NCBI GenBank assembly: GCA_019044685.2
Contig: JAGTXX020000011.1
Span: forward strand, 496,001-560,000
DNA from: Nannochloris sp. 'desiccata'
Lineage: Eukaryota > Chlorophyta > Trebouxiophyceae > Chlorellales > Chlorellaceae
Length of the DNA stretch: 64,000 nucleotides
Reading direction: 5' to 3'
Numbering within the stretch: position 1 is the first letter of the stretch; each line of letters starts with the position of its first letter. This document shows, in pieces, positions 1 to 64,000 of the stretch. Under the pieces are notes generated by a model. The model did no database searches. It was not told where the DNA came from and saw only the letters and a program-made list of their open reading frames with translations. Position numbers and translations under genes: made by a program.

Positions 1-1
1 A

Positions 2-997
2 ATTAACGCATATTCCGAAGCGAGAGCAGCAGCACGTGCTGCAATGCAGCTTAGCTTACAGGGTGAAGGTGCGGAGGAGGCCAGAGCCGAGCTGGAGGCA
101 CTGGGCCGTGCTCTCCTCGGACTTGAGCTCCAGCACACCATAGCACGAAATCTCACCCTCGCACAATCTGCGGAAAAAAGATTAAGTAGGGCATTGCGTC
201 GCCAATTTATTGCTATTAATAGCAGCGGAGCGGCAGCAAAGGCTGCTGCAAAGGATAAAACTGAGCGCCCTGTCAGAGCCGAAGATGTGGCACGGTTGTT
301 TGATACCTTGGTCGCCAACGCTTCTGAGCTTAATGATTTAGCTGCTGCAGTCGGTGGTGCTGCAGGTGAGACGCTCATGGATGACTGTGCTGCAAAGACT
401 GCTCATTATCAAGCAGCACGATGCGTATTTGCAGCCCATGCCTGCCTTGCCGGAGCGCAGTGGCCTCAAGCTGCTGCATTGTTCCAACGCGCTGAAGAAC
501 GATGCAGTCAGGCTGTTGCAAAGTATAACGAAGGCGCTGTTCCTGACGCAACAGGAAAAGCACATTTGGCCAAATTAGCGCAGCAAGCCAAGGCCTTTGC
601 GACTGTAGCAGCAGCTGAGCTCAGGGCCACAGAGCTGCGGGAATCTGCTGCAGCAGCTGAGCAAGTCGACTCTTTGGCTTTGGAAGGCAGTGGCAGATCT
701 GGAACTATAGCAGCAGCAAATGGTGTGAAACGTACTAGAGAAGCAGCGGGTTTCTTAGCGGAGTCCATGGACGAGTGGGAAGCCTTTATTGGTCACGGCA
801 TGAGAGATCCTCGCATTGCCCCGTTGCCTCCACCGCCTGCCTTGGTTCCCGTCAGGCCTATTGTGCTTGATACTGCATTAATGTGTATTGAGCCACCAAG
901 TGTGGAACATCGTGCACCTAAAAGGCAAGCTGCTGCTGCAGGGGCTGGTGCTGAGGATGGGGGCATGGTGTCACGCCTCTTTGGTTGGGGACGGTGA
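2..997 (+). CDS. SRP68: Signal recognition particle 68 kDa subunit, C-terminal part (5' end outside window)
   Basis: SRP68 binds SRP RNA together with SRP72 in the cytosolic particle that targets nascent secretory proteins to the ER. The frame is open to the window edge, so the first ATG inside the window (44) is internal and the true start lies to the left. The visible ~331 residues are Ala-rich and helical. They end in the family's C-terminal signature: a Pro-rich stretch, then the VRPIVLDTAL segment and a final SRLFGWGR, which corresponds to the conserved 'KPxxxDxA...GxxxxxFGW' tail bound by SRP72. The gene converges on the DUF819 gene. A TGTAA follows about 60 nt after the stop. The call rests on the C-terminal motif and on the overall helical Ala-rich pattern. 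Confidence 0.8.
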   Translation: MNAYSEARAAARAAMQLSLQGEGAEEARAELEALGRALLGLELQHTIARNLTLAQSAEKRLSRALRRQFIAINSSGAAAKAAAKDKTERPVRAEDVARLFDTLVANASELNDLAAAVGGAAGETLMDDCAAKTAHYQAARCVFAAHACLAGAQWPQAAALFQRAEERCSQAVAKYNEGAVPDATGKAHLAKLAQQAKAFATVAAAELRATELRESAAAAEQVDSLALEGSGRSGTIAAANGVKRTREAAGFLAESMDEWEAFIGHGMRDPRIAPLPPPPALVPVRPIVLDTALMCIEPPSVEHRAPKRQAAAAGAGAEDGGMVSRLFGWGR

Positions 998-1056
998 AAA
1001 ACAAAGTATAAATAAATATAAAATATTGTTGCATGAAAATGTTTTTAGAGAATTTT

Positions 1057-1061
1057 TGTAA
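1057..1061 (+). terminator. TGTAA poly(A) signal after SRP68
   Basis: TGTAA lies about 60 nt downstream of the SRP68 stop. This pentamer is the usual polyadenylation signal in green algae. Position fits, but no transcript end is visible from sequence alone. Confidence 0.4.
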
Positions 1062-1164
1062 AATCTTCAAAACTGATGTACAAGCAGCGATTGGCGTTTA
1101 CATTCATGAAGTATCAGTATAAGGGGAAAAATAACAAACTTACTTCTTAAGGTATAATACATGT

Positions 1165-2550
1165 TTATGTTGCTAGCCAAGTACCTATTGCCAATCCAAT
1201 CCCGTTTGCTATTGCATAACCCAACGCTCCAGTCAATACAGCTGGCTGTATCAACGACGTCCACCCTTTTGCCCCCGCCATTGCTGCAGCTGTGGCAGGG
1301 CCGCCCACGTTTGCATTTGAGGCAATAAGGATCAAAGGCAGTGGTATTTTCATAAAGATGCCAAGAATTAATGAAACGCCCAATTGAATACTTAATTGTA
1401 TAGCAATGAAGACTAACAACCATCCCGAGCCACGTAAGGCACTAAAACTCCCTGCTGCTGCTCCTATTGTGGCAAAGAAAAACATCATTAATGCACCGCC
1501 AATTGCCTCGGCCCCATTAAAACCCGAAAACCTTCCTGAACCTTCATTTCCTCTAGGATTAGTCCTTTTAATCACCCTTCTGTGTAGATAGCCCGCTAGG
1601 GTTGCAATTCCAGATGCTATAAGGGCGGTAAAAGCTAGTCCACCGCTGGAAAACCCTACCCAAGTCGAGAGAGCGTTGCCAGCACCGCAGGCAACAACCG
1701 CTGCGGCGAGTGCCAGGCCAACACTCTCTGACGTCACTTTATTGCTACTGTTTCCTTCTTCATTATCTTTATCTGTACTTAAATTTAGTAAAGAGGCTGG
1801 AAGCTGTGCTGGAATACTCATAAGCACTGCTATGTACGCAGCCATAGCTAGGTTGTCGGAGACCATTGCAGCAGCGAGAGTAGAACCGGCTGTCAGGCCT
1901 AACAACCCACTAACCGCTGCAAAATTTACACTGCCACCTATGTAGCTGGCACAAAGAGCTGCAGCCACTTTGGAGCCATCAGGACCAAGGTATCTGCCTA
2001 CCAGAGCAAAAGCAACAAGGGTGCCGATTACACTGCCAAGGGCGCCATTTAAAAAGGCTATGATCGACTGTCCTGCAGAGGTAATGAGCTTGCTAATATC
2101 GCTTTCGAGGAGGTAGAGAGCTGCAGCGATGGGCATGAGATAGGTCCAAATAGTATCGTAAGCAGGAGCTGTGGTTGGGATAATATTCAAAGCAGCGGCA
2201 AGGAGGGCGAGGAATGTGGAAAGAAGAGGGGCAGAGAGGAATACGCCGATGCGTGTTCTTCGTTCTATAACTTGACTAACTGCAGCACACGCAGCAATGC
2301 ATGCCCAAAGAGCCCACCCGGTCGAGAAGGAAACCGGTGAAGGGATGGCCGCAGTGGCAATTGTGGCGGTGACTCTTGCTTTTGGTCTTCTTCGCTGGTT
2401 CATACGTAACTTGACAACCTCTCTAGATTTCTCAATGCTCGGAAAATGTTTTCCTTGATCTAAAATAAACAGCGGTCCCTGAGTTGATATTGGTCTCCGT
2501 TTTTGGCAACCGATCAGCGATTCCGCAATTTGCACCCGAACAGCAGACAT
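1165..2550 (-). CDS. DUF819-family integral membrane protein, probably plastid-targeted
   Basis: This is a 461-residue polytopic membrane protein of the DUF819 (YjcL-like) family, found in bacteria and in plant and algal plastids; its substrate is unknown. I chose the ATG at 2550 because it opens a Ser/Arg-rich, acid-poor leader (MSAVRVQIAESLIGCQKRRP) like a chloroplast transit peptide. An upstream in-frame ATG at 2628 would add 26 residues. About ten hydrophobic segments follow from roughly residue 75, with family-typical stretches such as LCASYIGGSVNFAAV and SNANVGGPATAAAMAG near the C-terminus. A low-complexity hydrophilic loop splits the protein into two halves. No intron is needed. The family is clear; the function is not. 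Confidence 0.85.
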   Translation of the reverse strand: MSAVRVQIAESLIGCQKRRPISTQGPLFILDQGKHFPSIEKSREVVKLRMNQRRRPKARVTATIATAAIPSPVSFSTGWALWACIAACAAVSQVIERRTRIGVFLSAPLLSTFLALLAAALNIIPTTAPAYDTIWTYLMPIAAALYLLESDISKLITSAGQSIIAFLNGALGSVIGTLVAFALVGRYLGPDGSKVAAALCASYIGGSVNFAAVSGLLGLTAGSTLAAAMVSDNLAMAAYIAVLMSIPAQLPASLLNLSTDKDNEEGNSSNKVTSESVGLALAAAVVACGAGNALSTWVGFSSGGLAFTALIASGIATLAGYLHRRVIKRTNPRGNEGSGRFSGFNGAEAIGGALMMFFFATIGAAAGSFSALRGSGWLLVFIAIQLSIQLGVSLILGIFMKIPLPLILIASNANVGGPATAAAMAGAKGWTSLIQPAVLTGALGYAIANGIGLAIGTWLAT

Positions 2551-2794
2551 TGCTGCTTTTACCCAGCGAATCAAATTCAGAACGTAAGTATGTAGAACTC
2601 CAAATAATTGTAAATGTATCTGAAACAAAGATGATGATCTAATCTATCCTCTTTCACCTACCAGTAACAGTCCAAAGGCGCTGCAGCTAGGAATGGCCAG
2701 CTGGCTTTGTGTGCAGGATTCAATCATGATTATTTAATTTAGATAGACTAGCAACCTCATCCTAATGAAGTGTCCATTACAAATAAATAAGACG

Positions 2795-4495
2795 CTAACT
2801 AGCATCGGTAAGATCACCTCCACTAGGCGCCGCTGCCGCTGCTGCTTCTGCTCTAGCTGTTACTGCACCAGGCTCGTCCTTCATCACTGCCATTGCTAGC
2901 CCTGCGTCTTCCTGTTTCTTCGCTGCTTTGCCAGGATACTTTACTAACTCAAGCTTCTCCTCATCCCCAGTCACAATATATTCTTTATAAGGCTCTAATT
3001 CATTCATAATCTCCTCTTCTGATCGATAGATCATATCCGAGACCCTCCACAATTGCAAGGTCCCGCCGCCACTTGATGCTACATCCACCGACGCAGAGAG
3101 CAATGTCCATGGATCCAATGGATTCCAACAAAAATCGACGACTGGAGATTGATGCCCTGCGTGTTGGAATAGTAACTGTGGAGGAGCAGCTACTTTTGCT
3201 CTTTTTGCTGCCCCGGGGCCTTCGCCATCAATGGTATTGGCATCTAGGTCCCATAAACACACGAGCCCATCATCGGCACCTGTAGCAAACATTCCTTCAC
3301 GATGTGGACTCCACTCTACATTCATTACTGCATCAGTATGATGATTTAATGTTACTAAAGCACCACCGAGGTTTCTCTTGTCCCAAACCCGAACACCGCC
3401 ATCTTGAGCTCCTGTCACGACATGCATAGGTTTATGCGGACTCCAATCACAGCAATGGACGTCTCTTTCACCATGTGCGCGTGAAACGCGGCCTACAGGT
3501 TGCTGTCCTGCTCTTAAATCCCAGAATAATATCGAATAATCATCGGCCACCGACATCAACTCATCTTTTGAGCCCGGTCGGAAGGCAACATCTTCTACTG
3601 TCTTAAAATGCCCTTTTTGTGTGTTCCTTGGGTTGATTTCTGGGCTTTTACCAGGAGACGAGATGGCAGTTAAGCATGTACTCGCATCCTCTAGACTCCA
3701 AACAAGGACATTGGTATCTTTACCCCCGCTCGCCACCAAAGGCTCTACGTTTGATGTCCCTAAAGCAAACTCCGCATTAGCCTCATGGCCTTTTAAGATG
3801 GCATCTGCAACAGAGGGATTTCTGCTATCATAGGTTCGGGCAGCTAAAGCCCCCCCGCGATCCGGTTGTGCATCGAAATTCCATACATAGACATCTGGCG
3901 TGTCGGAATGAGTTACCACAAGAGAAGGGTATTGAGGGATATCTAATAGCTTATTCACCTCTCCTGGATGGACCAAGGTCTTTAAGGGACCAGAAATGTG
4001 CGGGCTGCGGGCTTGTTCGCTGAAAGAACTGACTGCTTCAGAGGAAGAAAGACGGGGTTTTGCTACTTCGGCAGTGACAAGGACCAATTTATTCGGTTCG
4101 CTGCCGTCAGTTTGGTCAGAGAGGTAGAGTCTTTGTTTGCGGCGGGTGTGGGTTTCATGGACCAAAGGACCCCATCTAAAAGAAGGATTAATTAAGGAAA
4201 ACAAAACATATCAGAGGGTTGTTTTATTGTTATTTATTAACTTGTAATTAAACGAAAGAGCGAGGGTACGTTCCAATGTTATTTTCCCCCCAATAATAAC
4301 AACATCTCTTCCAGGCTTTTTGATGAGCTAAACTTTACTAAAGGCCGTCCAAAGAATGTAAGAAACTTACCGGCATGATAATGATGGCCAGGTGAGGTGG
4401 TGATTGATAAAGCTGTCGTAGAGATACGGAACGAGCCGCTTCCATGCTAAATATTGTTCTCTCACATCGCGATCCTGATCATCCTGACCCGACAT
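2795..4495 (-). CDS. MSI4/FVE-like WD40 histone-binding protein
   Basis: Two exons, complement(4371..4495) and complement(2795..4175), encode 501 residues. The 195-nt intron has a GTAAG donor and a TTTTAG acceptor, and the join restores WPSLSCRWGP, a signature of the RBAP46/48-MSI family. Six to seven WD40 repeats follow, including the family motifs HPGEVN, HTDTPDV-like HSDTPDVYVWN and GHEANAEFAL. The N-terminal helix (EQYLAWKRLVPYLYDSF) normally contacts histone H4. The spacing and the RLYLSDQTDGS segment fit the plant MSI4/FVE branch (about 507 residues) better than MSI1. Members act in HDAC, PRC2-like and other chromatin complexes. The C-terminus is Ala-rich. The gene shares a spacer with the divergent DUF3110 gene. 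Confidence 0.92.
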
Positions 4496-4957
4496 ACTGA
4501 TTAAAACTACCACTAGAAAGATAAATGGTGCAAAACAAAAGCTTAGAAGTAACAAGGTTGGCACAAAAGGGCTCTAGTTGCAAGATCAGGAGCAACAAGG
4601 ATTTTAAAATATTTCGAGTTTTCTAAAGCACGGCCAATCGCTCTCCGAGCTTTTGCAGCGCGGATGTGCGTATGTTGTATCGTTGCAATGGTTAATGATT
4701 TTAGCTATTTTTCAAGAGCATGCGATGCTTGTTGCGAGCTCAAAATGTTGCCTTTTTCAGCTTTTCCAGGATCAATTCGTTCTCAGAATAAAGTGCTCTC
4801 TCAGAGAGTCTCTGTCGAGAAGGGCCAGAATAAAGTTCGACCAAGACCTCCTGTATCTTCCTCTTAGATATTTTTGTAATATTTAGCTAGCTTTGCGGGC
4901 AATTGTCGCATTATCAAAGAAAGTAACAGAAAAGTAGAGCCTTTTGCTAAAATAATC
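4496..4957. promoter_or_regulatory. Divergent promoter region between the MSI4-like and DUF3110 genes
   Basis: A 462-bp spacer separates two divergently transcribed starts and probably holds both promoters. I see no TATA box or repeat that I can defend. The short ORFs inside it have no recognisable product. Confidence 0.4.
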
Positions 4958-6276
4958 ATGGGAGCCACAGGCTTTGGCTTGGCCCGGTGCCCCTCCATCA
5001 ACCATAATGCAAAATCTTTAGGACGCACTACGTCTTTAACTGGTTTACAGCGCAGCTGCAGCCTTTCCGCGTCAGGTTAGTATAGAAACATAGCTGAAGC
5101 TCCTATCCGATTTAGGGGTTGCGAAACTGGCCTCGGCTCGGAGCCGCTGAAATGCCTCGGCAGCTCGGTTAACGGGTTTAATGTATTAGTTAGTGTTGCT
5201 CCGACGACGCGAGTGGCCCGCCGGGCCCCAGCAACGCGCATGAGTGGCATGGCTGTTGGTGGATGCTGCTTAGTAGCTGTCTTTGTATGCAGAGTCCTTG
5301 AGCGCTTCTCCGAACCCAGCCTATACTTAGTAGCAATTTCATAGAAGCTAAAGCTCACTAAAACTCGTTCTCAACTGTTTTCAATGCAGGTCGTCGCCCT
5401 TCAATTGATTGCCGGGCAGTTCCTCGCCCAGCTCACAATGACCCTGACCGCCTTCCAGACTTCATGGCTGCTGAATCTAGCCAAGATTGGGACTTGGAAG
5501 CGTCTGTCATGCCCTGGGCAGCAGGTTACCTCCAGCGTCGGGATGCTGGTAACATGAATGAAGCTCAACGCGAGCCCCTCCTCTTCATCCCCACCTCTCA
5601 ACAGATGAGTGGAGAAGAAGAAATCAGCAGACAGCTCTTCCCCAGCGATACTGACGCGCCATGCTACGTTATTCTCTTTGGCGTTGGCGAAGAAGATATA
5701 GAAGGTATTTACACTTTACGCACCAGCGATATTGAAACGAGCACTTTTGCCGTAGCAAGTGTGGACACTGTCGTTGCCTTTGAAAACGAAGTAGATGCTC
5801 AGAGATTTGCTACTCTCCTTGAAGCAAGTTTAACTCATAAACCATGTGTCTACCCTATCTCTTGGGCTGATGTTACTGAGTGGTGCAATGATAACAATAC
5901 TCGCTGCCGTCTGGAACCCTCAGGCTCATTGCTCATCCCTCCCGAGTCGAATGTCGACAGAACCGATTGGGAGCGTTCTTTAGCTTTACACCGTGGAGAA
6001 TACAACGTTCTTGATACTGAACCTATCTTTAATCATGAAGAAATTGAAGTTGCCTCTGAATCTGCATTTTCACCTAGCTCGTTCTTCATAGATGGACCTG
6101 ATGGCTGGACTGACGACTACGAAGACGGTGAAAATAGTGAAGATCAGTTTGAGCAGCAGAATAGTGCTGGTCCTATTGGTAATAGAGACAACGTAGCTAG
6201 TAGTGTACATGCCAGATTAGCGGAATCTAACATGAATGGAATTATCGCTACGTTGGAAAGGCTTATGAGTCAATAA
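4958..6276 (+). CDS. Plastid-targeted DUF3110 protein
   Basis: Two exons (4958..5075 and 5390..6276) encode 334 residues. The 314-nt intron runs from GTTAGT to TTTTCAATGCAG, and the phase-1 join is exact. Exon 1 supplies a Ser/Thr/Arg-rich leader without acidic residues, a convincing chloroplast transit peptide. Residues ~100-215 match DUF3110, a small domain shared by cyanobacteria and plastids: VILFGVGEEDIEGIYTLR, then VVAFENEVDAQRFATLLEAS, and finally an IPPESN-type motif followed by DWERSL. The C-terminal third is acidic and probably disordered. The biochemical role of the family is not established. The first ATG of the uninterrupted frame (5464) is internal and should not be used. Confidence 0.85.
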
Positions 6277-7540
6277 TTAATTATATCAATATTACTCGTA
6301 ATAGGACTCTGTTAGGTGAAAACCTCTGCTTGTGTAGATTTTAACATCGCTCCTGTTTTAAATCAATATGGAATTTTTTGGTTTTCTCAACGGACGTCTA
6401 TTTTTTTTTTGGTTGCCGTACAATACCCCTTTTACTTAAAGAATCATTCCCTTTCATCTACCTAGCCCCTCGCTTTGTTTGAAACACTATACCTCCTGGA
6501 TCCCTCTTCAGAGGGAGCGAGAAATTAATAAGTAAAGAAATGCATTTGGTTTTGTTTTGGTTGTGGCCACCTTCGAAAAGGCATGGCCCTCCAATTTTTT
6601 TATACCATACTACCCCACCCCACGAATGAGAGAATTTTTACCCACTAACCCTACTATCTCTTGCACTCCCCTTCGACTTTCATGATTTTTTAGGCGAACT
6701 CCCCCCCCCTCTTTTCTTTCACCCATCATTGCCTTGGCTGCTATATTACGAGTAGCAACATTTTCTGGCATTAAGCTACCTCCTTTTTCTTTTCTTTTCA
6801 TCCCGCAAGGCAAGAAAGAAAAGATAACCTCGGTTCCTTTACTTTTTCTGTTGGTGCCCTTTTTATAGTGGTCTTAGCCTTAAATCGCATTTTAAAGCTG
6901 GCCCGGTTTTCCCTTCTAATAAAGCCTTCATTTTTTTTTGCAATTTTCCAGTTGCAGTACTACCTTCCGAGGTTTCTAAAGGCATACTAGGTGGGTATGC
7001 CCACCTCGTTATCTCTCTTCTTTTATCTGCTTCTTTTTTAAAGTTGCTAACTAGCGTTAGTTCGTGTTGTATTTTTACTTGTGCTTTTATTTTGTTTTTG
7101 CTTAGCGTCGAAAAGATAACACCTTACATTTTTTACGAGATGAGATCAAAAATTTGCTGCAATTAATTCATTGCTAGAGCTTGTATATCACTTCCTCTTT
7201 ATTAAGAGATTGTAACTCGTCTAAAAACTAGAGAATCAGAACTACTTGCCTCTTATTCTAAAGCAACAGCTCGTCGTGGCTGCTGAGAGAGGGAGCTTGG
7301 AGTGCAGCGCCCACTTTCAGAACAGAAGGAGGATTCCGGAGATGATTGCCCACATATTTTATCTTATATTTTATCACATTGTCCCATCAGTGGCTTCTAG
7401 AGCGCTGCAAGGGCTTCCGATCGAAATCAACTCAAATTAGAGGCTTCTCGTTCAGGTTTTAGTTTCTCCACCCATTGCATCTAAACGCTTTCAACCATTT
7501 AAAGCACATTCATACGAGGTTATCTCTGCTGATACACACC
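6277..7540. other. Intergenic spacer, DUF3110 3' flank and CDC48 promoter/5' leader
   Basis: The 1.26-kb spacer is rich in T and pyrimidine tracts. The short ORFs in it (for example 6610-6813 on the minus strand and 7246-7440 on the plus strand) show no family signature and no coding bias that I can see. It probably holds the DUF3110 3' UTR and a long CDC48 promoter and leader. Confidence 0.4.
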
Positions 7541-10275
<2,735 letters not shown>

Positions 10276-11003
10276 AAACACGGAGGAGACACGCAGCTAA
10301 AATAAGTAGATATGCTATCTGCCGTAGCGAGGATTCTTGTTTTGGTTGAAGGAAGAAAGTATTTATATTTTCTTTAGTAGCAAAGCAGCAATATATCGCA
10401 CGTAATATACTGTACATTTTTTTGATGGCACAAACAAACGCATCTGCATAAATAAAACAAGCGAGAACTTCTCTTGTATTGTTTTGTTTTTTCATTCTTC
10501 TCTGAAGCACCACCGGCAACAACAACAACAACGACGGCAGCAGATAATAAACAAAAATCACATGTTTTTGAATCGTTTCTCTTTCTTTCTTTTCTGTAAA
10601 AGTAAGATGCTTCTGATTAGTCTTATTAAAGTTACAATTGATTGGGGCTTCGGCAAGGGCTTCAAATGAAAGAAAATGGATGCAAACATGCAATTGATGG
10701 CGAGAAGAGGTGGCCGTAGAAAGCTCAGCTGCCTCGGAAACCCCTCTTGCCATTATCTCACAAGCTTTGCCAGCCCGCGAGCTTATAAAAACAAACACAA
10801 CCCCACGATACAGATGGAAGAATAATACTTATCGGACAGCGAGAAAAGCAAAGAAAAATGTAAGAGAAAAAAAAAGGACGGGATGGGAATGCACATTTTT
10901 TTCCAAAAGTATATTTATTGTCTTGAACGTATTAAGCGATTATAAGGCGTTATTTTAACACACTTTTCTTCTTCGAAAAATAAAAGAAAGAAAAGATTCA
11001 AAT
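10276..11003. other. Convergent 3' spacer between CDC48 and glutamine synthetase
   Basis: The 728-bp AT-rich spacer lies between two convergent stop codons. It contains a short CAA/ACA-rich run near 10520 and no convincing gene. The long antisense ORF at 10202-10798 lacks any family signature and looks like chance. Confidence 0.45.
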
Positions 11004-12565
11004 TTACATGTTGATAGATTCCACAATAAGGCGGGTAACGGTGTAGAACTCAAGGTTAGAAGCAGGCCTGCGATCCTCGTAGTATCCACACTTGTCCACA
11101 GGGACCATACGTCCAACACGAATAGAGCATCCACGGTTTGCAACACCCCATGAGAAGTCATTCATGGAAGAAGTCTCGTGTTTACCAGTCAAACGACGTT
11201 CGTTACCTTCACCATATGCGGCAATGTGGACGGCATGGCGCTTGCCGAGTTTCTCAACTTGCTTTTGGATGTTATCCCAACCGACCTCAGGGGCGCGGGT
11301 ATCGTTGTTGGAGAAGTTTACATGGCCACCAGCACCGTTCCAATCACCAGGAATGGGTTTGGGGTCAAAGGTCACCTCAACGTTGTACAACTCGGCACAA
11401 CGGAGCAACAAGTACCGGGACATCCAGAGCTGATCTCCAGCTTCAATGCCGGTCACAGGGCCTACCTGGTACTCCCATTGAGAAGGCATAACCTCGGCGT
11501 TAACACCGGAGATGGCAAGACCAGCGTATAAACAGGCTTTCATGTGAGACTCGATGAGATCACGGCCAATAGCAGCTCCGGCACCGGCTGAACAGTAGTA
11601 AGGGCCCTGGGGACCAGGGTACCCACACGTAGGCCAGCCTAGAGGCCATTTGGTCTTGGCATTGAGGACAGTGTACTCTTGCTCAATTCCAAACCAAGGG
11701 TCTTGGTCCTTGTACTTCTCCATGACAGCTGCGCAGGCAAAGCGAGTGTTGGTTGGGATGGGTTTGATGGGGGTGACGGTGCCGTCCTTGTTTACTTGAG
11801 GAGGGACGTAACAGTCGCACATGACCAGAATGTTGTCACCGCCACGGAAAGGGTCGCGGTAAATGGCTTGAGGGACAAGATAGACCTCGGAATCGTCGCC
11901 AGGAGCCTGTAGAAATAAAAGGAAAAATGATGATAAAAATGGGAGTGAGACTCAAAAAAGTGAGTGGAGCGGAATGAGAGTGATCTCATAAGTAAGGCTG
12001 GTAGAGGGTATTGAATGACAAGGCGACGCTTACCTGGCCAGTGGAAGAGCCATCGTAGTTCCAGGAAGGGAGATCCTTGGGAGAAGAGGGCTTCTTGTCG
12101 AGAACCCTGCAAAAAAGAACAAGGTCAGCGGGGATGCTAGGTTAGGGCAATGAGATGGGCAACTCGATTCTTTTGTTCTGGCATCAGCGTTGGGTGCAAA
12201 CCCAAGCTTGAAGTATATTTTATCGGTTGGATAAAAATTGACATACCTGGTCTTGCTCCTGAGGTCGGCACCTGAAAGATAAATCACCATCAACGAGAGG
12301 AGAGTTAGCGAAAAGGGCAATATATACGTGTTTCAGCACATGGGTATCAATGAAATAAATCTTAAAGTAATTTAGGCAGCCTGGATGAGGCAGGCGTGCC
12401 CCGAGTCTTACCAGTTCCACCGATCCACACATACTCTGCACAGATCTTGCCAGACTGGTCCAAGCTGCTGAAGCGATCCCAGATTGAAGGGTCGAGCAAG
12501 TTGCGCTCGGTTTCAGTAGTGCCATACACGGGGGCAAGCGTGTGAATCTCACCACCTCCGGTCAT
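11004..12565 (-). CDS. Glutamine synthetase, GSII type
   Basis: Four exons, complement of 12412..12565, 12247..12271, 12034..12106 and 11004..11906, encode 384 residues. The joins give [11 protein letters not shown], then the VLDKKP segment ending in [10 protein letters not shown], then [10 protein letters not shown], exactly as in plant and algal GSII. The enzyme ligates ammonium to glutamate using ATP and forms decamers. Visible motifs are the DGSSTGQ Asp loop, [10 protein letters not shown] (nucleotide and substrate site) and [18 protein letters not shown]. The start at 12565 opens with [10 protein letters not shown] and shows no clear transit peptide, so a cytosolic GS1-like isoform is likeliest. 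The 25-nt second exon is notable. The gene is divergent from the malic-enzyme-like gene. Confidence 0.97.
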
Positions 12566-12897
12566 TGTGACAGACAGGGCTTTAGGGTAGGGATGCAAGA
12601 AGATAGGGAGGAAGGAGAGGGCTTTGCGGTAGCAAAAAGGAGTGGAAATGAAGTCTACTATTAAACTTCAAAAGAATTGTTAAACTTGATGATTGTGTTA
12701 GGGTTAGTATTTGAAGAAACTTCAGCAACTCTTGATTTTTCTTGGAAAAAAGCGCGCAAAGGCAGAGCCCGATCAGCCCGATCCCATGGGGCATGATGCG
12801 CACAAAGAGATAGAAATGCACTCGCCTACTATGCAAGAAATAATTTAGAAATTATAAACAGCGTGCACTCGCGTGAAAATTAAAGTGTGTTGCCACC
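12566..12897. promoter_or_regulatory. Divergent promoter region, glutamine synthetase and malic-enzyme-like gene
   Basis: A 332-bp spacer lies between two divergent start codons. It is AT-rich, and I recognise no specific nitrogen-response element in it. Confidence 0.4.
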
Positions 12898-14911
12898 ATG
12901 CTTTCGAATTTGAATCGTGCCCTAAAAAGGAAGCAAACTGAAGCATTGCGTGCATTAAATGCAACGACAGCTTGTTCAATGTCGACGATTCATGGCGAGC
13001 CAGATCATATGGACTCCCCCATCAGGCCGAGCACTCCATGGGTCAGAAGTGTCATCTCCGGAGTAGATATGATGCGAAATACCAAGGTAAATAACGTCTA
13101 TTCTATTGAAATTATATTTATATATCTACTCATCACCGATAGATTTGCCAAAAATCCATCTTTTGAGCTGGAGCTGACACCCGCAACCATTTTTTCATCT
13201 CTCACCCTACACCGCCCCCCCCTCTTATTCTAAACCAAAAACCCTCCCTACTATTTTTTCATGATTGCAGTATAACAAAGGATTGGCATTTAACCATCAT
13301 GAACGTGATCGCCTCTACCTTCGCGGTCTCCTCCCACCCGCAGTCCTTAGCCAAGAAATTCAAGCAGAGCGTGTTATACTCAACATTCGAAACATGCCCG
13401 ACAACATTCAAAAAGTAACCTACCTCTTATCCCTTCAAGAACGTAACGAACGTCTTTTCTTCCACGTTCTCCAACACCACGTCGAGGAACTTTCCCAGCT
13501 ATTGCAATATCCTGCTATTGGAGAGTACTGTAGGGAATATTCACTTATGTTCCGTTCGCTCCCTCGGGGCCTTTATTTGTCCCTGGAAGATAAAGGACAC
13601 GTCAGCACGATCATTAAAAATTGGCCTGAACGACGGGTCAAAGCAATATGCCTAACAGATGGTGAAGCGGTGGGCACTCTAGGAGATTTAGGCGTCCAAG
13701 CAATTGCAGCTCCAATTTCTCGGTTAGCTTTATTCACCGCTCTGGGTGGTGTTGACCCTTCAACCTGCCTTCCTGTTACGATTGACAACGGCACAGAGCG
13801 GGAGGAGTTACTTTCTGATCCGTTATATGTCGGTGTACATCATAGAAGGGTACGGGATGACGCATACTTTGAAATATTAGAAGAATTCTTCACAGCTGTA
13901 CGACGTCGTTTTGGCGCTTCAGTATTAATCGATTTGGAAGGAATGAGCTGGGCAAATCAAACGAAGATTTTAAGTACATACCGTGGAACGTTCCCTGTAT
14001 ACAGTGATACCCATTATGGCTTACCTACTCTTGCTTTAGCTGCAATCATGGCTGCCCAGCCTGCAACGAAACTTCCTCTTGGCGCCAATAGATTCCTTCT
14101 TGTTGGAGAAAGCGCAGCGCTGTGTACAGTCGCAGAATTGATTGAGGATGCTATTCAAAGAGATAGTCGAGGTGGAACTGTCCTTGAAGCGAGACAAGCT
14201 ATTCATTTAGTCGATTCAAAGGGGCTTGTTGTCCGTAGCAGAGCAGACGCTGAAGATTTAGAAGATCACAAATTGCCTTATATTCAAGATATAAACGCTG
14301 CAGAATGCCCTGATTTACTTTCTGCGATCAAACACATCAAACCAACCGTTCTCATTGGTCTTTCTGACGGTGCACCTCCTCATGCATTCACAAAGGAGAT
14401 CTTAGAAGCCTTGGCGGAGAACTGTGAGCGACCTGTGATCTTACCAATGTCCTTGCACACAGCTGATGGAGTTGAAGGTGGGGGTGAGGTTTCTGCCATT
14501 GATGCGTATACATGGACAAAGGGTAAATGTTTCTTTGCTGATAGACACACTACGGGAGAGATTACTGTGCCAGGTATGCCAGAGCCAACCCTGGTCACTT
14601 CGTTAAACACCGCCCACATATTCCCAGGTGTTGGACTTGGGGCTTTAATGTCGAGATCCACCAGATTACGTGAAGAGATGTTTGTAGAGGTGGCAAAAAC
14701 GTTGTCACGGCTTGTTTCTGAAGAGGAAGTGCATAGGGGGGCCTTAATGCCGCCAATATCACATGCTAGGGACGTGGCTGCACATGTGGCTGCTACCTTG
14801 GCCCATAAGGCATATCAAGCTGGAGTGGCTTCAGAGTTACCGAAGCCTCATGATATGTTGGAGAAAGCGTACCATTGGATGTATGACCCCAAATATAAGA
14901 GATATAAGTAG
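12898..14911 (+). CDS. Malic-enzyme-family protein with degenerate active site (probable pseudoenzyme)
   Basis: Two exons (12898..13086 and 13271..14911) encode 609 residues. The join gives GVDMMRNTKYNKGLAF, a classic malic enzyme entry. The fold signatures continue along the whole length: YLRGLLPPA, GLYLSLEDKGHV, TDGEAVGTLGDLG, TCLPVTIDNGT and HIFPGVGLGAL. The N-terminus is basic and could be a mitochondrial presequence. By alignment from memory with human ME2, the catalytic residues are replaced. Lys183 is Arg214, Arg165 is Ala196, Asp256 is Gly287, Asp279 is Thr310 and Asn421 is Leu458; only Glu255 (Glu286) and the general-acid Tyr (~Tyr153) remain. The GxGxxG dinucleotide motif reads GESAALC. 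The frame is full length without stops, so the protein appears maintained but unlikely to decarboxylate malate. The fold assignment is firm; inactivity is inferred. Confidence 0.88.
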
Positions 14912-15192
14912 AACTACATTTCTTATGTTTATTATTTCCGCCGTACTTTGCATTTGCACCCTTGTCCCTTGCATCTATTTTCCTTTTTGACATCCAGTTG
15001 TATCCCTATTTCCTCTCTGGTAAATAAGCGATGTTTAGCTCGTAATAACAACCCCTTTTATTCAAAGAAAGGCATTAAAAAAATTAAATATCGTTATTGG
15101 GGCTCTATAATTAATTAATCGTCACACAGCAAGGAGCACAAATAAAACCATTACAGTTAGCGAGCAGCCAACGAATAATTTATGCATCATCT

Positions 15193-16082
15193 TTAAGACC
15201 GTTTCGCGGCATTTCCACCACTGTTCATTCTCGTCATACTATCCCTCACAATATCCATGGACAATCTCTTCCCTCCTCTCTTAGCTCTCTCCACTGTATC
15301 AGGCGATGGCGGAAATTTGGAGCTCAATTCCTTCAATACCGGCAGCGTCATATATGAGATGATACCTGGGTTTCTTTGTACTAGAGAATGCCATTCTTCG
15401 GGGTTAATTTTACCATCTCCCACCAGATCGATTTCTTTCACTGTATCTTCCACTATTCGATTTAAAGCTTCTTCATCTAGATGGATGTCGGGGTTATCAG
15501 CCATCACAGCAACTAAAAAACGTTTAATTTCTGGCGGTTCAATGGCTCCAGAGCTATCAATATCGTATATTCGGAAGGCAACTGTAGAGAGAGAAAGGCG
15601 ATTGTGCTACTATTTAGAGAACCTTAGTTAGAAAAAAGGCAAAAAAAAGAGAAACAGGCGGACTTTTGGGGGAAATCGAATATCTATCGATATCTATTTT
15701 TTGTTTTTGTTTTTTTGTGTTTTAACAACTCACATTTAGACTTCTCTTCTAATGGTGCGTTGGGATGGAACACTGATAATGATCTCACAAACTCTCCAAA
15801 CTCAATAACGTTGTTTCCCTTAATATCAAATAACTCGAAAACTCTATCGACGAATAAATTATCTTTATGCGCTTTAAACAAAGCCCAGGCCAGCTCGTCT
15901 TTATGGATGAATCCATCATGGTGCAGTTCGTTACTAAGTTTATCGTAGAGTTCTCGAAGAGCACCGATTTCGTCAGGGCCGAAATTTGTTTCCTTGGCAA
16001 GCATGGCGGTGCCGTCTGGATCAGGTTGTGAAGCTTGGCGAGGCGTTGAAATCTCTGCCGGCTTGCTACTTCCACAACCCAT
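15193..16082 (-). CDS. Calcineurin B-like (CBL) calcium sensor
   Basis: Two exons, complement(15734..16082) and complement(15193..15581), encode 245 residues; the phase-1 join yields KSKFAFRIYD. CBL proteins bind calcium and recruit CIPK kinases to membranes. The N-terminus MGCGSSKP has Gly2 for myristoylation and Cys3 for palmitoylation. Four EF-hands are visible. EF1 has the CBL-type extended loop (SNELHHDGFIHKDE). EF2 (DIKGNNVIEFGE) and EF3 (DIDSSGAIEPPE) look canonical. EF4 (DLVGDGKINPEE) has Val at loop position 3, which should weaken binding. MTLPVLKELSSKFPPSP near the end corresponds to the FPSF motif phosphorylated by CIPKs. About 25 extra residues follow. No CIPK gene is in this window. 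Confidence 0.9.
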
Positions 16083-16438
16083 AATAGTAACTATCCGCTA
16101 TTCAAAAGACGGAAGGGTGTCGTGTTAAATAGCGTTAATGGAGAGAGGCTTGGTAGTTTTACCAGCCTAAAATTACTTGAAATGCTGCTTGCAATATGCA
16201 ATTATACGCAGCTTATCGCTCTCTTGTTTGAAATTTCCTATTTTCTATGAAATTAATAATGCCAATAACAAGAGCTGCGAGGCTTTTATTACTTCTTAGT
16301 CAGCATCTTTCAAAAAAAAAAACTCGCATCATTTTTGGTCCCGTGTGTCCACCTCCATTTATGGGAGGTTTTGCCTCCTTATGCTCTATTCCCGTTGTTT
16401 TTATTTATCACTCGGCCTTTTAACCTCATCTTTTGAGC
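16083..16438. promoter_or_regulatory. Divergent promoter region between CBL and formiminotransferase genes
   Basis: A 356-bp AT-rich spacer with a short poly(A) run near 16311 separates two divergent starts. No specific element is recognised. Confidence 0.35.
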
Positions 16439-17484
16439 ATGATATTGCGTAACATCGTGCCAATGGCTCAAAAATTGTGTTTTAGATCACATGCGTTTAT
16501 CACTGCACAGTCCAACTTACTTCTAGGTACGCACTTAATGTCCATCTTTTGCCCTCAAAATGCAGGTAAAATAACACGAAATTCGATCTACTGTCTGCAG
16601 CGTGCAATGTGTATATCAGCGAAGGACAGAGTTCAGATGTGATTTCTCGATTACAGACCGTCGCCTCCACAGCCACCCCTGTCACCTCCCTCGCCAATGT
16701 ATTCATCGACCGCCCATACAACCGCAGCAATTTTACCTTGATCAGTAGACATTCTGATGCACTCGCAGAAGCAGTAGTGAGCTTATCCCTAGCAGCTCTT
16801 TCTGAAATAGATCTCGGACAGCACTCGGCAACTCACCCGAGGCTTGGAGTTGTTGATCACATCTCCTGTCACCCTCTCTCCCATGGAAAGAATCCCGTAG
16901 ATATGGACGCAGCAGCACTAACTGCACGTACTATAGCTCTGCAATTAGGAGAAAAGCACAGTCTTCCTAGTTATCTATACGGAAAAGCTCACCCAACTGA
17001 AATGCAGCTTGCTGATGTGAGACGGCAGTTGGGTTACTTCTCAGCGTCACAAACCCAAGGGCAAATCTGGGATGGTGCAATTGATTCTTCTAATATTAGA
17101 AAAGATTTACCTTTAGCGCCTGATTATGGTCCTGTCCTGGCGGATCCACGTGCTGGCGTGGCTTGTATTGGCGCGGTACCTTGGATTATTAATTTAAATG
17201 TACTGCTAGAAACTCATGATATGCCTGCTGCCCGTGCTGTGGCCAAAGCAGTGAGTCAACGTGGAGGTGGGATGCCTGGTGTACAAGCTATGGCGTTACA
17301 ACATGATGAAGGGATAGAGGTGGCTTGTAATTTGTTAGCTCCCAATGTAAATGGCCCGGCGGCGGTTGAAAAAGAGGTGCAGAGACTTGCTAATGAACGG
17401 GGGTTGCTCGTGAAGAGAGCGTACTGCACTGGGAGGAACGTTGAAGAAATGATCAAACTAGCTGAGGAAATACTTACGGATTGA
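16439..17484 (+). CDS. Glutamate formiminotransferase-domain protein
   Basis: Two exons (16439..16526 and 16601..17484) encode 323 residues. The short intron (GTACGC...CTGCAG) joins in phase to give SNLLLACNVYISEGQ, matching the start of plant formiminotransferase-domain proteins. Both subdomains of the FT region of FTCD are present. The N-terminal part contains RPYNRSNFTL and HPRLGVVDHISCHPL; the C-terminal part contains IGAVPWIINLNVLL and VACNLLAP. FTCD transfers the formimino group from formiminoglutamate to tetrahydrofolate; the plant homologues lack the cyclodeaminase domain, as here. The ~25-residue basic leader before ACNVYISEG could direct the protein to an organelle. The substrate is inferred from the family. 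Confidence 0.85.
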
Positions 17485-17740
17485 TATAGTATCTAATTTA
17501 TTAAATTTATTTAAAAAAGTTGCCGACGGAGCAATGAAAGAAATGAAATATATCATGACAAAAATTGTCAAAAAAGAAATCTAGATAGTAGTAATACAAC
17601 TTTTAATTCAACAGCATACATAACAGAGACACAAAAGTAGGGCTATATATTGATTTATTCATATGTGCAGTAGTCGAATAAAAGATAATTTTGGGTGGAT
17701 GATACAAATACCAATCAATCATAATAAGATTCTTCTTACT

Positions 17741-20700
17741 CTACAAAATTGCCGTCAATGACACTGGCCAGCCATATCGCCGCTGCACTCGATTCTGTAA
17801 CTTCTGTATGACCGCTTCTGTAGCATTAAAAAAGCTTGGGTATTTCTTTCCAATGCGTTTTAAAGACATCAGCAGCTTCCTTGTTCCCTCCAGGTCGTGA
17901 GAAATAAAATTCTTGCCTCCTCGAGAAATAGCAGCCATCACCACGTGTGGCAGCAGCAGCAGAAATTCATTCGATTGAGTGATAGATTGTGTCGATTGAC
18001 TAGGCTGAGACTGGCTAGGTATATCTAATTCGTTTATTTCTTCAATTGCAGCAGACAGTGATTCTAATATCTCTGCAACTGTAGCACCACCACCACCACC
18101 AGCTGCATTGCTGTTGGCGTCGGCGTTGGCCAGTTGAACCAAAGCTTCTACTGCAGGAGGCAATTCAGCCCGCTCAAGCCCCTGAAGGATCTTCTCTATG
18201 TTTTCATCTTCGTCATCAAGCGAGGCACCTTCAACTTGAGCAGCTTGCAGGTCTTCTAATTGTTGCCGTTGCCGAGAAGCTTCTGCTGCTGCTGTCCTTG
18301 CCTCTACAGCTTTCCGTGCACCACTAGTAGCTGCTTTGGATTTTCTCGAAGGGAAAGGCTGTAGCTGGCGGAGGACTTCATCTTGAAGTTCACGCGGGAG
18401 CTCGTGCAGTACACTAGGGTCGATTTGCGACAACGTAATATTTAAACTGCTTTGGCGTCGGTTAGAAGGAAATATCGGACCAGACATTGGACCATTCTTT
18501 GGCTTCACAAATGCATCAAGACGACGCAACTTTGAATCATGCTGTGCTGCTTTAGAGACTCCAGGAGCATGCTTTGGAGGGGTGTGGTACTGGCGGTGAT
18601 GCTGGCGAAGACCATTGCCGGTAGCAGGGGCAGTGGTGTCTGTAGTTCTAATTGAAGGCTTCATTCCGTAAGCGGTCTCTAATTCTCGTCTTAATTGTAA
18701 TGGTAAAGCATCAAGTACGGATTTATCGATTTGAGAAAATGCAGGCAAAGGCTCAATACCAGCTGAGAAAATAGATTTATTACTGCCACTGGGCTCCTGC
18801 ACAGCAGGCACAGCAGCGGCAGCAGGGGGTGCTGCTGGTGGCGGTTTTCGGGAAATATCACTGCCACCACCAGCAGTATTATTACTACGATTACGAGCAC
18901 TATTTTGTCTAGTACGAGGCAGTCTAGATACTAATTCTTTCTGCAATTGATACGGCAATGTTGCCAGTTCATCAGCGTCAATCTGAGTTAAAGAAAACCC
19001 TTCATATTTAGCCAGCAACTCTCGTCGGGCTGGTGGCTGTAAAACCCTCGCATTGCCTTCTTCGTATACTTCTTCGTGTTCTTGAAGCCTTGCCATACGG
19101 GGTGGTGGAGGTGGAGGTGGCATCATGTCTAACAAAGATGCTTGTTTGCCTCCATTAGGGCTTTTTCTCTTAGTACCTCGACCAGTAGGAGAAGGCAACG
19201 GGGAAGCACCAGGCGGCTGTTGTACGTTCGCACGTGACACGTCAGATTCACTATCCAGTTCCCATCCAACATCACTTGCCTCGCTTCCTTCGATCGCAGC
19301 TACATCGCCACCAGCAGAAGGACCATCAACAGCGGTTGCTCGTACCGCAGTTGCGACCGTCCCACCTCCTGTCACTGCAGCATCTATTCCACCACCACCA
19401 CCGCCACCATCAACCACACCATTCCCACCAGTATCTAATCTAGTAACAGCTAATCCCATGCCACGTATCTCATTAAACGGCACCCGCAGCATGCGCAGCA
19501 GCACCTTCCCTTCTCTTTCTAAATCCTCAGCAGCTGCTGTCATAGATGCCAAGGTCACACTCTTTGAAAGACTGTCACAGGCACCCATCCCTAGATACTT
19601 GACAGGTTCTGTCCATCCAGGTTTCTTTCGTTTTAGCTTTAAAGTAATAGTTCTACCATGAACACCACCTTGCTGCATCCTCGTGGCCACCTCCACAGCT
19701 AACGACGCCACGAATTTTCCAGGGTCCTCTGGAGTTTCAAATCGGACCCCCCAGTTGACTTCTGCACCGACACTACGCCGTGGTTTGGGACCTTCTACAC
19801 GGCGAGAGTCTCTTCCGTGAGCAAAGTCCCATAACAGGGCTCCAGCGTTGGCGCCAAGTCCTGACTGTAAAGTAGACTTTGAGCGAGAGTGTATATCAGC
19901 CACAGTAGTAATCCCAAGCTCTTCTAGTTTTCGTTTTGTAGACCATCCTACCCCAGGTAAATCTTCCACACTGAATTCAGCTAAAAATGGCAAAATAGAC
20001 GCAGCAGCAGTGGTTGTATTTTTCCCGGCACTTGTATCACAACACCTTGCCAAAAGATTAAAAACACCATTGGGTTTCGCTTTTCTAGTAGCTATTCGAG
20101 CAAGGAGTATATTTGGGCCAATTCCAGCACTTGCAGTACATTGTGTCGCTTTGAATATATCATTTCGGATAGAAGCTGCTATTGCTTCGGGATCTCCTAG
20201 TCCCGTAATATCTAGAAACGCCTCGTCACAAGATACTGGTTGTACCGCCTGGGTGTACTTCAAAAGAATCCGGTACACTTTTTCACTGACTACTTCATAC
20301 TTATCAAATTCATAAGGCACGACTATTATACCAGGACAAAGTTCTTTGGCACGTGAAATAAACATAGAAGCACCTACACCATGTTTTCTGGCCTCGTAAT
20401 TTGCAGAAGAGATTTCCCCACTACCACGTGCGCTATTTGAATGGCACACAGCGAGAGGTTTACCTTTGAACTCAGGGTGACCAGCTTCAGCAACGGATGC
20501 AAAGAAACAATCCATATCTAAATGCAAAATAACTCGTGTGCCATAACCACCACCACCACCACCGCCACCAAGAATATATGGTGCAGGTGCAGGGGCTTCT
20601 GTTGCTACAGACGACGCCATTAACGCTTCTAGTCTTGCTTTCCAAGTGCCTATAAAGTGAAGCCGTGATGCACGGTAGAAAGATTCTACGAAATGTGGGT

Positions 20701-21451
20701 CATCCTTAGAAGAACGAGGAGGGCCTTTGAGATTATCACAATCGGCTCGCATTTGAGCTGCAACTCCGTGTGCTGCAGCTAGCTCTGCTGGTGCGTAGGG
20801 TTTTTTGTCATTCTTATCGGCAGGCATTTGTCGGGTAGAAGTAGAAGGGCCGACAGCAGCAGCAGCAGCAGCAGCAGCAGGTTGAACATTTTCGTAACGT
20901 GGTGGTTGTGGTGGTTGAAATACTGCTGCCTCTGGCCCTGCTGCTCCTGCTGGTATGAAAGTGTCTTGGAGAGTCCGTTGCCCTGGCCCACCACGTAGCT
21001 GCCATAGCATGTACTCGGTTATCGGTAACAATTTCCCTGCCTTTATGCTTTCCACAATCCACTCTGGCCTCACAACAGGCGTAGGACTCCGCTCTTTTTC
21101 GAAATGCTTTACTTTTGCGTCAGGCAAGTTTGTGCAAATGATATGAGTGACAGTAGAGCGCGAGTAGTAGTTTTCGAAACGACCTCCGTGCGTTGCCATA
21201 ATCTGTTTAAGCTCTGAATGGCTAGGGGACGTCCAGCCATTGACATAAATGCCGACTCCTTGGAAGAGATTCGATTGCCTAGATACTGCAGGGTTTGCGT
21301 TGAATTGCTCGTGCAACTTCTGGTTTTTGTAGGCCATATAGTTTCCGAATGAGCCCCCATGGTGCTTGGGTTTGGGGTCCTGCTCTGCTTGCTCGTTTGA
21401 ACCATCTAAAACAGAACTGTTGATCATCGTTTCTGGAACTCGAGGATCCAT
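17741..21451 (-). CDS. REV1: DNA repair protein REV1 (Y-family dCMP transferase)
   Basis: A single exon encodes 1236 residues. REV1 inserts dCMP opposite abasic sites and scaffolds translesion synthesis. In order it has a BRCT domain at ~60-150 (GIYVNGWTSPS, HGGRFENY, VRPEWIVESIKAG), a Gly run near 295, and then the Y-family polymerase, with catalytic LHLDMDCFFASV and SCDEAFLDITG, fingers and thumb, and a little-finger domain to ~640. The disordered C-terminal half carries three ubiquitin-binding-motif-like repeats, each built on QID..L..LP..L..E (coding near 18970, 18710 and 18400). The last ~90 residues fit the REV1 C-terminal domain that binds REV7 and other polymerases. Catalytic carboxylates appear intact. 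Homopolymeric Gly, Ala and Pro tracts make it long for the family. Confidence 0.95.
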   Translation of the reverse strand: MDPRVPETMINSSVLDGSNEQAEQDPKPKHHGGSFGNYMAYKNQKLHEQFNANPAVSRQSNLFQGVGIYVNGWTSPSHSELKQIMATHGGRFENYYSRSTVTHIICTNLPDAKVKHFEKERSPTPVVRPEWIVESIKAGKLLPITEYMLWQLRGGPGQRTLQDTFIPAGAAGPEAAVFQPPQPPRYENVQPAAAAAAAAVGPSTSTRQMPADKNDKKPYAPAELAAAHGVAAQMRADCDNLKGPPRSSKDDPHFVESFYRASRLHFIGTWKARLEALMASSVATEAPAPAPYILGGGGGGGGYGTRVILHLDMDCFFASVAEAGHPEFKGKPLAVCHSNSARGSGEISSANYEARKHGVGASMFISRAKELCPGIIVVPYEFDKYEVVSEKVYRILLKYTQAVQPVSCDEAFLDITGLGDPEAIAASIRNDIFKATQCTASAGIGPNILLARIATRKAKPNGVFNLLARCCDTSAGKNTTTAAASILPFLAEFSVEDLPGVGWSTKRKLEELGITTVADIHSRSKSTLQSGLGANAGALLWDFAHGRDSRRVEGPKPRRSVGAEVNWGVRFETPEDPGKFVASLAVEVATRMQQGGVHGRTITLKLKRKKPGWTEPVKYLGMGACDSLSKSVTLASMTAAAEDLEREGKVLLRMLRVPFNEIRGMGLAVTRLDTGGNGVVDGGGGGGGIDAAVTGGGTVATAVRATAVDGPSAGGDVAAIEGSEASDVGWELDSESDVSRANVQQPPGASPLPSPTGRGTKRKSPNGGKQASLLDMMPPPPPPPRMARLQEHEEVYEEGNARVLQPPARRELLAKYEGFSLTQIDADELATLPYQLQKELVSRLPRTRQNSARNRSNNTAGGGSDISRKPPPAAPPAAAAVPAVQEPSGSNKSIFSAGIEPLPAFSQIDKSVLDALPLQLRRELETAYGMKPSIRTTDTTAPATGNGLRQHHRQYHTPPKHAPGVSKAAQHDSKLRRLDAFVKPKNGPMSGPIFPSNRRQSSLNITLSQIDPSVLHELPRELQDEVLRQLQPFPSRKSKAATSGARKAVEARTAAAEASRQRQQLEDLQAAQVEGASLDDEDENIEKILQGLERAELPPAVEALVQLANADANSNAAGGGGGATVAEILESLSAAIEEINELDIPSQSQPSQSTQSITQSNEFLLLLPHVVMAAISRGGKNFISHDLEGTRKLLMSLKRIGKKYPSFFNATEAVIQKLQNRVQRRYGWPVSLTAIL

Positions 21452-21904
21452 GGCCTCGAACTAGGCTCCCTACGCTCTAGACAATCGGGATAATCATGGT
21501 GTAATTTTTAAATTTGTTTCCAAGGCCCAGGGTGTTTTAAAATTTAAACTGAAAATAAATTTTTGGAATTAGGGTTCTTCCGGTTCTTTAGGGTCTTATT
21601 GCATTTAATTGCATTTTATTGCACCGTCGAAGGGCATTCCTTTTACCAATACATTTTAAAACTATTTGGTTTTTCAGGCATTTGCTAAGGTTAATAAGGA
21701 CCCTGAGGGTCACCCTCACAGAAAAATAGGGCAAGCCAAAAATATTATCACCCTGATGGAATCTCCAAACCTCTAATATCGAGGCAACAACCTTCTCTCT
21801 CCTCATTGTTTTACAAATTTCGCTAATATGTCAAAAGGATCTCTGGCACTGCTGCTGGAATAGATACAGCTCAATGACTTCAAAGGTGAATCGTGCTATT
21901 TTGA
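21452..21904. promoter_or_regulatory. Divergent spacer between REV1 and the repeat-protein gene
   Basis: A 453-bp AT-rich spacer contains runs such as ATTGCATTTAATTGCATTTTATTGC near 21600. It presumably holds both promoters. No gene is seen. Confidence 0.35.
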
Positions 21905-23380
21905 ATGTTCAACACGAGAATTCGTTTTTCTCCTGCCTTCCGGGCCGACCCCGTGGCCTCCGGTATGATTAGGCGGGGATCAAGGCATTCCCACCCCGCA
22001 ATGCCTATGGTTCACTTGGGGGCCGCTAAAAAAACATTGCCAGCACAACTGGCTCATGCTGGCTTTAACAGGCGCTTAGCCCCTGTTCGCTCCAGCAGCG
22101 AATCCAAAGCAACGGTGGAGTCTGCTTTGGCGGAGCCCGCTCCCCAACAAGGCCCCTCAATGACAGCACAGGTGTCGCAATGTTTTGCATCCCGGTGGGG
22201 ATTACTACTCCTTTTGGCCTGTTTCTGGTATCCTAATAGGCAAAAGGCAAGTTATTTGAACATATCATTGAGTTTATCTTGCTTCTGTTTGTTTCAATGT
22301 TTTTGCATCATCGTTATGACGAATCTCTGTTTTCTCCCTGCGCAGGTGGCGTTAATTTTGGCTACCACGCCAATCGTCGAGGTCCTTGCCACAGTTTTTG
22401 CAGCTTGTGGAACGTTCTTCGGCCTACTTGGGAGAATGGACATTTGGAAGGCAACGGAAAAAGAGAGTTTCGACGCAGTTCATAAAGCCCAGAATGTTTT
22501 AACGGCTTCATTAGAGTCCCTTCGTCAGGACAGAAAAGATGACCAAAAAGCGTTTACAGGTTCATTAGAGTCCCTTCATAAAAGTGGAGAAGCGTCATTA
22601 GAGTCGCTTCATCAGGACAGAAAAGATGACCAAAAAGCGTTGCTTGCTTCGTTAGAGTCCCTTCGTCAGGACAGAAAAGATGACCAAAAAGCGTTTACAG
22701 GTTCATTAGAGTCCCTTCGTAAAAGTGGAGAAGCGTCATTAGAGTCCCTTCGTCAGGACAGAAAAGATGAGCAAAAAGCGTTGCTTGCTTCGTTAGAGTC
22801 CCTTCGTCAGGACAGAAAAGATGACCAAAAAGCGTTCACAGGTTCATTAGAGTCCCTTCGTAAAAATGGAGAAGCGTCATTAGAGTCCCTTCATCAGGAC
22901 AGAAAAGATGACCAAAAAGCATTTACAGGTTCGTTAGAGTCCCTTCGTAAAAGTGGAGAAGCGTCATTAGAGTCGCTTCATCAGGACAGAAAAGATGACC
23001 AAAAAGCGTTAACAGTTTCATTAGAGTCCCTTCGTAAAAGTGGAGAAGCGTCATTAGAGTCCCTTCGTCAGGACAGAAAAGATGACCAAAAAGCGTTGCT
23101 TGCTTCGTTAGAGTCCCTTGGTAAAGGTATCCACGGTTTGGAGCTGCTGCGTTATGCAGATCGGGAAGCTTGGAAGCAAGACGTGCTTGCTTCTGAGGCA
23201 AGGCAAGAAGGGAGGTTAGAGACGAGGATTGCTGATATGAAGGCAGATTCCCGTGCTACCACGTTAGTCTGTGATTTCCGTTCAAAATCAAAGCGAATAA
23301 AACAGAGGAAAACTAATAATAATTCTTCTTCTGCGGCAAAGCCCTCCAAACCAGAAGAGACTCTTGCCGAGAAGTCTTAA
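21905..23380 (+). CDS. Unknown protein with alternating 18- and 11-residue repeats
   Basis: I do not recognise this gene. The frame is open from 21905 to 23380 (491 residues). It contains a probable 99-nt in-frame GC-AG intron at 22247..22345 (AAG|GCAAGT to TGCGCAG|GTG). Splicing it gives 458 residues and joins PNRQK to VALILATTP. The N-terminus is Arg/Ser-rich and acid-poor, like an organelle leader. Two hydrophobic segments (near LLLLLACFW and TPIVEVLATVFAACGTFFGLLG) suggest membrane anchoring. From 22508 to 23104 the protein is built from eight 18-residue units (SLESLRQDRKDDQKAFTG type) and five 11-residue units (SLESLRKSGEA type), highly charged and probably coiled-coil. The C-terminus is Lys/Asn/Ser-rich. 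It sits next to a transposon and a gene remnant. Confidence 0.6.
   Translation: MFNTRIRFSPAFRADPVASGMIRRGSRHSHPAMPMVHLGAAKKTLPAQLAHAGFNRRLAPVRSSSESKATVESALAEPAPQQGPSMTAQVSQCFASRWGLLLLLACFWYPNRQKASYLNISLSLSCFCLFQCFCIIVMTNLCFLPAQVALILATTPIVEVLATVFAACGTFFGLLGRMDIWKATEKESFDAVHKAQNVLTASLESLRQDRKDDQKAFTGSLESLHKSGEASLESLHQDRKDDQKALLASLESLRQDRKDDQKAFTGSLESLRKSGEASLESLRQDRKDEQKALLASLESLRQDRKDDQKAFTGSLESLRKNGEASLESLHQDRKDDQKAFTGSLESLRKSGEASLESLHQDRKDDQKALTVSLESLRKSGEASLESLRQDRKDDQKALLASLESLGKGIHGLELLRYADREAWKQDVLASEARQEGRLETRIADMKADSRATTLVCDFRSKSKRIKQRKTNNNSSSAAKPSKPEETLAEKS
22247..22345 (+). other. Putative GC-AG intron, in frame
   Basis: The 99-nt segment starts GCAAGT directly after AAG and ends CCCTGCGCAG. 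It is pyrimidine-rich near its end and contains no stop in the host frame. The alternative GT donor at 22251 would break the frame. Either splicing or retention gives an open protein. Confidence 0.55.
22508..23104 (+). repeat. Coding minisatellite of 54-bp and 33-bp units
   Basis: Thirteen tandem units are seen: eight of 54 bp and five of 33 bp, all starting with a near-identical TCATTAGAGTCCCTTCGT-like block. Units differ at only a few positions (Arg/His, AFTG/ALLA/ALTV, Ser/Asn). The higher-order order is 54-33-54-54-33-54-54-33-54-33-54-33-54. Both lengths are multiples of three, so unit gain or loss keeps frame. Confidence 0.95.
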
Positions 23381-24150
23381 CTTCTGTCACCTGTTCCCTC
23401 TTTATAAACATCAACATTCATTTCCTTTTAGAAATCTGTACACTTTGTTTTTTCTTTTCTGCAAGCATCTTACTGAATTAGCTTTCGCCTCTCTAGTATG
23501 TTTTTCAAATGTTTTTCTTACGTCTTCATCGGGGCGTTTTTGCCAGTACAAGCTTTTGCGCTCCTGACTTGTACCGTACAGTAGTACCTATAATAATTAT
23601 TTATTACTTGTTTTTCTTTGATTCATTTTATTCAATATGTGTGTATAAAAGCTACACCCCTGGAGCATATTCTATGCGATTGTTACAACATAATGAAGAT
23701 GCTCAAAAGAGAGCTATGAAATCAATTTCAGAAAGATGGGGCATGCGTCGAGAGAGATGTCTATCGAATTCAACTCGTCCCGAAGAGGGTTCTTGGCGGC
23801 GGTGGTTGTTCTCCACCTAGGCCTCAGAGTTTTTTACTCTCAGGAAAGGCTGGGAAACTCTAGTGCGAAGTTTATGGCGGAACGAATCGTCAACAGCTCA
23901 GGAGATTACTATGCTTATTTAGTTTTTACAGTTTGTCAATCAACGATCCTTCATCAGTAATTTGTTTCCCTACTAGTACTCTATTTATTAGGCCTATTAA
24001 ATTTTCGATGTTGGTTAGCTTCTGCCTAAATAACAATCGTTATATTCACGCATCAAAGATCACTACGATATAATAAGGAATCCATGGGATTCTGTACGAT
24101 CGCCCTCGTCTGCTGTCTCAAGGCCCCTCACGGACGTTTGCAGCGCCCTT
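23381..24150. other. Spacer after the repeat-protein gene
   Basis: About 770 bp without a supportable gene. Two overlapping short ORFs (23509-23820 and 23736-23960, plus strand) have no recognisable family. They may be chance or decayed sequence. Confidence 0.35.
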
Positions 24151-24173
24151 CTCCATCTTCTAGAAAAAGCACA

Positions 24174-24420
24174 ATGCAAAAACCACAAAGATATAGTGGT
24201 CATGGGAGACCACAGCGTGCATGATAGATAGGACAAGAGCTACGCTCTCTGCAAGAATTCATGCGGTCTAATTCCCTGCTGAGGATGGAGGTCGGGCCGT
24301 CGCACGATTCTGGTTCAGCAACGATCACACCAATGCCTGGACCACGGCCAATGAAACCCTTGACTACACCAGCGAAAGCTACTTCAGCGACCACAAACCT
24401 CTGTTCTGTTACCTGCCCTG
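24174..24420 (+). pseudogene. Possible remnant of an exonuclease/endonuclease/phosphatase (EEP) domain
   Basis: Three frames carry pieces that resemble one EEP-fold protein in the right order. First comes NHKDIVVMGDHSVHD near 24180, like the GDFNxH motif. Next is a leucine-patterned LQEFMRSNSLLRMEV stretch near 24250. Last is SESYFSDHKPLFCYLP near 24375-24420, like the terminal SDHxP motif, followed by a stop. A stop codon and at least one frame change separate them. Such domains occur in DNA-repair nucleases and in non-LTR retrotransposons, and I cannot tell which. The call rests on short motifs only. Confidence 0.3.
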
Positions 24421-24577
24421 AGTTTTCGTTTGATCACAAACAATTATTAACTAAAAGTGAAATTAAATAAATATACAAGTCAAATAATGTTCAACGGTTG
24501 ACATCCGCGCCGCCTCCCTGCATCATGCTGCGCTTGCTCCCCTGCTCTGCGTGCCCACCGTGTACAAATACATCGCG

Positions 24578-24585
24578 CCGCTCTG
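24578..24585 (+). repeat. Left target-site duplication of the hAT element (CCGCTCTG)
   Basis: The 8-bp CCGCTCTG immediately precedes the left terminus and is repeated exactly after the right terminus at 25261-25268. An 8-bp duplication is diagnostic for hAT transposition. Confidence 0.9.
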
Positions 24586-24669
24586 CAGGGTTGCACTTAG
24601 CCGGCTATTCGGCCATTTCGGCCCCAAAAAAATAGCCGGAAGGATTTCAGAAGGTAAAAATAGCCGGGA

Positions 24670-24702
24670 TTTTGTCGCCGGCCAGCATGGCCGGCGACAA
24701 AA
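24670..24702. repeat. Perfect 14-bp palindrome inside the hAT element
   Basis: Arms TTTTGTCGCCGGCC and GGCCGGCGACAAAA flank a 5-nt spacer AGCAT. The sequence could extrude as a strong hairpin. A transposition-related or purely structural role is possible. Confidence 0.9.
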
Positions 24703-24850
24703 AATAGCCGAAAATTTTGGCCGGGACCGAGGCCACAACAGCCAAAAATAGCCGAACTTCAGAACATAAAATTTGAAATTCTATTTGTAAATACAACAAA
24801 TTTTGCTTACATACGCATACAGAATTCATTTCTGGACCCATTTATTCACT

Positions 24851-25012
24851 ATGAGCTTGGACTTGACGGCATTGAGGAACAGAATGGGAGAAACTCACTT
24901 GAACACGTGCATGCGGCTTGCAGCCTCGCCGTATAACGTGCAAAATTTCCCCTATCAGGAGGCTTTTGAGCATTGGTGGGAGCTGAGGGACCGTAGAGGC
25001 GCGGACGCTTGA
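24851..25012 (+). pseudogene. Candidate C-terminal fragment of a hAT transposase
   Basis: A 53-residue frame inside the hAT element reads LTALRNRMGETHLNTCMRL, a segment with FPYQEAFEHW, and then RDRRGADA before a stop. Tails of the form 'R-x-R-(acidic)-L-x-x-L-x-R-(I/L) ... W' close many hAT transposases after the dimerisation domain. No BED finger or catalytic core is present, so it is at most a leftover of the parental transposase. Confidence 0.4.
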
Positions 25013-25260
25013 GAGATCAAGCTTTGTTGTTTCTTTTACTAAGTAATCATCTCAGATTTGCTGACTCATACAGCGAAAACTCTTCTCTATGGAGGGAAAA
25101 CAGAAAAATATGTAATATAACGCACAATTGAAATTATAGAAAAATGGCCGGGAGCTGCAGATCGGCTCAAAAATAGCCGTGGAAAATGGCCAAAAAATCG
25201 CTGGAAACGCCGAAAATAGCCGGGATTTGGGGCCAGGCCAAATCCTTAAGTGCAACCCTG

Positions 25261-25268
25261 CCGCTCTG
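25261..25268 (+). repeat. Right target-site duplication of the hAT element (CCGCTCTG)
   Basis: Exact copy of the left 8-bp flank, directly after the right terminus. Confidence 0.9.
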
Positions 25269-25457
25269 CATTGCCGCCTATCTATCCAAAACGGCAAGCC
25301 GGAGGAACCCCCAGAAGACCCCGCCAGCATTGTCATAGTGAATCAGAGTGAAGAATGATTCAAAAAAACCAACTCTAGTCGTTATGCAAATGTGTCAAGC
25401 CAAACCAATCGGCATTTTAAATGCATTAATTAATGCAAAATAGTTATATCCATTTAA

Positions 25458-28019
25458 ATGGCAGGGCCTTTGTGTCCGCTGAAAAAGAGGGTCAAGTGGT
25501 CATTTGCTTCAATTCGATCACTTTTCCCCTTGAATATTCTGGAACAACTGCTTCCGGCTTCTTCAATGTGCACATATCATCCTCATCACCTAATTTACAA
25601 GTATGATTCAGCATTGACCAGAAGCCTGGCAACTTCCTGCCCAGATGTAGTTCCATTAGCAGTTGGCGAAGACTCCGCTGCCACCACTGCTTCTGCTGCT
25701 AGCATACTCAGCTACGCAAGCCTGGCGTCATCCTGGGATAATAGTCTAATAACAATAGACTCTGGAAACTGTAAAGCTGCAACAATAGAAGCTAAGATGA
25801 AACTGGAGAAACATCAGCAAGAGAGAGCGATCCCGCCTCCACTGCTCTCTAGTCGTGTTTCTTATTTCCTACGCTCCTTCCGCCGTAACGCTGCAATGCG
25901 TGCCCTAGCTCTAAAAGACGCCCACATAAACGATGAAATTTTCACAACCTCCTTGGTAGAGATCTCTAAACTCCTGCAGTCTTCATTGAGCCCTGAAGCG
26001 GCGGCAGCTCTGGAATCTTTAGAAGCTCCCCACGCTCATGAAATTTTATTAAAATTGCTGATTGATCATGCACAGAAACATCATTTCCAAGCTATAGAAT
26101 CACATAAAACCTCAGTTAAAAGCCTGGATCTACGTCATCCGCATACATGGTTCCCCATAGCACGCTCTTTACAGCGGAAAATCATCTACCACGCTGGCCC
26201 TACCAACTCTGGAAAGACTTTCAACGCCCTCACAGCCATGCGGGGTGCCATTTCCGGCGTGTATTGTGGTCCATTGCGATTACTTGCTATGGAAGTATAC
26301 GATTCATGCAATTCTGATGGTACTTTTTGTAATTTGGTTACAGGACAAGAACGGAGAGATGTCCCTGGAGCCCTACATACAGCCTGCACCGTTGAGATGG
26401 CAAGCTTATCAAATAGAGTGGACGTTGCTATAATAGATGAAATTCAAATGATTGGAGATAAAACACGTGGTTTTGCATGGACACGTGCATTATTGGGAAT
26501 TCCCGCTTCAGAAATCCACGTATGTGGTGATGCGAGTGCAGTACACCTTGTGAAATGGCTGGCAGATCAAATGAATGAACAATTTGAATTGAAGACTTAC
26601 GATAGATTTACACCCTTGTTGGTAGAACCAAAAGGTCTTAAACAGAAATCGTACAGTTTTGTACGACCAGGAGATTGTATTGTCGCGTTTTCGAGGACAG
26701 ATATCTTTGCAATAAAAGAAGCACTCGAGGCTTCTACTCGATTTAAGGCAGCGGTAATTTACGGGGCCTTGCCGCCAGAAGTGAGAAGAAGACAAGCAAG
26801 GTTGTTTAACGACCCTGAGAGTGGATATAAGGTCATGGTGGCGAGTGATGCAGTAGGTATGGGTCTAAATCTTAATATCGGCCGAGTTATCTTCCATTCT
26901 CTACACAAATGGGAAGGCGGGCGGAGCGATAAAAAGAAAGTTGAAGTGAGTCCATCTGCGGTGAAACAAATCGCAGGCCGGGCTGGTAGGCGAAGTAGTA
27001 ATTATAAAAATGGGAAAACAACATGTGTCGATTCTGATAATATCTCCTTATTGGAGAGGCATTTAGCTGTTCCTCTTGACCAGGCGGCGACGCCACGTGC
27101 TGGCCTTGCCCCCGAATTCGAACAATTTGAAGCATTCTCGAGTCAAAGACCTGACACAACTTTATTTTCTACGCTATTGAAAGAATTTGATTCTCAAGCA
27201 ATGCTTCATAGTCAAAAATATTTCTTTTGTCGACAGAAGGCTATGATGGAAGCTGTTTCTTTGGTAGAAAGTATTCCGGGACTCTCTTTGAAAGATATTT
27301 ATATATTCGCCATGGCACCAGCTTCAGGTGGTGATCCGAGAATTATGGCTGCGTTGCTCCACTGGGCGAAAAAATATGCTCAGGGGATGCCGTGTCCATT
27401 GGACATTTCACCGCCATTGCAAGCTCCGAGAACTGCAGACCAGATGAGAGCTTTAGAGACAGCGCATTCTATAGTTACTTTGTGGCTGTGGCTGTCGTAC
27501 AGATTCACGGAAGTGGAGAGTTTTGTTAGCAATAGAGAGGCCGCTCAAAAATTAGGGGAGAGAATTTGTGAGTTATTAGGACAAGGCCTCGAGAATATAT
27601 CGGCTGCTCCAAAAACCTCTTCTTTAGAAGAAAATGAGGGTGATGGTGATGAAAAATCAAAAATCAGAAGGAGAAGTCAAATCAAAAAGAAGCTAGGTAT
27701 TGTAAATAGGGAGCGTGTGAAACAGATGCAGAAGAGTAGCCGTATGAGTAGCGATGCGTATCCGGAATTGTTTGTTGCGTTTGAAGAAGAAATAGAATTT
27801 GTCAAGACAGTGTTGTTAGCGGAGAAGGAGGAAGTGGTTAGGGAGAAGAAAGAAGAAGTCTCTAGGAAAAAGCCCAAAAGGCCAACCACAGTGGAGGCAA
27901 AAGCGTCAGGAAGAGTAGCAAAAGCGGCGGTGAAATCAACAAGAGTAGCCAAGAGGTTAACTAAGGCTATGTCAGCCAGGGCAGACAAAAAACATCTGCC
28001 CCGTAACGGACAAAAGTAA
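25458..28019 (+). CDS. SUV3: SUV3-type ATP-dependent RNA helicase (probably mitochondrial)
   Basis: A single-exon gene encodes 853 residues of the SUV3/SUPV3L1 family, DExH-like helicases that unwind RNA for mitochondrial decay. The helicase core has Walker A GPTNSGKTFNA, motif Ia CGPLRLLAMEVY, motif II DEIQMIGD, motif III VCGDAS, motif V ASDAVGMGLNLNI and motif VI QIAGRAGRR. The characteristic SUV3 C-terminal region follows. The start ATG at 25458 opens a basic, hydrophobic leader (MAGPLCPLKKRVKWSFASIR) that could be a presequence. The last ~150 residues are Lys-rich and low-complexity, longer than usual. Catalytic motifs look intact. A hAT element lies ~190 bp upstream and may form part of the promoter. 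Confidence 0.95.
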   Translation: MAGPLCPLKKRVKWSFASIRSLFPLNILEQLLPASSMCTYHPHHLIYKYDSALTRSLATSCPDVVPLAVGEDSAATTASAASILSYASLASSWDNSLITIDSGNCKAATIEAKMKLEKHQQERAIPPPLLSSRVSYFLRSFRRNAAMRALALKDAHINDEIFTTSLVEISKLLQSSLSPEAAAALESLEAPHAHEILLKLLIDHAQKHHFQAIESHKTSVKSLDLRHPHTWFPIARSLQRKIIYHAGPTNSGKTFNALTAMRGAISGVYCGPLRLLAMEVYDSCNSDGTFCNLVTGQERRDVPGALHTACTVEMASLSNRVDVAIIDEIQMIGDKTRGFAWTRALLGIPASEIHVCGDASAVHLVKWLADQMNEQFELKTYDRFTPLLVEPKGLKQKSYSFVRPGDCIVAFSRTDIFAIKEALEASTRFKAAVIYGALPPEVRRRQARLFNDPESGYKVMVASDAVGMGLNLNIGRVIFHSLHKWEGGRSDKKKVEVSPSAVKQIAGRAGRRSSNYKNGKTTCVDSDNISLLERHLAVPLDQAATPRAGLAPEFEQFEAFSSQRPDTTLFSTLLKEFDSQAMLHSQKYFFCRQKAMMEAVSLVESIPGLSLKDIYIFAMAPASGGDPRIMAALLHWAKKYAQGMPCPLDISPPLQAPRTADQMRALETAHSIVTLWLWLSYRFTEVESFVSNREAAQKLGERICELLGQGLENISAAPKTSSLEENEGDGDEKSKIRRRSQIKKKLGIVNRERVKQMQKSSRMSSDAYPELFVAFEEEIEFVKTVLLAEKEEVVREKKEEVSRKKPKRPTTVEAKASGRVAKAAVKSTRVAKRLTKAMSARADKKHLPRNGQK

Positions 28020-28480
28020 AGTGCAATTGTAACTTTACGCGCTAAATTGATGAAGATTACAGCATATTTTGAAATAAGACAGGGGTGCCGAAATTTAAAA
28101 ATTATACCAAGGCGAAGGAATCGACCTTTTGTTAAAGCTGAAACCACTTTGTTGGAGGACATTAAATTTCAGTAGCTTCCAGAAAGCTACCTAATTAACA
28201 GTTTGACTGCAATAAAATAATACTAACAAGGCTAATATCTTAATAACATCAAGGAGAACAAACGTTATTAAACCTTGAGAATATCTGAAAAATTAAGCGC
28301 TTTGAAGTAAAATCCTTCTGCAACATCCTCTTTTCCTTAAAGAAAGGACTGTCCACAGTGCTTGCCGTACTGCTGCATTTAAAATACATATTCAAATCTG
28401 CTCTACCGATAATGAAGCCTAAAACCCTTTTGGGGAAAACAGAGCGTACTAAAATCTTATTGTAGGCAAGTGTAGTACCA
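28020..28480. other. Convergent spacer after SUV3
   Basis: 461 bp with no supported gene. The minus-strand ORF at 28249-28548 overlaps a better small-ORF model in another frame and shows no family signature. Confidence 0.35.
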
Positions 28481-28632
28481 TCATTGGCGGCGGCGCTTCT
28501 TCGTAGGAAGTGCAGCTTCATAAGCACCGACATCCGATTGCATACCAATCAGCATTTCTGCAGATTCCTGTGGCTTAACGTCTGCTAAACTGCAATCCAC
28601 TTACGCCGGCAGCAGCTAACGTGGGTCGCCAT
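28481..28632 (-). CDS. Candidate 34-residue small protein (speculative)
   Basis: Two pieces, complement(28605..28632) and complement(28481..28557), join across a 47-nt interval. That interval has a perfect GTAAGT donor and a CTGCAG acceptor, giving a 34-residue protein ending in PTKKRRRQ, a possible nuclear signal. The second piece (MLIGMQSDVGAYEAALPTKKRRRQ region) has coding-like composition. An alternative model starts at 28687, only 14 nt after the golgin stop, and uses a 36-nt intron. The introns are very short, and neither model is recognised. Confidence 0.25.
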
Positions 28633-28701
28633 CGCCTCTTTCGGCAGTGCCAATTACGTTTACATTCACGAGGTAATTAACTTCCATAAAACACACTTCA
28701 A

Positions 28702-31385
28702 TTAAATTAACAGCATGATATGCAACACGATAATATAAAAAATAATCGCAGCACGAATGTGTGGTCGAGCATCCAACGCCACCATACCTCGATCAAGCTC
28801 TCTTACTCCTTGAACGACAAGGGAGTGACTTAATGGAGGAGGCAAAGAACGCACAAGGCCAACTAGTGGTTTAAATGCAGATCCACCAGCTAAAGCAGCA
28901 GCTTCCATATCCAGGGAGTTGTCTTCATCTTTTTTATCGCCAACTTGAGAGCTACCAGCAGCACCACCGCCAGAGGACTGAGCGGCTCTTTGTCGTTCTG
29001 CAAAGGCTTCGAGTTGTGCAGCACGTGTTCGCTCAGATTCTACTTGAGCACGGAGAGTGGCAGTTTCAGCTTGAAGTTGGGCTACTTGGCCTTCAGCTCC
29101 TTCCGCACGGCGCATGAGCGCTTGAAGTTGTTTGGGGTCACCGCCACCAGTGGCAGCAGCAGCAGCAGATTCCAACATGTGTACGCGCTCAGCATACCGC
29201 TGACATTCTACTTGATACTCTGCAATCGCAGCTTGAAGCGTTGTGATTTGTTGTTGCAAGGCCTCTGTATTAGCAGAACCAGCTCCTGTACTATTTGCTG
29301 CATCCAGCTCGGAAACTCTCTTAAATAAAGCAGCGTACTCGTTATTAGCAGTCTCTAGTTGTGCTCGCAACATGTCAACTTCATTTTGAGCTTGCCGAGA
29401 AACCGCTTCCTGAGCAGCTTGTGCCGCAGCGGCCACTGCTTCAGCGACAGCCATCTCCGCAGCAGCAGCTCTGTCTACCGCTTCTTGAACCTGTGCTTCA
29501 AATGCATCTCTTTCCGATTTTAAGTTCTCCACTGTAGCATTCAACTCTGTAAGCTGTGTTTGTGCTATTTCCAATGCTCCCACCGCTTCAGCTGCAGTCG
29601 CTTCTGCTTCAGCAACATCTGCCCCTGCTGCTCCTCCTGCAGCGAGTTGAGTCTGTAATTGCACCATAGCAGCCATTGCTTCCTCTTTCGCAGCATCTGC
29701 TGCGGCTTTTTCGCCGAGTACCTGCTCAGTTTGAGCCATCAAACTCTTTAATTCATCTGACTGTTGCTTACTCTTATATTCTGCATTATCAATAGCATCG
29801 TAAGCTTCAGCGAGCTGCCCTTCCAGGTCCGCAATACGCATTTTGGAAGCTTCTGCCTTTGCACGGAGCATATTAAGCTCATTAGAAGTACCAGAAGTAC
29901 TTGTTTCAAGAGCCGTTGCAGCGGCGAGGGCCTCCTCCGTTTTTGCTGCTGCTTCCTTCTGGGCTATTTCAACAGCTGCTTGGAGCTCAGATACCTTGGC
30001 CTGTGCTTCTGACGCCGTTGCAGATATGGCTTGTAACTCTCCCAGTAATGCATCACGCTCATCCTGTAAATTGGCCAGCTGTTCTTCTCTGCCGCCTCCT
30101 TCCGTAGCCGCCGCCGCCGCTACTTCGGCAAGAGCTGTCGCCTCGGCTGCAGCCACCTTTAAAGCCTCGATCTCATCTCTCATTGCTGCCTCGTGATCTG
30201 CACGTCCAGTTAATTCCCTTTCCAAAGCTTCCAGTTGTCCACGAAGAACAAGAGACTCTTCCCGTGTTGAAGTCAATGCCGCCTCGAGCTCTTCCAATAA
30301 ACTTTGCTGCTCGGCAGCCAACTCCATGCCTTCACCAGCCTCTGCTGCAGCTGATACTTGAGATTGCAGGCGCTCTACCTCAGACTGACGCTCTGTAGCA
30401 AGAATAACAGCGGAAGAAAGCTCTTGACGAGTTGATTCCAAAGAAGATTCAAGTTGCGTAATTTGATTTTTGAGCTCAATTTCTTTAGCGATTTCGGCCT
30501 CCTCTGCTGCAACGGCATTTTCAGCTGCAGCTGCTTGTTCTACAAGCTCTTCCTTCATTTTATGGTTCAAATCACGCTGGTGAGCGAGCTCTTGCTCCAT
30601 CTCCTGGAATGCTTCTTCCTTTTCAGCCAACTGTGCTGCCAGATCAACGACGCTACCCAGTGCTGCTTGAGCAGAATCCAGCTCCTTTGCTAGATTCTGT
30701 ACTCTTTCGTTCGCATGTTCAAGCTCAGCAGATGCCGTTTCAGCAGCCATAGCATACCGAGAGGCAGAAGCACGGGATTCTTCAAGCTCAGCTACGAGAG
30801 CTGCTGCATCCGTTGCAGCAGCGACACCATCAACCGCAGCGGCTTCAGCAGCTGCTTTGCTTTCTCTTAATTCTCTCAGTTGGTCTTCCAACTGCGTTGA
30901 ATTATATCGCTCATCGTTCAGTGCGCGATGTAAGCCATCTACACTTTCCAAGAGTTGGGCTACTTGATCTTTCAAAGCCTGAGCTTCCTCTTTATATTTC
31001 TCTACGTCTTGATCATTATGGGAAGATGATGAAGAAGTGGCCACTGGCTGTGCAGATGATGCAACTGGTTGATCGGCTGCAGATAGGTCCGCCGATGTGC
31101 TAGCTTGGCGCTGCTTTGCAGCGAGGGCAGCTTCCTTCTTCTTCCTAAACTCTTCCAACTGCAAGTTCAGAAATCAAGAACAATGATTGATTAATATTGC
31201 AACTTATGCTTTTCTTTTGATTCTTCGTCCATTCATACGCATACTAGATATTTTTTTAAATCTGATGCATCCACACAAAGTGCAAAACCAAGCTATTCTG
31301 AAGTAAAAGTAAAATCGATCAAGTTTACTTTTACACGAACCTTTCGTCTCCCCGCTTCTAGCGTGGCACTGCGTTCTTTATCCAT
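28702..31385 (-). CDS. Tail-anchored coiled-coil golgin, golgin-84/GC1-like
   Basis: Two exons, complement(31341..31385) and complement(28702..31158), encode 833 residues. The small first exon gives MDKERSATLEAGRRK and joins to LEEFRKKKEAALAAKQ. Nearly all of residues 70-760 is Ala/Glu/Gln-rich coiled coil. The C-terminus matches the golgin-84 anchor: LDRGMVALDARPHIRA followed by IIFYIIVLHIMLL. This resembles the plant GC1 pattern 'LD-x-G ... R-x-P-x-x-R ... FY-x-x-x-x-H'. Such golgins tether intra-Golgi vesicles and bind RAB1 and CASP partners. Low-complexity coiled coil makes the middle uninformative; the call rests on the tail. The gene lies directly downstream of the RINT1/MAG2-like tether on the same strand. 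Confidence 0.75.
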
Positions 31386-31521
31386 TCTTCTTTCTTTAAC
31401 AAACAGTTTCAAAACAGTTATGACATTAAGGCATGCAGCTGCATTTTTCATACTTTTTCCTAAAACGGCCAACTGAAACTCTGGACACCTGGCGCCAAAT
31501 CTCTTAAAAGATAGATATTTC

Positions 31522-33969
31522 TCAAGCCAAATCTCCTTCTGGCATCAAATCCACTTTTCGAGCCAGCACTGATCTTACCTGATCAACATTCAACGCCTTA
31601 ATCCCAGCAGAAACCAATGCCTCTTGCCCAACCGCAGCACCCCCGTGCGCTGCTGCCATCAACATTTGCGCCTCCTCAGTCTTCAACTTCAACAACGTAC
31701 ACGCCTCCTTCGACTCCTTAAAGTGCGCTGCTGGGCGGGATGTACACGCTCCAAACACTCCAATTAAAGCATCAACATCGTAATTGAGTTGTTCAGCCCC
31801 TTGTTCAGAAAATTCCGCCTCTGTTGCTACATCATTAAAGAGAGCATAATTAACAGCTAGCGCAATAGCTCTCCAGACATCTCTAAAAAGGACAGCATCT
31901 AGATGAGAAGACAAAGCCTGGAGAAGTGTTTGAAGCCCATCGGCTGCGGGCAGAAGCGATGGAGAGGGGCCTGGAGGTGGCAGCATGGCAGTGATACCGT
32001 CGACTGGCGATGCAGCAGCAAAGATGCTTAATTTCTTCTTATAGGCGTTAAATCCAGTTTGGAAGGTATCAATAGCAACTTTGGCCAGTTTATAAGCCCA
32101 TTGACGGCGGAACGTGGTCATCGAGGCAGCTTCTTTTTCCACAGCAGCTGCCAATGCTTCGTCTGACATCACCGCCATTAATAAAGTACCAGCCGGTTCT
32201 CTTAGATTATGCTCTATAAAATGAGCTGCACAGATAATAGCGCCATTTTTAGATATTCCAGTAGCATCTAAAAGGTGATCAAATTGCTCAGAACGCAGCA
32301 ACATTGCATTTAGACGCCCACGGAAGGCTTTTAAGCAAGGTTGGAGCACCTCTTTGGTGAAGTGATTCCGATTTTGAGCGGCAAATAAGTATCCTTGTCG
32401 GCTGAATAATACATTGATGAGAGAAAGAATAGATTGAGCGCAGGTAGGAGGGTAAAATTCATGCTTTGATGCTTGTTGTGTGGCGCCAGCAGGAGAAGAC
32501 TGGGTACCTAATGCAGCATCACCAAGACCGCTGCTCCCAAGGCCAACAGCGAGCTCCCCAGCAACTGCAGGATCGCTTTCTACAGCCGGCTTCCATGCAT
32601 CGCGCGCTTCTACAGCCGCATCTACTTGCCGTTCAGCATCATCGCGTTCAGCTCCAAGCCATCCTTTACTCCATTCTTCTCTTTCAAACAAAATTTCTAT
32701 CACCGAAAATGCGTGCGCCACTGCACGACCTTGCTCCCCGTCTTCTCCCTCTCCTTCTAGTCGTTGAGATCCACTAATGCTATCAGGAAGTGCCACTATT
32801 CCACGCAAAGGAGCTAAGCCACGCTCAAAATTGATCGCCTCGTCGACAAAATGAAGCCAAGCCGCAGCGTCATTAAGGTACGTCAACCTCGGCAGAACAT
32901 GGTTTCTTACTATCCCTGCGACCGCAGAAGACCCCAGCGCACGCGAGAACTCGAGTTGGAGGCTATACCATTGTTGCAATTGATGTGCATCAATGCATGG
33001 TTGCAGTTCTTCAGCATAGGGGGCGCATTGCCGGGCTGCTTTCAGAGAAGCGGCAAAAAGCCACTCTGGCTTGTCGGCTCGATCAGTTGGTAAGCCTTGA
33101 GCGAAATGATGTTGTAACCATGCAGAGACTCCAGCTACAAGTTCTTCAGCAGGCCACAGTACTGGCACTGTTGATCCAACATCATCGGTACCAACATTGT
33201 CCGCGCCACTACGAGTAAGAGCGGCAAATTTTTTATATTCCATCGCTCGTTGCAAAGTTAGTTGAATAATAAATACATGCTGTACTACTGCAACGGCATC
33301 TGTATCTGTAGCATTACTAAATCCAGTAAATTCCACTTTACGTTCATCACTAGGGTAGGGACTATCCCCAGTGCCAGTAGGACTATCCAATAAGGTATCG
33401 CCCATTATTGGTGGTGGCCAGGAACATTTTTTCAATGCCTGCTGTGCTGCAGCGCTCAGCATGCCTCGTAAGGTCACCCCCGTTGCATATACTCGTGCTA
33501 CAGCTGTCGCCCCATGGTGTAGTAACGCAGGAGAGGACGATAGCTGTCCTTGCTCTGCTATTTGCTCTACTGCAATGGCATACCCCATCGCTTGGCTGAA
33601 ACCGTCAACAGCATCTGAAAACTCTCTTACATAATTCGCAGCATCGCCGTCATTGAATGCACGGTCAGCGCTGCGGGAGAGTTTTTCTGCGTGGCGGGTG
33701 AGGGCTTGAAGCTCTTTCAAATATTGTAGATATTGGCCTGCAGCGTGTAGGGTGGAGAGCTCATCGACAAGTGCTGCAGGATCCTCGGGGAGGGGCAGTA
33801 AGCTTGGCAGAGAAATGCTTGTAGCTGTTGTTTTCTGATCAAGGAAGCGAAGGTTGGTAGTGACGGCATGAGCCAGTTGGGTTCTTAAGGTTGCATGCTG
33901 GGAGCGTAATGCATGTGCTTGTTTCTCAAGCTGTTCCAGCCTTTGTGAGGGAGTAGTATCCGAATCCAT
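31522..33969 (-). CDS. RINT1/TIP20-family vesicle tether (MAG2-like)
   Basis: A single exon encodes 815 residues. The N-terminal 150 residues are helical and coiled-coil (SQRLEQLEKQAHALRSQH). Downstream features fit the RINT1/TIP20 family: PEWLFAASLKAAR, a VDEAINFERGLAPLRG stretch, a long helical C-terminal half, and a closing segment with serial short helices (VSAGIKALNVDQVRSVLARK). These proteins (MAG2 in plants) belong to the Dsl1/NRZ tether for Golgi-to-ER COPI vesicles. Its ATG lies 15 nt after the stop of the upstream methyltransferase gene, and its stop is 136 nt before the golgin start. Family sequence conservation is low, so the call is moderately sure. Confidence 0.65.
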   Translation of the reverse strand: MDSDTTPSQRLEQLEKQAHALRSQHATLRTQLAHAVTTNLRFLDQKTTATSISLPSLLPLPEDPAALVDELSTLHAAGQYLQYLKELQALTRHAEKLSRSADRAFNDGDAANYVREFSDAVDGFSQAMGYAIAVEQIAEQGQLSSSPALLHHGATAVARVYATGVTLRGMLSAAAQQALKKCSWPPPIMGDTLLDSPTGTGDSPYPSDERKVEFTGFSNATDTDAVAVVQHVFIIQLTLQRAMEYKKFAALTRSGADNVGTDDVGSTVPVLWPAEELVAGVSAWLQHHFAQGLPTDRADKPEWLFAASLKAARQCAPYAEELQPCIDAHQLQQWYSLQLEFSRALGSSAVAGIVRNHVLPRLTYLNDAAAWLHFVDEAINFERGLAPLRGIVALPDSISGSQRLEGEGEDGEQGRAVAHAFSVIEILFEREEWSKGWLGAERDDAERQVDAAVEARDAWKPAVESDPAVAGELAVGLGSSGLGDAALGTQSSPAGATQQASKHEFYPPTCAQSILSLINVLFSRQGYLFAAQNRNHFTKEVLQPCLKAFRGRLNAMLLRSEQFDHLLDATGISKNGAIICAAHFIEHNLREPAGTLLMAVMSDEALAAAVEKEAASMTTFRRQWAYKLAKVAIDTFQTGFNAYKKKLSIFAAASPVDGITAMLPPPGPSPSLLPAADGLQTLLQALSSHLDAVLFRDVWRAIALAVNYALFNDVATEAEFSEQGAEQLNYDVDALIGVFGACTSRPAAHFKESKEACTLLKLKTEEAQMLMAAAHGGAAVGQEALVSAGIKALNVDQVRSVLARKVDLMPEGDLA

Positions 33970-33984
33970 TCTAATCTTTTGAAC

Positions 33985-34669
33985 TTAAGAAGAAAGCTGT
34001 AATTTGTAGATGTGGATATCTGGACTACGCCACTGTGGATGAAGTTTATGGTGTGGTACCTGTTCTACCTGAAATCCAGCAGCTAAAAAAAGATCTCGAG
34101 GAAATTGAAGATTCGGGCGGTGTTCGTATGACAAGAAAATTATCGTGCAAGGACATGAAAGAGCCTTTAAAGTAGAAATCAGTGGCTCTATAGACCCCTG
34201 TTGGTATATCACGTCTGAAGCGAGGATTATATCGAAAGGAGGAGTCGGAATTTGAGAAGAGATTGGTTGTCCCCAACAGAGCGGTGCAGATGATGCCTTG
34301 GCAGAAAGATTATTACGGGCGATATTCGCAGTAATTAGGCCCTCAAGATGGTCTAGATCTGTAAGGGTAACTGATGATGCACCCAATGCAGCAGCTGCAA
34401 GTCCTAATGCTCCTGTCCCCGCACCGAGTTCGATCACTCGTTTTTCAGCGATCAGATCTGTAAAAAAATGCGAAAAGGTGATTAGTTATACGCGGGTCTA
34501 TTCGCATACTTATTAAAGATAGGAAATAATGCTATGGCTCACTTTTGTTGTGATCGAGGTAATTAATCAAGCACAAGGCAGCATCCCAAACAACGCTCCC
34601 TGCTACGTTCTCTTCTTTGCCTTCTTCGATCTCAATTGTCGTCGTTTGCAGTTCGATCGGTCTTAACAT
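33985..34669 (-). CDS. METTL21-like lysine methyltransferase (Methyltransf_16)
   Basis: Two exons, complement(34543..34669) and complement(33985..34457), encode 199 residues. The intron (GTGAGC...TTTACAG) joins in phase to give HNKNLIAEKRVIELGAGTGALG. Motif I (ELGAGTGALGLAA) binds S-adenosylmethionine; TDLDHLEGL is the next acidic loop, and ASDVIYQ is the DxxY-type motif of this family. The upstream GSVVWDAALCLINYL is the typical entry segment. Members methylate lysines of chaperones and elongation factors, and one human member targets VCP/p97; a CDC48 gene lies in this window, but that link is only suggestive. The very short gap to the RINT1-like gene suggests joint transcription. Confidence 0.85.
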
Positions 34670-34917
34670 ATCAAAAGTAAGGCTGACGAATAACAGCAGG
34701 CCTTTAAAATTTATTGGTTTTTGTAAAAGAAATCAAAAAAAATCGTCGCCAAGGTCTCTGAACGCATGTACGCGCATTCAATCCAATTGATTATTAATTG
34801 TTAATTCGAACTGCAATTTTACATAGATCAGTTGAAGCGTTGCCTTTTTAGGTCCACTATTTTTTTTAAACGTTTGCATCTTTGTTCCGGCACATTTAGC
34901 CGCGGCCCTGCAAAAGC

Positions 34918-36246
34918 ATGCTTTCCCTGAGCAGCCATCAAATCCACAATACCCACATTTTATCAACCGAAAAATCACGGCCAGCTCGCGGTGCTAAACC
35001 CTCACCTATTTCCTGCATGGCCACCTCGAATGGTGCCGGTGGTAACGCCCCTACCCGCCGTAAACCCAAACTTGCCACGTTATTAGTCAACAGTGAAAGC
35101 CTTATCGATGACCCATTCGAATCCAGCATGCCTCCCATCTACCAAACTGCTACTTTCGGTCAACCTGGGGCTACAGAGATGGGTGAGTATGACTACTCCC
35201 GCTCGGGCAATCCCACCCGGACAGTCCTTGAAAAACAAATGGCTATCCTCGAAGGAGGTGTCCGCGCATTTGCCTTTTCAAGTGGCATGTCTGCGTTAGC
35301 GAACGTAACGAGGTTACTGCGTTCCGGGGATCATATCGTAGCAGGAGATGACTTATATGGAGGCACTTCCCGTCTTCTTTCCCGTGTCGTTCCTGATGCC
35401 GGTATTGAGGTTACTAATGTCGATACCACTGATATTGAAGCTGTACGCAGTGCTATCATCCCAGGAAAGACGAAAATGTTAATGTTAGAGACGCCTACGA
35501 ACCCTCGGATGCAAATTTGTGATATTGCCAAGCTTTCTCAAATTGCTCATGACGCTGGCGCTTTAGTGTGTGTGGATAACTCCATTATGTGTCCATTATT
35601 TCAACAATGTTTAAATCTAGGTGTAGATATTGTGATGACGTCTGCTACGAAGTTTATTGGAGGGCATTCTGACGTCACTGCCGGTATATTAGCAGTGGCT
35701 GACAAGGAGATTGGGGATCGCATTTTCTTCTATCAAAACGCAGAAGGAACTGCATTAGGACCCATGGATTCATGGTTACTTGTCAGAGGTATCAAAACAA
35801 TGGCTTTACGCATGGAAAGGCAGGCGTCAAATGCTCAGCGTATTGCCGAGTGGCTCACTACTCAAACGCACGTTGTCAAGCGTGTCAATTATCCTGGCTT
35901 GCCATCCCATCCTGGCCATGAATTACATTTCCGCCAAGCGTCTAGTGGAGGAAGTATAATTTCCTTCACTACTGGCGATGCTGCAGTATCCAAGGCTATT
36001 TGTGAAGCTGCTCAGTTGTATAAAATTACTGTCTCATTTGGGAATGTTCACTCTCTGATCTCGATGCCGTGCTTCATGTCTCATGCATCAATTCCAGCTG
36101 ATGTGAGGGCTGCACGTGGCCTTCCAGATGATTTGGTACGAATTTCTGTGGGTATTGAGGATGTAGATGATTTAATTTATGATTTGGAGGAAGCCTTTAA
36201 AGTGGCAGCAGCAAAGACTGCGGACGGTGCTGGTGCAGCAAGATAA
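34918..36246 (+). CDS. Cystathionine beta-lyase, plastidial
   Basis: A single exon encodes 442 residues. The PLP-dependent enzyme cleaves cystathionine to homocysteine, pyruvate and ammonia in methionine synthesis. The first ~50 residues are Ser/Arg-rich and acid-poor, a chloroplast transit peptide. The Cys/Met-metabolism fold follows, with PIYQTATF, YDYSRSGNPTR, SSGMSAL (cofactor phosphate) and DNSIMCPLFQQ. The PLP-lysine motif is SATKFIGGHSD. The C-terminal region has SLISMPCFMSHASIP and RISVGIEDVDDLI. Similarity is closer to plant cystathionine beta-lyase than to cystathionine gamma-synthase or gamma-lyase, as far as can be judged by eye. All catalytic motifs are intact. Confidence 0.93.
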   Translation: MLSLSSHQIHNTHILSTEKSRPARGAKPSPISCMATSNGAGGNAPTRRKPKLATLLVNSESLIDDPFESSMPPIYQTATFGQPGATEMGEYDYSRSGNPTRTVLEKQMAILEGGVRAFAFSSGMSALANVTRLLRSGDHIVAGDDLYGGTSRLLSRVVPDAGIEVTNVDTTDIEAVRSAIIPGKTKMLMLETPTNPRMQICDIAKLSQIAHDAGALVCVDNSIMCPLFQQCLNLGVDIVMTSATKFIGGHSDVTAGILAVADKEIGDRIFFYQNAEGTALGPMDSWLLVRGIKTMALRMERQASNAQRIAEWLTTQTHVVKRVNYPGLPSHPGHELHFRQASSGGSIISFTTGDAAVSKAICEAAQLYKITVSFGNVHSLISMPCFMSHASIPADVRAARGLPDDLVRISVGIEDVDDLIYDLEEAFKVAAAKTADGAGAAR

Positions 36247-36420
36247 AAAAAATTTTAATATCTCTCTCGGAAAAAAAAGGCAATACAGTCATTTCTTTCT
36301 TGTTATTGAATTTTTTTATAATTACTTTAATGTGAATTTAAAGTAGAAGAGGTCCTAATATGCTTAATGAACCCATGTTGAGTATAAAAAGAAAATAGAA
36401 ATTAAATAAAGCCCCTGAAC

Positions 36421-37436
36421 TCACGTCCTTTCCTCCCTCCCTCTCAACGGGATGGCTAACGAGACAGGAGTTTTAGTTTCTTTCCACAATATCGGCTGAC
36501 ATGAAAACTGCGGCATCCATCCTCTCCTTGCGTATTGAGTTCTATTCGCTCCACTAGCATGCTCGACAACGTCAGTCATGATCACGGCACTCCCAGCAGA
36601 AAGAAGCACTGGAACCCCATCTGCTGTTCTCGACGCCGCCATGTCTTTAGTAGGAGCACCATTTTCATTTACTAGGGATCCATTGGTGCCATTCATTGAA
36701 CTGCAATTATCTACAGTATCATATATATCACAGGAAGAAATTTTCTCTACATCTGGCTCTAAGCCTGGTATATGGACATAATTTGAACACGTTGCGTGGC
36801 TTCGAGGGCGGATCAACAAACACCCGTTCTCTACTTCACAATCATCTAAAGCAACCCAAATAGAGATATACGGCTGTGGTAGAGACCCTTCTCGACACCA
36901 ATTAGAGTCCCGGTGCCATGAAAATGAAGCTGCTTCGCCTCCGTGGCTTGGTTTAACTATGTATTGGTCGTTAAAGAGCACGGCAGTGGGGCCAAGAAGC
37001 GCTGTGACAAGATCGGTAAGTTGGGAAGTGAATAGAACAGACCAAACAGCTGATTGTAATGGCCAAGATGATCTTTTAGATTTATACGTGGAGTATGAGC
37101 TGCGTAATGATGGGTTGGAGGTGCATAGACCGCCTGGAAGGGTTTCGTAAATGCAGCTGGCAACGGCAGTGGCCCCCCACAGTGATGATGGTTTAGCGTG
37201 GGCAGCGACTTCTCTGAGGGTCTCGCATTCCTGGAAGTTGTGATCAATGGAAGCGTCTTAGCTTCATACTTTTAATTTAAGATGGAAATTTGGGAGAATC
37301 GCAAGGTCTCAATGTTAGAATAAAGTGATCTGAAACTCACAATTCGGATTGATTCAAGTTGTTCAGAGGTCAAGAAGGGGTCTACGAGGGCGTATCCTAT
37401 TTCTTTGAGGTCTTGACGTATGGTTCCAATGTCCAT
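36421..37436 (-). CDS. Phytanoyl-CoA dioxygenase (PhyH) family protein
   Basis: Two exons, complement(37341..37436) and complement(36421..37230), encode 301 residues. The intron (GTGAGT...CTTCCAG) joins in phase 0 to give LESIRIECETLREVA. PhyH proteins are Fe(II)/2-oxoglutarate dioxygenases. Visible ligands are the HxD of SWHRDSNW (~His138/Asp140), the distal His in DVVEHASGANRT, and the following Arg for 2-oxoglutarate. ISIWVALDDCEVENGCLLIRP is the family's core strand pair. The N-terminal segment (IRQDLKEIGYALVDPFLTSEQ) is also typical. The substrate cannot be told. A ~55-residue acidic insert lies between the two metal motifs. Confidence 0.85.
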
Positions 37437-37570
37437 TTCATGTTATTTTTAAAAAGAAATGTTGCGGAGAGCCGCCTTCAAGAGCTTGTTATCTTTTCTG
37501 ACTTCTAAACTTTAGTAAAGATATATACCCAAAACAGCACCATTTGAGAAATATAGTTTAGTTCTGAAAC

Positions 37571-38246
37571 ATGCGCCTAGTAATTCAACAAGGGTCTCGC
37601 CCTCAAGCTGGCGGAATTTCCGCTATGACACGCATTTCTCAGCCATGTCTAAACGCATCTTTATCCACAAACCCTTTCGTTGCCAGGCCATTTTCTGGGA
37701 AGCAACCCATTATTATGCCTCTAAGACTAGTTAAAATGGCGGTCAGCTTGAAAATCAAGGATTACGAGGGACTTGGAGGCTTTCAGCTGCCAAAAGACCA
37801 GGAAGAGGCGTTGAGCTTATTCCTATCCTCGCCTGATTTTTGCAGACAGGTCTTTGTCAACTCAGGGAAAGCTACAGTGGACAATAAAGATACTCTGACA
37901 GCTGCATATACTGGAATGTTGTTCCAGCCCGTGCCATGGAGTCCTAGCACGAGAAAAGGCATGCCACAGGTCAGTTTCTTGATTTGTTTTCAACTGCCGG
38001 CATTATTCCCCCCTTCTTTTGCTCGAATTGTTTTAATACAGAAAAGGAATATACTGGACTCTCTCAAATCCAGGAAAAACTTACGTTTTGTTGCTTCATT
38101 TTCAAATGCAGGATATGGAAAAGTACCAAGACAGTGATAACCACGTCATTATTAATATCCCACCGCCTATCATGTTTAAAGCAAACATCTATGGCGCTGG
38201 TCTCCCAAATCGTCTCTGTGCTATCTTCAAACTTGTAAAACAATAA
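37571..38246 (+). CDS. Unknown small protein with probable plastid leader
   Basis: Two exons (37571..37969 and 38112..38246) encode 177 residues. The intron starts GTCAGT and ends AAATGCAG, and the join is in phase 0 (RKGMPQ to DMEKYQ). I do not recognise the family. The first ~55 residues are rich in Arg, Ser and Gln and almost free of acidic residues, consistent with a transit peptide. The mature part contains a compact, conserved-looking stretch (DYEGLGGFQLPKDQEEAL) and ends VIINIPPPIMFKANIYGAG then LCAIFKLVKQ, which suggests a small folded domain. The stop is only 63 nt from the convergent IMPACT gene. Confidence 0.7.
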
Positions 38247-38309
38247 TGCGTTTTTATTATCTATCTATGTTATCTATCTATGATATATACAAAAGGCACT
38301 TGAATGAAT

Positions 38310-39167
38310 TTATTTGCTCTTCTCGCCACCACTACGGATCATTCCTTGGCTTTCTAACAATTCTCTTGCCGCTTTATTAATCAATCCAAACCTCGCTGGA
38401 CCTAAGAGAGTCCCACCAAACCATCTTGACACCACTACTACAACATTTCTAGCGTCTACCATCTGCAACAAATGAAGTAGTCTCCCTCCAGCGGCAGATT
38501 CCCCGTCATCGTCACAATCTTGCAGAAAAGCACCCTGCCGAGAGCCTTCTATTCGATATGCCATTATATTATGTGTTGCTGCCCGTATTTTATTGTTTTG
38601 TAAAAGGTATTCAATTATCGGAGGGATTTCAGCAGGGTCTTTTATTGGAACAAGGTGAGCTTGAAAAGTTGATTTTTTTTCTGTTAGTGGCTCCCCATGG
38701 ACCAATTTGGCAGCTATCCGACGCATTAATTCTAGGTGATTGGCAGTTTCTTCATTTATTTCCGAGGGTTCTTTCTGTTTTGCAGCAGCAGGAAGTGCTG
38801 TAGGGGTGTTTGCGTCAGTCTCTGTCAAAGGGGGCGGTGCAGGTGGCTTTCGTTGCTCCCATTCTTCCTGCAAGAATGCAATCCAAGTGTATAAGATAAC
38901 CTCTCCTGGCTGGAACATATTTTCCATTTGACGAGCCAGGTCGGATATTGTCGAGCTGTCAAAGAGGTCACAGTGTAATTCAAACACTGGCGGTGAGGAC
39001 GATGGATAAATGTTTTGAGGGATAAAGACGTGAAGCTCAATGCATGGGATAGATCCGATAGATGGAATGCATATTTTAAGCTCATTTGGTAAGGCAACGT
39101 GTTGCACAACTTCCTCTCCGAAGATGGCCTGAATTGCTATGATCTCATCCTGCTGTACAGTGTCCAT
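38310..39167 (-). CDS. IMPACT/YIH1 homologue (RWD plus UPF0029 domain)
   Basis: I chose the ATG at 39167 because MDTVQQDEIIAIQAIFGEE is the canonical start of an RWD domain; an in-frame ATG at 39251 would add 28 residues. The 285-residue protein has RWD at ~1-105 and an Ala/Pro linker. The UPF0029/IMPACT domain at ~140-270 has KKSTFQAHLVPIKDP, HNIMAYRI, CDDDGESAAGGRLLHLL and VVVVSRWFGGTLLGPARF. IMPACT and yeast YIH1 compete with GCN2 for GCN1 and so restrain eIF2alpha phosphorylation during amino-acid starvation. Both domains look complete. Confidence 0.92.
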   Translation of the reverse strand: MDTVQQDEIIAIQAIFGEEVVQHVALPNELKICIPSIGSIPCIELHVFIPQNIYPSSSPPVFELHCDLFDSSTISDLARQMENMFQPGEVILYTWIAFLQEEWEQRKPPAPPPLTETDANTPTALPAAAKQKEPSEINEETANHLELMRRIAAKLVHGEPLTEKKSTFQAHLVPIKDPAEIPPIIEYLLQNNKIRAATHNIMAYRIEGSRQGAFLQDCDDDGESAAGGRLLHLLQMVDARNVVVVVSRWFGGTLLGPARFGLINKAARELLESQGMIRSGGEKSK

Positions 39168-39458
39168 TATACCAAACAGATTTGCATTGCACCTACCGAC
39201 ATGCAATCTGAGACTCCATGACTGTAATGTGGATGTAAAACCAGCACGCATCCGCCTGCATTTATGAGTTGGGTCGTTTTTCGGCCCAACAACTTTTGCG
39301 CCTCCAGCCGACAGGCTTCCAAATTACTAATGCCCCATACCAGCTGCCCCCGGTTTTTATCATTGCCTACCTACGCTCTCTTTTGCCTTCTTTGCGCCCG
39401 TGCCTCCCCGCACCGCCCTCTAATCTCCCCGATTTCCCCAACCTCCAACTTCTCTACC

Positions 39459-39584
39459 ATGTGCAAGACTGTGTTCGCTATCCCCAGCCGTCCTTCCCGC
39501 GTGGCTTTTAAGGCCCAGACTGCTACAGAATCCGATCAGTGGCTTCAACGTGGCAAAAAAGGGGTTGAACGAAAACAACAATGA
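39459..39584 (+). promoter_or_regulatory. Upstream ORF of 41 codons overlapping the start of the PCxxC gene
   Basis: An ATG-initiated frame (MCKTVFAIPSRPSRVAFK...) ends in a TGA at 39582-39584 that overlaps the next start in an ATGATG context. Stop-start overlap of this kind can allow reinitiation, or it can form a second cistron. The peptide is Arg/Lys-rich and unrecognised. Confidence 0.4.
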
Positions 39585-40149
39585 TGTCGCTGTCAGCAAC
39601 CACAGGTGCTGTGCAGAGAGAAGGTGCGCTTTGCTATCATTCCAATAACTAATTTGCTCTGATTACAACAAGGGACTGCCGGAACACGCACCTTTCACAA
39701 GATCCCTGCCCCTGATTTCCATGGGTTGATGGCGAAATATATTGACTTTTCCTGCATCTCTTCTTTATTTTCATTATTGCAGATTACTTGATGGGTATAT
39801 TACAGATGCACGGAAGCATGGGGTTCCTAATCACAAGCTAGTAAGCTGGATCCGGCGTAAGATCGGTGGCCATATCGTCATTGTTCGTTACAAGGGTGAT
39901 GGCACTCTCGGCTGTGCTGTTCCCTGTGTCTTCTGTCAACGGGAACTTATCAAGTATGACATTCATATTCATTGCATTACAACAAATGGTACGTGGTATA
40001 GTGGGCGTGTTGACGATATCAACGCTCCTCCTGCTGTATTTACAACAGGACAGCGGAGAATGCTCAAGCTCCCACCACCGCCACCGCCACCACCACGACA
40101 AAGAAAAACACATCACAATTCAAACGCACATCATCGTAACAAAGCTTAA
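39581..40149 (+). CDS. Small PCxxC (deaminase-like zinc motif) protein
   Basis: The best model has three exons (39581..39623, 39673..39724, 39783..40149) and 153 residues. The first intron is only 49 nt with a weak acceptor; the second runs from GTTGAT to TTATTGCAG. The core reads ARKHGVPNHKLVSWIRRK, IVIVRYKGDGTLGCAVPC, VFCQRELIKYDIHIHC and TNGTWYSGRV. The PCxxC after a 'DGTLGCA' turn recalls the zinc-binding half of cytidine-deaminase-like folds, but I do not see the HxE half. The C-terminus is Pro-rich (eight consecutive Pro) and then His/Asn-rich. I have no confident family name. The third exon is the best supported. Confidence 0.65.
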
Positions 40150-40420
40150 CCATTTCTGTTTCTTTTCTTCTCCCTTTTGACTCTGTTCTTTGCTCTACTT
40201 TATGCCTTATATTCCTAGCTGCTTTTTTATTATAACCCTTTATAGCTCCTTCCTGAGATCGTAAACACACACAACTTTTTCTTTTTTAAACGAAAAAATG
40301 AAATAAAAAGAAGAGTTCAAACAACAACAGAAGGTGTGAATTGATAAGAATGCATTTTGACGTGGTCTACTTACTCTAAACTAGGATTTCTCTATCTATA
40401 TTCTATGAACTTTTCCAAAT

Positions 40421-41301
40421 TTATTTGATATATTGGCTGACCCAGCGGAAGCCTTCTCCATACCCCATTCTCCTAACCACACTGCACATAAAAATCTCAA
40501 CTGGGCGGATATTTGAGTCCTTAAGATCCACTTTCCCCTTTCCAGTAGTCAGATTAGTGAGTCCCAGTGCATAACGGAGCTCATCTTCAGATGCTGCTTG
40601 TGGGATATCAATTTTATTTCCCAAGATCATAAATGGGACCTCGCTAAGAGAGTCATCAGAAAGGAGGGAATCGAGTTCTTTTTTGCTTTCAGGGAAGCGT
40701 TCTCTGTCTGCAGAGTCAACCAGAAACACAATGGCATCTACCTTGGCGTAATAATCCTTCCAAACCTTGCGGGCAATCTCGTGACCACCCAGATCAAATG
40801 CTTTAAAATTGATACCCGCCATTTGAAGCTCCTGGGAATTAGTAAGGAAAGAATAGATTGAGATATAAGACCAGCTAGGATATATCTAGTGATATTTACT
40901 GTACATTAGTATAGTTTGGTGATTAAATATGTCTTAAACGTACCTCAGAGGTGGGATATTGAGTAGGCTGATGTTGTGCGAGCCGCTCGTCCTTCAACAT
41001 GTGCATCAGCGTGGTTTTGCCAGCGTTATCCAGGCCTAGAAAGAGGATCTTGGCATTTTTATTGTAAAGACCTAGGCTGTTGAGCACACTATAAAACCTG
41101 CAGTTGCATAAATCAACGAATTCCTTGAGAAACTTTGTCCGATTGATTCAAGATGGCGAGCAACAAGGCGAAGCTCTACAAGGCCATCGGCCTCTAAAGA
41201 CTATCCTTATAAATCCTATGTCATATCCGCAGAGTGTGAAGCAAACTGGGCGACTCAACGAAGTGCTTCGATTTCTAAACTCACCAATTCCAGAGAAACA
41301 T
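40421..41301 (-). CDS. SAR1: SAR1-type small GTPase (COPII coat initiator)
   Basis: Three exons, complement of 41285..41301, 40944..41097 and 40421..40831, encode 193 residues, the normal SAR1 length. The 17-nt first exon gives MFLWNW, the membrane-inserting N-terminal helix of SAR1; the join continues [21 protein letters not shown]. Motifs are the P-loop [15 protein letters not shown], switch region [19 protein letters not shown], the NKID guanine box and the final [21 protein letters not shown]-bound SAR1 recruits SEC23/24 to the ER to form COPII vesicles. It shows all plant SAR1 diagnostics. Only ORFs starting at internal Met residues are visible without splicing. Confidence 0.96.
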
Positions 41302-41636
41302 CGTCGCTAGCCTGCACTGACCGCCAAAGAGATCGGAAATTCAGGTTCTACAGTTGTGATCAAAGTGCAATGGAGCCAATGGAGCAACGGAGCGCTCCTT
41401 TCAAGCGACTTCTTCTCAGGAACGCGCAGCAGCACTAGGCCCAGCGTTTATACCCTACATTTGCCAGCGTTTGACCAACTCTCTATTACTGCTGTTCTCT
41501 ATAGAAACCTACTTATATTAAATGTTACATAGGGAGGTGATACAAATTAGTAGTTTAAGCATAGTAAGAATCAACGCATGGATGCATAGAGAGACAACGG
41601 GCTGTGCACTATCTTTGGAATACTGTAGTATTTCAG
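41302..41636. other. Spacer between SAR1 start and uricase end
   Basis: A 335-bp spacer between tandem minus-strand genes. It should contain the uricase 3' UTR and the SAR1 promoter. No other feature is seen. Confidence 0.35.
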
Positions 41637-42862
41637 CTAAAGCTTGCAGTGAGGGGCAGTGGCGGCTGACCTGGTTACTGTTGCCTCTATGTTACCATGA
41701 GGCTCAGAAGTTGCGATGTACACATCGTTATCAAACTTACTTGTAATAGGAGTGCAGGGCAGGAAGTGCAGATTCGGCATATTTAAGAAGACACTCTCTA
41801 TTTCAGGCACCCTAGAAGAGAAGGAAAAAGAAAAAAGATTAGCAACGACAGCAAAGAAGATACAAAAAAATGGAATTTTGGCACCAAGTAGACACTTGAA
41901 AATACGCCTATTTTTTATTAAAAGCACTATTTTAGAAGTATTGAACACCTATTAATTAGTCAACCTACCTATTAATAGCAATCTTCGCCATTTGGAACAA
42001 AGTAAATTGCAAACTTGGCGAGTACACCCCACAATTTGCCGGTCCATAAAACCCTTCCAAAAGCGCAGCACGCGCAGCAGCATATGCAGCACTGAAATCT
42101 TTTGGAGGCCTTGTAGAAGAGTATTTCCATGTAGATGTAACCACAGTCGCAGCCATTCGCTCAGTAACATCAGGTAAAGATGTGAATTTATCATGAAGAA
42201 AACCGACATAGCCACTTTGAGTTGTTTTTAATACTTTCAGGTCTTTAAGTCCCGCAGTAATCTCTTCGTTCCCGGATTTATCTACCTCAACGTAACAAGT
42301 ACGTGTTTCTGTGCCCTCACCTACGTAGCCGTGGATATGGGGCCCTTGTGGGGTTTGTAAACGGCGCCAAGGGGCCTCCTCAACAGTAACTTTAGCTTTG
42401 CTCACCAAAGGGTACGTTTTAACAAAATGGCGAGCTAACGCAAGTGCATACTCTTCAGGAGAGCACCTGCTGGACATTTGTTTGGCTATGTAATACACTG
42501 TGTTCTTTTGCGTATCAGTTGACGTCATTCCGGCATTGGATTCGGTGAGGAATGCGTGCGCCATGTCGCTTTCAAGCATCGAGTGGACCTGCCACTCAAC
42601 AAAGTGATGCACTGTAGAGAAGATAGTATGTATATGGAAGGTGAAAAGAGGTGAGTAAGAAGAAGAGTGAGAAGGAATATTCAATTATAGTGGCCCTGTT
42701 GGGCAACAGTGGGGGAAGAAGAATGGCGTATTTCTTTGCTTGTTTGAAAAGTGAGTCCCTTTATCAGGTTTAATATGACTCTAGCATACCTGACCCTTCT
42801 CTCCAAACCCTGCCAAGACGCACTTTGCTTTTACCATGCTGGTGGAGAGCCAGGTGAGCCAT
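41637..42862 (-). CDS. Urate oxidase (uricase), peroxisomal
   Basis: Three exons, complement of 42790..42862, 41969..42611 and 41637..41811, encode 296 residues. The joins restore HGKSKVRLGRVWREGSVHHFVEW at the N-terminus and AINRVPEIESVFLNMPNLHFLP near the end, both family signatures. Uricase oxidises urate to 5-hydroxyisourate without cofactor. STDTQKNTVYYIAK carries the catalytic Thr region, KTTQSGYVGFLHDKFT is the second signature, and EPHGNIEATVTR is the third. The C-terminus HCKL ends in CKL, a variant of the SKL peroxisomal signal. Many algae use purines as a nitrogen source, and glutamine synthetase elsewhere in the window would capture the ammonium. Confidence 0.95.
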
Positions 42863-43624
42863 TTCGGAAGTTTAGATCAATTAAAGAGATTATTTAAAAA
42901 ATGATTAGGTTCTACAACCTGAAAGCTGTGTTAGAGGTCAAACAATGTGCAGATCGATAATACTAAAATAGCTGGAAATAGTTCTGAGCAGATGTTCCGC
43001 GAGCTAGGGTACTTCACTTGCCCTAGTCAGTGTAATGCCCTCCCCCCCGCCGGGGTCAGTTCAATGCGTACTCTCGTGAGCAGGATCTACGTATCCACTT
43101 TACTTTCTATTCTCAGCCTTCTCACGCTTGCTTCTTTCTCTAAAGGTTCATCAGATCGGATTGCAAATTTACTGCGAATGACATACTGGAAGACACAATA
43201 GCTGGAAGGAGAAGAGCAAATAACGATGCCTTTATAAAAAGGAGGGGGAAATAACCAAAGGAAAATTATCTTATCTTTATTCTCCGAAATTTATTATAAA
43301 CAGTTACCACTACCACGTTTTCGCGGTAATGGTTATGGAAAGATACTCGACATTAATTAACAAGGAAAAAACATAAACAGCAGAATACGAATGGAGGAAA
43401 CAGACAGGATCGTACCACATTCAACAAGAAGAATTTAAAACAGCAACAGAAAGGAATAGGTTCAAAAGGGGTGAAATATTTCGCCGTTACTCGCCTTTTA
43501 AATGGGCCAAAACGGGTCAAGATGAAGAATAAAAGTTAGTTTACACAAGACATAAAGGTAAATTCCCGTTAATATCTATTGATATATTCACTGATATATT
43601 TATTGAGATGATTAATTTTCTACT
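42863..43624. other. Intergenic spacer, 762 bp
   Basis: Spacer between the uricase start and the stop of the acidic protein gene, both minus strand. The plus-strand ORF at 42947-43201 has no family signature. The part 43260-43620 is AT-rich and probably holds the 3' UTR of the acidic protein gene. Confidence 0.4.
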
Positions 43625-44917
43625 TTATTTACCATAGAGAAGCCATTTAATCACATCCTCATCCCCTGGCCTAGACGCATGGACTGCATGAATAGCAGCT
43701 GCAGGGGAGAGCCAATGTCTATTAGGCAAGCTCATAGCGGGAGCCAGATCTAAAGAGCGGTGATTACTTCTAAGGTTGAGGCCAGAAAAAGATGAGGTAT
43801 CAGCCATGACCCTCTCTAATAAAGCATTGTCATCAAGGATAAAATCGACTTCGATCTTCTTAGAAGGATCGAGTAGTACATTATTAAGGTCCTCGCTTCC
43901 AGCATTGGAACCCCACCCGTTGTTGGGTGTCGTGGCCGCGATAGCAGCAAATGGAGAAGGTTGAGAAGGATCAGGCTCGGGAGCAGCATCTCCAGGTTGT
44001 TGTTGCACTTCTGCTTGAGTTTCCAGAGCATTCTTTCGTTTTCTCTGAGCTGCAGCACTGCCACCACTACCGTCCGAACCAGAGGCCACTTGTCGTTGTT
44101 GCTGTCGCAACAAGCCGCCTTCAGCAGGAGAAGAACCTCGGCGAGCATCACTGGAGTTTCTGCGCACGTGTAGTTTGATTCTAGTCTTATTAGCAGGCTT
44201 TGATCGTGGCGCTGTCGAAGGAGCTGGCAGTGTCTGCGATCTGAGCATATTTGTACCACTAGCTCCACCGGTACCGGCAGCAGCATTAAGAAGACCCAGT
44301 CTTGCTGGCAATCCCTCAGTCACCATCAGCTCCGCTTCAGCTGCACCTATATCTTGCACTAGTTCTTCTAGACTAGGCACGTCCAACTCTTCAAAGCAGA
44401 AGTCTGGGATATCCAGTGGAAGGTCCGATAAATCAGGAATGGGTAACCCTAGTCCTTTTAATGTAGCACCGTCGTACACAATATGATTAGGCTCCGCTGC
44501 AGCTACTGCTGTTGGACCAGGAAGGGGTTGTCCAAAGCTACCGCCACCTTGGCGGCTCATAGGATCAGTTCCATTGCTCATAATTGTTCCCCCACTATCA
44601 TCGTAGCGTAAGGCTGGAGCTTGGGAATCGTGAGGAGAAGAGGGGCCCGGGGGGACGAGAGGCACTGATCCTCCAGAGCCGTGATGATGTCCATTTCCAA
44701 GGCCAACCGCAGGCGTATCCGCTAGTGACGGGGGCTGACCCCATGAATATGATCTTCGTATTTCTTTTAGGCGGTCGAGCTGGCTTTGTGCAGAAGGCTG
44801 TTGTTCGCCTCCAGGGCCAGCATGATTACCCAAAGCTATATTTCTGATATCATGGGAGGACTTTCTCAAAGCAATGTCCTGGTCGGCTCCACCAGGGAAG
44901 CCAATATTGCTACGCAT
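43625..44917 (-). CDS. Unknown low-complexity acidic/Ser-rich protein, possibly a regulator
   Basis: A single open frame of 430 residues with no domain that I recognise. Gly/Pro/Ser-rich stretches alternate with a notable central segment, LPIPDLSDLPLDIPDF then FEELDVPSLEELVQDIG. Its alternating acidic and bulky hydrophobic residues resemble a transactivation or short-linear-motif region. A basic stretch (NKTRIKLHVRRNSSDARR) and QRKRKN could be nuclear signals. The C-terminus (DEDVIKWLLYGK) is conserved-looking. The absence of stops over 1.3 kb and the clean codon pattern support a real gene. Confidence 0.65.
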   Translation of the reverse strand: MRSNIGFPGGADQDIALRKSSHDIRNIALGNHAGPGGEQQPSAQSQLDRLKEIRRSYSWGQPPSLADTPAVGLGNGHHHGSGGSVPLVPPGPSSPHDSQAPALRYDDSGGTIMSNGTDPMSRQGGGSFGQPLPGPTAVAAAEPNHIVYDGATLKGLGLPIPDLSDLPLDIPDFCFEELDVPSLEELVQDIGAAEAELMVTEGLPARLGLLNAAAGTGGASGTNMLRSQTLPAPSTAPRSKPANKTRIKLHVRRNSSDARRGSSPAEGGLLRQQQRQVASGSDGSGGSAAAQRKRKNALETQAEVQQQPGDAAPEPDPSQPSPFAAIAATTPNNGWGSNAGSEDLNNVLLDPSKKIEVDFILDDNALLERVMADTSSFSGLNLRSNHRSLDLAPAMSLPNRHWLSPAAAIHAVHASRPGDEDVIKWLLYGK

Positions 44918-45820
44918 ATCAGTAAATTATTGCTCTGCAGGAATTACGTTGAATAGATATGAGCTTGCACAAATCGTCGTTTTTAAAAATCTCACCATGA
45001 AAAATAGGGGTTATAGTTGCCACTTAATGGTGCCTGGCCGCCATTACATGGTTCATTAACTCACCACAAATCATCACGACGAGGATTAGGCGGCAATCAT
45101 ATAGGTTTATCGCCGAACTTTTATATATTAGTAATTAAATCAAATTGAGACGGTATTGATGAGCACAAGGACAATATTTAGCGTGGAACGCCGGGAAGTA
45201 GTTGCGAACTTTTTAGAAACTTGAAAATATGATGGCAGCTGCGTGCTGGTGATGATGTTATCAATTGCGGGAGGATGAGCAGGGCCGGGAGGACGCGCGC
45301 TTGTAGGTGATTGTTACAGCGATTTTAGATTTCCTAATTCGAGACTATTCCTACAGAGGTTTTCTCCTCACAAGGTTACATATAGTACTCAGAACCGCAG
45401 GCAATCCGCCCCCCGCTCATAAATACCATGCATCATGTAAAGTTAGAACAGCAGAATAGCATAGGATAGAATAGCCGAAAGGAAAGGCATGCAGATTGGC
45501 AGACAGCAAGCAGCACAGGATATTACTGATAATCGTCAGATATTTTTACGCTTCAATACAGGACAGCAGTGGTCTACGCCAGTGCCATAGGGGGGTTCTG
45601 AGCATCGGCTGCATATCTGTACGCAAAAACTAATTGCATTCTTCGACCAAGTGCAGTATTGTGGAATACTCGGCCTCAACTGCTATAAAGGGGCGGTGAC
45701 GTAGGGGCGGTGACGCTCGGAACAGCTACCGATGAATAGGAAAGTGCTATACTTCCCGTTAATATTACTTTTAAAAGTGATTTCCTAAATTTTATACATT
45801 TATCTCAGCTCCAATTTGCA
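44918..45820. other. Intergenic spacer, 903 bp
   Basis: Divergent spacer between the acidic protein gene and the NIP30-like gene. It holds a 12-bp tandem direct repeat near its right end (separate entry). Otherwise I see only AT-rich and mixed sequence without a supportable gene. Confidence 0.4.
45690..45715 (+). promoter_or_regulatory. Tandem GGGGCGGTGACG repeat, putative promoter element
   Basis: GGGGCGGTGACG occurs twice, separated by TA, with a 14-bp period and ~106 nt upstream of the NIP30-like start. The central TGACGTA is a bZIP/CREB-type core and GGGGCGG is a GC box. Function is inferred from position and repetition. Confidence 0.4.
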
Positions 45821-46744
45821 ATGTCGGTAAGATCATGGGATCAAATTTATTGATTTTATTTTTTTGAGTGCCATTCTTATAGATAAATTCCAACCACATG
45901 CAAAACAAATACATGCAATCACGTAACTTAATAAACACCAGCATCGCATGCAGGGATTAGGTAAAGCGAGACCACAAGGAGGTGAAGTTGAAGACATTGT
46001 TCCTGAAGATGTCGCTCAAGATGAAGACTATAAAAGAGCAGTGCAATCTTTAGAGGATCAACAACACGGCCGAGCAGGGTGGCTGTTTGCACGTGGTGCG
46101 TTAGATAAAGGCGATCAAGCTTACCTGAAAGAACAAGAGCAGATTCAGAGACATGCAGAGGAGGCTCTTCAAGAAAGGGAAGCCGCGGAATTTGCTGTAG
46201 CGAGAGTGGTGGCTGAAAAAGAAGCCCTACAGAGGCGGGAAATGGCAACACGGAGAGGGCAGGGAACTGCAACCGATGCCACAAGTTTAGATAATAAAAA
46301 GAAGGAATTGAAAGTTGGGAAGTAAGTTTTTATTGAATAACATTGGAGAAGATTTCTAGGTTGCTTAATTATTTTCTATGAAAATCTTGAAAGTCTTTTG
46401 TATTTTTGTTTGCCAGGAAAAAGCGTTTGCTGCCTACAATAGTGAAAGCCAAATCTAGCGAACAGGAGTATAATTCTTCTGGGAACGGTGCATCGCTAAC
46501 CAAGAAGAGTAAAGCGACAGCAGAAGAGCGAGCAGAGGGTCAGCCTCTAGGGAAGAAAGAAGAAACCGCTGCTGACGATGAAGAAAAGAAAGAAGAAAAG
46601 GAAGGGGGCATTCTTGCAGGCTTATTGGGTGAATACGACAGTGCAGATAGCGATGATGATGGTATTGAGAAGAAAATTTCATCACGCCCGCAACAGCAAC
46701 AGCAAAATAAAACGCTGCCGTCTGCAGAAGATCTGCTCGGTTGA
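45821..46744 (+). CDS. NIP30/FAM192A (PSME3IP1)-family nuclear protein
   Basis: Three exons (45821..45826, 45954..46321, 46417..46744) encode 233 residues. The first coding exon would be just ATGTCG before a GTAAGA donor. The next begins at the GCATGCAG acceptor, giving MSGLGKARPQ; the nearby ATG at 45948 is part of the acceptor and less likely. The region RAVQSLEDQQ to REAAEFAVAR, with its GALDKGDQAYLKEQEQI stretch, matches the NIP30 domain pattern 'LDEDExxFLDxV'. The KKRLLPTIVKAKS segment matches the family's second conserved box. The C-terminus has GLLGEYDSADSDDD, the expected acidic end. In animals the family binds proteasome activator PA28gamma. Confidence 0.65.
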
Positions 46745-46989
46745 AAGAGAAAAAACTAGTGAACTCCCTAATAGTAGCCTGTGTTGACTCCTGCTTTAGT
46801 TTACTCATGTAGAGTGAACGTTCACTTCCAAAGAGAAGAAATCTCTTGCTTACAATCAATTTATTCGTAACTGAACCTATCAATTAGCTTTAAAGCACAA
46901 TGCACATCATATCTATTAATTAATTAATTATCATAACTAACTTATAATTAGATAATCAACTTATTAACAGGTATAAACAGCTTAAATCA

Positions 46990-48303
46990 TTATAAACCTG
47001 GCTTTCTGTGATACACTTGAGGCGGCAATCTTGAACCCCTATTCTCAATACTCTGTCGCTGTTGCTGCCCGCCTTGTAACCCAAGCTGCACTGCTGTGGG
47101 GCCTGATGCGACAATACCTCCAGGGTTTAACGGAAACAACTGTGTATAATAACTCCTTCTACAATCGTCAACGTCCACTGTATCAGCCAGAGTGCCCCCG
47201 CCACTTCCGTCGGCATTTATTGGGAGAGGTAGAGCAGCACAATCGATCAACCACGCATGTAAATTTGGGAAATCTGACCACCTTCTTGCTGAGCATTTAA
47301 ATACGACGCTGTACACAGCATCAAAGCGCACAGCAGTGGGGAATAGCCTGAGATCTGCCTCAGTGAAGTATTCCCCAGTTAAAAAACGACGGCTACCTAA
47401 TAATGTATTGAGTTCTTCGAGAGTGCTCCATAAGGCGTGCTGTGCTGTGTCATAGGCGTCCTGTGTGGTTGCAAATCCACTTTTGTACACCCCATTATTA
47501 ATAGGCTCGTAGATTTTTTCGTTTAAAGCGTCTATGTCTGCTTTTAAATGCTCTGGACAAAGATCAATCCAACTTTCCTCTCTCACACTCTTCTCACGAA
47601 TGCCACCGCCACCGCCGCCTTTCCCTCTCCCGGTACTAAGAAAAAATATTTCATTGAAGTTTCTAACAAGAGCTGCGCTTTCATTGCATACAATCCTTCG
47701 TGTTTTTTTATCTATTAATAACGGGGCAGTACACCTCCCTTTATAACCCCCACTATCAGCAGTACAAGCATCATATACCTCTCGAAGATCTCTGGCCTGA
47801 AATGCCGGTTCAGGGGAATTAAACACCCACCCACCTCTACTCGCCCTCTCTGGGTCATCTATCGCTCTTATTACAATAATATTATCGGTTAATCCGCGGA
47901 GCGCGAGGGCTAGAGCGACGCGGTGGCACCACGGGCAGGGGTTGCCCAGATAGAGCACGTAGCGATCATTTTCCGCAGGGAATTCTGGGTCGCCAATTTT
48001 ATGTTGGAAAGAGTAAGTTGGGCGCTTGTAGTCTCCGTCTTTGCTTTGAGGAGCAAGTTCACGCATGAATGCGAGCCAGATTTGTTGCCAACCAAACTTT
48101 GCTGTCTTGACAAGTGCGCTTTGGGGGAGCAGTTTTCCCGTCTTCTCAAGAATTCTGAAACCTCCCTTGCTTGAGGAGTCGCTGCTATTTTTCTGACTGC
48201 AAACGGGGATTAATGCGTGTTTTCTATGGTTAAATAATCTAAGACGGCCGCTAAAAGCATGTCGGGGAAGAAGATTCTGCGATATTGCTGTGTGTGTGAT
48301 CAT
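46990..48303 (-). CDS. Glutathionyl-hydroquinone reductase (Xi-class GST), probably plastidial
   Basis: A single exon encodes 437 residues from the ATG at 48303 (MITHTAISQNLLPRHAF), a Ser/Arg-rich organelle leader; an in-frame ATG 13 codons upstream is less likely. The enzyme reduces glutathionyl-hydroquinones. The catalytic motif is GNPCPWCHR (Cys123 to Cys126). Other family marks are ERASRGGWVF, CTAPLLIDKKTRRIVCNESA, the YEPINNGVYKSGFATTQ segment and RFLTGEYFTEADLRLFPT. The N-terminal half is the thioredoxin fold and the C-terminal half is helical. A Gly-rich insert (GKGGGGGG) interrupts the middle. The Gln/Arg-rich C-terminal tail is unusual for the family. Confidence 0.93.
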   Translation of the reverse strand: MITHTAISQNLLPRHAFSGRLRLFNHRKHALIPVCSQKNSSDSSSKGGFRILEKTGKLLPQSALVKTAKFGWQQIWLAFMRELAPQSKDGDYKRPTYSFQHKIGDPEFPAENDRYVLYLGNPCPWCHRVALALALRGLTDNIIVIRAIDDPERASRGGWVFNSPEPAFQARDLREVYDACTADSGGYKGRCTAPLLIDKKTRRIVCNESAALVRNFNEIFFLSTGRGKGGGGGGIREKSVREESWIDLCPEHLKADIDALNEKIYEPINNGVYKSGFATTQDAYDTAQHALWSTLEELNTLLGSRRFLTGEYFTEADLRLFPTAVRFDAVYSVVFKCSARRWSDFPNLHAWLIDCAALPLPINADGSGGGTLADTVDVDDCRRSYYTQLFPLNPGGIVASGPTAVQLGLQGGQQQRQSIENRGSRLPPQVYHRKPGL

Positions 48304-48537
48304 TGGATTTAATTGATCTGGGGTGGCATAAGCAGCGTGCATCGCATAACTTTTTCGAGAGAGAGCCCTGTGACTATTATGTGGGCTTTTATTTTTGCAA
48401 AATTTTATACCTGGGCAAGCAAGCGATTTGCACCAGAATTTCTAAGTTATTTTTCAGTGGCGGCCGTGGAGAAGGCAGAAGAACCTAATAAAAGAGCTTC
48501 ATGCGACAAGTGGTGCTGTATATTCTAATAAAAATAA

Positions 48538-49846
48538 ATGAATACAGCATGCTCTATTCTTAGCACAAGGATTAGATGCATGTCGTCTCAGCATCCTACC
48601 CAAATGTCTTCGATTAAAATCAGGCAATATTCACCATCTACTGACCGTTCTGAAGTAATTGAGATATGCAAAGACGTGTGTAAGTAGTGCTGACATGAGG
48701 GTACGCCTTTGCTTATGAATGCTTTCTATCATTCTGCTTGCATGAAAGTTGTATATTTTCAACATATTTATTTTTTCAGAACCAAAATATCCCGACGGCG
48801 GTTGCCGGAATTAATTTCTCACTTAATAATCTTTTCGCAGATGGTGGTTTCGACGCATTACCAAAGGTTATCGATACCTACCACACTCAACCTGACACCT
48901 ACATTTATGTGTGTGAAGCCGAAGGTACGTTGCAATCGCTTATTTGCTGCCAGCTACGAGGACAGGTGTTTTATATTTGGGGCGCTCGAACAAGGGATGT
49001 CTATCGGGGCAAGGGAATGGCAAAATTGTTGCTGGTAAGAAAGTAAAGCATACTGCATTGCTCTGCTTCTATTTCGCATTAACACACGATTAAATAGCTT
49101 GTTATTTATATAATTAACACTAATATTCTCTGCAGAGACATCTCGAGGTGCAGACCGCCTGTCTGTATTCGTTGGATTCGACCTCTATAGCAGGTTTTCT
49201 CTCTACGACCATACAAGAAAACGCTCCTATGAGGCGGATATTTAATCTTAATGGCTATGTAGAACACTGCCTAATAGACATAGTAAGCCTGACTTCTGAG
49301 AACATCAAAAACTTGAAAGAAAGTGACAGCAGCAGTCTTGTCAATGCAGACTCCATGACTTTGCAGTATTGTACTTGTGTTATTGAGCTTCAAATAGCCC
49401 TGAAAAGCCTTAGACACCATAGACAAGCTGCTAATCTAGACTCCACCAGTAGTAGTCATGACAGCACTGATGCGATACCACTAGAACCCAACTGGTTACC
49501 AGGTGAATATGTCCCTTGGCCCGTTGAATGTGACCAGGTGAAGTCATTCATTAAAGGAAAAAAGATTTTCATAGTTTCTTTTCCCAATGAAAATGCCAGT
49601 ACACCCACCACTGCACAAGCGGTTATTTTCCTGGGAATTGGCGACCATGGCTCGCCCTTTGCCGGGATCGTCGCGGCGTCTTGGCCGGCGCTGCTTGCTG
49701 CGGTTGAACATGCATTAAAGCTTGACAGTGGATGCACCAGGCTGTATATTGATAGATGCGATGCAATAGATCGAGAATTACTACAGCAAAAGCTTGATGG
49801 AGGGTTGAAGGATTACATAGTTCTTTACAAACCGTTGCTAAAATAA
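48538..49846 (+). CDS. GNAT-family N-acetyltransferase
   Basis: Three exons (48538..48679, 48841..49034, 49136..49846) encode 348 residues. The joins give EICKDVYGGFDALPKVID and RGKGMAKLLLRHLEVQTACLYSLD. The first ~110 residues show the GNAT pattern: entry strand (IKIRQYSPS), a TYIYVCEAEGTL strand, then motif A RTRDVYRGKGMAKLLL, whose RxxGxG/A loop holds acetyl-CoA. The remaining two-thirds is less clear but contains another GNAT-like C-terminal part. The substrate is unknown. This arrangement resembles N-acetyltransferase-16-like (histidine-type) proteins, which also have a long C-terminal half; that comparison is tentative. Confidence 0.75.
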
Positions 49847-49946
49847 ATACAGGTATACAAATATATCGTATTGATAGGATTAATAATAATAAAATATACA
49901 CAATTTTCCATCAGTCATAAAAAGATGCAAGGTTTCTTTATCATAA

Positions 49947-52079
49947 TTACATTCCTAAGAATGATTTCCGTTCAGGGTTCATCAATAACGAGTCTTGTAA
50001 ATCAGTTGGCAATACATCAAATTTCAAGCGGAGTTCTTCTAATAATTTATTAAACAACAAATTGTTATCAGTAATGGCACCCGAATCAGGAACAGCAGCA
50101 GCAGCCCGTTTGACCTCTGCCTCGGCATGCAGAAAGTCTTCAATGCTGCCTACGTCTTCTGTATGCATTATTCCAGGCAATCGAAAAGCCCCGCCAGCCT
50201 GTCGCCATGCATTCCTCCACGTTGCCGCCTGGTAAGCACTTGCCGCAGCCCTGCGAGCGTGCAACCAAGTTGCCATTGCTGTGCTTTCTGTTAGTAAACG
50301 CTTATAAAACTCTGCTAATATCTTTCTATTACCATTACCACATCGTTTAACTAGTATTTCTGGAATATTTACAACCCCTGAGGCTATATTTAGTATAAGT
50401 TCTCCAATGTCAAGCTCTGGCAATGGTGGAGGAGACGAATAGAAAGCTAAAGAGACGGCAGCGGTGGACGGCAATGTCGGTGGTGGGGCGGGGGTAATAT
50501 ATGGCAATAATGGAAACACAACAGCCCGTCCTAGCTCTTCAAAATGCCGTCTTAATATCATAGAGTTCATTCGAGCCAACCTTCTTCTCCGCGGGACTCC
50601 ATCTCCTGTTTCGGGGATCACGATACTATTAAGAATTTCAGGGTCAGGTTGCAGAAGTGAACGGTAGTTGAGCCACGCCGTGTCGGTGGGGTTTTCATTA
50701 AGTAAAGGAAGAGCTTTTGTATTCGAATGGGAGCCTGTAACACGTCCACGGATGATCTCTGGGAGAGAAGGCCTTCTCAAAATATACCCAAAGACACCAC
50801 TAGAAGCATTCCTCTTACCATCATCGCTGCCATGGCCGCTGCCGGTGTAATTTGCGTTGCTGCTGTGTGGCCGCGTTCCTGATTGGTGATTTCTAGCCGA
50901 CCCTCCAGAAGTCTTTGTACTGCCCGTCACACTCGTACTATTACTTTCCTCACCGCCGGTTGTTAATGGCGTATATCCAGTGGAGAGTACATTTGGCCAG
51001 TGAGCGAGAGATTTAATTATAAAGGGGTTGGTGACTCCCAGTAGAGAGGGTAAAGAAATTTCCATTTTTGATGCTGCAGTTGCTGTTTTTTGCTCCTTGT
51101 TGCGCCCATTAAGGGAAGATGTATTCGTGATAGAAGTATTAGGCATAGCGCCAGAGGCGAAAGGTCTAAATGCAGGATCGTGTATCGTGAAATAAGGTCT
51201 ATAATCCGCAGAATACGGGAGGGGAGCAAGGAGCGATGCCAAGGCGGCACAGGCGGCGGAACACGCTAGAGGGGTCGGCGAGGCAACAAGGAGAGGTTCA
51301 CCTAGTAACAGAATCTCCCAAAGAGTCCACATATTCTTCATTTGGCCAGCAAATGGGGTGAAAATGTCGGCATCTGTAAAGAGGCCAGCTGCAGGGGCTT
51401 GTTGTCCTTTCGCTCTCGGCAACAAACACATCGGGCAGCCTGTGTCTAAATCTAGCTCCTCTGCGAAGGCTTCTGCTGCTGAAGAAGCACCAGTAAGTTG
51501 TGCTACTGCATGCGCAGAGTCTAATGGGAGGCTTGATAAATCAGGAAGATCAACGCGCAGCACAGCATGGCCTAGCGGGAGATCGACTGAGCTTCCCCAT
51601 TCTAAGAGCGGTGACCAGGTAGCTACTTCTTCGTACACAGCACGCAACGCACCAGGGCCCTGTGCAAGGCATAACGGGCCAGCATACTGCGATAAAGGTT
51701 TAAATAGATTTGAAAGGGGTAAAGAAGATAGAACGACGATGGCGCGCTGCTCGCCACCTCGTTGGAGTTTTTCATCCTGACGTTGGCGGCAAAATACAAA
51801 ACCATGCAGAAATTCAGTAATGGGAGCGTTCTGTCGCGGGAAAGATACCGTTGCCGAAGTATCAGAAGGTAGACGTGGGATTCGAAAAGAGAATGATGTG
51901 TCTCTGATGCTATTGCGGGTAGTTAGTTCAAACGACATGGAGTCGGGAAAACATGAGTATCCTACAGCAGTGATCTCTGCTTCATTCAATGCATGTTCTG
52001 GGTAAATAGATTCCACTTTTTGACCTTCAGTGAGGTGGAATTGCACCGAACAGATCGCTGTAACCACGTTTTTCATCAT
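49947..52079 (-). CDS. DENND6-like DENN-domain protein (Rab GEF)
   Basis: A single exon encodes 710 residues. The uDENN part has VESIYPEHALNEAEITAVGYSCFPDS, a DENND6/AFI1 hallmark, followed by FSFRIPRLP and HGFVFCRQRQDEKLQRGG. The central DENN part has LWEILLLGEPLLVASPTPLACS and RPYFTIHDPAF. A ~100-residue Ser/Asn/Thr-rich insert follows SLAHWPNVLS, and then the remaining helical DENN region reaches the C-terminus. In animals DENND6A activates Rab14. The protein is complete, and the low-complexity insert is the only oddity. The gene is divergent from the CXC gene. Confidence 0.88.
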   Translation of the reverse strand: MMKNVVTAICSVQFHLTEGQKVESIYPEHALNEAEITAVGYSCFPDSMSFELTTRNSIRDTSFSFRIPRLPSDTSATVSFPRQNAPITEFLHGFVFCRQRQDEKLQRGGEQRAIVVLSSLPLSNLFKPLSQYAGPLCLAQGPGALRAVYEEVATWSPLLEWGSSVDLPLGHAVLRVDLPDLSSLPLDSAHAVAQLTGASSAAEAFAEELDLDTGCPMCLLPRAKGQQAPAAGLFTDADIFTPFAGQMKNMWTLWEILLLGEPLLVASPTPLACSAACAALASLLAPLPYSADYRPYFTIHDPAFRPFASGAMPNTSITNTSSLNGRNKEQKTATAASKMEISLPSLLGVTNPFIIKSLAHWPNVLSTGYTPLTTGGEESNSTSVTGSTKTSGGSARNHQSGTRPHSSNANYTGSGHGSDDGKRNASSGVFGYILRRPSLPEIIRGRVTGSHSNTKALPLLNENPTDTAWLNYRSLLQPDPEILNSIVIPETGDGVPRRRRLARMNSMILRRHFEELGRAVVFPLLPYITPAPPPTLPSTAAVSLAFYSSPPPLPELDIGELILNIASGVVNIPEILVKRCGNGNRKILAEFYKRLLTESTAMATWLHARRAAASAYQAATWRNAWRQAGGAFRLPGIMHTEDVGSIEDFLHAEAEVKRAAAAVPDSGAITDNNLLFNKLLEELRLKFDVLPTDLQDSLLMNPERKSFLGM

Positions 52080-52448
52080 TCCTTCTTAACAAAATGGGCA
52101 CCAAGTAGAAGATTGATTTGAAGTTGGTTGAGACTCGATTCGCGCCTCGGCGCTTCAATCATGAGACATAAAAAATATAAAATCGAACGGATTCCTACCA
52201 CCGTGCCAATTTGCAGGACATTATAGCAACAAAGGTGCCTTTTACTTATTTTTCTTTGCCCAGTTTTTTAAACTGCAGTTAACTGTTTTAAAATTTGCAA
52301 GTGCCAATCTATCATATTCATTGATTTGTAATACATCTAACTTTAAATATTATTTTGATAACCAGGAAGAGCAGCACCCTGCTTGCGGCAGTCAATAAGC
52401 TAGGTAGTTCTCTCATCGCCTCACTTCAGGCGTGTTGTTGGCCCCGTC
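52080..52448. promoter_or_regulatory. Divergent promoter region between DENND6-like and CXC genes
   Basis: A 369-bp AT-rich spacer between two divergent starts. No specific element is recognised. Confidence 0.35.
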
Positions 52449-55211
52449 ATGGAGTCACAGAAGCTCCAAGAGTCTCTAAATGCAACTTTAAATGCCCTTG
52501 AAAACATCAAGGTGAGCTAGCGTCGCTTGGTGCTGTATATTTCAAAAACTTATTCAAGCTCTAAAAAAAGCAACTGTCACACATGCTTATTGTTTTGAAC
52601 TATCGCTTATATGCACGCCTTATTAATATCGCAGGAGAGGTTACACGGAAGTTCAGAAGAGGAGATGCCACCACAAAAGGAAGAATTGGAGGCTGTGTTT
52701 GGCCAAGCCATTGCCAACCTGAATGCTCAACTCAACAACGTGGCAGAGGCACCCCAGCCTCAACAGCAACAACCTCCCCAAGAAAGGGCAGTAGAAGTAA
52801 ATGTAAGTTAATGACTGCATTAGAAGTTCATCGCTTCCATTATGACAGCCTGGTACCTGTTGAATTGTTAAGTATACATTCAACTGTCATTAATATTCAT
52901 ATTTTTGTCCTATTATTTCCTTGCAGGAGGACGAACCAGTTGAGATAGTTGATAAAGAGCCTCAGGCACCTCCAAGCGTGGCTGCAGGTATGTTGCTTTA
53001 TAAATTTGTCTTGCAACTGCCAATTTTGTTTAAATTTCTCAATTGAAACTGCTCGTTCCTTAACCTACTTCTTCAATTCGTATATTACCTTTGCAGCTGG
53101 GCATAAATTCATCGAGGTCCCCAGGAGACAACGCACTGGCGACGTTAGGCGAAATGGCCCTCACTTGAAATCTTTCACTTTGGAGCTGCCCGCTACTCCT
53201 TTCCATCCAAAGACTAATGGCGCAGACTCTATCCCTGCCGCCACTGCCCAGCGCACTCCAGGAATCCCTGCCAATACTCCCATGGCAGCTGAAGTTCTGG
53301 CTAGTTTGTGCGCTTTAGGTCTGCAATTTCCTGCTGCGGGACAGGTGAGCTTTTCTCTTGCAGTGACGTCAACAGCCACGTTTTAACTTCCCTTTAATTT
53401 CTTTCTAAATTAACTAATACCATTCCCCCTTCCATTTTCTTTCCTTAGCAAAACTCTGCCGCTGTAGCAGCCATTGCTGCTCCCAGGCCTCCTAGGGCTG
53501 CTGCCCTCCAAGCTGCCACAATGCCGGCAAGTTTGGGCCGCCGTGCTGCAGCTGTCCGCGCTGCCGAAGCCTCTGCCGCCCTGGCTGTATCTCGCCCGCG
53601 TCCTTTTAAGACGGTCTCTTTAGAATCTGGAGGTGCTTCCCCCACGGATCCTGCCAGCGCCCGCAAATCATGCAATTGCAAACGCAGTCAGTGCTTAAAA
53701 TTGTACTGCGAATGCTTTGCTGCTGGAGGCTTTTGTTTACCTAGCTGCCAATGCTACAACTGCCTCAACACCAACCTCGAAGCAGTTACTGTAGAGGCTA
53801 CTCGTGCAGCAATTTTGGCCAAGAACCCAAGGGCTTTCACTGATAAAGTGGTGGGTGATGCCCATAAAAAAGGGTGTCGATGTAAGCGCTCCAAGTGCTT
53901 GAAAAAGTATTGCGAGTGCTATAACGCTGGAGTAAAATGCAATCCTGAAATTTGCCAATGTGTTGGATGCCACAATACGTAAGTTTCAGCAGCTATTGAA
54001 TGTTTTATTAATGTTAAATTTCAATTCACGTTAAAGTTCAAGTTCACTTGATTATATTTTTACTGACTATCGTCGTATTTTTTCTCTCTTTCTATTTTTA
54101 CAGCTCGGACCGCGACCCTGGAGACGCAGGATTTGGCGAAGAGCCTCTGCCCTATGGTATGGAAGACAAGTACGATTATGATGATGAGCTCGACGCAGCC
54201 GCGGAGGACTATGGCCACAACAAGGGCAGCGCTCCTGTTGCCACCACAACTGATAATGAAAACGCTCAAGTGAACATCAATTATGGAAACAACACCAACA
54301 ACGCGACAGAAAGTATGCAATGGACAGTTGGCACCCTTAATGAATTAAATGGTAGGACATCAGCACCAGCAGGTGTTGCCCCTGTTGAAGACGCTGAATG
54401 CGATGACCCTGTTCGGCGAATTGTTCTGAACGCTGTAGCCAAAGCAGTAGCCGCAGAGGCAACAACCACGGGTGCAAGAAACAACCAACCTCAGCAGCCT
54501 ACTGTTCAACAGCAGCAACAGCAACACCATCTCCAATCTATTGCAGCTGCACTCAAGTCTACTGCTCCGACAAACAGTCTTATTAACAAAAATATTAATA
54601 ACAATAATTTTAATCTTGGCGCTGAAGTCGTCACGCCTGGTGGTCCTCTTGGCGCTGGCCCCTTTGCGTTGGTATCTCACCTTTCCAGAGAGATGGGAGT
54701 AGATGGCGAGGATGTTGTTGATACTGCCACCTCCCCTGCGATGCATGCTGCTGCCCGTATGGCTGCACAAGCTCATTTGAATCGCCGATTGGCTGGTGGT
54801 ACGATGACTGCTGCAGCTGCCAAGGCTGCAGCAGTTGGAAGAAGTAAATCACAAGCTACCTCTGCTGTGGATACGCCTGTGGGGTCTGTGAATAGCGCTG
54901 GCGGTGATGGTTCTCGTGGAAAGAGGCCTCGTCGTGCTGCGAGTGGCGGTGTCCAAGGTGCTGTTGCTGCTGCCACGTCAGATTGGGGTCTTGATTTAGT
55001 CTCTCCCCCTCCGAAACGTTCTCATTCAGTCCCTGATGCAATACATCCTGGGAAAGGGACTGCTGCTGCAGCCCGTCGTGATCGTGATACCCTTTTGAGA
55101 AGAGCGTTGCAAAATGACGCAGCAGTGGCGACAGCTCAAGGTCAGCAGCATGTCGGTACTGAGGCTGATGCTATCTCTGCCTTGGTTAGTATGAATGCTC
55201 CTATGTCGTAA
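52449..55211 (+). CDS. LIN54/TSO1-type CXC-domain DNA-binding protein
   Basis: Six exons (52449..52511, 52635..52802, 52927..52987, 53097..53344, 53449..53978, 54104..55211) encode 725 residues; every join keeps frame. Two tandem cysteine-rich CXC domains are complete. The first starts near residue 252 (CNCKRSQCLKLYCECFAAG...CQCYNC); the second starts near 320 (GCRCKRSKCLKKYCECYNAG...CQCVGC). The linker contains RNPxAF-like KNPRAFTDKV. Such proteins bind CHR-type promoter elements and act in DREAM/MuvB-like cell-cycle complexes (LIN54, plant TCX/TSO1). The rest is Ala/Asn/Gln-rich and disordered, with GKRPRRAASGG as a possible nuclear signal. Confidence 0.92.
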
Positions 55212-55575
55212 CTGCGAAGAATGAAAAGTCCCATTCTTCTGTTAAGTAAACCTTAGTTTTCCGGGGCGGTGCAAAGTGACGACACGAACCCCAAAGGCCT
55301 TGCCCCCTCTTTTGTTTTCTAATGCTCTTATTTATACACTGCTATATATGTTTCTGTATACGAAAGCAGCCCCTCTATTCAAGGTGTAACACCGCTTTCA
55401 AAGAAATCTACTAGAAATAGGGTGAGGCTGATGCACTTTGAACGGTCTGAAATCGATGCAACCAGGGTCTTGGTCCAGCGACTCGAAGGTTTCGGATGAG
55501 CTCTTTCGCCTGTTTTCAACATAAAATTGGGATCGGTCGCTTGTTCTAGAGCAATTTGTATATTCACTAATCAAG
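55212..55575. other. Spacer between the CXC gene and acyl carrier protein
   Basis: A 364-bp spacer between tandem plus-strand genes. It holds the CXC 3' UTR (TGTAAC near 55384) and the ACP promoter. Nothing else is seen. Confidence 0.35.
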
Positions 55576-56456
55576 ATGCAGGCTTCTTTTACCACCTCTA
55601 TTGCCGCCCGCCGTGGCGTCGCCGTCCGCACTCAGGTAAGGCTGATTAGTTTTGGTGATGGCAGGAAATCGGACCAGAATGCAAGCGCATTGCCCACCTT
55701 TAAATGCCAATATTTAAAATAAGTCGATCAGGGCTCTCGCTGGAGCTTCGACGATGCCAAGCTTGCTGTTTTCCAAACTGGCATGTGTCGTGGTTGCATC
55801 AACCTAACTCACTACTTGTCCTACTTTTTTCTGTTCAGGCTCAGGCTCCCCGTGCTGTACGCGCCCAGCGCCTTGTGTGCATGGCCGCTGTAAGTCAATT
55901 CGCTTTTATGTGTCAAATTTGGCGTGATCACCTGTTTCTGGAATTGTTGCCTTTTTCTTGAGCAGATATTGATTGTTTAATACGCATTCTTCGTGCAGGA
56001 CAAGGCTCAGGTTTTGTCTGATGTCCGCGCTATCATCGCTGACCAGCTCGGTGCTGACCTCGACAACGTAAGTATGCAATTCATTTTGGGAGAGTGGGTG
56101 CACGATGTTTATCTTTTCAGACATGCTCACTTTCGGAATTCTTACCATCGCAATTGTGATTTTTGAACAGCTAGCTGTGGACTTCTTCTTCTGATTTCGG
56201 GAGATCCTTGGAATTTTATCCACATTGCTTCTAGTTTGCTCACATCGTCCTTTTTATCTGTTTCACTTAATTTTTGTTCCTGCAGGTCGCTGCTGACTCT
56301 AAATTTGTTGATCTTGGTGCCGACTCCCTCGACACTGTTGAAATCATGATGGCCCTTGAGGAGAAGTTCGACATCCAGCTCGATGAGGAAGGTGCTGAAA
56401 AAATCTCCACCGTCCAGGAAGCCGCTGACTTAATTGCTGGGCAGATCGATAAGTAA
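55576..56456 (+). CDS. Acyl carrier protein, plastidial
   Basis: Four exons (55576..55635, 55839..55889, 55999..56067, 56286..56456) encode 116 residues, all joined in phase 0. Exons 1-2 are an Ala/Arg/Gln-rich transit peptide ending near RLVCMAA. The mature ~78 residues are a standard type II ACP. The phosphopantetheine site is [19 protein letters not shown], with the Ser of DSL as attachment point. The C-terminus has [13 protein letters not shown] carries growing acyl chains in plastid fatty acid synthesis. Four exons in so short a gene is the densest intron use in this window. Confidence 0.97.
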
Positions 56457-56905
56457 ATACGCACTTAACCTTGATTTTTGCTTTCATTCCTTCATTTTAA
56501 CAGCAATGTATCTTGTCATTTGAAAATTATGTAACCTTGATATGGTTGACTTGGAAAAGATTGAGAACTTGCATTTGCCGAAAAGCGCTTTGCTGTAACT
56601 CATCAAAAAGCTGACCCCCTCCCCCTTTAGCTCCTCCTTGCCCGGACCCAGCGGCCGAGAATGAGCATAGTGCTGAGTGGAGCATTGCTATTTACATTCA
56701 CACTCTCTGACAGCTTTCTATGCAAGCATCTTGCTAGGTGGCAGATTTCTAGACGACCACTCCTAGAATATTGCCACTTGGCAATGGAAACTGAATGAAG
56801 GTGCCCCTCGCGACACCTCACATGGCAAAAGAAGCCTCGTCCAACTCCAATTTCTGCTTTAATATCCATTTATATTCTTCTACTGCATATCCAAGGCGTA
56901 TAATA
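56457..56905. other. Spacer between ACP and the secreted Cys-rich protein gene
   Basis: 449 bp holding the ACP 3' UTR and the next promoter. No gene is seen. Confidence 0.35.
56530..56534 (+). terminator. TGTAA poly(A) signal after ACP
   Basis: TGTAA is found about 75 nt after the ACP stop, at the usual green-algal position. Confidence 0.45.
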
Positions 56906-57839
56906 ATGACGCAAAAGGCAAAATACGTCTCCGTGGGCCTCCTTTTGGCAGTTTGCTGCCTTCTCGGCCAAGCTAGGTAAGAAAACGATTTTAAAAATCA
57001 TCTACGCGGTTGGTAGGGACCCGCTTTAACGCTCCTATTCCTCGTTTAAACTATTGAAAACAAGTCATTTCACATATATCGGCTCAAAGCAAGTACTCAA
57101 TCTACGCCAATGACCTTATTTTGCTAATTTTCCTCTGAAATCAAATTTCCCCATGCAGCGCTCTCAAACTCGACAGCGGCATGACACGTAGGATGCTTGA
57201 AACACCCACCACAGCCACTGCTGGTGCCGCAGGTTCGCAATCAGCCAGCGCATCTGCCATCGCTACCAACATTGCCGGTCAGGGCCAAGCTACCACGGCC
57301 GCCCAAGCAACAGGCGCTGGAGCGACGACATTTGGCGCTTCTCAAGCTCAAGGACAAATTGACACCTGTTTCTCTGGCCCTAACGAGAATCTTTCCGTCT
57401 GCCGTACCTTGGCACCCAATGTCCGTGCTTCTGAATGCACTGATGTTCCTCCTGATGACAGATACACTTGTACTCAGCAGGCTAAGGACTTTGGAAAATG
57501 CGATTCTGATTTTATCTTCGTTGGGAGCTATTGCCTGTCATCTTGTGGACGCTGTGGAGGTGAGTTATTGCTGTTCAGGCACTGTTTTAGTAAATTGTTA
57601 TCTTCTTGAGGCAGTTTGTGTACAATTGTGAGTACAGTATATGATTATTAATGCCTAAGAGACTTCAATTTTAGCTCTCCTTTCCTATTTTTCTGTTTTT
57701 TCCTGCAGACGGATGCAATGATGACGATGCACCCTCTGATGGCACTGCGTGTGATGCCAGTAAGTGTGATACTGATGCATATAAGCAGGAACCTACATGC
57801 TTAAAGACTTGTGGAAGATGTTCAGTGGCCTCCGCTTGA
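56906..57839 (+). CDS. Secreted Cys-rich protein with two ShK-like modules
   Basis: Three exons (56906..56976, 57159..57559, 57709..57839) encode 200 residues. The N-terminus is a clear signal peptide (basic start, then VGLLLAVCCLLGQA). An Ala/Thr/Gln/Ser-rich stretch follows, likely O-glycosylated in a wall or matrix protein. Next comes a cysteine module: CTDVPPDDRYTCTQQAKD, FGKCDSDF, YCLSSCGRCG. Its 'TCxQQ...GKC...YC..(S/T)CGRC' order is the ShK-like module common in algal extracellular proteins. A second, shorter module ends CLKTCGRCSVASA. No enzymatic domain is present. Extracellular location is inferred from the signal peptide and composition. Confidence 0.8.
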
Positions 57840-58367
57840 CCAAGGGTGGTGTAAGAAGATAAAAAGCGGAGCGGAGGAAAATAGTTCCTGCCACCGCCCT
57901 ATGGGAAAATGGGTAGATATTAAGATTTAGTAGCGCTGTGTGCACGTTTTTCTTTTGTAGATTTTGTGAATGCGTTATGCCACCTGCATACATGTATGGT
58001 TTTATACTTTAAATGTAATTTGTCTCTGTGAATAAAGGTACACAAGAGTTGTTGGGACGCCTGCGAGGTACAAGGTCAAGGCCGAGGGTGGTAGTTGAAC
58101 ATAGCAAAAGCGGGGCGAAGATGGCATTTTAAATTAATGATCAGAATTTGATTTTCCATTCATAGGACGATAAATTAATTTATTCTGCGTAAATAAAGCT
58201 TTTAACTTAACTAACTTTTTTTCTCAAAGATCATCAATTTAAACTACCACTAAGTTCTGGTTAAACAATCGCACTTTCAACTCCCCCCTATCCCGAGATT
58301 CTAATAATTTGCATTATCACTCAGGATAAAAACCAAGATATCGTTAACTTCACTCAAGCTTGAAGAA
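57840..58367. other. Spacer between the secreted-protein and LRR-kinase genes
   Basis: 528 bp of AT-rich sequence holding a 3' UTR (TGTAA at 58014) and the LRR-kinase promoter. No gene is seen. Confidence 0.35.
58014..58018 (+). terminator. TGTAA poly(A) signal after the secreted protein gene
   Basis: TGTAA is about 175 nt downstream of the stop; position and sequence fit a green-algal poly(A) signal. Confidence 0.35.
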
Positions 58368-60137
58368 GTGAACATTTTAATGCCAACGCTCCAATTTCTA
58401 AAAGACCTGAAGCTCCCTAATTTACCTTCCATGGACACTCTGAAAAACATCAACCTTCCATCAATGCCATCAATGGATATGACGTATCTTAAAGGATTGA
58501 AAACTATCAAACCTTCTCTCTTGTCTCTCCCTGAACTCCGCTCTGCGACGTGGACAGAAGAAGGTAAAAAAGCCAGCACTATAGCACTGGGAATTGCAGC
58601 TTCTGGTACGCTTTTACTACTCATTCGTCGTGCAAAACACAATGTTCCTGACGTTGAGATTGTTTCCTTAGAAGATTTTCAGCAACTCCATGCCGGAGGT
58701 CTGATCCGGGATTTTGGAGCGTGGATCATCACACCTACGGCGACCGTTGTTAAAGTAACAGGCCATGGAGATCGTATTGCCACACTCCCCCGAGGAATAT
58801 GCAATTTAATTCGCCTCAAAGAGCTCAACGTTAGTGACAATGCCTTGACAGAACTGCCAAATGGCATCAGTCGTTTGACTGCTCTTACCAATTTAGACGT
58901 CAGTGATAACAAACTGACAACTTTGCCAGGCGGAATTGGTAATCTAAAGGCGTTAGTAGCGTTGAATGCCATGGGAAATGAATTGAAAAGCTTGCCAGAT
59001 GAGCTTGGTGGCCTGGCTTCTTTACGTCGCCTGGGATTGAAAGGAAATGAATTAAAAACCTTGCCTGCAAGCATTGGAAATCTGAAGCTGTTGAAAGAAC
59101 TCTTCTTAACGGATAATTTACTTGAAAGTATTCCAGAGGAAATTGGTGGCTGTGAAGCTCTCGTAAAACTTCAAGCATCGCATAACAGACTCTGCTCGCT
59201 TCCCGCGAGTTTAGGTTCGTTACCTCATTTGGAGCTACTCCGCGTTGCCTGCTGCGAGATTGTCGAAATTCCACAAGCTGTGACTGCCTCATCGTCCCTC
59301 GCCTGGCTTAGTTTAGCCACAAATCCTACCTGCAAGCCTTCTCCCCGCCCTTCTCGTTGGGGCGGTACCATCAAAATGAAAGACGTAGCCATCGGGATGA
59401 AGCTAGGCGACGGCGCATCTGGTGAAGTCTTCTCAGCGACATGGAGGAATCGCCAAGTCGCGTTAAAATTGTTTAGAGGAGATCGATCACCAGATGGCCA
59501 CAGCGATGATGAAATTGGCATTGCCTGTGCTCTGTCAGACAAGCATTTGATTAAAGTACTTGCCAGGATAGTTGACCCTCTGGGACTCGTTATGGAATAT
59601 GTAGATGGTACGCCCATGGCTGAGAAACCCAATTCTGAGTCTTTGTTGAGATGTCGGTGGGAGCAGGGCGTTTCGTTTTCTTTAGAGTTTGTATTAAACG
59701 TGGCTACAGGGCTAGCTTCCGCTTTAGAGGCGATGCATTCTAAAGGAGTCATCCACGGAGACGTCTACGCACATAATTTATTAGCAGATACTCAAGGCAA
59801 TGTTGTGTTGTGCGATTATGGAGCTGCATTCTACTGCCCCAGAGCGGCAGCCGCTGCATATGAAGGGCATGAATGCAGAGCTTATGGGCTGTTGGTGCGC
59901 GACTTGTTGACCCAAATGGAGATTGGATTTGATGGAATGGAAGCTGCACTAGATGTGCAGAAGCAGTTGTTGCTATTGGTGCAGCAGTGTACTACTGGTC
60001 CTCCTGCGGAAAGGCCTCGAATGGCTGTTCTTTCCAGGAAATTATCTAGTTTGAAAAAGCAAGCTGCCTCGACCGGAGCAACTCCTCGAAGTGATATGAC
60101 GCGATACTCTGCTCGATCGACAAATGGGAATGTGTAG
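58368..60137 (+). CDS. Membrane-anchored LRR protein with divergent kinase domain
   Basis: A single exon encodes 589 residues. A 65-residue N-terminal part and one transmembrane segment (~70-90, ALGIAASGTLLLLIRR) precede seven or so leucine-rich repeats of the bacterial/Ras-group type (~135-320; for example LKELNVSDNALTELPNGI). A protein kinase domain spans ~340-560: Gly loop GDGASGEVF, VALK lysine, a possible helix-C Glu in DDEIG, and the catalytic loop VIHGDVYAHNLL with HGD instead of HRD. The magnesium loop is CDYGAA instead of DFG. The activation segment is very short and I see no APE motif; EGHECRAYGLLVRDLL follows directly. Plant LRR-kinases with HGDVYAHN are known, so this is a conserved subfamily. 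Whether it phosphorylates is uncertain. Confidence 0.88.
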   Translation: MNILMPTLQFLKDLKLPNLPSMDTLKNINLPSMPSMDMTYLKGLKTIKPSLLSLPELRSATWTEEGKKASTIALGIAASGTLLLLIRRAKHNVPDVEIVSLEDFQQLHAGGLIRDFGAWIITPTATVVKVTGHGDRIATLPRGICNLIRLKELNVSDNALTELPNGISRLTALTNLDVSDNKLTTLPGGIGNLKALVALNAMGNELKSLPDELGGLASLRRLGLKGNELKTLPASIGNLKLLKELFLTDNLLESIPEEIGGCEALVKLQASHNRLCSLPASLGSLPHLELLRVACCEIVEIPQAVTASSSLAWLSLATNPTCKPSPRPSRWGGTIKMKDVAIGMKLGDGASGEVFSATWRNRQVALKLFRGDRSPDGHSDDEIGIACALSDKHLIKVLARIVDPLGLVMEYVDGTPMAEKPNSESLLRCRWEQGVSFSLEFVLNVATGLASALEAMHSKGVIHGDVYAHNLLADTQGNVVLCDYGAAFYCPRAAAAAYEGHECRAYGLLVRDLLTQMEIGFDGMEAALDVQKQLLLLVQQCTTGPPAERPRMAVLSRKLSSLKKQAASTGATPRSDMTRYSARSTNGNV

Positions 60138-60436
60138 AGTGTTATTTAAGTAATATAGTTCTTTGATTATTGTTTGAATTTATTGTAAGAGAAAGAATAG
60201 TGTTGGTATGACGGGTGTTAAATAAGCGATTTCCGTGTGTCAGGAAGAGATACACATTCATATGTAAAAAACAACAAGGTGAGGCTAGTGTCAATATAAA
60301 ACAAAATTAGTAAACTAGTAATTATCAGTGACTCAACGGCGTTTGGACCGAAGTGCCGGTGCTGGGTGTTTCAAGGGGGTAGGGAGGTTCACAAGCTTGC
60401 TCTGGTGCAGGAGCAGCAGACTTTTCACCGCCGGTG
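60138..60436. other. Convergent spacer after the LRR-kinase gene
   Basis: 299 bp. The minus-strand part 60340-60436 is open in two frames and has coding-like composition, so the neighbouring small basic protein gene may be spliced to an extra 3' exon here (for example a GTATTA donor near 60519 and a TATGTAG acceptor near 60437). Confidence 0.3.
60184..60188 (+). terminator. TGTAA poly(A) signal after the LRR-kinase gene
   Basis: TGTAA is ~50 nt after the stop codon. Confidence 0.4.
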
Positions 60437-60898
60437 CTACATAGAAGCAAAGAGAAACGCTAAACTGAGGTCTTTTCTAATAATATCGCCATCTGAGATA
60501 GCTGCCCTCCATTTAATACGTTTCCCAGGGGCCATTTTACGGGAGGAGCCGCTAGAAATGTAGCCAGGGTTGTGGTAACTAGGTTCTTCGTCTTCCTCTT
60601 CACTGTCGCTCGATGAGGATGAATGGTTGAGAATTTGACGAGCTGCAGGAGGTGCCGGATTTGGTTCAACCTTGGGCTCTAAGAGAACATCTACAACGTT
60701 TTTGGGAGCTGGGACAGCTGCTGGTTTAGGTGCTTGTAGCTGTTGTTTCAAACCGTCTACTTGAGCATTGGTGGCACGCTGGTGAGCTGTGAGCCTACGT
60801 TGTCGCTTGGTTTGAGGTTTGCTAGCCTTCAGCATGTCATCTAAAGGTTCTTCTATGGTCTCTGCAGCTATATGGTGACTACGCCTTCGAGTGCGCAT
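60437..60898 (-). CDS. Unknown small basic/acidic nuclear-type protein
   Basis: 153 residues from the ATG at 60898 (MRTRRRSHHIAAETIEEPLDDM); nine upstream in-frame codons could extend it. No family is recognised. The N-terminus is Arg-rich, then comes a QTKRQRRLTAHQRATNAQ helix, a Pro/Ala linker, a Ser/Glu/Asp-rich stretch (SSSSSDSEEEDEE) and a final MAPGKRIKWRAAISDGDI segment. Basic and acidic patches with a Ser-rich CK2-like tract suggest a nuclear or nucleolar protein. The extreme C-terminus is doubtful, because an alternative splice would replace the last ~25 residues. Confidence 0.6.
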   Translation of the reverse strand: MRTRRRSHHIAAETIEEPLDDMLKASKPQTKRQRRLTAHQRATNAQVDGLKQQLQAPKPAAVPAPKNVVDVLLEPKVEPNPAPPAARQILNHSSSSSDSEEEDEEPSYHNPGYISSGSSRKMAPGKRIKWRAAISDGDIIRKDLSLAFLFASM

Positions 60899-60925
60899 AC
60901 TTTTCCGGCCTGAATTGAATATCAA

Positions 60926-61462
60926 CAGGGACAGTTGGTGAGCATTATTTTACACCAACGGGCCATCGAAGGCCCCACAAGCAATCAAGTACGTCAATCT
61001 TATTATCTAGATCACATACCTGTCATTTTAGGGCCAGTTTCTGCCTAAATGTAAGACTAATTATAAACTGTTGCTAATTGAGAAATTCGTTTTAACAACA
61101 AACTTCGGTCATACAGCAATCGTCGCTTGCTATACGCGCTATTATCTTTATGTATGATTGATATGGACTATACCAGACTGTCTGTAGTTAGTTTGTTGTC
61201 CCGACCAGCTGTCGCAGCTGGCCTGCTGCGTTGTTTTTCATTTGAATTTGAAATTCACTTCGGCTCGAAATTCGGGCACTTTGGACGAACCGCAGCAGAA
61301 GCTTCAAACACCTCACCACCCTCGCTGTTTTTATATTATGTTATATCTTGTTAAACATTAGTATACAGCAAAGCTGGTTTAAATTCCACGCAATTGCGCC
61401 CAAGCTTCGCTCACTGCTCCAACTTTGCCACCCCGCCGCCAGCCCCTTGGACTATTGAAAAG
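60926..61462. promoter_or_regulatory. Divergent spacer before the GT8 gene
   Basis: 537 bp between two divergent starts. The frame of the GT8 gene is open upstream to about 61394 but has no ATG there. No specific element is recognised. Confidence 0.35.
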
Positions 61463-62389
61463 ATGCCGTTCACACGCTCCAACCCCCGTTTTGCCTACGT
61501 GACCTTATTATCCCACGATGATTACCTCCCCGGAGTACTTGCTTTGCACCGTAGCTGCATTCAAAACCAAATTCAGCACCCATTAATAATTATGACAACT
61601 TCGAGCGTCAGCTCTGAAAGTTTAACTACTCTAAGAAAAGAAGGCTGCAAGATCCGTCAAGTGGCTTCCTATCACCCAGATGGCATTGAAAAATGCCACT
61701 ATGTCCGTCAATTGTATGCAGAGTGTTGGAACAAGCTTAGAATGTGGGAATGGACTGAGTTTGACCGTCTCGTGTACCTTGATGCTGACATGGTAGCACT
61801 TCAAAATCTGGATCATTTATTCCATTTACCCAAGGAAGTGCCCGTATATGCTGTAGGCGACTGTTTCGGTGGGCGGTTGGACAAGGAAGAGAGAGATGCA
61901 TGTTGTCATTTTCACCCCTCAAAAAGGCCCGAGTATTTTAACGCTGGCTTTTTAGTCTTGACCCCGGATAAGAAAGAGCTGGAAAGGATGGAATCTGAGC
62001 TTTTCGAAATGAATGGACAAGGCATTGCCCAGTGGAGGTTTGCTGAACAAGATTTTCTGAACTTGTATTTTTACGGTCGATGGAAATGGTTGCCAGCAAT
62101 TTACAACGCGCAAAAGAGAATAAAATACCATCACCCAAGTTTATGGCACCTTGAAGATATTGCAGTGCTGCATTATGTGGATGAGAAGCCTTGGAGTCAT
62201 AGAGATAGTGAGGAGAATCAGATGTATCGTGAAGAAGTAGAACTTTGGTGGAAATGTTATAAGGGAGAAAATAAAAATAAAGACGCTTCTCAGGTTAACG
62301 CTCCTACCAAAGCTCTGCAGTTATGCAAGGAGATGCCTCAACTGCAGATGGCTGCTGCTGCACAAGCCTTTGCTGCTCGTGAAGCCTAA
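61463..62389 (+). CDS. Family 8 glycosyltransferase (glycogenin/galactinol-synthase-like)
   Basis: A single exon encodes 308 residues from the first ATG (61463, MPFTRSNPRFAYVTLL). The GT8 fold is complete: VTLLSHDDYLPGVLALHRS opens it, CWNKLRMWEWTEFDRLVYLDADM contains the DxD metal and sugar-nucleotide motif (within LDADM), and PEYFNAGFLVLTP, EQDFLNLYF and VLHYVDEKPW are the further conserved blocks. Family members transfer glucose, galactose or related sugars from nucleotide donors. The sequence is nearest to the short plant/algal glycogenin-like and galactinol-synthase-like group. No signal peptide or membrane segment is seen, so a cytosolic location is likely. Confidence 0.88.
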   Translation: MPFTRSNPRFAYVTLLSHDDYLPGVLALHRSCIQNQIQHPLIIMTTSSVSSESLTTLRKEGCKIRQVASYHPDGIEKCHYVRQLYAECWNKLRMWEWTEFDRLVYLDADMVALQNLDHLFHLPKEVPVYAVGDCFGGRLDKEERDACCHFHPSKRPEYFNAGFLVLTPDKKELERMESELFEMNGQGIAQWRFAEQDFLNLYFYGRWKWLPAIYNAQKRIKYHHPSLWHLEDIAVLHYVDEKPWSHRDSEENQMYREEVELWWKCYKGENKNKDASQVNAPTKALQLCKEMPQLQMAAAAQAFAAREA

Positions 62390-62615
62390 AATTGGAAAAA
62401 AAAACAGTGTGATGCTTAATAACACAGTAGTTATTTACAATTCCCAAATCAATTCCAGTGTACCCCCCGACATAATGTTGCGCAACAGAGGCGCAATTCA
62501 GAGTCTGCCGAAGTGTATCAGAGACCCATTACGTTTTTAATGATTTCCGTGTTTTTATTATATGAATATCCTATTCCATGGTCATATTATATACATGTAA
62601 TAAATGCAAGTATGC

Positions 62616-63212
62616 CTAGCTTAGATCATTCAGTCGCTCTTGTACTTCTTTACTCGCTTGACTGGCCATCCCCTTCATCAACATATCAGCCATAGCACCG
62701 CCACCATTCGATTCTTCAAATTCTGCTTTTAGAGTGTTAGACCCGGGTAAACCAAAGTATAGTGTGGCGTTGCTTGGGCACATGTACGCCACTCCTGGTC
62801 GGAGTTCTATTCCTTCGATCCAGGTAGCTGTAGAAGATAAGAGATTATCTGGGTCTTTGGCTGAGAGGGCGGTGCAGAAGAGTCGTCCGTTTTTGAATTC
62901 AAAGCTGGCATGCTCTGGTGCTACACCATCGCCTTCGATAACAATGTCAGTCTCCAAACTGCTGCCGAGCACCGCCGTCTGTGGAGAGACAAAAATTAAA
63001 AAATTAAATTTTGAGCAAAGAACAGTCAATTAAACCCACGAGTATACATCATGAATTATTACCTTTTCGATTGTGTATCGTGTGCCGTCTGCTTTTACTA
63101 AAACAGGAGCAGATTGCTGAGCACGAATTACACATGTACATGCTCTGCTTCGGCTGACTTGTGCTCGGACAGGCAAGGCCTGGACTCTAGATGCGAACTT
63201 GAAAGCATTCAT
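62616..63212 (-). CDS. Plastid-targeted FHA-domain protein
   Basis: Two exons, complement(63063..63212) and complement(62616..62978), encode 170 residues; the intron (GTAATA...CTCCACAG) joins in phase 0. Residues 1-32 form an Arg/Ala/Val-rich transit peptide with no acidic residues. A single FHA domain follows, with the short VLGSSLETDIVIEGDGVAPEHASFEF replacing the usual 'GRxxxxDIxxxxxxVSxxHA'. It retains the GS turn and the His, but has Pro-Glu before the His. C-terminal helices (GGGAMADMLMKGMASQASKE) close the protein. FHA domains bind phosphothreonine peptides; small plastid FHA proteins exist in plants. The function is unknown. Confidence 0.85.
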
Positions 63213-63417
63213 TATAATCTAATATTTACATAGTATTGTTTAAAAAGGATCAAATAGTTTAAAATAGTCCCAATCACCTGAGAGAGAAAGATGGTGCCGC
63301 CCGGCGAGCTGGCTATCCATGCCTCATTGAAGAAAAGTGCAAACCTCTGTTTAAAATACTGGAAATAGTCGAGTGCCGTAAATCAATCACAGAGTCGTTC
63401 ATTTAAAAGCCAAATAT

Positions 63418-64000
63418 CTACCACACGACCGCCAAAGCAGCGCCAAATAACGAGCCCGCAACCACCTGCAAGCAACGGAAGAGACAAGAGCATTGCAATG
63501 TTTGATATTTTGAATTTATAAAGGGGCAGCGAGAAAACGAAGGTTTTATTCCATTTCAGTTTTGTTCCCTTTGTTCCCTTACCTTCCATATTCTATTAGT
63601 ATAGGCAGAATTTACAACAGTGGTAGCAGACCTCTCTGTTGTAGTACTCGTGGCAGGAAGTCCAGTAGTAGCATCAGTCACATCTGGAGTGACTGGAGCT
63701 ATAGTGGTACCTTGAATGGGAGTGGTAGCAGTAAAAGGGTTGGTAGGGGTAGGGGTGCTACTTGGAGAATCGGTAGGGGAGCATACGCAAGAATCTGCTG
63801 AAGCCGAAGCTGCTTTGGTTTGGTCTTCTTGACAGTCAAACTGTGCAGAGGTGCCCTCTGGGCAGCTTGCTTCGCATGATTTCGCCTTTTCATCGCAGGT
63901 AGCAGCAGCAGGAATTGATATCTCCTCTGGAGGGGTTATGGGGTTACTGCTGCTGCTGTCACTGCCACTGCTGGAAGACGACGAGGAAGACGAGCTGCCT
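63418..64000 (-). CDS. Ser/Thr-rich Cys-containing surface protein, C-terminal part (5' end outside window)
   Basis: Two visible exons, complement(63583..64000, running out of the window) and complement(63418..63465), joined by a GTAAGG...TTGCAG intron in phase 0. The visible 154 residues start in a Ser/Gly run. They continue with a Cys module (ATCDEKAKSCEASCPEGT, FDCQEDQ, SCVCSP) and a Thr/Ser/Pro-rich stalk. They end in a small hydrophobic tail, VVAGSLFGAALAVVW, which resembles a GPI-attachment or membrane tail. This pattern suggests a glycosylated wall or cell-surface protein. The N-terminus, any signal peptide and any other domain are unseen. Confidence 0.7.

Follow-up and report, generated by a model that had tools for sequence, protein, structure and literature searches.

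ME6, a candidate maintained pseudoenzyme of malic enzyme descent in Chlorellales green algae

The ME6 gene of Nannochloris lies on the forward strand of the window, the whole stretch of 64,000 nucleotides that was analyzed, and consists of two exons at positions 12898–13086 and 13271–14911. Exon 1 contributes 63 codons, including a presequence-like N-terminal stretch and the STPWVRSVISGVDMMRNTK segment, as judged from a comparison of homologue N-termini by eye, and it runs in frame to a GT donor at 13087. The intron (13087–13270) is 184 nt long and of the GT-AG type, and exon 2 supplies 546 codons and the stop. The 609-amino acid product is free of internal stops, and the motifs LRGLLPP, LGDLG and FPGVGLG are found in it, so that an uninterrupted frame with its fold motifs kept, as claimed in a preliminary description of this DNA, is borne out. 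A glutamine synthetase gene on the minus strand, with its start read by eye and its domain taken from Pfam, stands head to head with the ME6 gene. The two start codons are 332 bases apart (window 12565–12898), and the two genes may share a promoter region. At 15684–16082 on the minus strand there is a weak EF-hand match (25.9 bits, cut-off 25.4), and an open frame at 15193–15507, perhaps part of the same gene, matched no Pfam family.

The ME6 protein belongs to the malic-enzyme fold family over its full length. Exon 2 encodes both domains: Pfam malic covers residues 119–301 (182/182 model positions), and Malic_M covers residues 316–578 (model positions 6–258 of 258). The top PDB sequence match was 9e6m (E 2.7e-131), whose entry title names a maize malic enzyme mutant, and the best solved relatives, 5ou5 and 9e6m from maize and 6c7n from sorghum, are all annotated as malic enzymes. 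AlphaFold2 predicted a complete malic-enzyme fold with a pLDDT of 91.3, from an alignment that included plant enzymes and thus favours such a model. Together, the domains, the PDB matches and the predicted fold confirm the end-to-end similarity to malic enzymes that was first reported from the letters of the sequence. An AlphaFold2 model of Chlamydomonas MME6 is termed low-quality in a passage of PMC13126933.

The catalytic positions were located with two alignments, a phmmer alignment to the pigeon malic enzyme 1gq2 and a MAFFT alignment of 122 rows, and the two agree. Positions are numbered as in human ME2, with numbers and roles that we take to be the accepted ones; the pigeon letters fit at every position checked (chain index plus one). 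The acid-base pair of an active enzyme is replaced, with Q142 at the position of the general acid Tyr112 (13505–13507, both alignments) and R214 at that of the general base Lys183 (13721–13723, MAFFT), and A196 stands at the position of Arg165 (13667–13669, both alignments). Of the metal ligands, Glu255 is kept as E286 while Asp256 is replaced by G287 (13937–13942), and Asp279 is replaced by T310 beside a retained Asp278, D309 (14006–14011). The dinucleotide-binding GxGxxG motif reads GESAAL (G342–L347, 14105–14122, MAFFT), with G342, S344 and L347 at the three glycines. Substrate-binding Asn421 is replaced by L458 (14453–14455), and in the Asn466–Asn467 pair (14606–14611) the first is kept as N509 and the second is T510.

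The changes listed in the preliminary description (R165A, K183R, D256G, D279T, N421L and a broken GxGxxG, with Glu255 kept) all reappeared in the two alignments, and the Asn467 replacement is a further loss beyond them. Its statement that only Glu255 and the general-acid Tyr remain was wrong on both counts: the Tyr112 column holds Gln142 (IVYTP versus LLQYP) and the tyrosine that had been seen, Tyr143, aligns with Thr, while Asp278 and Asn466 are kept as well. Tyr143 was considered as a shifted general acid and rejected; Pro144 and Gly147 are in register with no indel, and Tyr accounts for just 42% of column 143 in the 38 Chlorellales-type rows described below.

Relatives were taken from the best 120 of 2825 hits of a homologue search, a sample that leans towards the ME6 protein. 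After two partial homologues were dropped, the remaining 118 were aligned with the window protein and three paralogues from the same genome (122 rows), and trees were built without the 13 catalytic columns. In a quick tree of all 122 rows, an 86-row chlorophyte clade contained a 38-row Chlorellales-type clade (SH-aLRT 100 each), and a more careful tree, built from 63 selected rows, gave support of 100/100 for the chlorophyte clade and 100/99 for the Chlorellales-type clade. The 38-row clade has Chlorella, Micractinium, Picochlorum, Auxenochlorella and Prototheca among its named members, and the remaining 33 database rows represent the streptophyte side. Rows P0036 ('MME6') and P0052 ('ME6') fall inside the 86-row clade with an SH-aLRT of 100, which places the Nannochloris protein among the ME6/MME6 proteins. 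Chlamydomonas MME6 (Cre06.g251400), linked to the ME6 clade by name only, should also belong there, given that name and the Volvox and C. schloesseri rows. Viral contigs, when scanned, yielded 25 pattern matches, none of them a relative.

Residue retention was counted in the 38 Chlorellales-type, 48 other algal and 33 streptophyte-side rows, all from the best 120 of 2825 hits, and the counts are given in that order. Asn421 is kept in 0/38, 0/48 and 33/33 rows, being absent from all 86 chlorophyte-clade rows (one a gap), and Asn467 likewise in 0/38, 0/48 and 33/33. Tyr112 is kept in 0/38, 10/48 and 33/33, and Lys183 in 0/38 (all Arg), 46/48 and 33/33. Retention is intermediate in the Chlorellales-type rows for Arg165 (13/38, 34/48, 33/33), Glu255 (14/38, 40/48, 33/33), Asp256 (15/38, 43/48, 33/33) and Asn466 (19/38, 2/48, 32/33), and nearly complete everywhere for Asp278 (38/38, 47/48, 33/33). 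Asp279 survives in 1/38, 31/48 (with Glu in 11 further algal rows) and 33/33, and none of the 38 Chlorellales-type rows holds all three metal ligands together. In GxGxxG, the first Gly is kept in 38/38, 48/48 and 33/33, the second in 2/38, 38/48 and 32/33 (one Ser), and the third in 0/38 (all Leu), 13/48 and 33/33.

Homologues that share the substitutions were thus found, in named genomes and in metagenomes. The losses in Nannochloris are beyond chance because the same losses recur in these homologues, and they are not a local decay because Lys183 is Arg in 38/38 rows, none of which has Tyr112 or all three metal ligands. The same comparison bears on whether the substitutions could stem from an error in the assembly, the gene model or the alignments. 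The first reading did misassign one residue, Tyr112, but the substitutions are common to homologues from other named genomes and metagenomes and the two alignment methods agree, so the chance of an artefact is negligible.

The distribution of the residues on the tree suggests a graded loss. In the early chlorophyte rows P0080, P0085, P0105 and P0248 the Tyr, the Arg, the Lys, the metal site and GxGxxG are intact but all three Asn are missing; P0081 and P0297, a Pyramimonas row, join this group at 91/68 and show more changes. In the branches that follow, Tyr112 has mostly given way to His or Ser, although the volvocine rows P0040 and P0062 keep Tyr, and the combination of K183R, Leu in the dinucleotide motif and loss of Asp279 (37/38) occurs only in the Chlorellales-type branch. 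The 63-row tree requires two changes for Asn421 (the main line and the side branch P0245/P0246) and two for Lys183 (the main line and the side branch P0097). The loss does not run strictly in one direction. Half of the 38 rows have Asn at position 466, where it is rare in the other algal rows, and Tyr112 is scattered; the Asn466 counts and the volvocine Tyr112 are a poor fit to a simple one-way loss.

The rate of change was compared with that of the C12-type paralogue, which is of the NAD-malic-enzyme type, over 508 gap-free columns in 14 species that have both proteins. The C12-type proteins are canonical at 13/13 columns in 14/14 species. The ratio of the mean ME6 distance to the mean C12-type distance was 1.28 for the 6 pairs among the 4 Chlorellales species (range 0.90–1.97), 1.35 between Chlorellales and the others (40 pairs) and 1.04 among the others (45 pairs, range 0.50–1.30), with pairs that share species and so are not independent. 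Within the 38 rows, 134 columns are at least 95% constant, and 33 homologues listed among the best 120 of 2825 hits are at 57–96% identity with both Pfam domains in each.

These values argue against a gene that is decaying under relaxed selection. It is true that ME6 has changed a little more quickly than the intact paralogue, and that the active-site columns of the 38 rows are as variable as the average column (1.17–1.23 versus 1.09). However, the frame is open and the intron clean, divergence within Chlorellales is 1.28 times that of the intact paralogue, the constant columns and the identities among homologues are as given above, and ME6 is present in Prototheca wickerhamii. We consider decay very improbable. 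The Prototheca protein (P0069) also has the catalytic losses, and this alga, which we take to be non-photosynthetic, raises the point that the role of ME6 may not be tied to photosynthesis.

Relaxed constraint is concentrated in the active-site motifs. Of the 202 columns in which the streptophyte-side rows are constant to 95% or more, 58 belong to active-site motifs, with segments chosen by hand, and were compared with the other 144. In the 38 rows the mean entropy of the active-site columns was 1.17 versus 0.56 for the other 144, and in the 48 other algal rows it was 1.48 versus 0.63, a value reached by 0 of 10,000 draws in each case. For the 13 single catalytic residues alone, the corresponding figures were 140 of 10,000 draws (38 rows) and 292 of 10,000 (48 rows). 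In 15-column windows across the 86 rows, the greatest relaxation was at 279–298, 303–318 and 454–473, and the strongest tightening, relative to the 33 streptophyte-side rows, was at 75–102 in the helical N-terminal part. The whole N-terminal domain was also considered as the more conserved part and rejected, as the mean top-letter frequency is 0.78 in the 38 rows and equally 0.78 in plants; the statement holds only for 75–102 (86 rows).

This pattern is relevant to the main rival of a dead enzyme, namely a repurposed enzyme of changed specificity whose pocket would bind another substrate and catalyze another reaction. Letters that are not those of plants are fixed in 92–100% of the 38 rows at Y149, S154, S159, S213, R214, P305, L347, D487 and R525, some of them beside old active-site motifs, which speaks for this rival. 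A new active site should be constant, however, and in both the 38 and the 48 rows variability is higher in the active-site motif columns than in the other formerly invariant ones, with several different residues in the Arg165, Glu255 and Asp256 columns of the 38 rows. In most algal rows outside Chlorellales, Lys183, Glu255 and Asp256 are still in place, so that these algae may have an active enzyme and a form with a changed substrate is plausible. It is above all for these members of the clade that repurposing is the main rival; as an account of ME6 we regard it as rather unlikely.

A search of the genome (21.55 Mb, 18 contigs) with the malic domain gave six matches: the genes here called C12 and C6, the ME6 gene, two exons of one C2 gene, and a 29-residue piece on contig C4. 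ME6 was thus found once, together with three true malic enzyme paralogues of the kind that the preliminary description had proposed to look for. C12, C6 and C2 have the canonical residue at all 13 tested columns, with the exception of the last Gly of GxGxxG in C2, which is Ala; the first part of C6 is mis-modelled and its N-terminal segment does not align. The cofactor region reads DGSRILG in C12 and C2 and DGERILG in C6. According to a passage of PMC5958461, the plant mitochondrial NAD-malic enzyme group and the other group are told apart by Ser or Glu in the first cofactor motif. If this is the same position, as is probable, C12 and C2 look closer to the plant mitochondrial NAD-malic enzyme branch. 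The C2 gene (L004:1953–3260) has a long Ser-rich low-complexity insertion shortly upstream of its GQANN motif. The piece on contig C4 (L006, 1501–1587) is a stretch of 29 codons that holds 26 residues identical to the C2 malic enzyme, with no other malic-domain match on C4, and looks like a copied gene fragment.

Since the three paralogues have every canonical residue that was tested except the one Gly, the alga need not depend on ME6 for malic enzyme activity. A weak residual malic enzyme or oxaloacetate decarboxylase activity of ME6 itself may be imagined from the remaining Glu255, Asp278 and Asn466, which count against the pseudoenzyme reading in Nannochloris, and from the conservative nature of the Lys to Arg change; K183R by itself is not necessarily fatal to a malic enzyme. 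But here Tyr112, Arg165, Asp256, Asp279, Asn421, Asn467 and two GxGxxG glycines are replaced together, and the paralogues could supply the activity. Residual activity of this kind is improbable.

Our data thus favour a maintained pseudoenzyme, the reading that had been proposed from the start and that four computed results all support: the shared losses with their places on the tree, the predicted fold, the near-normal protein rate and the concentration of relaxed constraint. A homologous fold appears to be kept by selection, as judged from protein rates, in a protein that has lost most of its catalytic residues and whose inactivity we infer from these losses. By sequence, the pseudoenzyme reading is well supported. 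We assign a probability of roughly 0.6 to the more complete statement that Chlorellales ME6 is a maintained folded pseudoenzyme derived from a green-lineage NADP-malic enzyme, and perhaps works as a non-catalytic partner or sensor.

The order of events on the tree reads as follows. In descent from a green-lineage NADP-malic enzyme, the loss of Asn421 and Asn467 came at the root of the chlorophyte clade, and Tyr112 was then replaced in most later branches. On the Chlorellales branch, the base changed from Lys to Arg, the metal site was lost and the dinucleotide motif altered, and the folded end product would have been kept by purifying selection as a pseudoenzyme. Such a protein would be unable to oxidize or decarboxylate malate. 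It would probably be targeted to the mitochondrion, where it may act as a non-catalytic partner that dimerizes with itself or another subunit through its N-terminal domain, which is the domain that makes the dimer contact in malic enzymes. Alternatively, it may sense a metabolite at a retained N-terminal site (R97, R121); in either role the effect would be to tune an active enzyme or a carrier. The scenario as a whole is put forward as a tentative possibility: an NADP-malic enzyme became a mitochondrial regulator or metabolite sensor by degrees, losing first the substrate site, next the acid and last the base, metal and cofactor sites, so that living lineages now represent different stages and the Chlorellales protein is the fully non-catalytic end, acting through the N-terminal dimer domain.

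The N-terminal part was inspected for support of these roles. R97 and R121 correspond to Arg67 and Arg91 of what we take to be the ME2 fumarate site (Arg67, Arg91, Glu59), and R97 is present in 80/80 chlorophyte-clade rows with a residue there and R121 in 86/86. As proof of a sensor this site is weakened: on the streptophyte side the Arg67 position holds 27 R and 6 K of 33 and the Arg91 position Arg in 33/33, and Glu59 is replaced by Leu89. A motif confined to ME6 was also sought and is weakened in the same way, since TTPWVR occurs in 37/86 algal rows, some of which are cut at the N-terminus, and TPWVR in 10/33 streptophyte-side rows. In many clade members the N-terminal stretch is rich in Arg and poor in acidic residues and so resembles a mitochondrial presequence (30 rows by eye, 28 of them ME6), with P0044, P0062 and P0069, whose N-termini are short or acidic, as exceptions. 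Chlamydomonas MME6 is mitochondrial by two predictors, and its transcripts are apparently constant across the diel cycle, in a passage of PMC11548211. In the passage seen of PMC10291315, the Volvox reticuliferus homologue is a gene of the sex-determining region.

Compared with known systems, Nannochloris ME6 differs from plant NADP-malic enzyme (maize 5ou5, sorghum 6c7n) at Tyr112, Arg165, Lys183, Asp256, Asp279, Asn421, Asn467 and GxGxxG. It shares its tree clade and the loss of Asn421 and Asn467 with the chlorophyte ME6/MME6 proteins (Scenedesmus 'ME6', Auxenochlorella 'MME6'). It differs from the non-Chlorellales members, which keep Lys183 in 46, Glu255 in 40, Asp256 in 43 and Asp279 in 31 of 48 rows, and from the volvocine P0040 and P0062, which keep Tyr112 and Arg165. 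The alpha/beta heteromers of plant mitochondrial NAD-malic enzyme, as outlined in passages of PMC7573226 and PMC11971034, are a precedent for unlike subunits acting together, although they belong to another branch of the family.

The preliminary description knew of no such pseudoenzyme in algae, and searches of open-licence PMC full texts brought up no account of an algal malic enzyme that is dead. The claim needs qualification, as passages of a 2018 paper (PMC5958461) mention a cluster of green algal malic enzymes that sits on a very long branch, has conserved motifs altered by several mutations (data not shown) and is perhaps neofunctionalised. These are likely the ME6 proteins, although the passages give no residues or sequence names.

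Several clade proteins carry the database name 'NADP-dependent malic enzyme', so metabolic models may count them as NADPH sources, wrongly so if the proteins are dead. The clade consists of living lineages at various points between enzyme and pseudoenzyme, which makes both the order of loss and the new role directly testable, and Chlamydomonas, with its genetics, has MME6.

Changes at the same positions were also seen on the streptophyte side. P0249, from the streptophyte alga Klebsormidium nitens, is a separately altered relative in which Tyr112, Arg165, Glu255 and Asp279 are changed and the three Asn kept, and P0245 and P0246 carry D278G and N421H. The Closterium proteins P0086, P0091 and P0092 are intact at the tested sites and have PF00085, presumably thioredoxin, among their Pfam domains.
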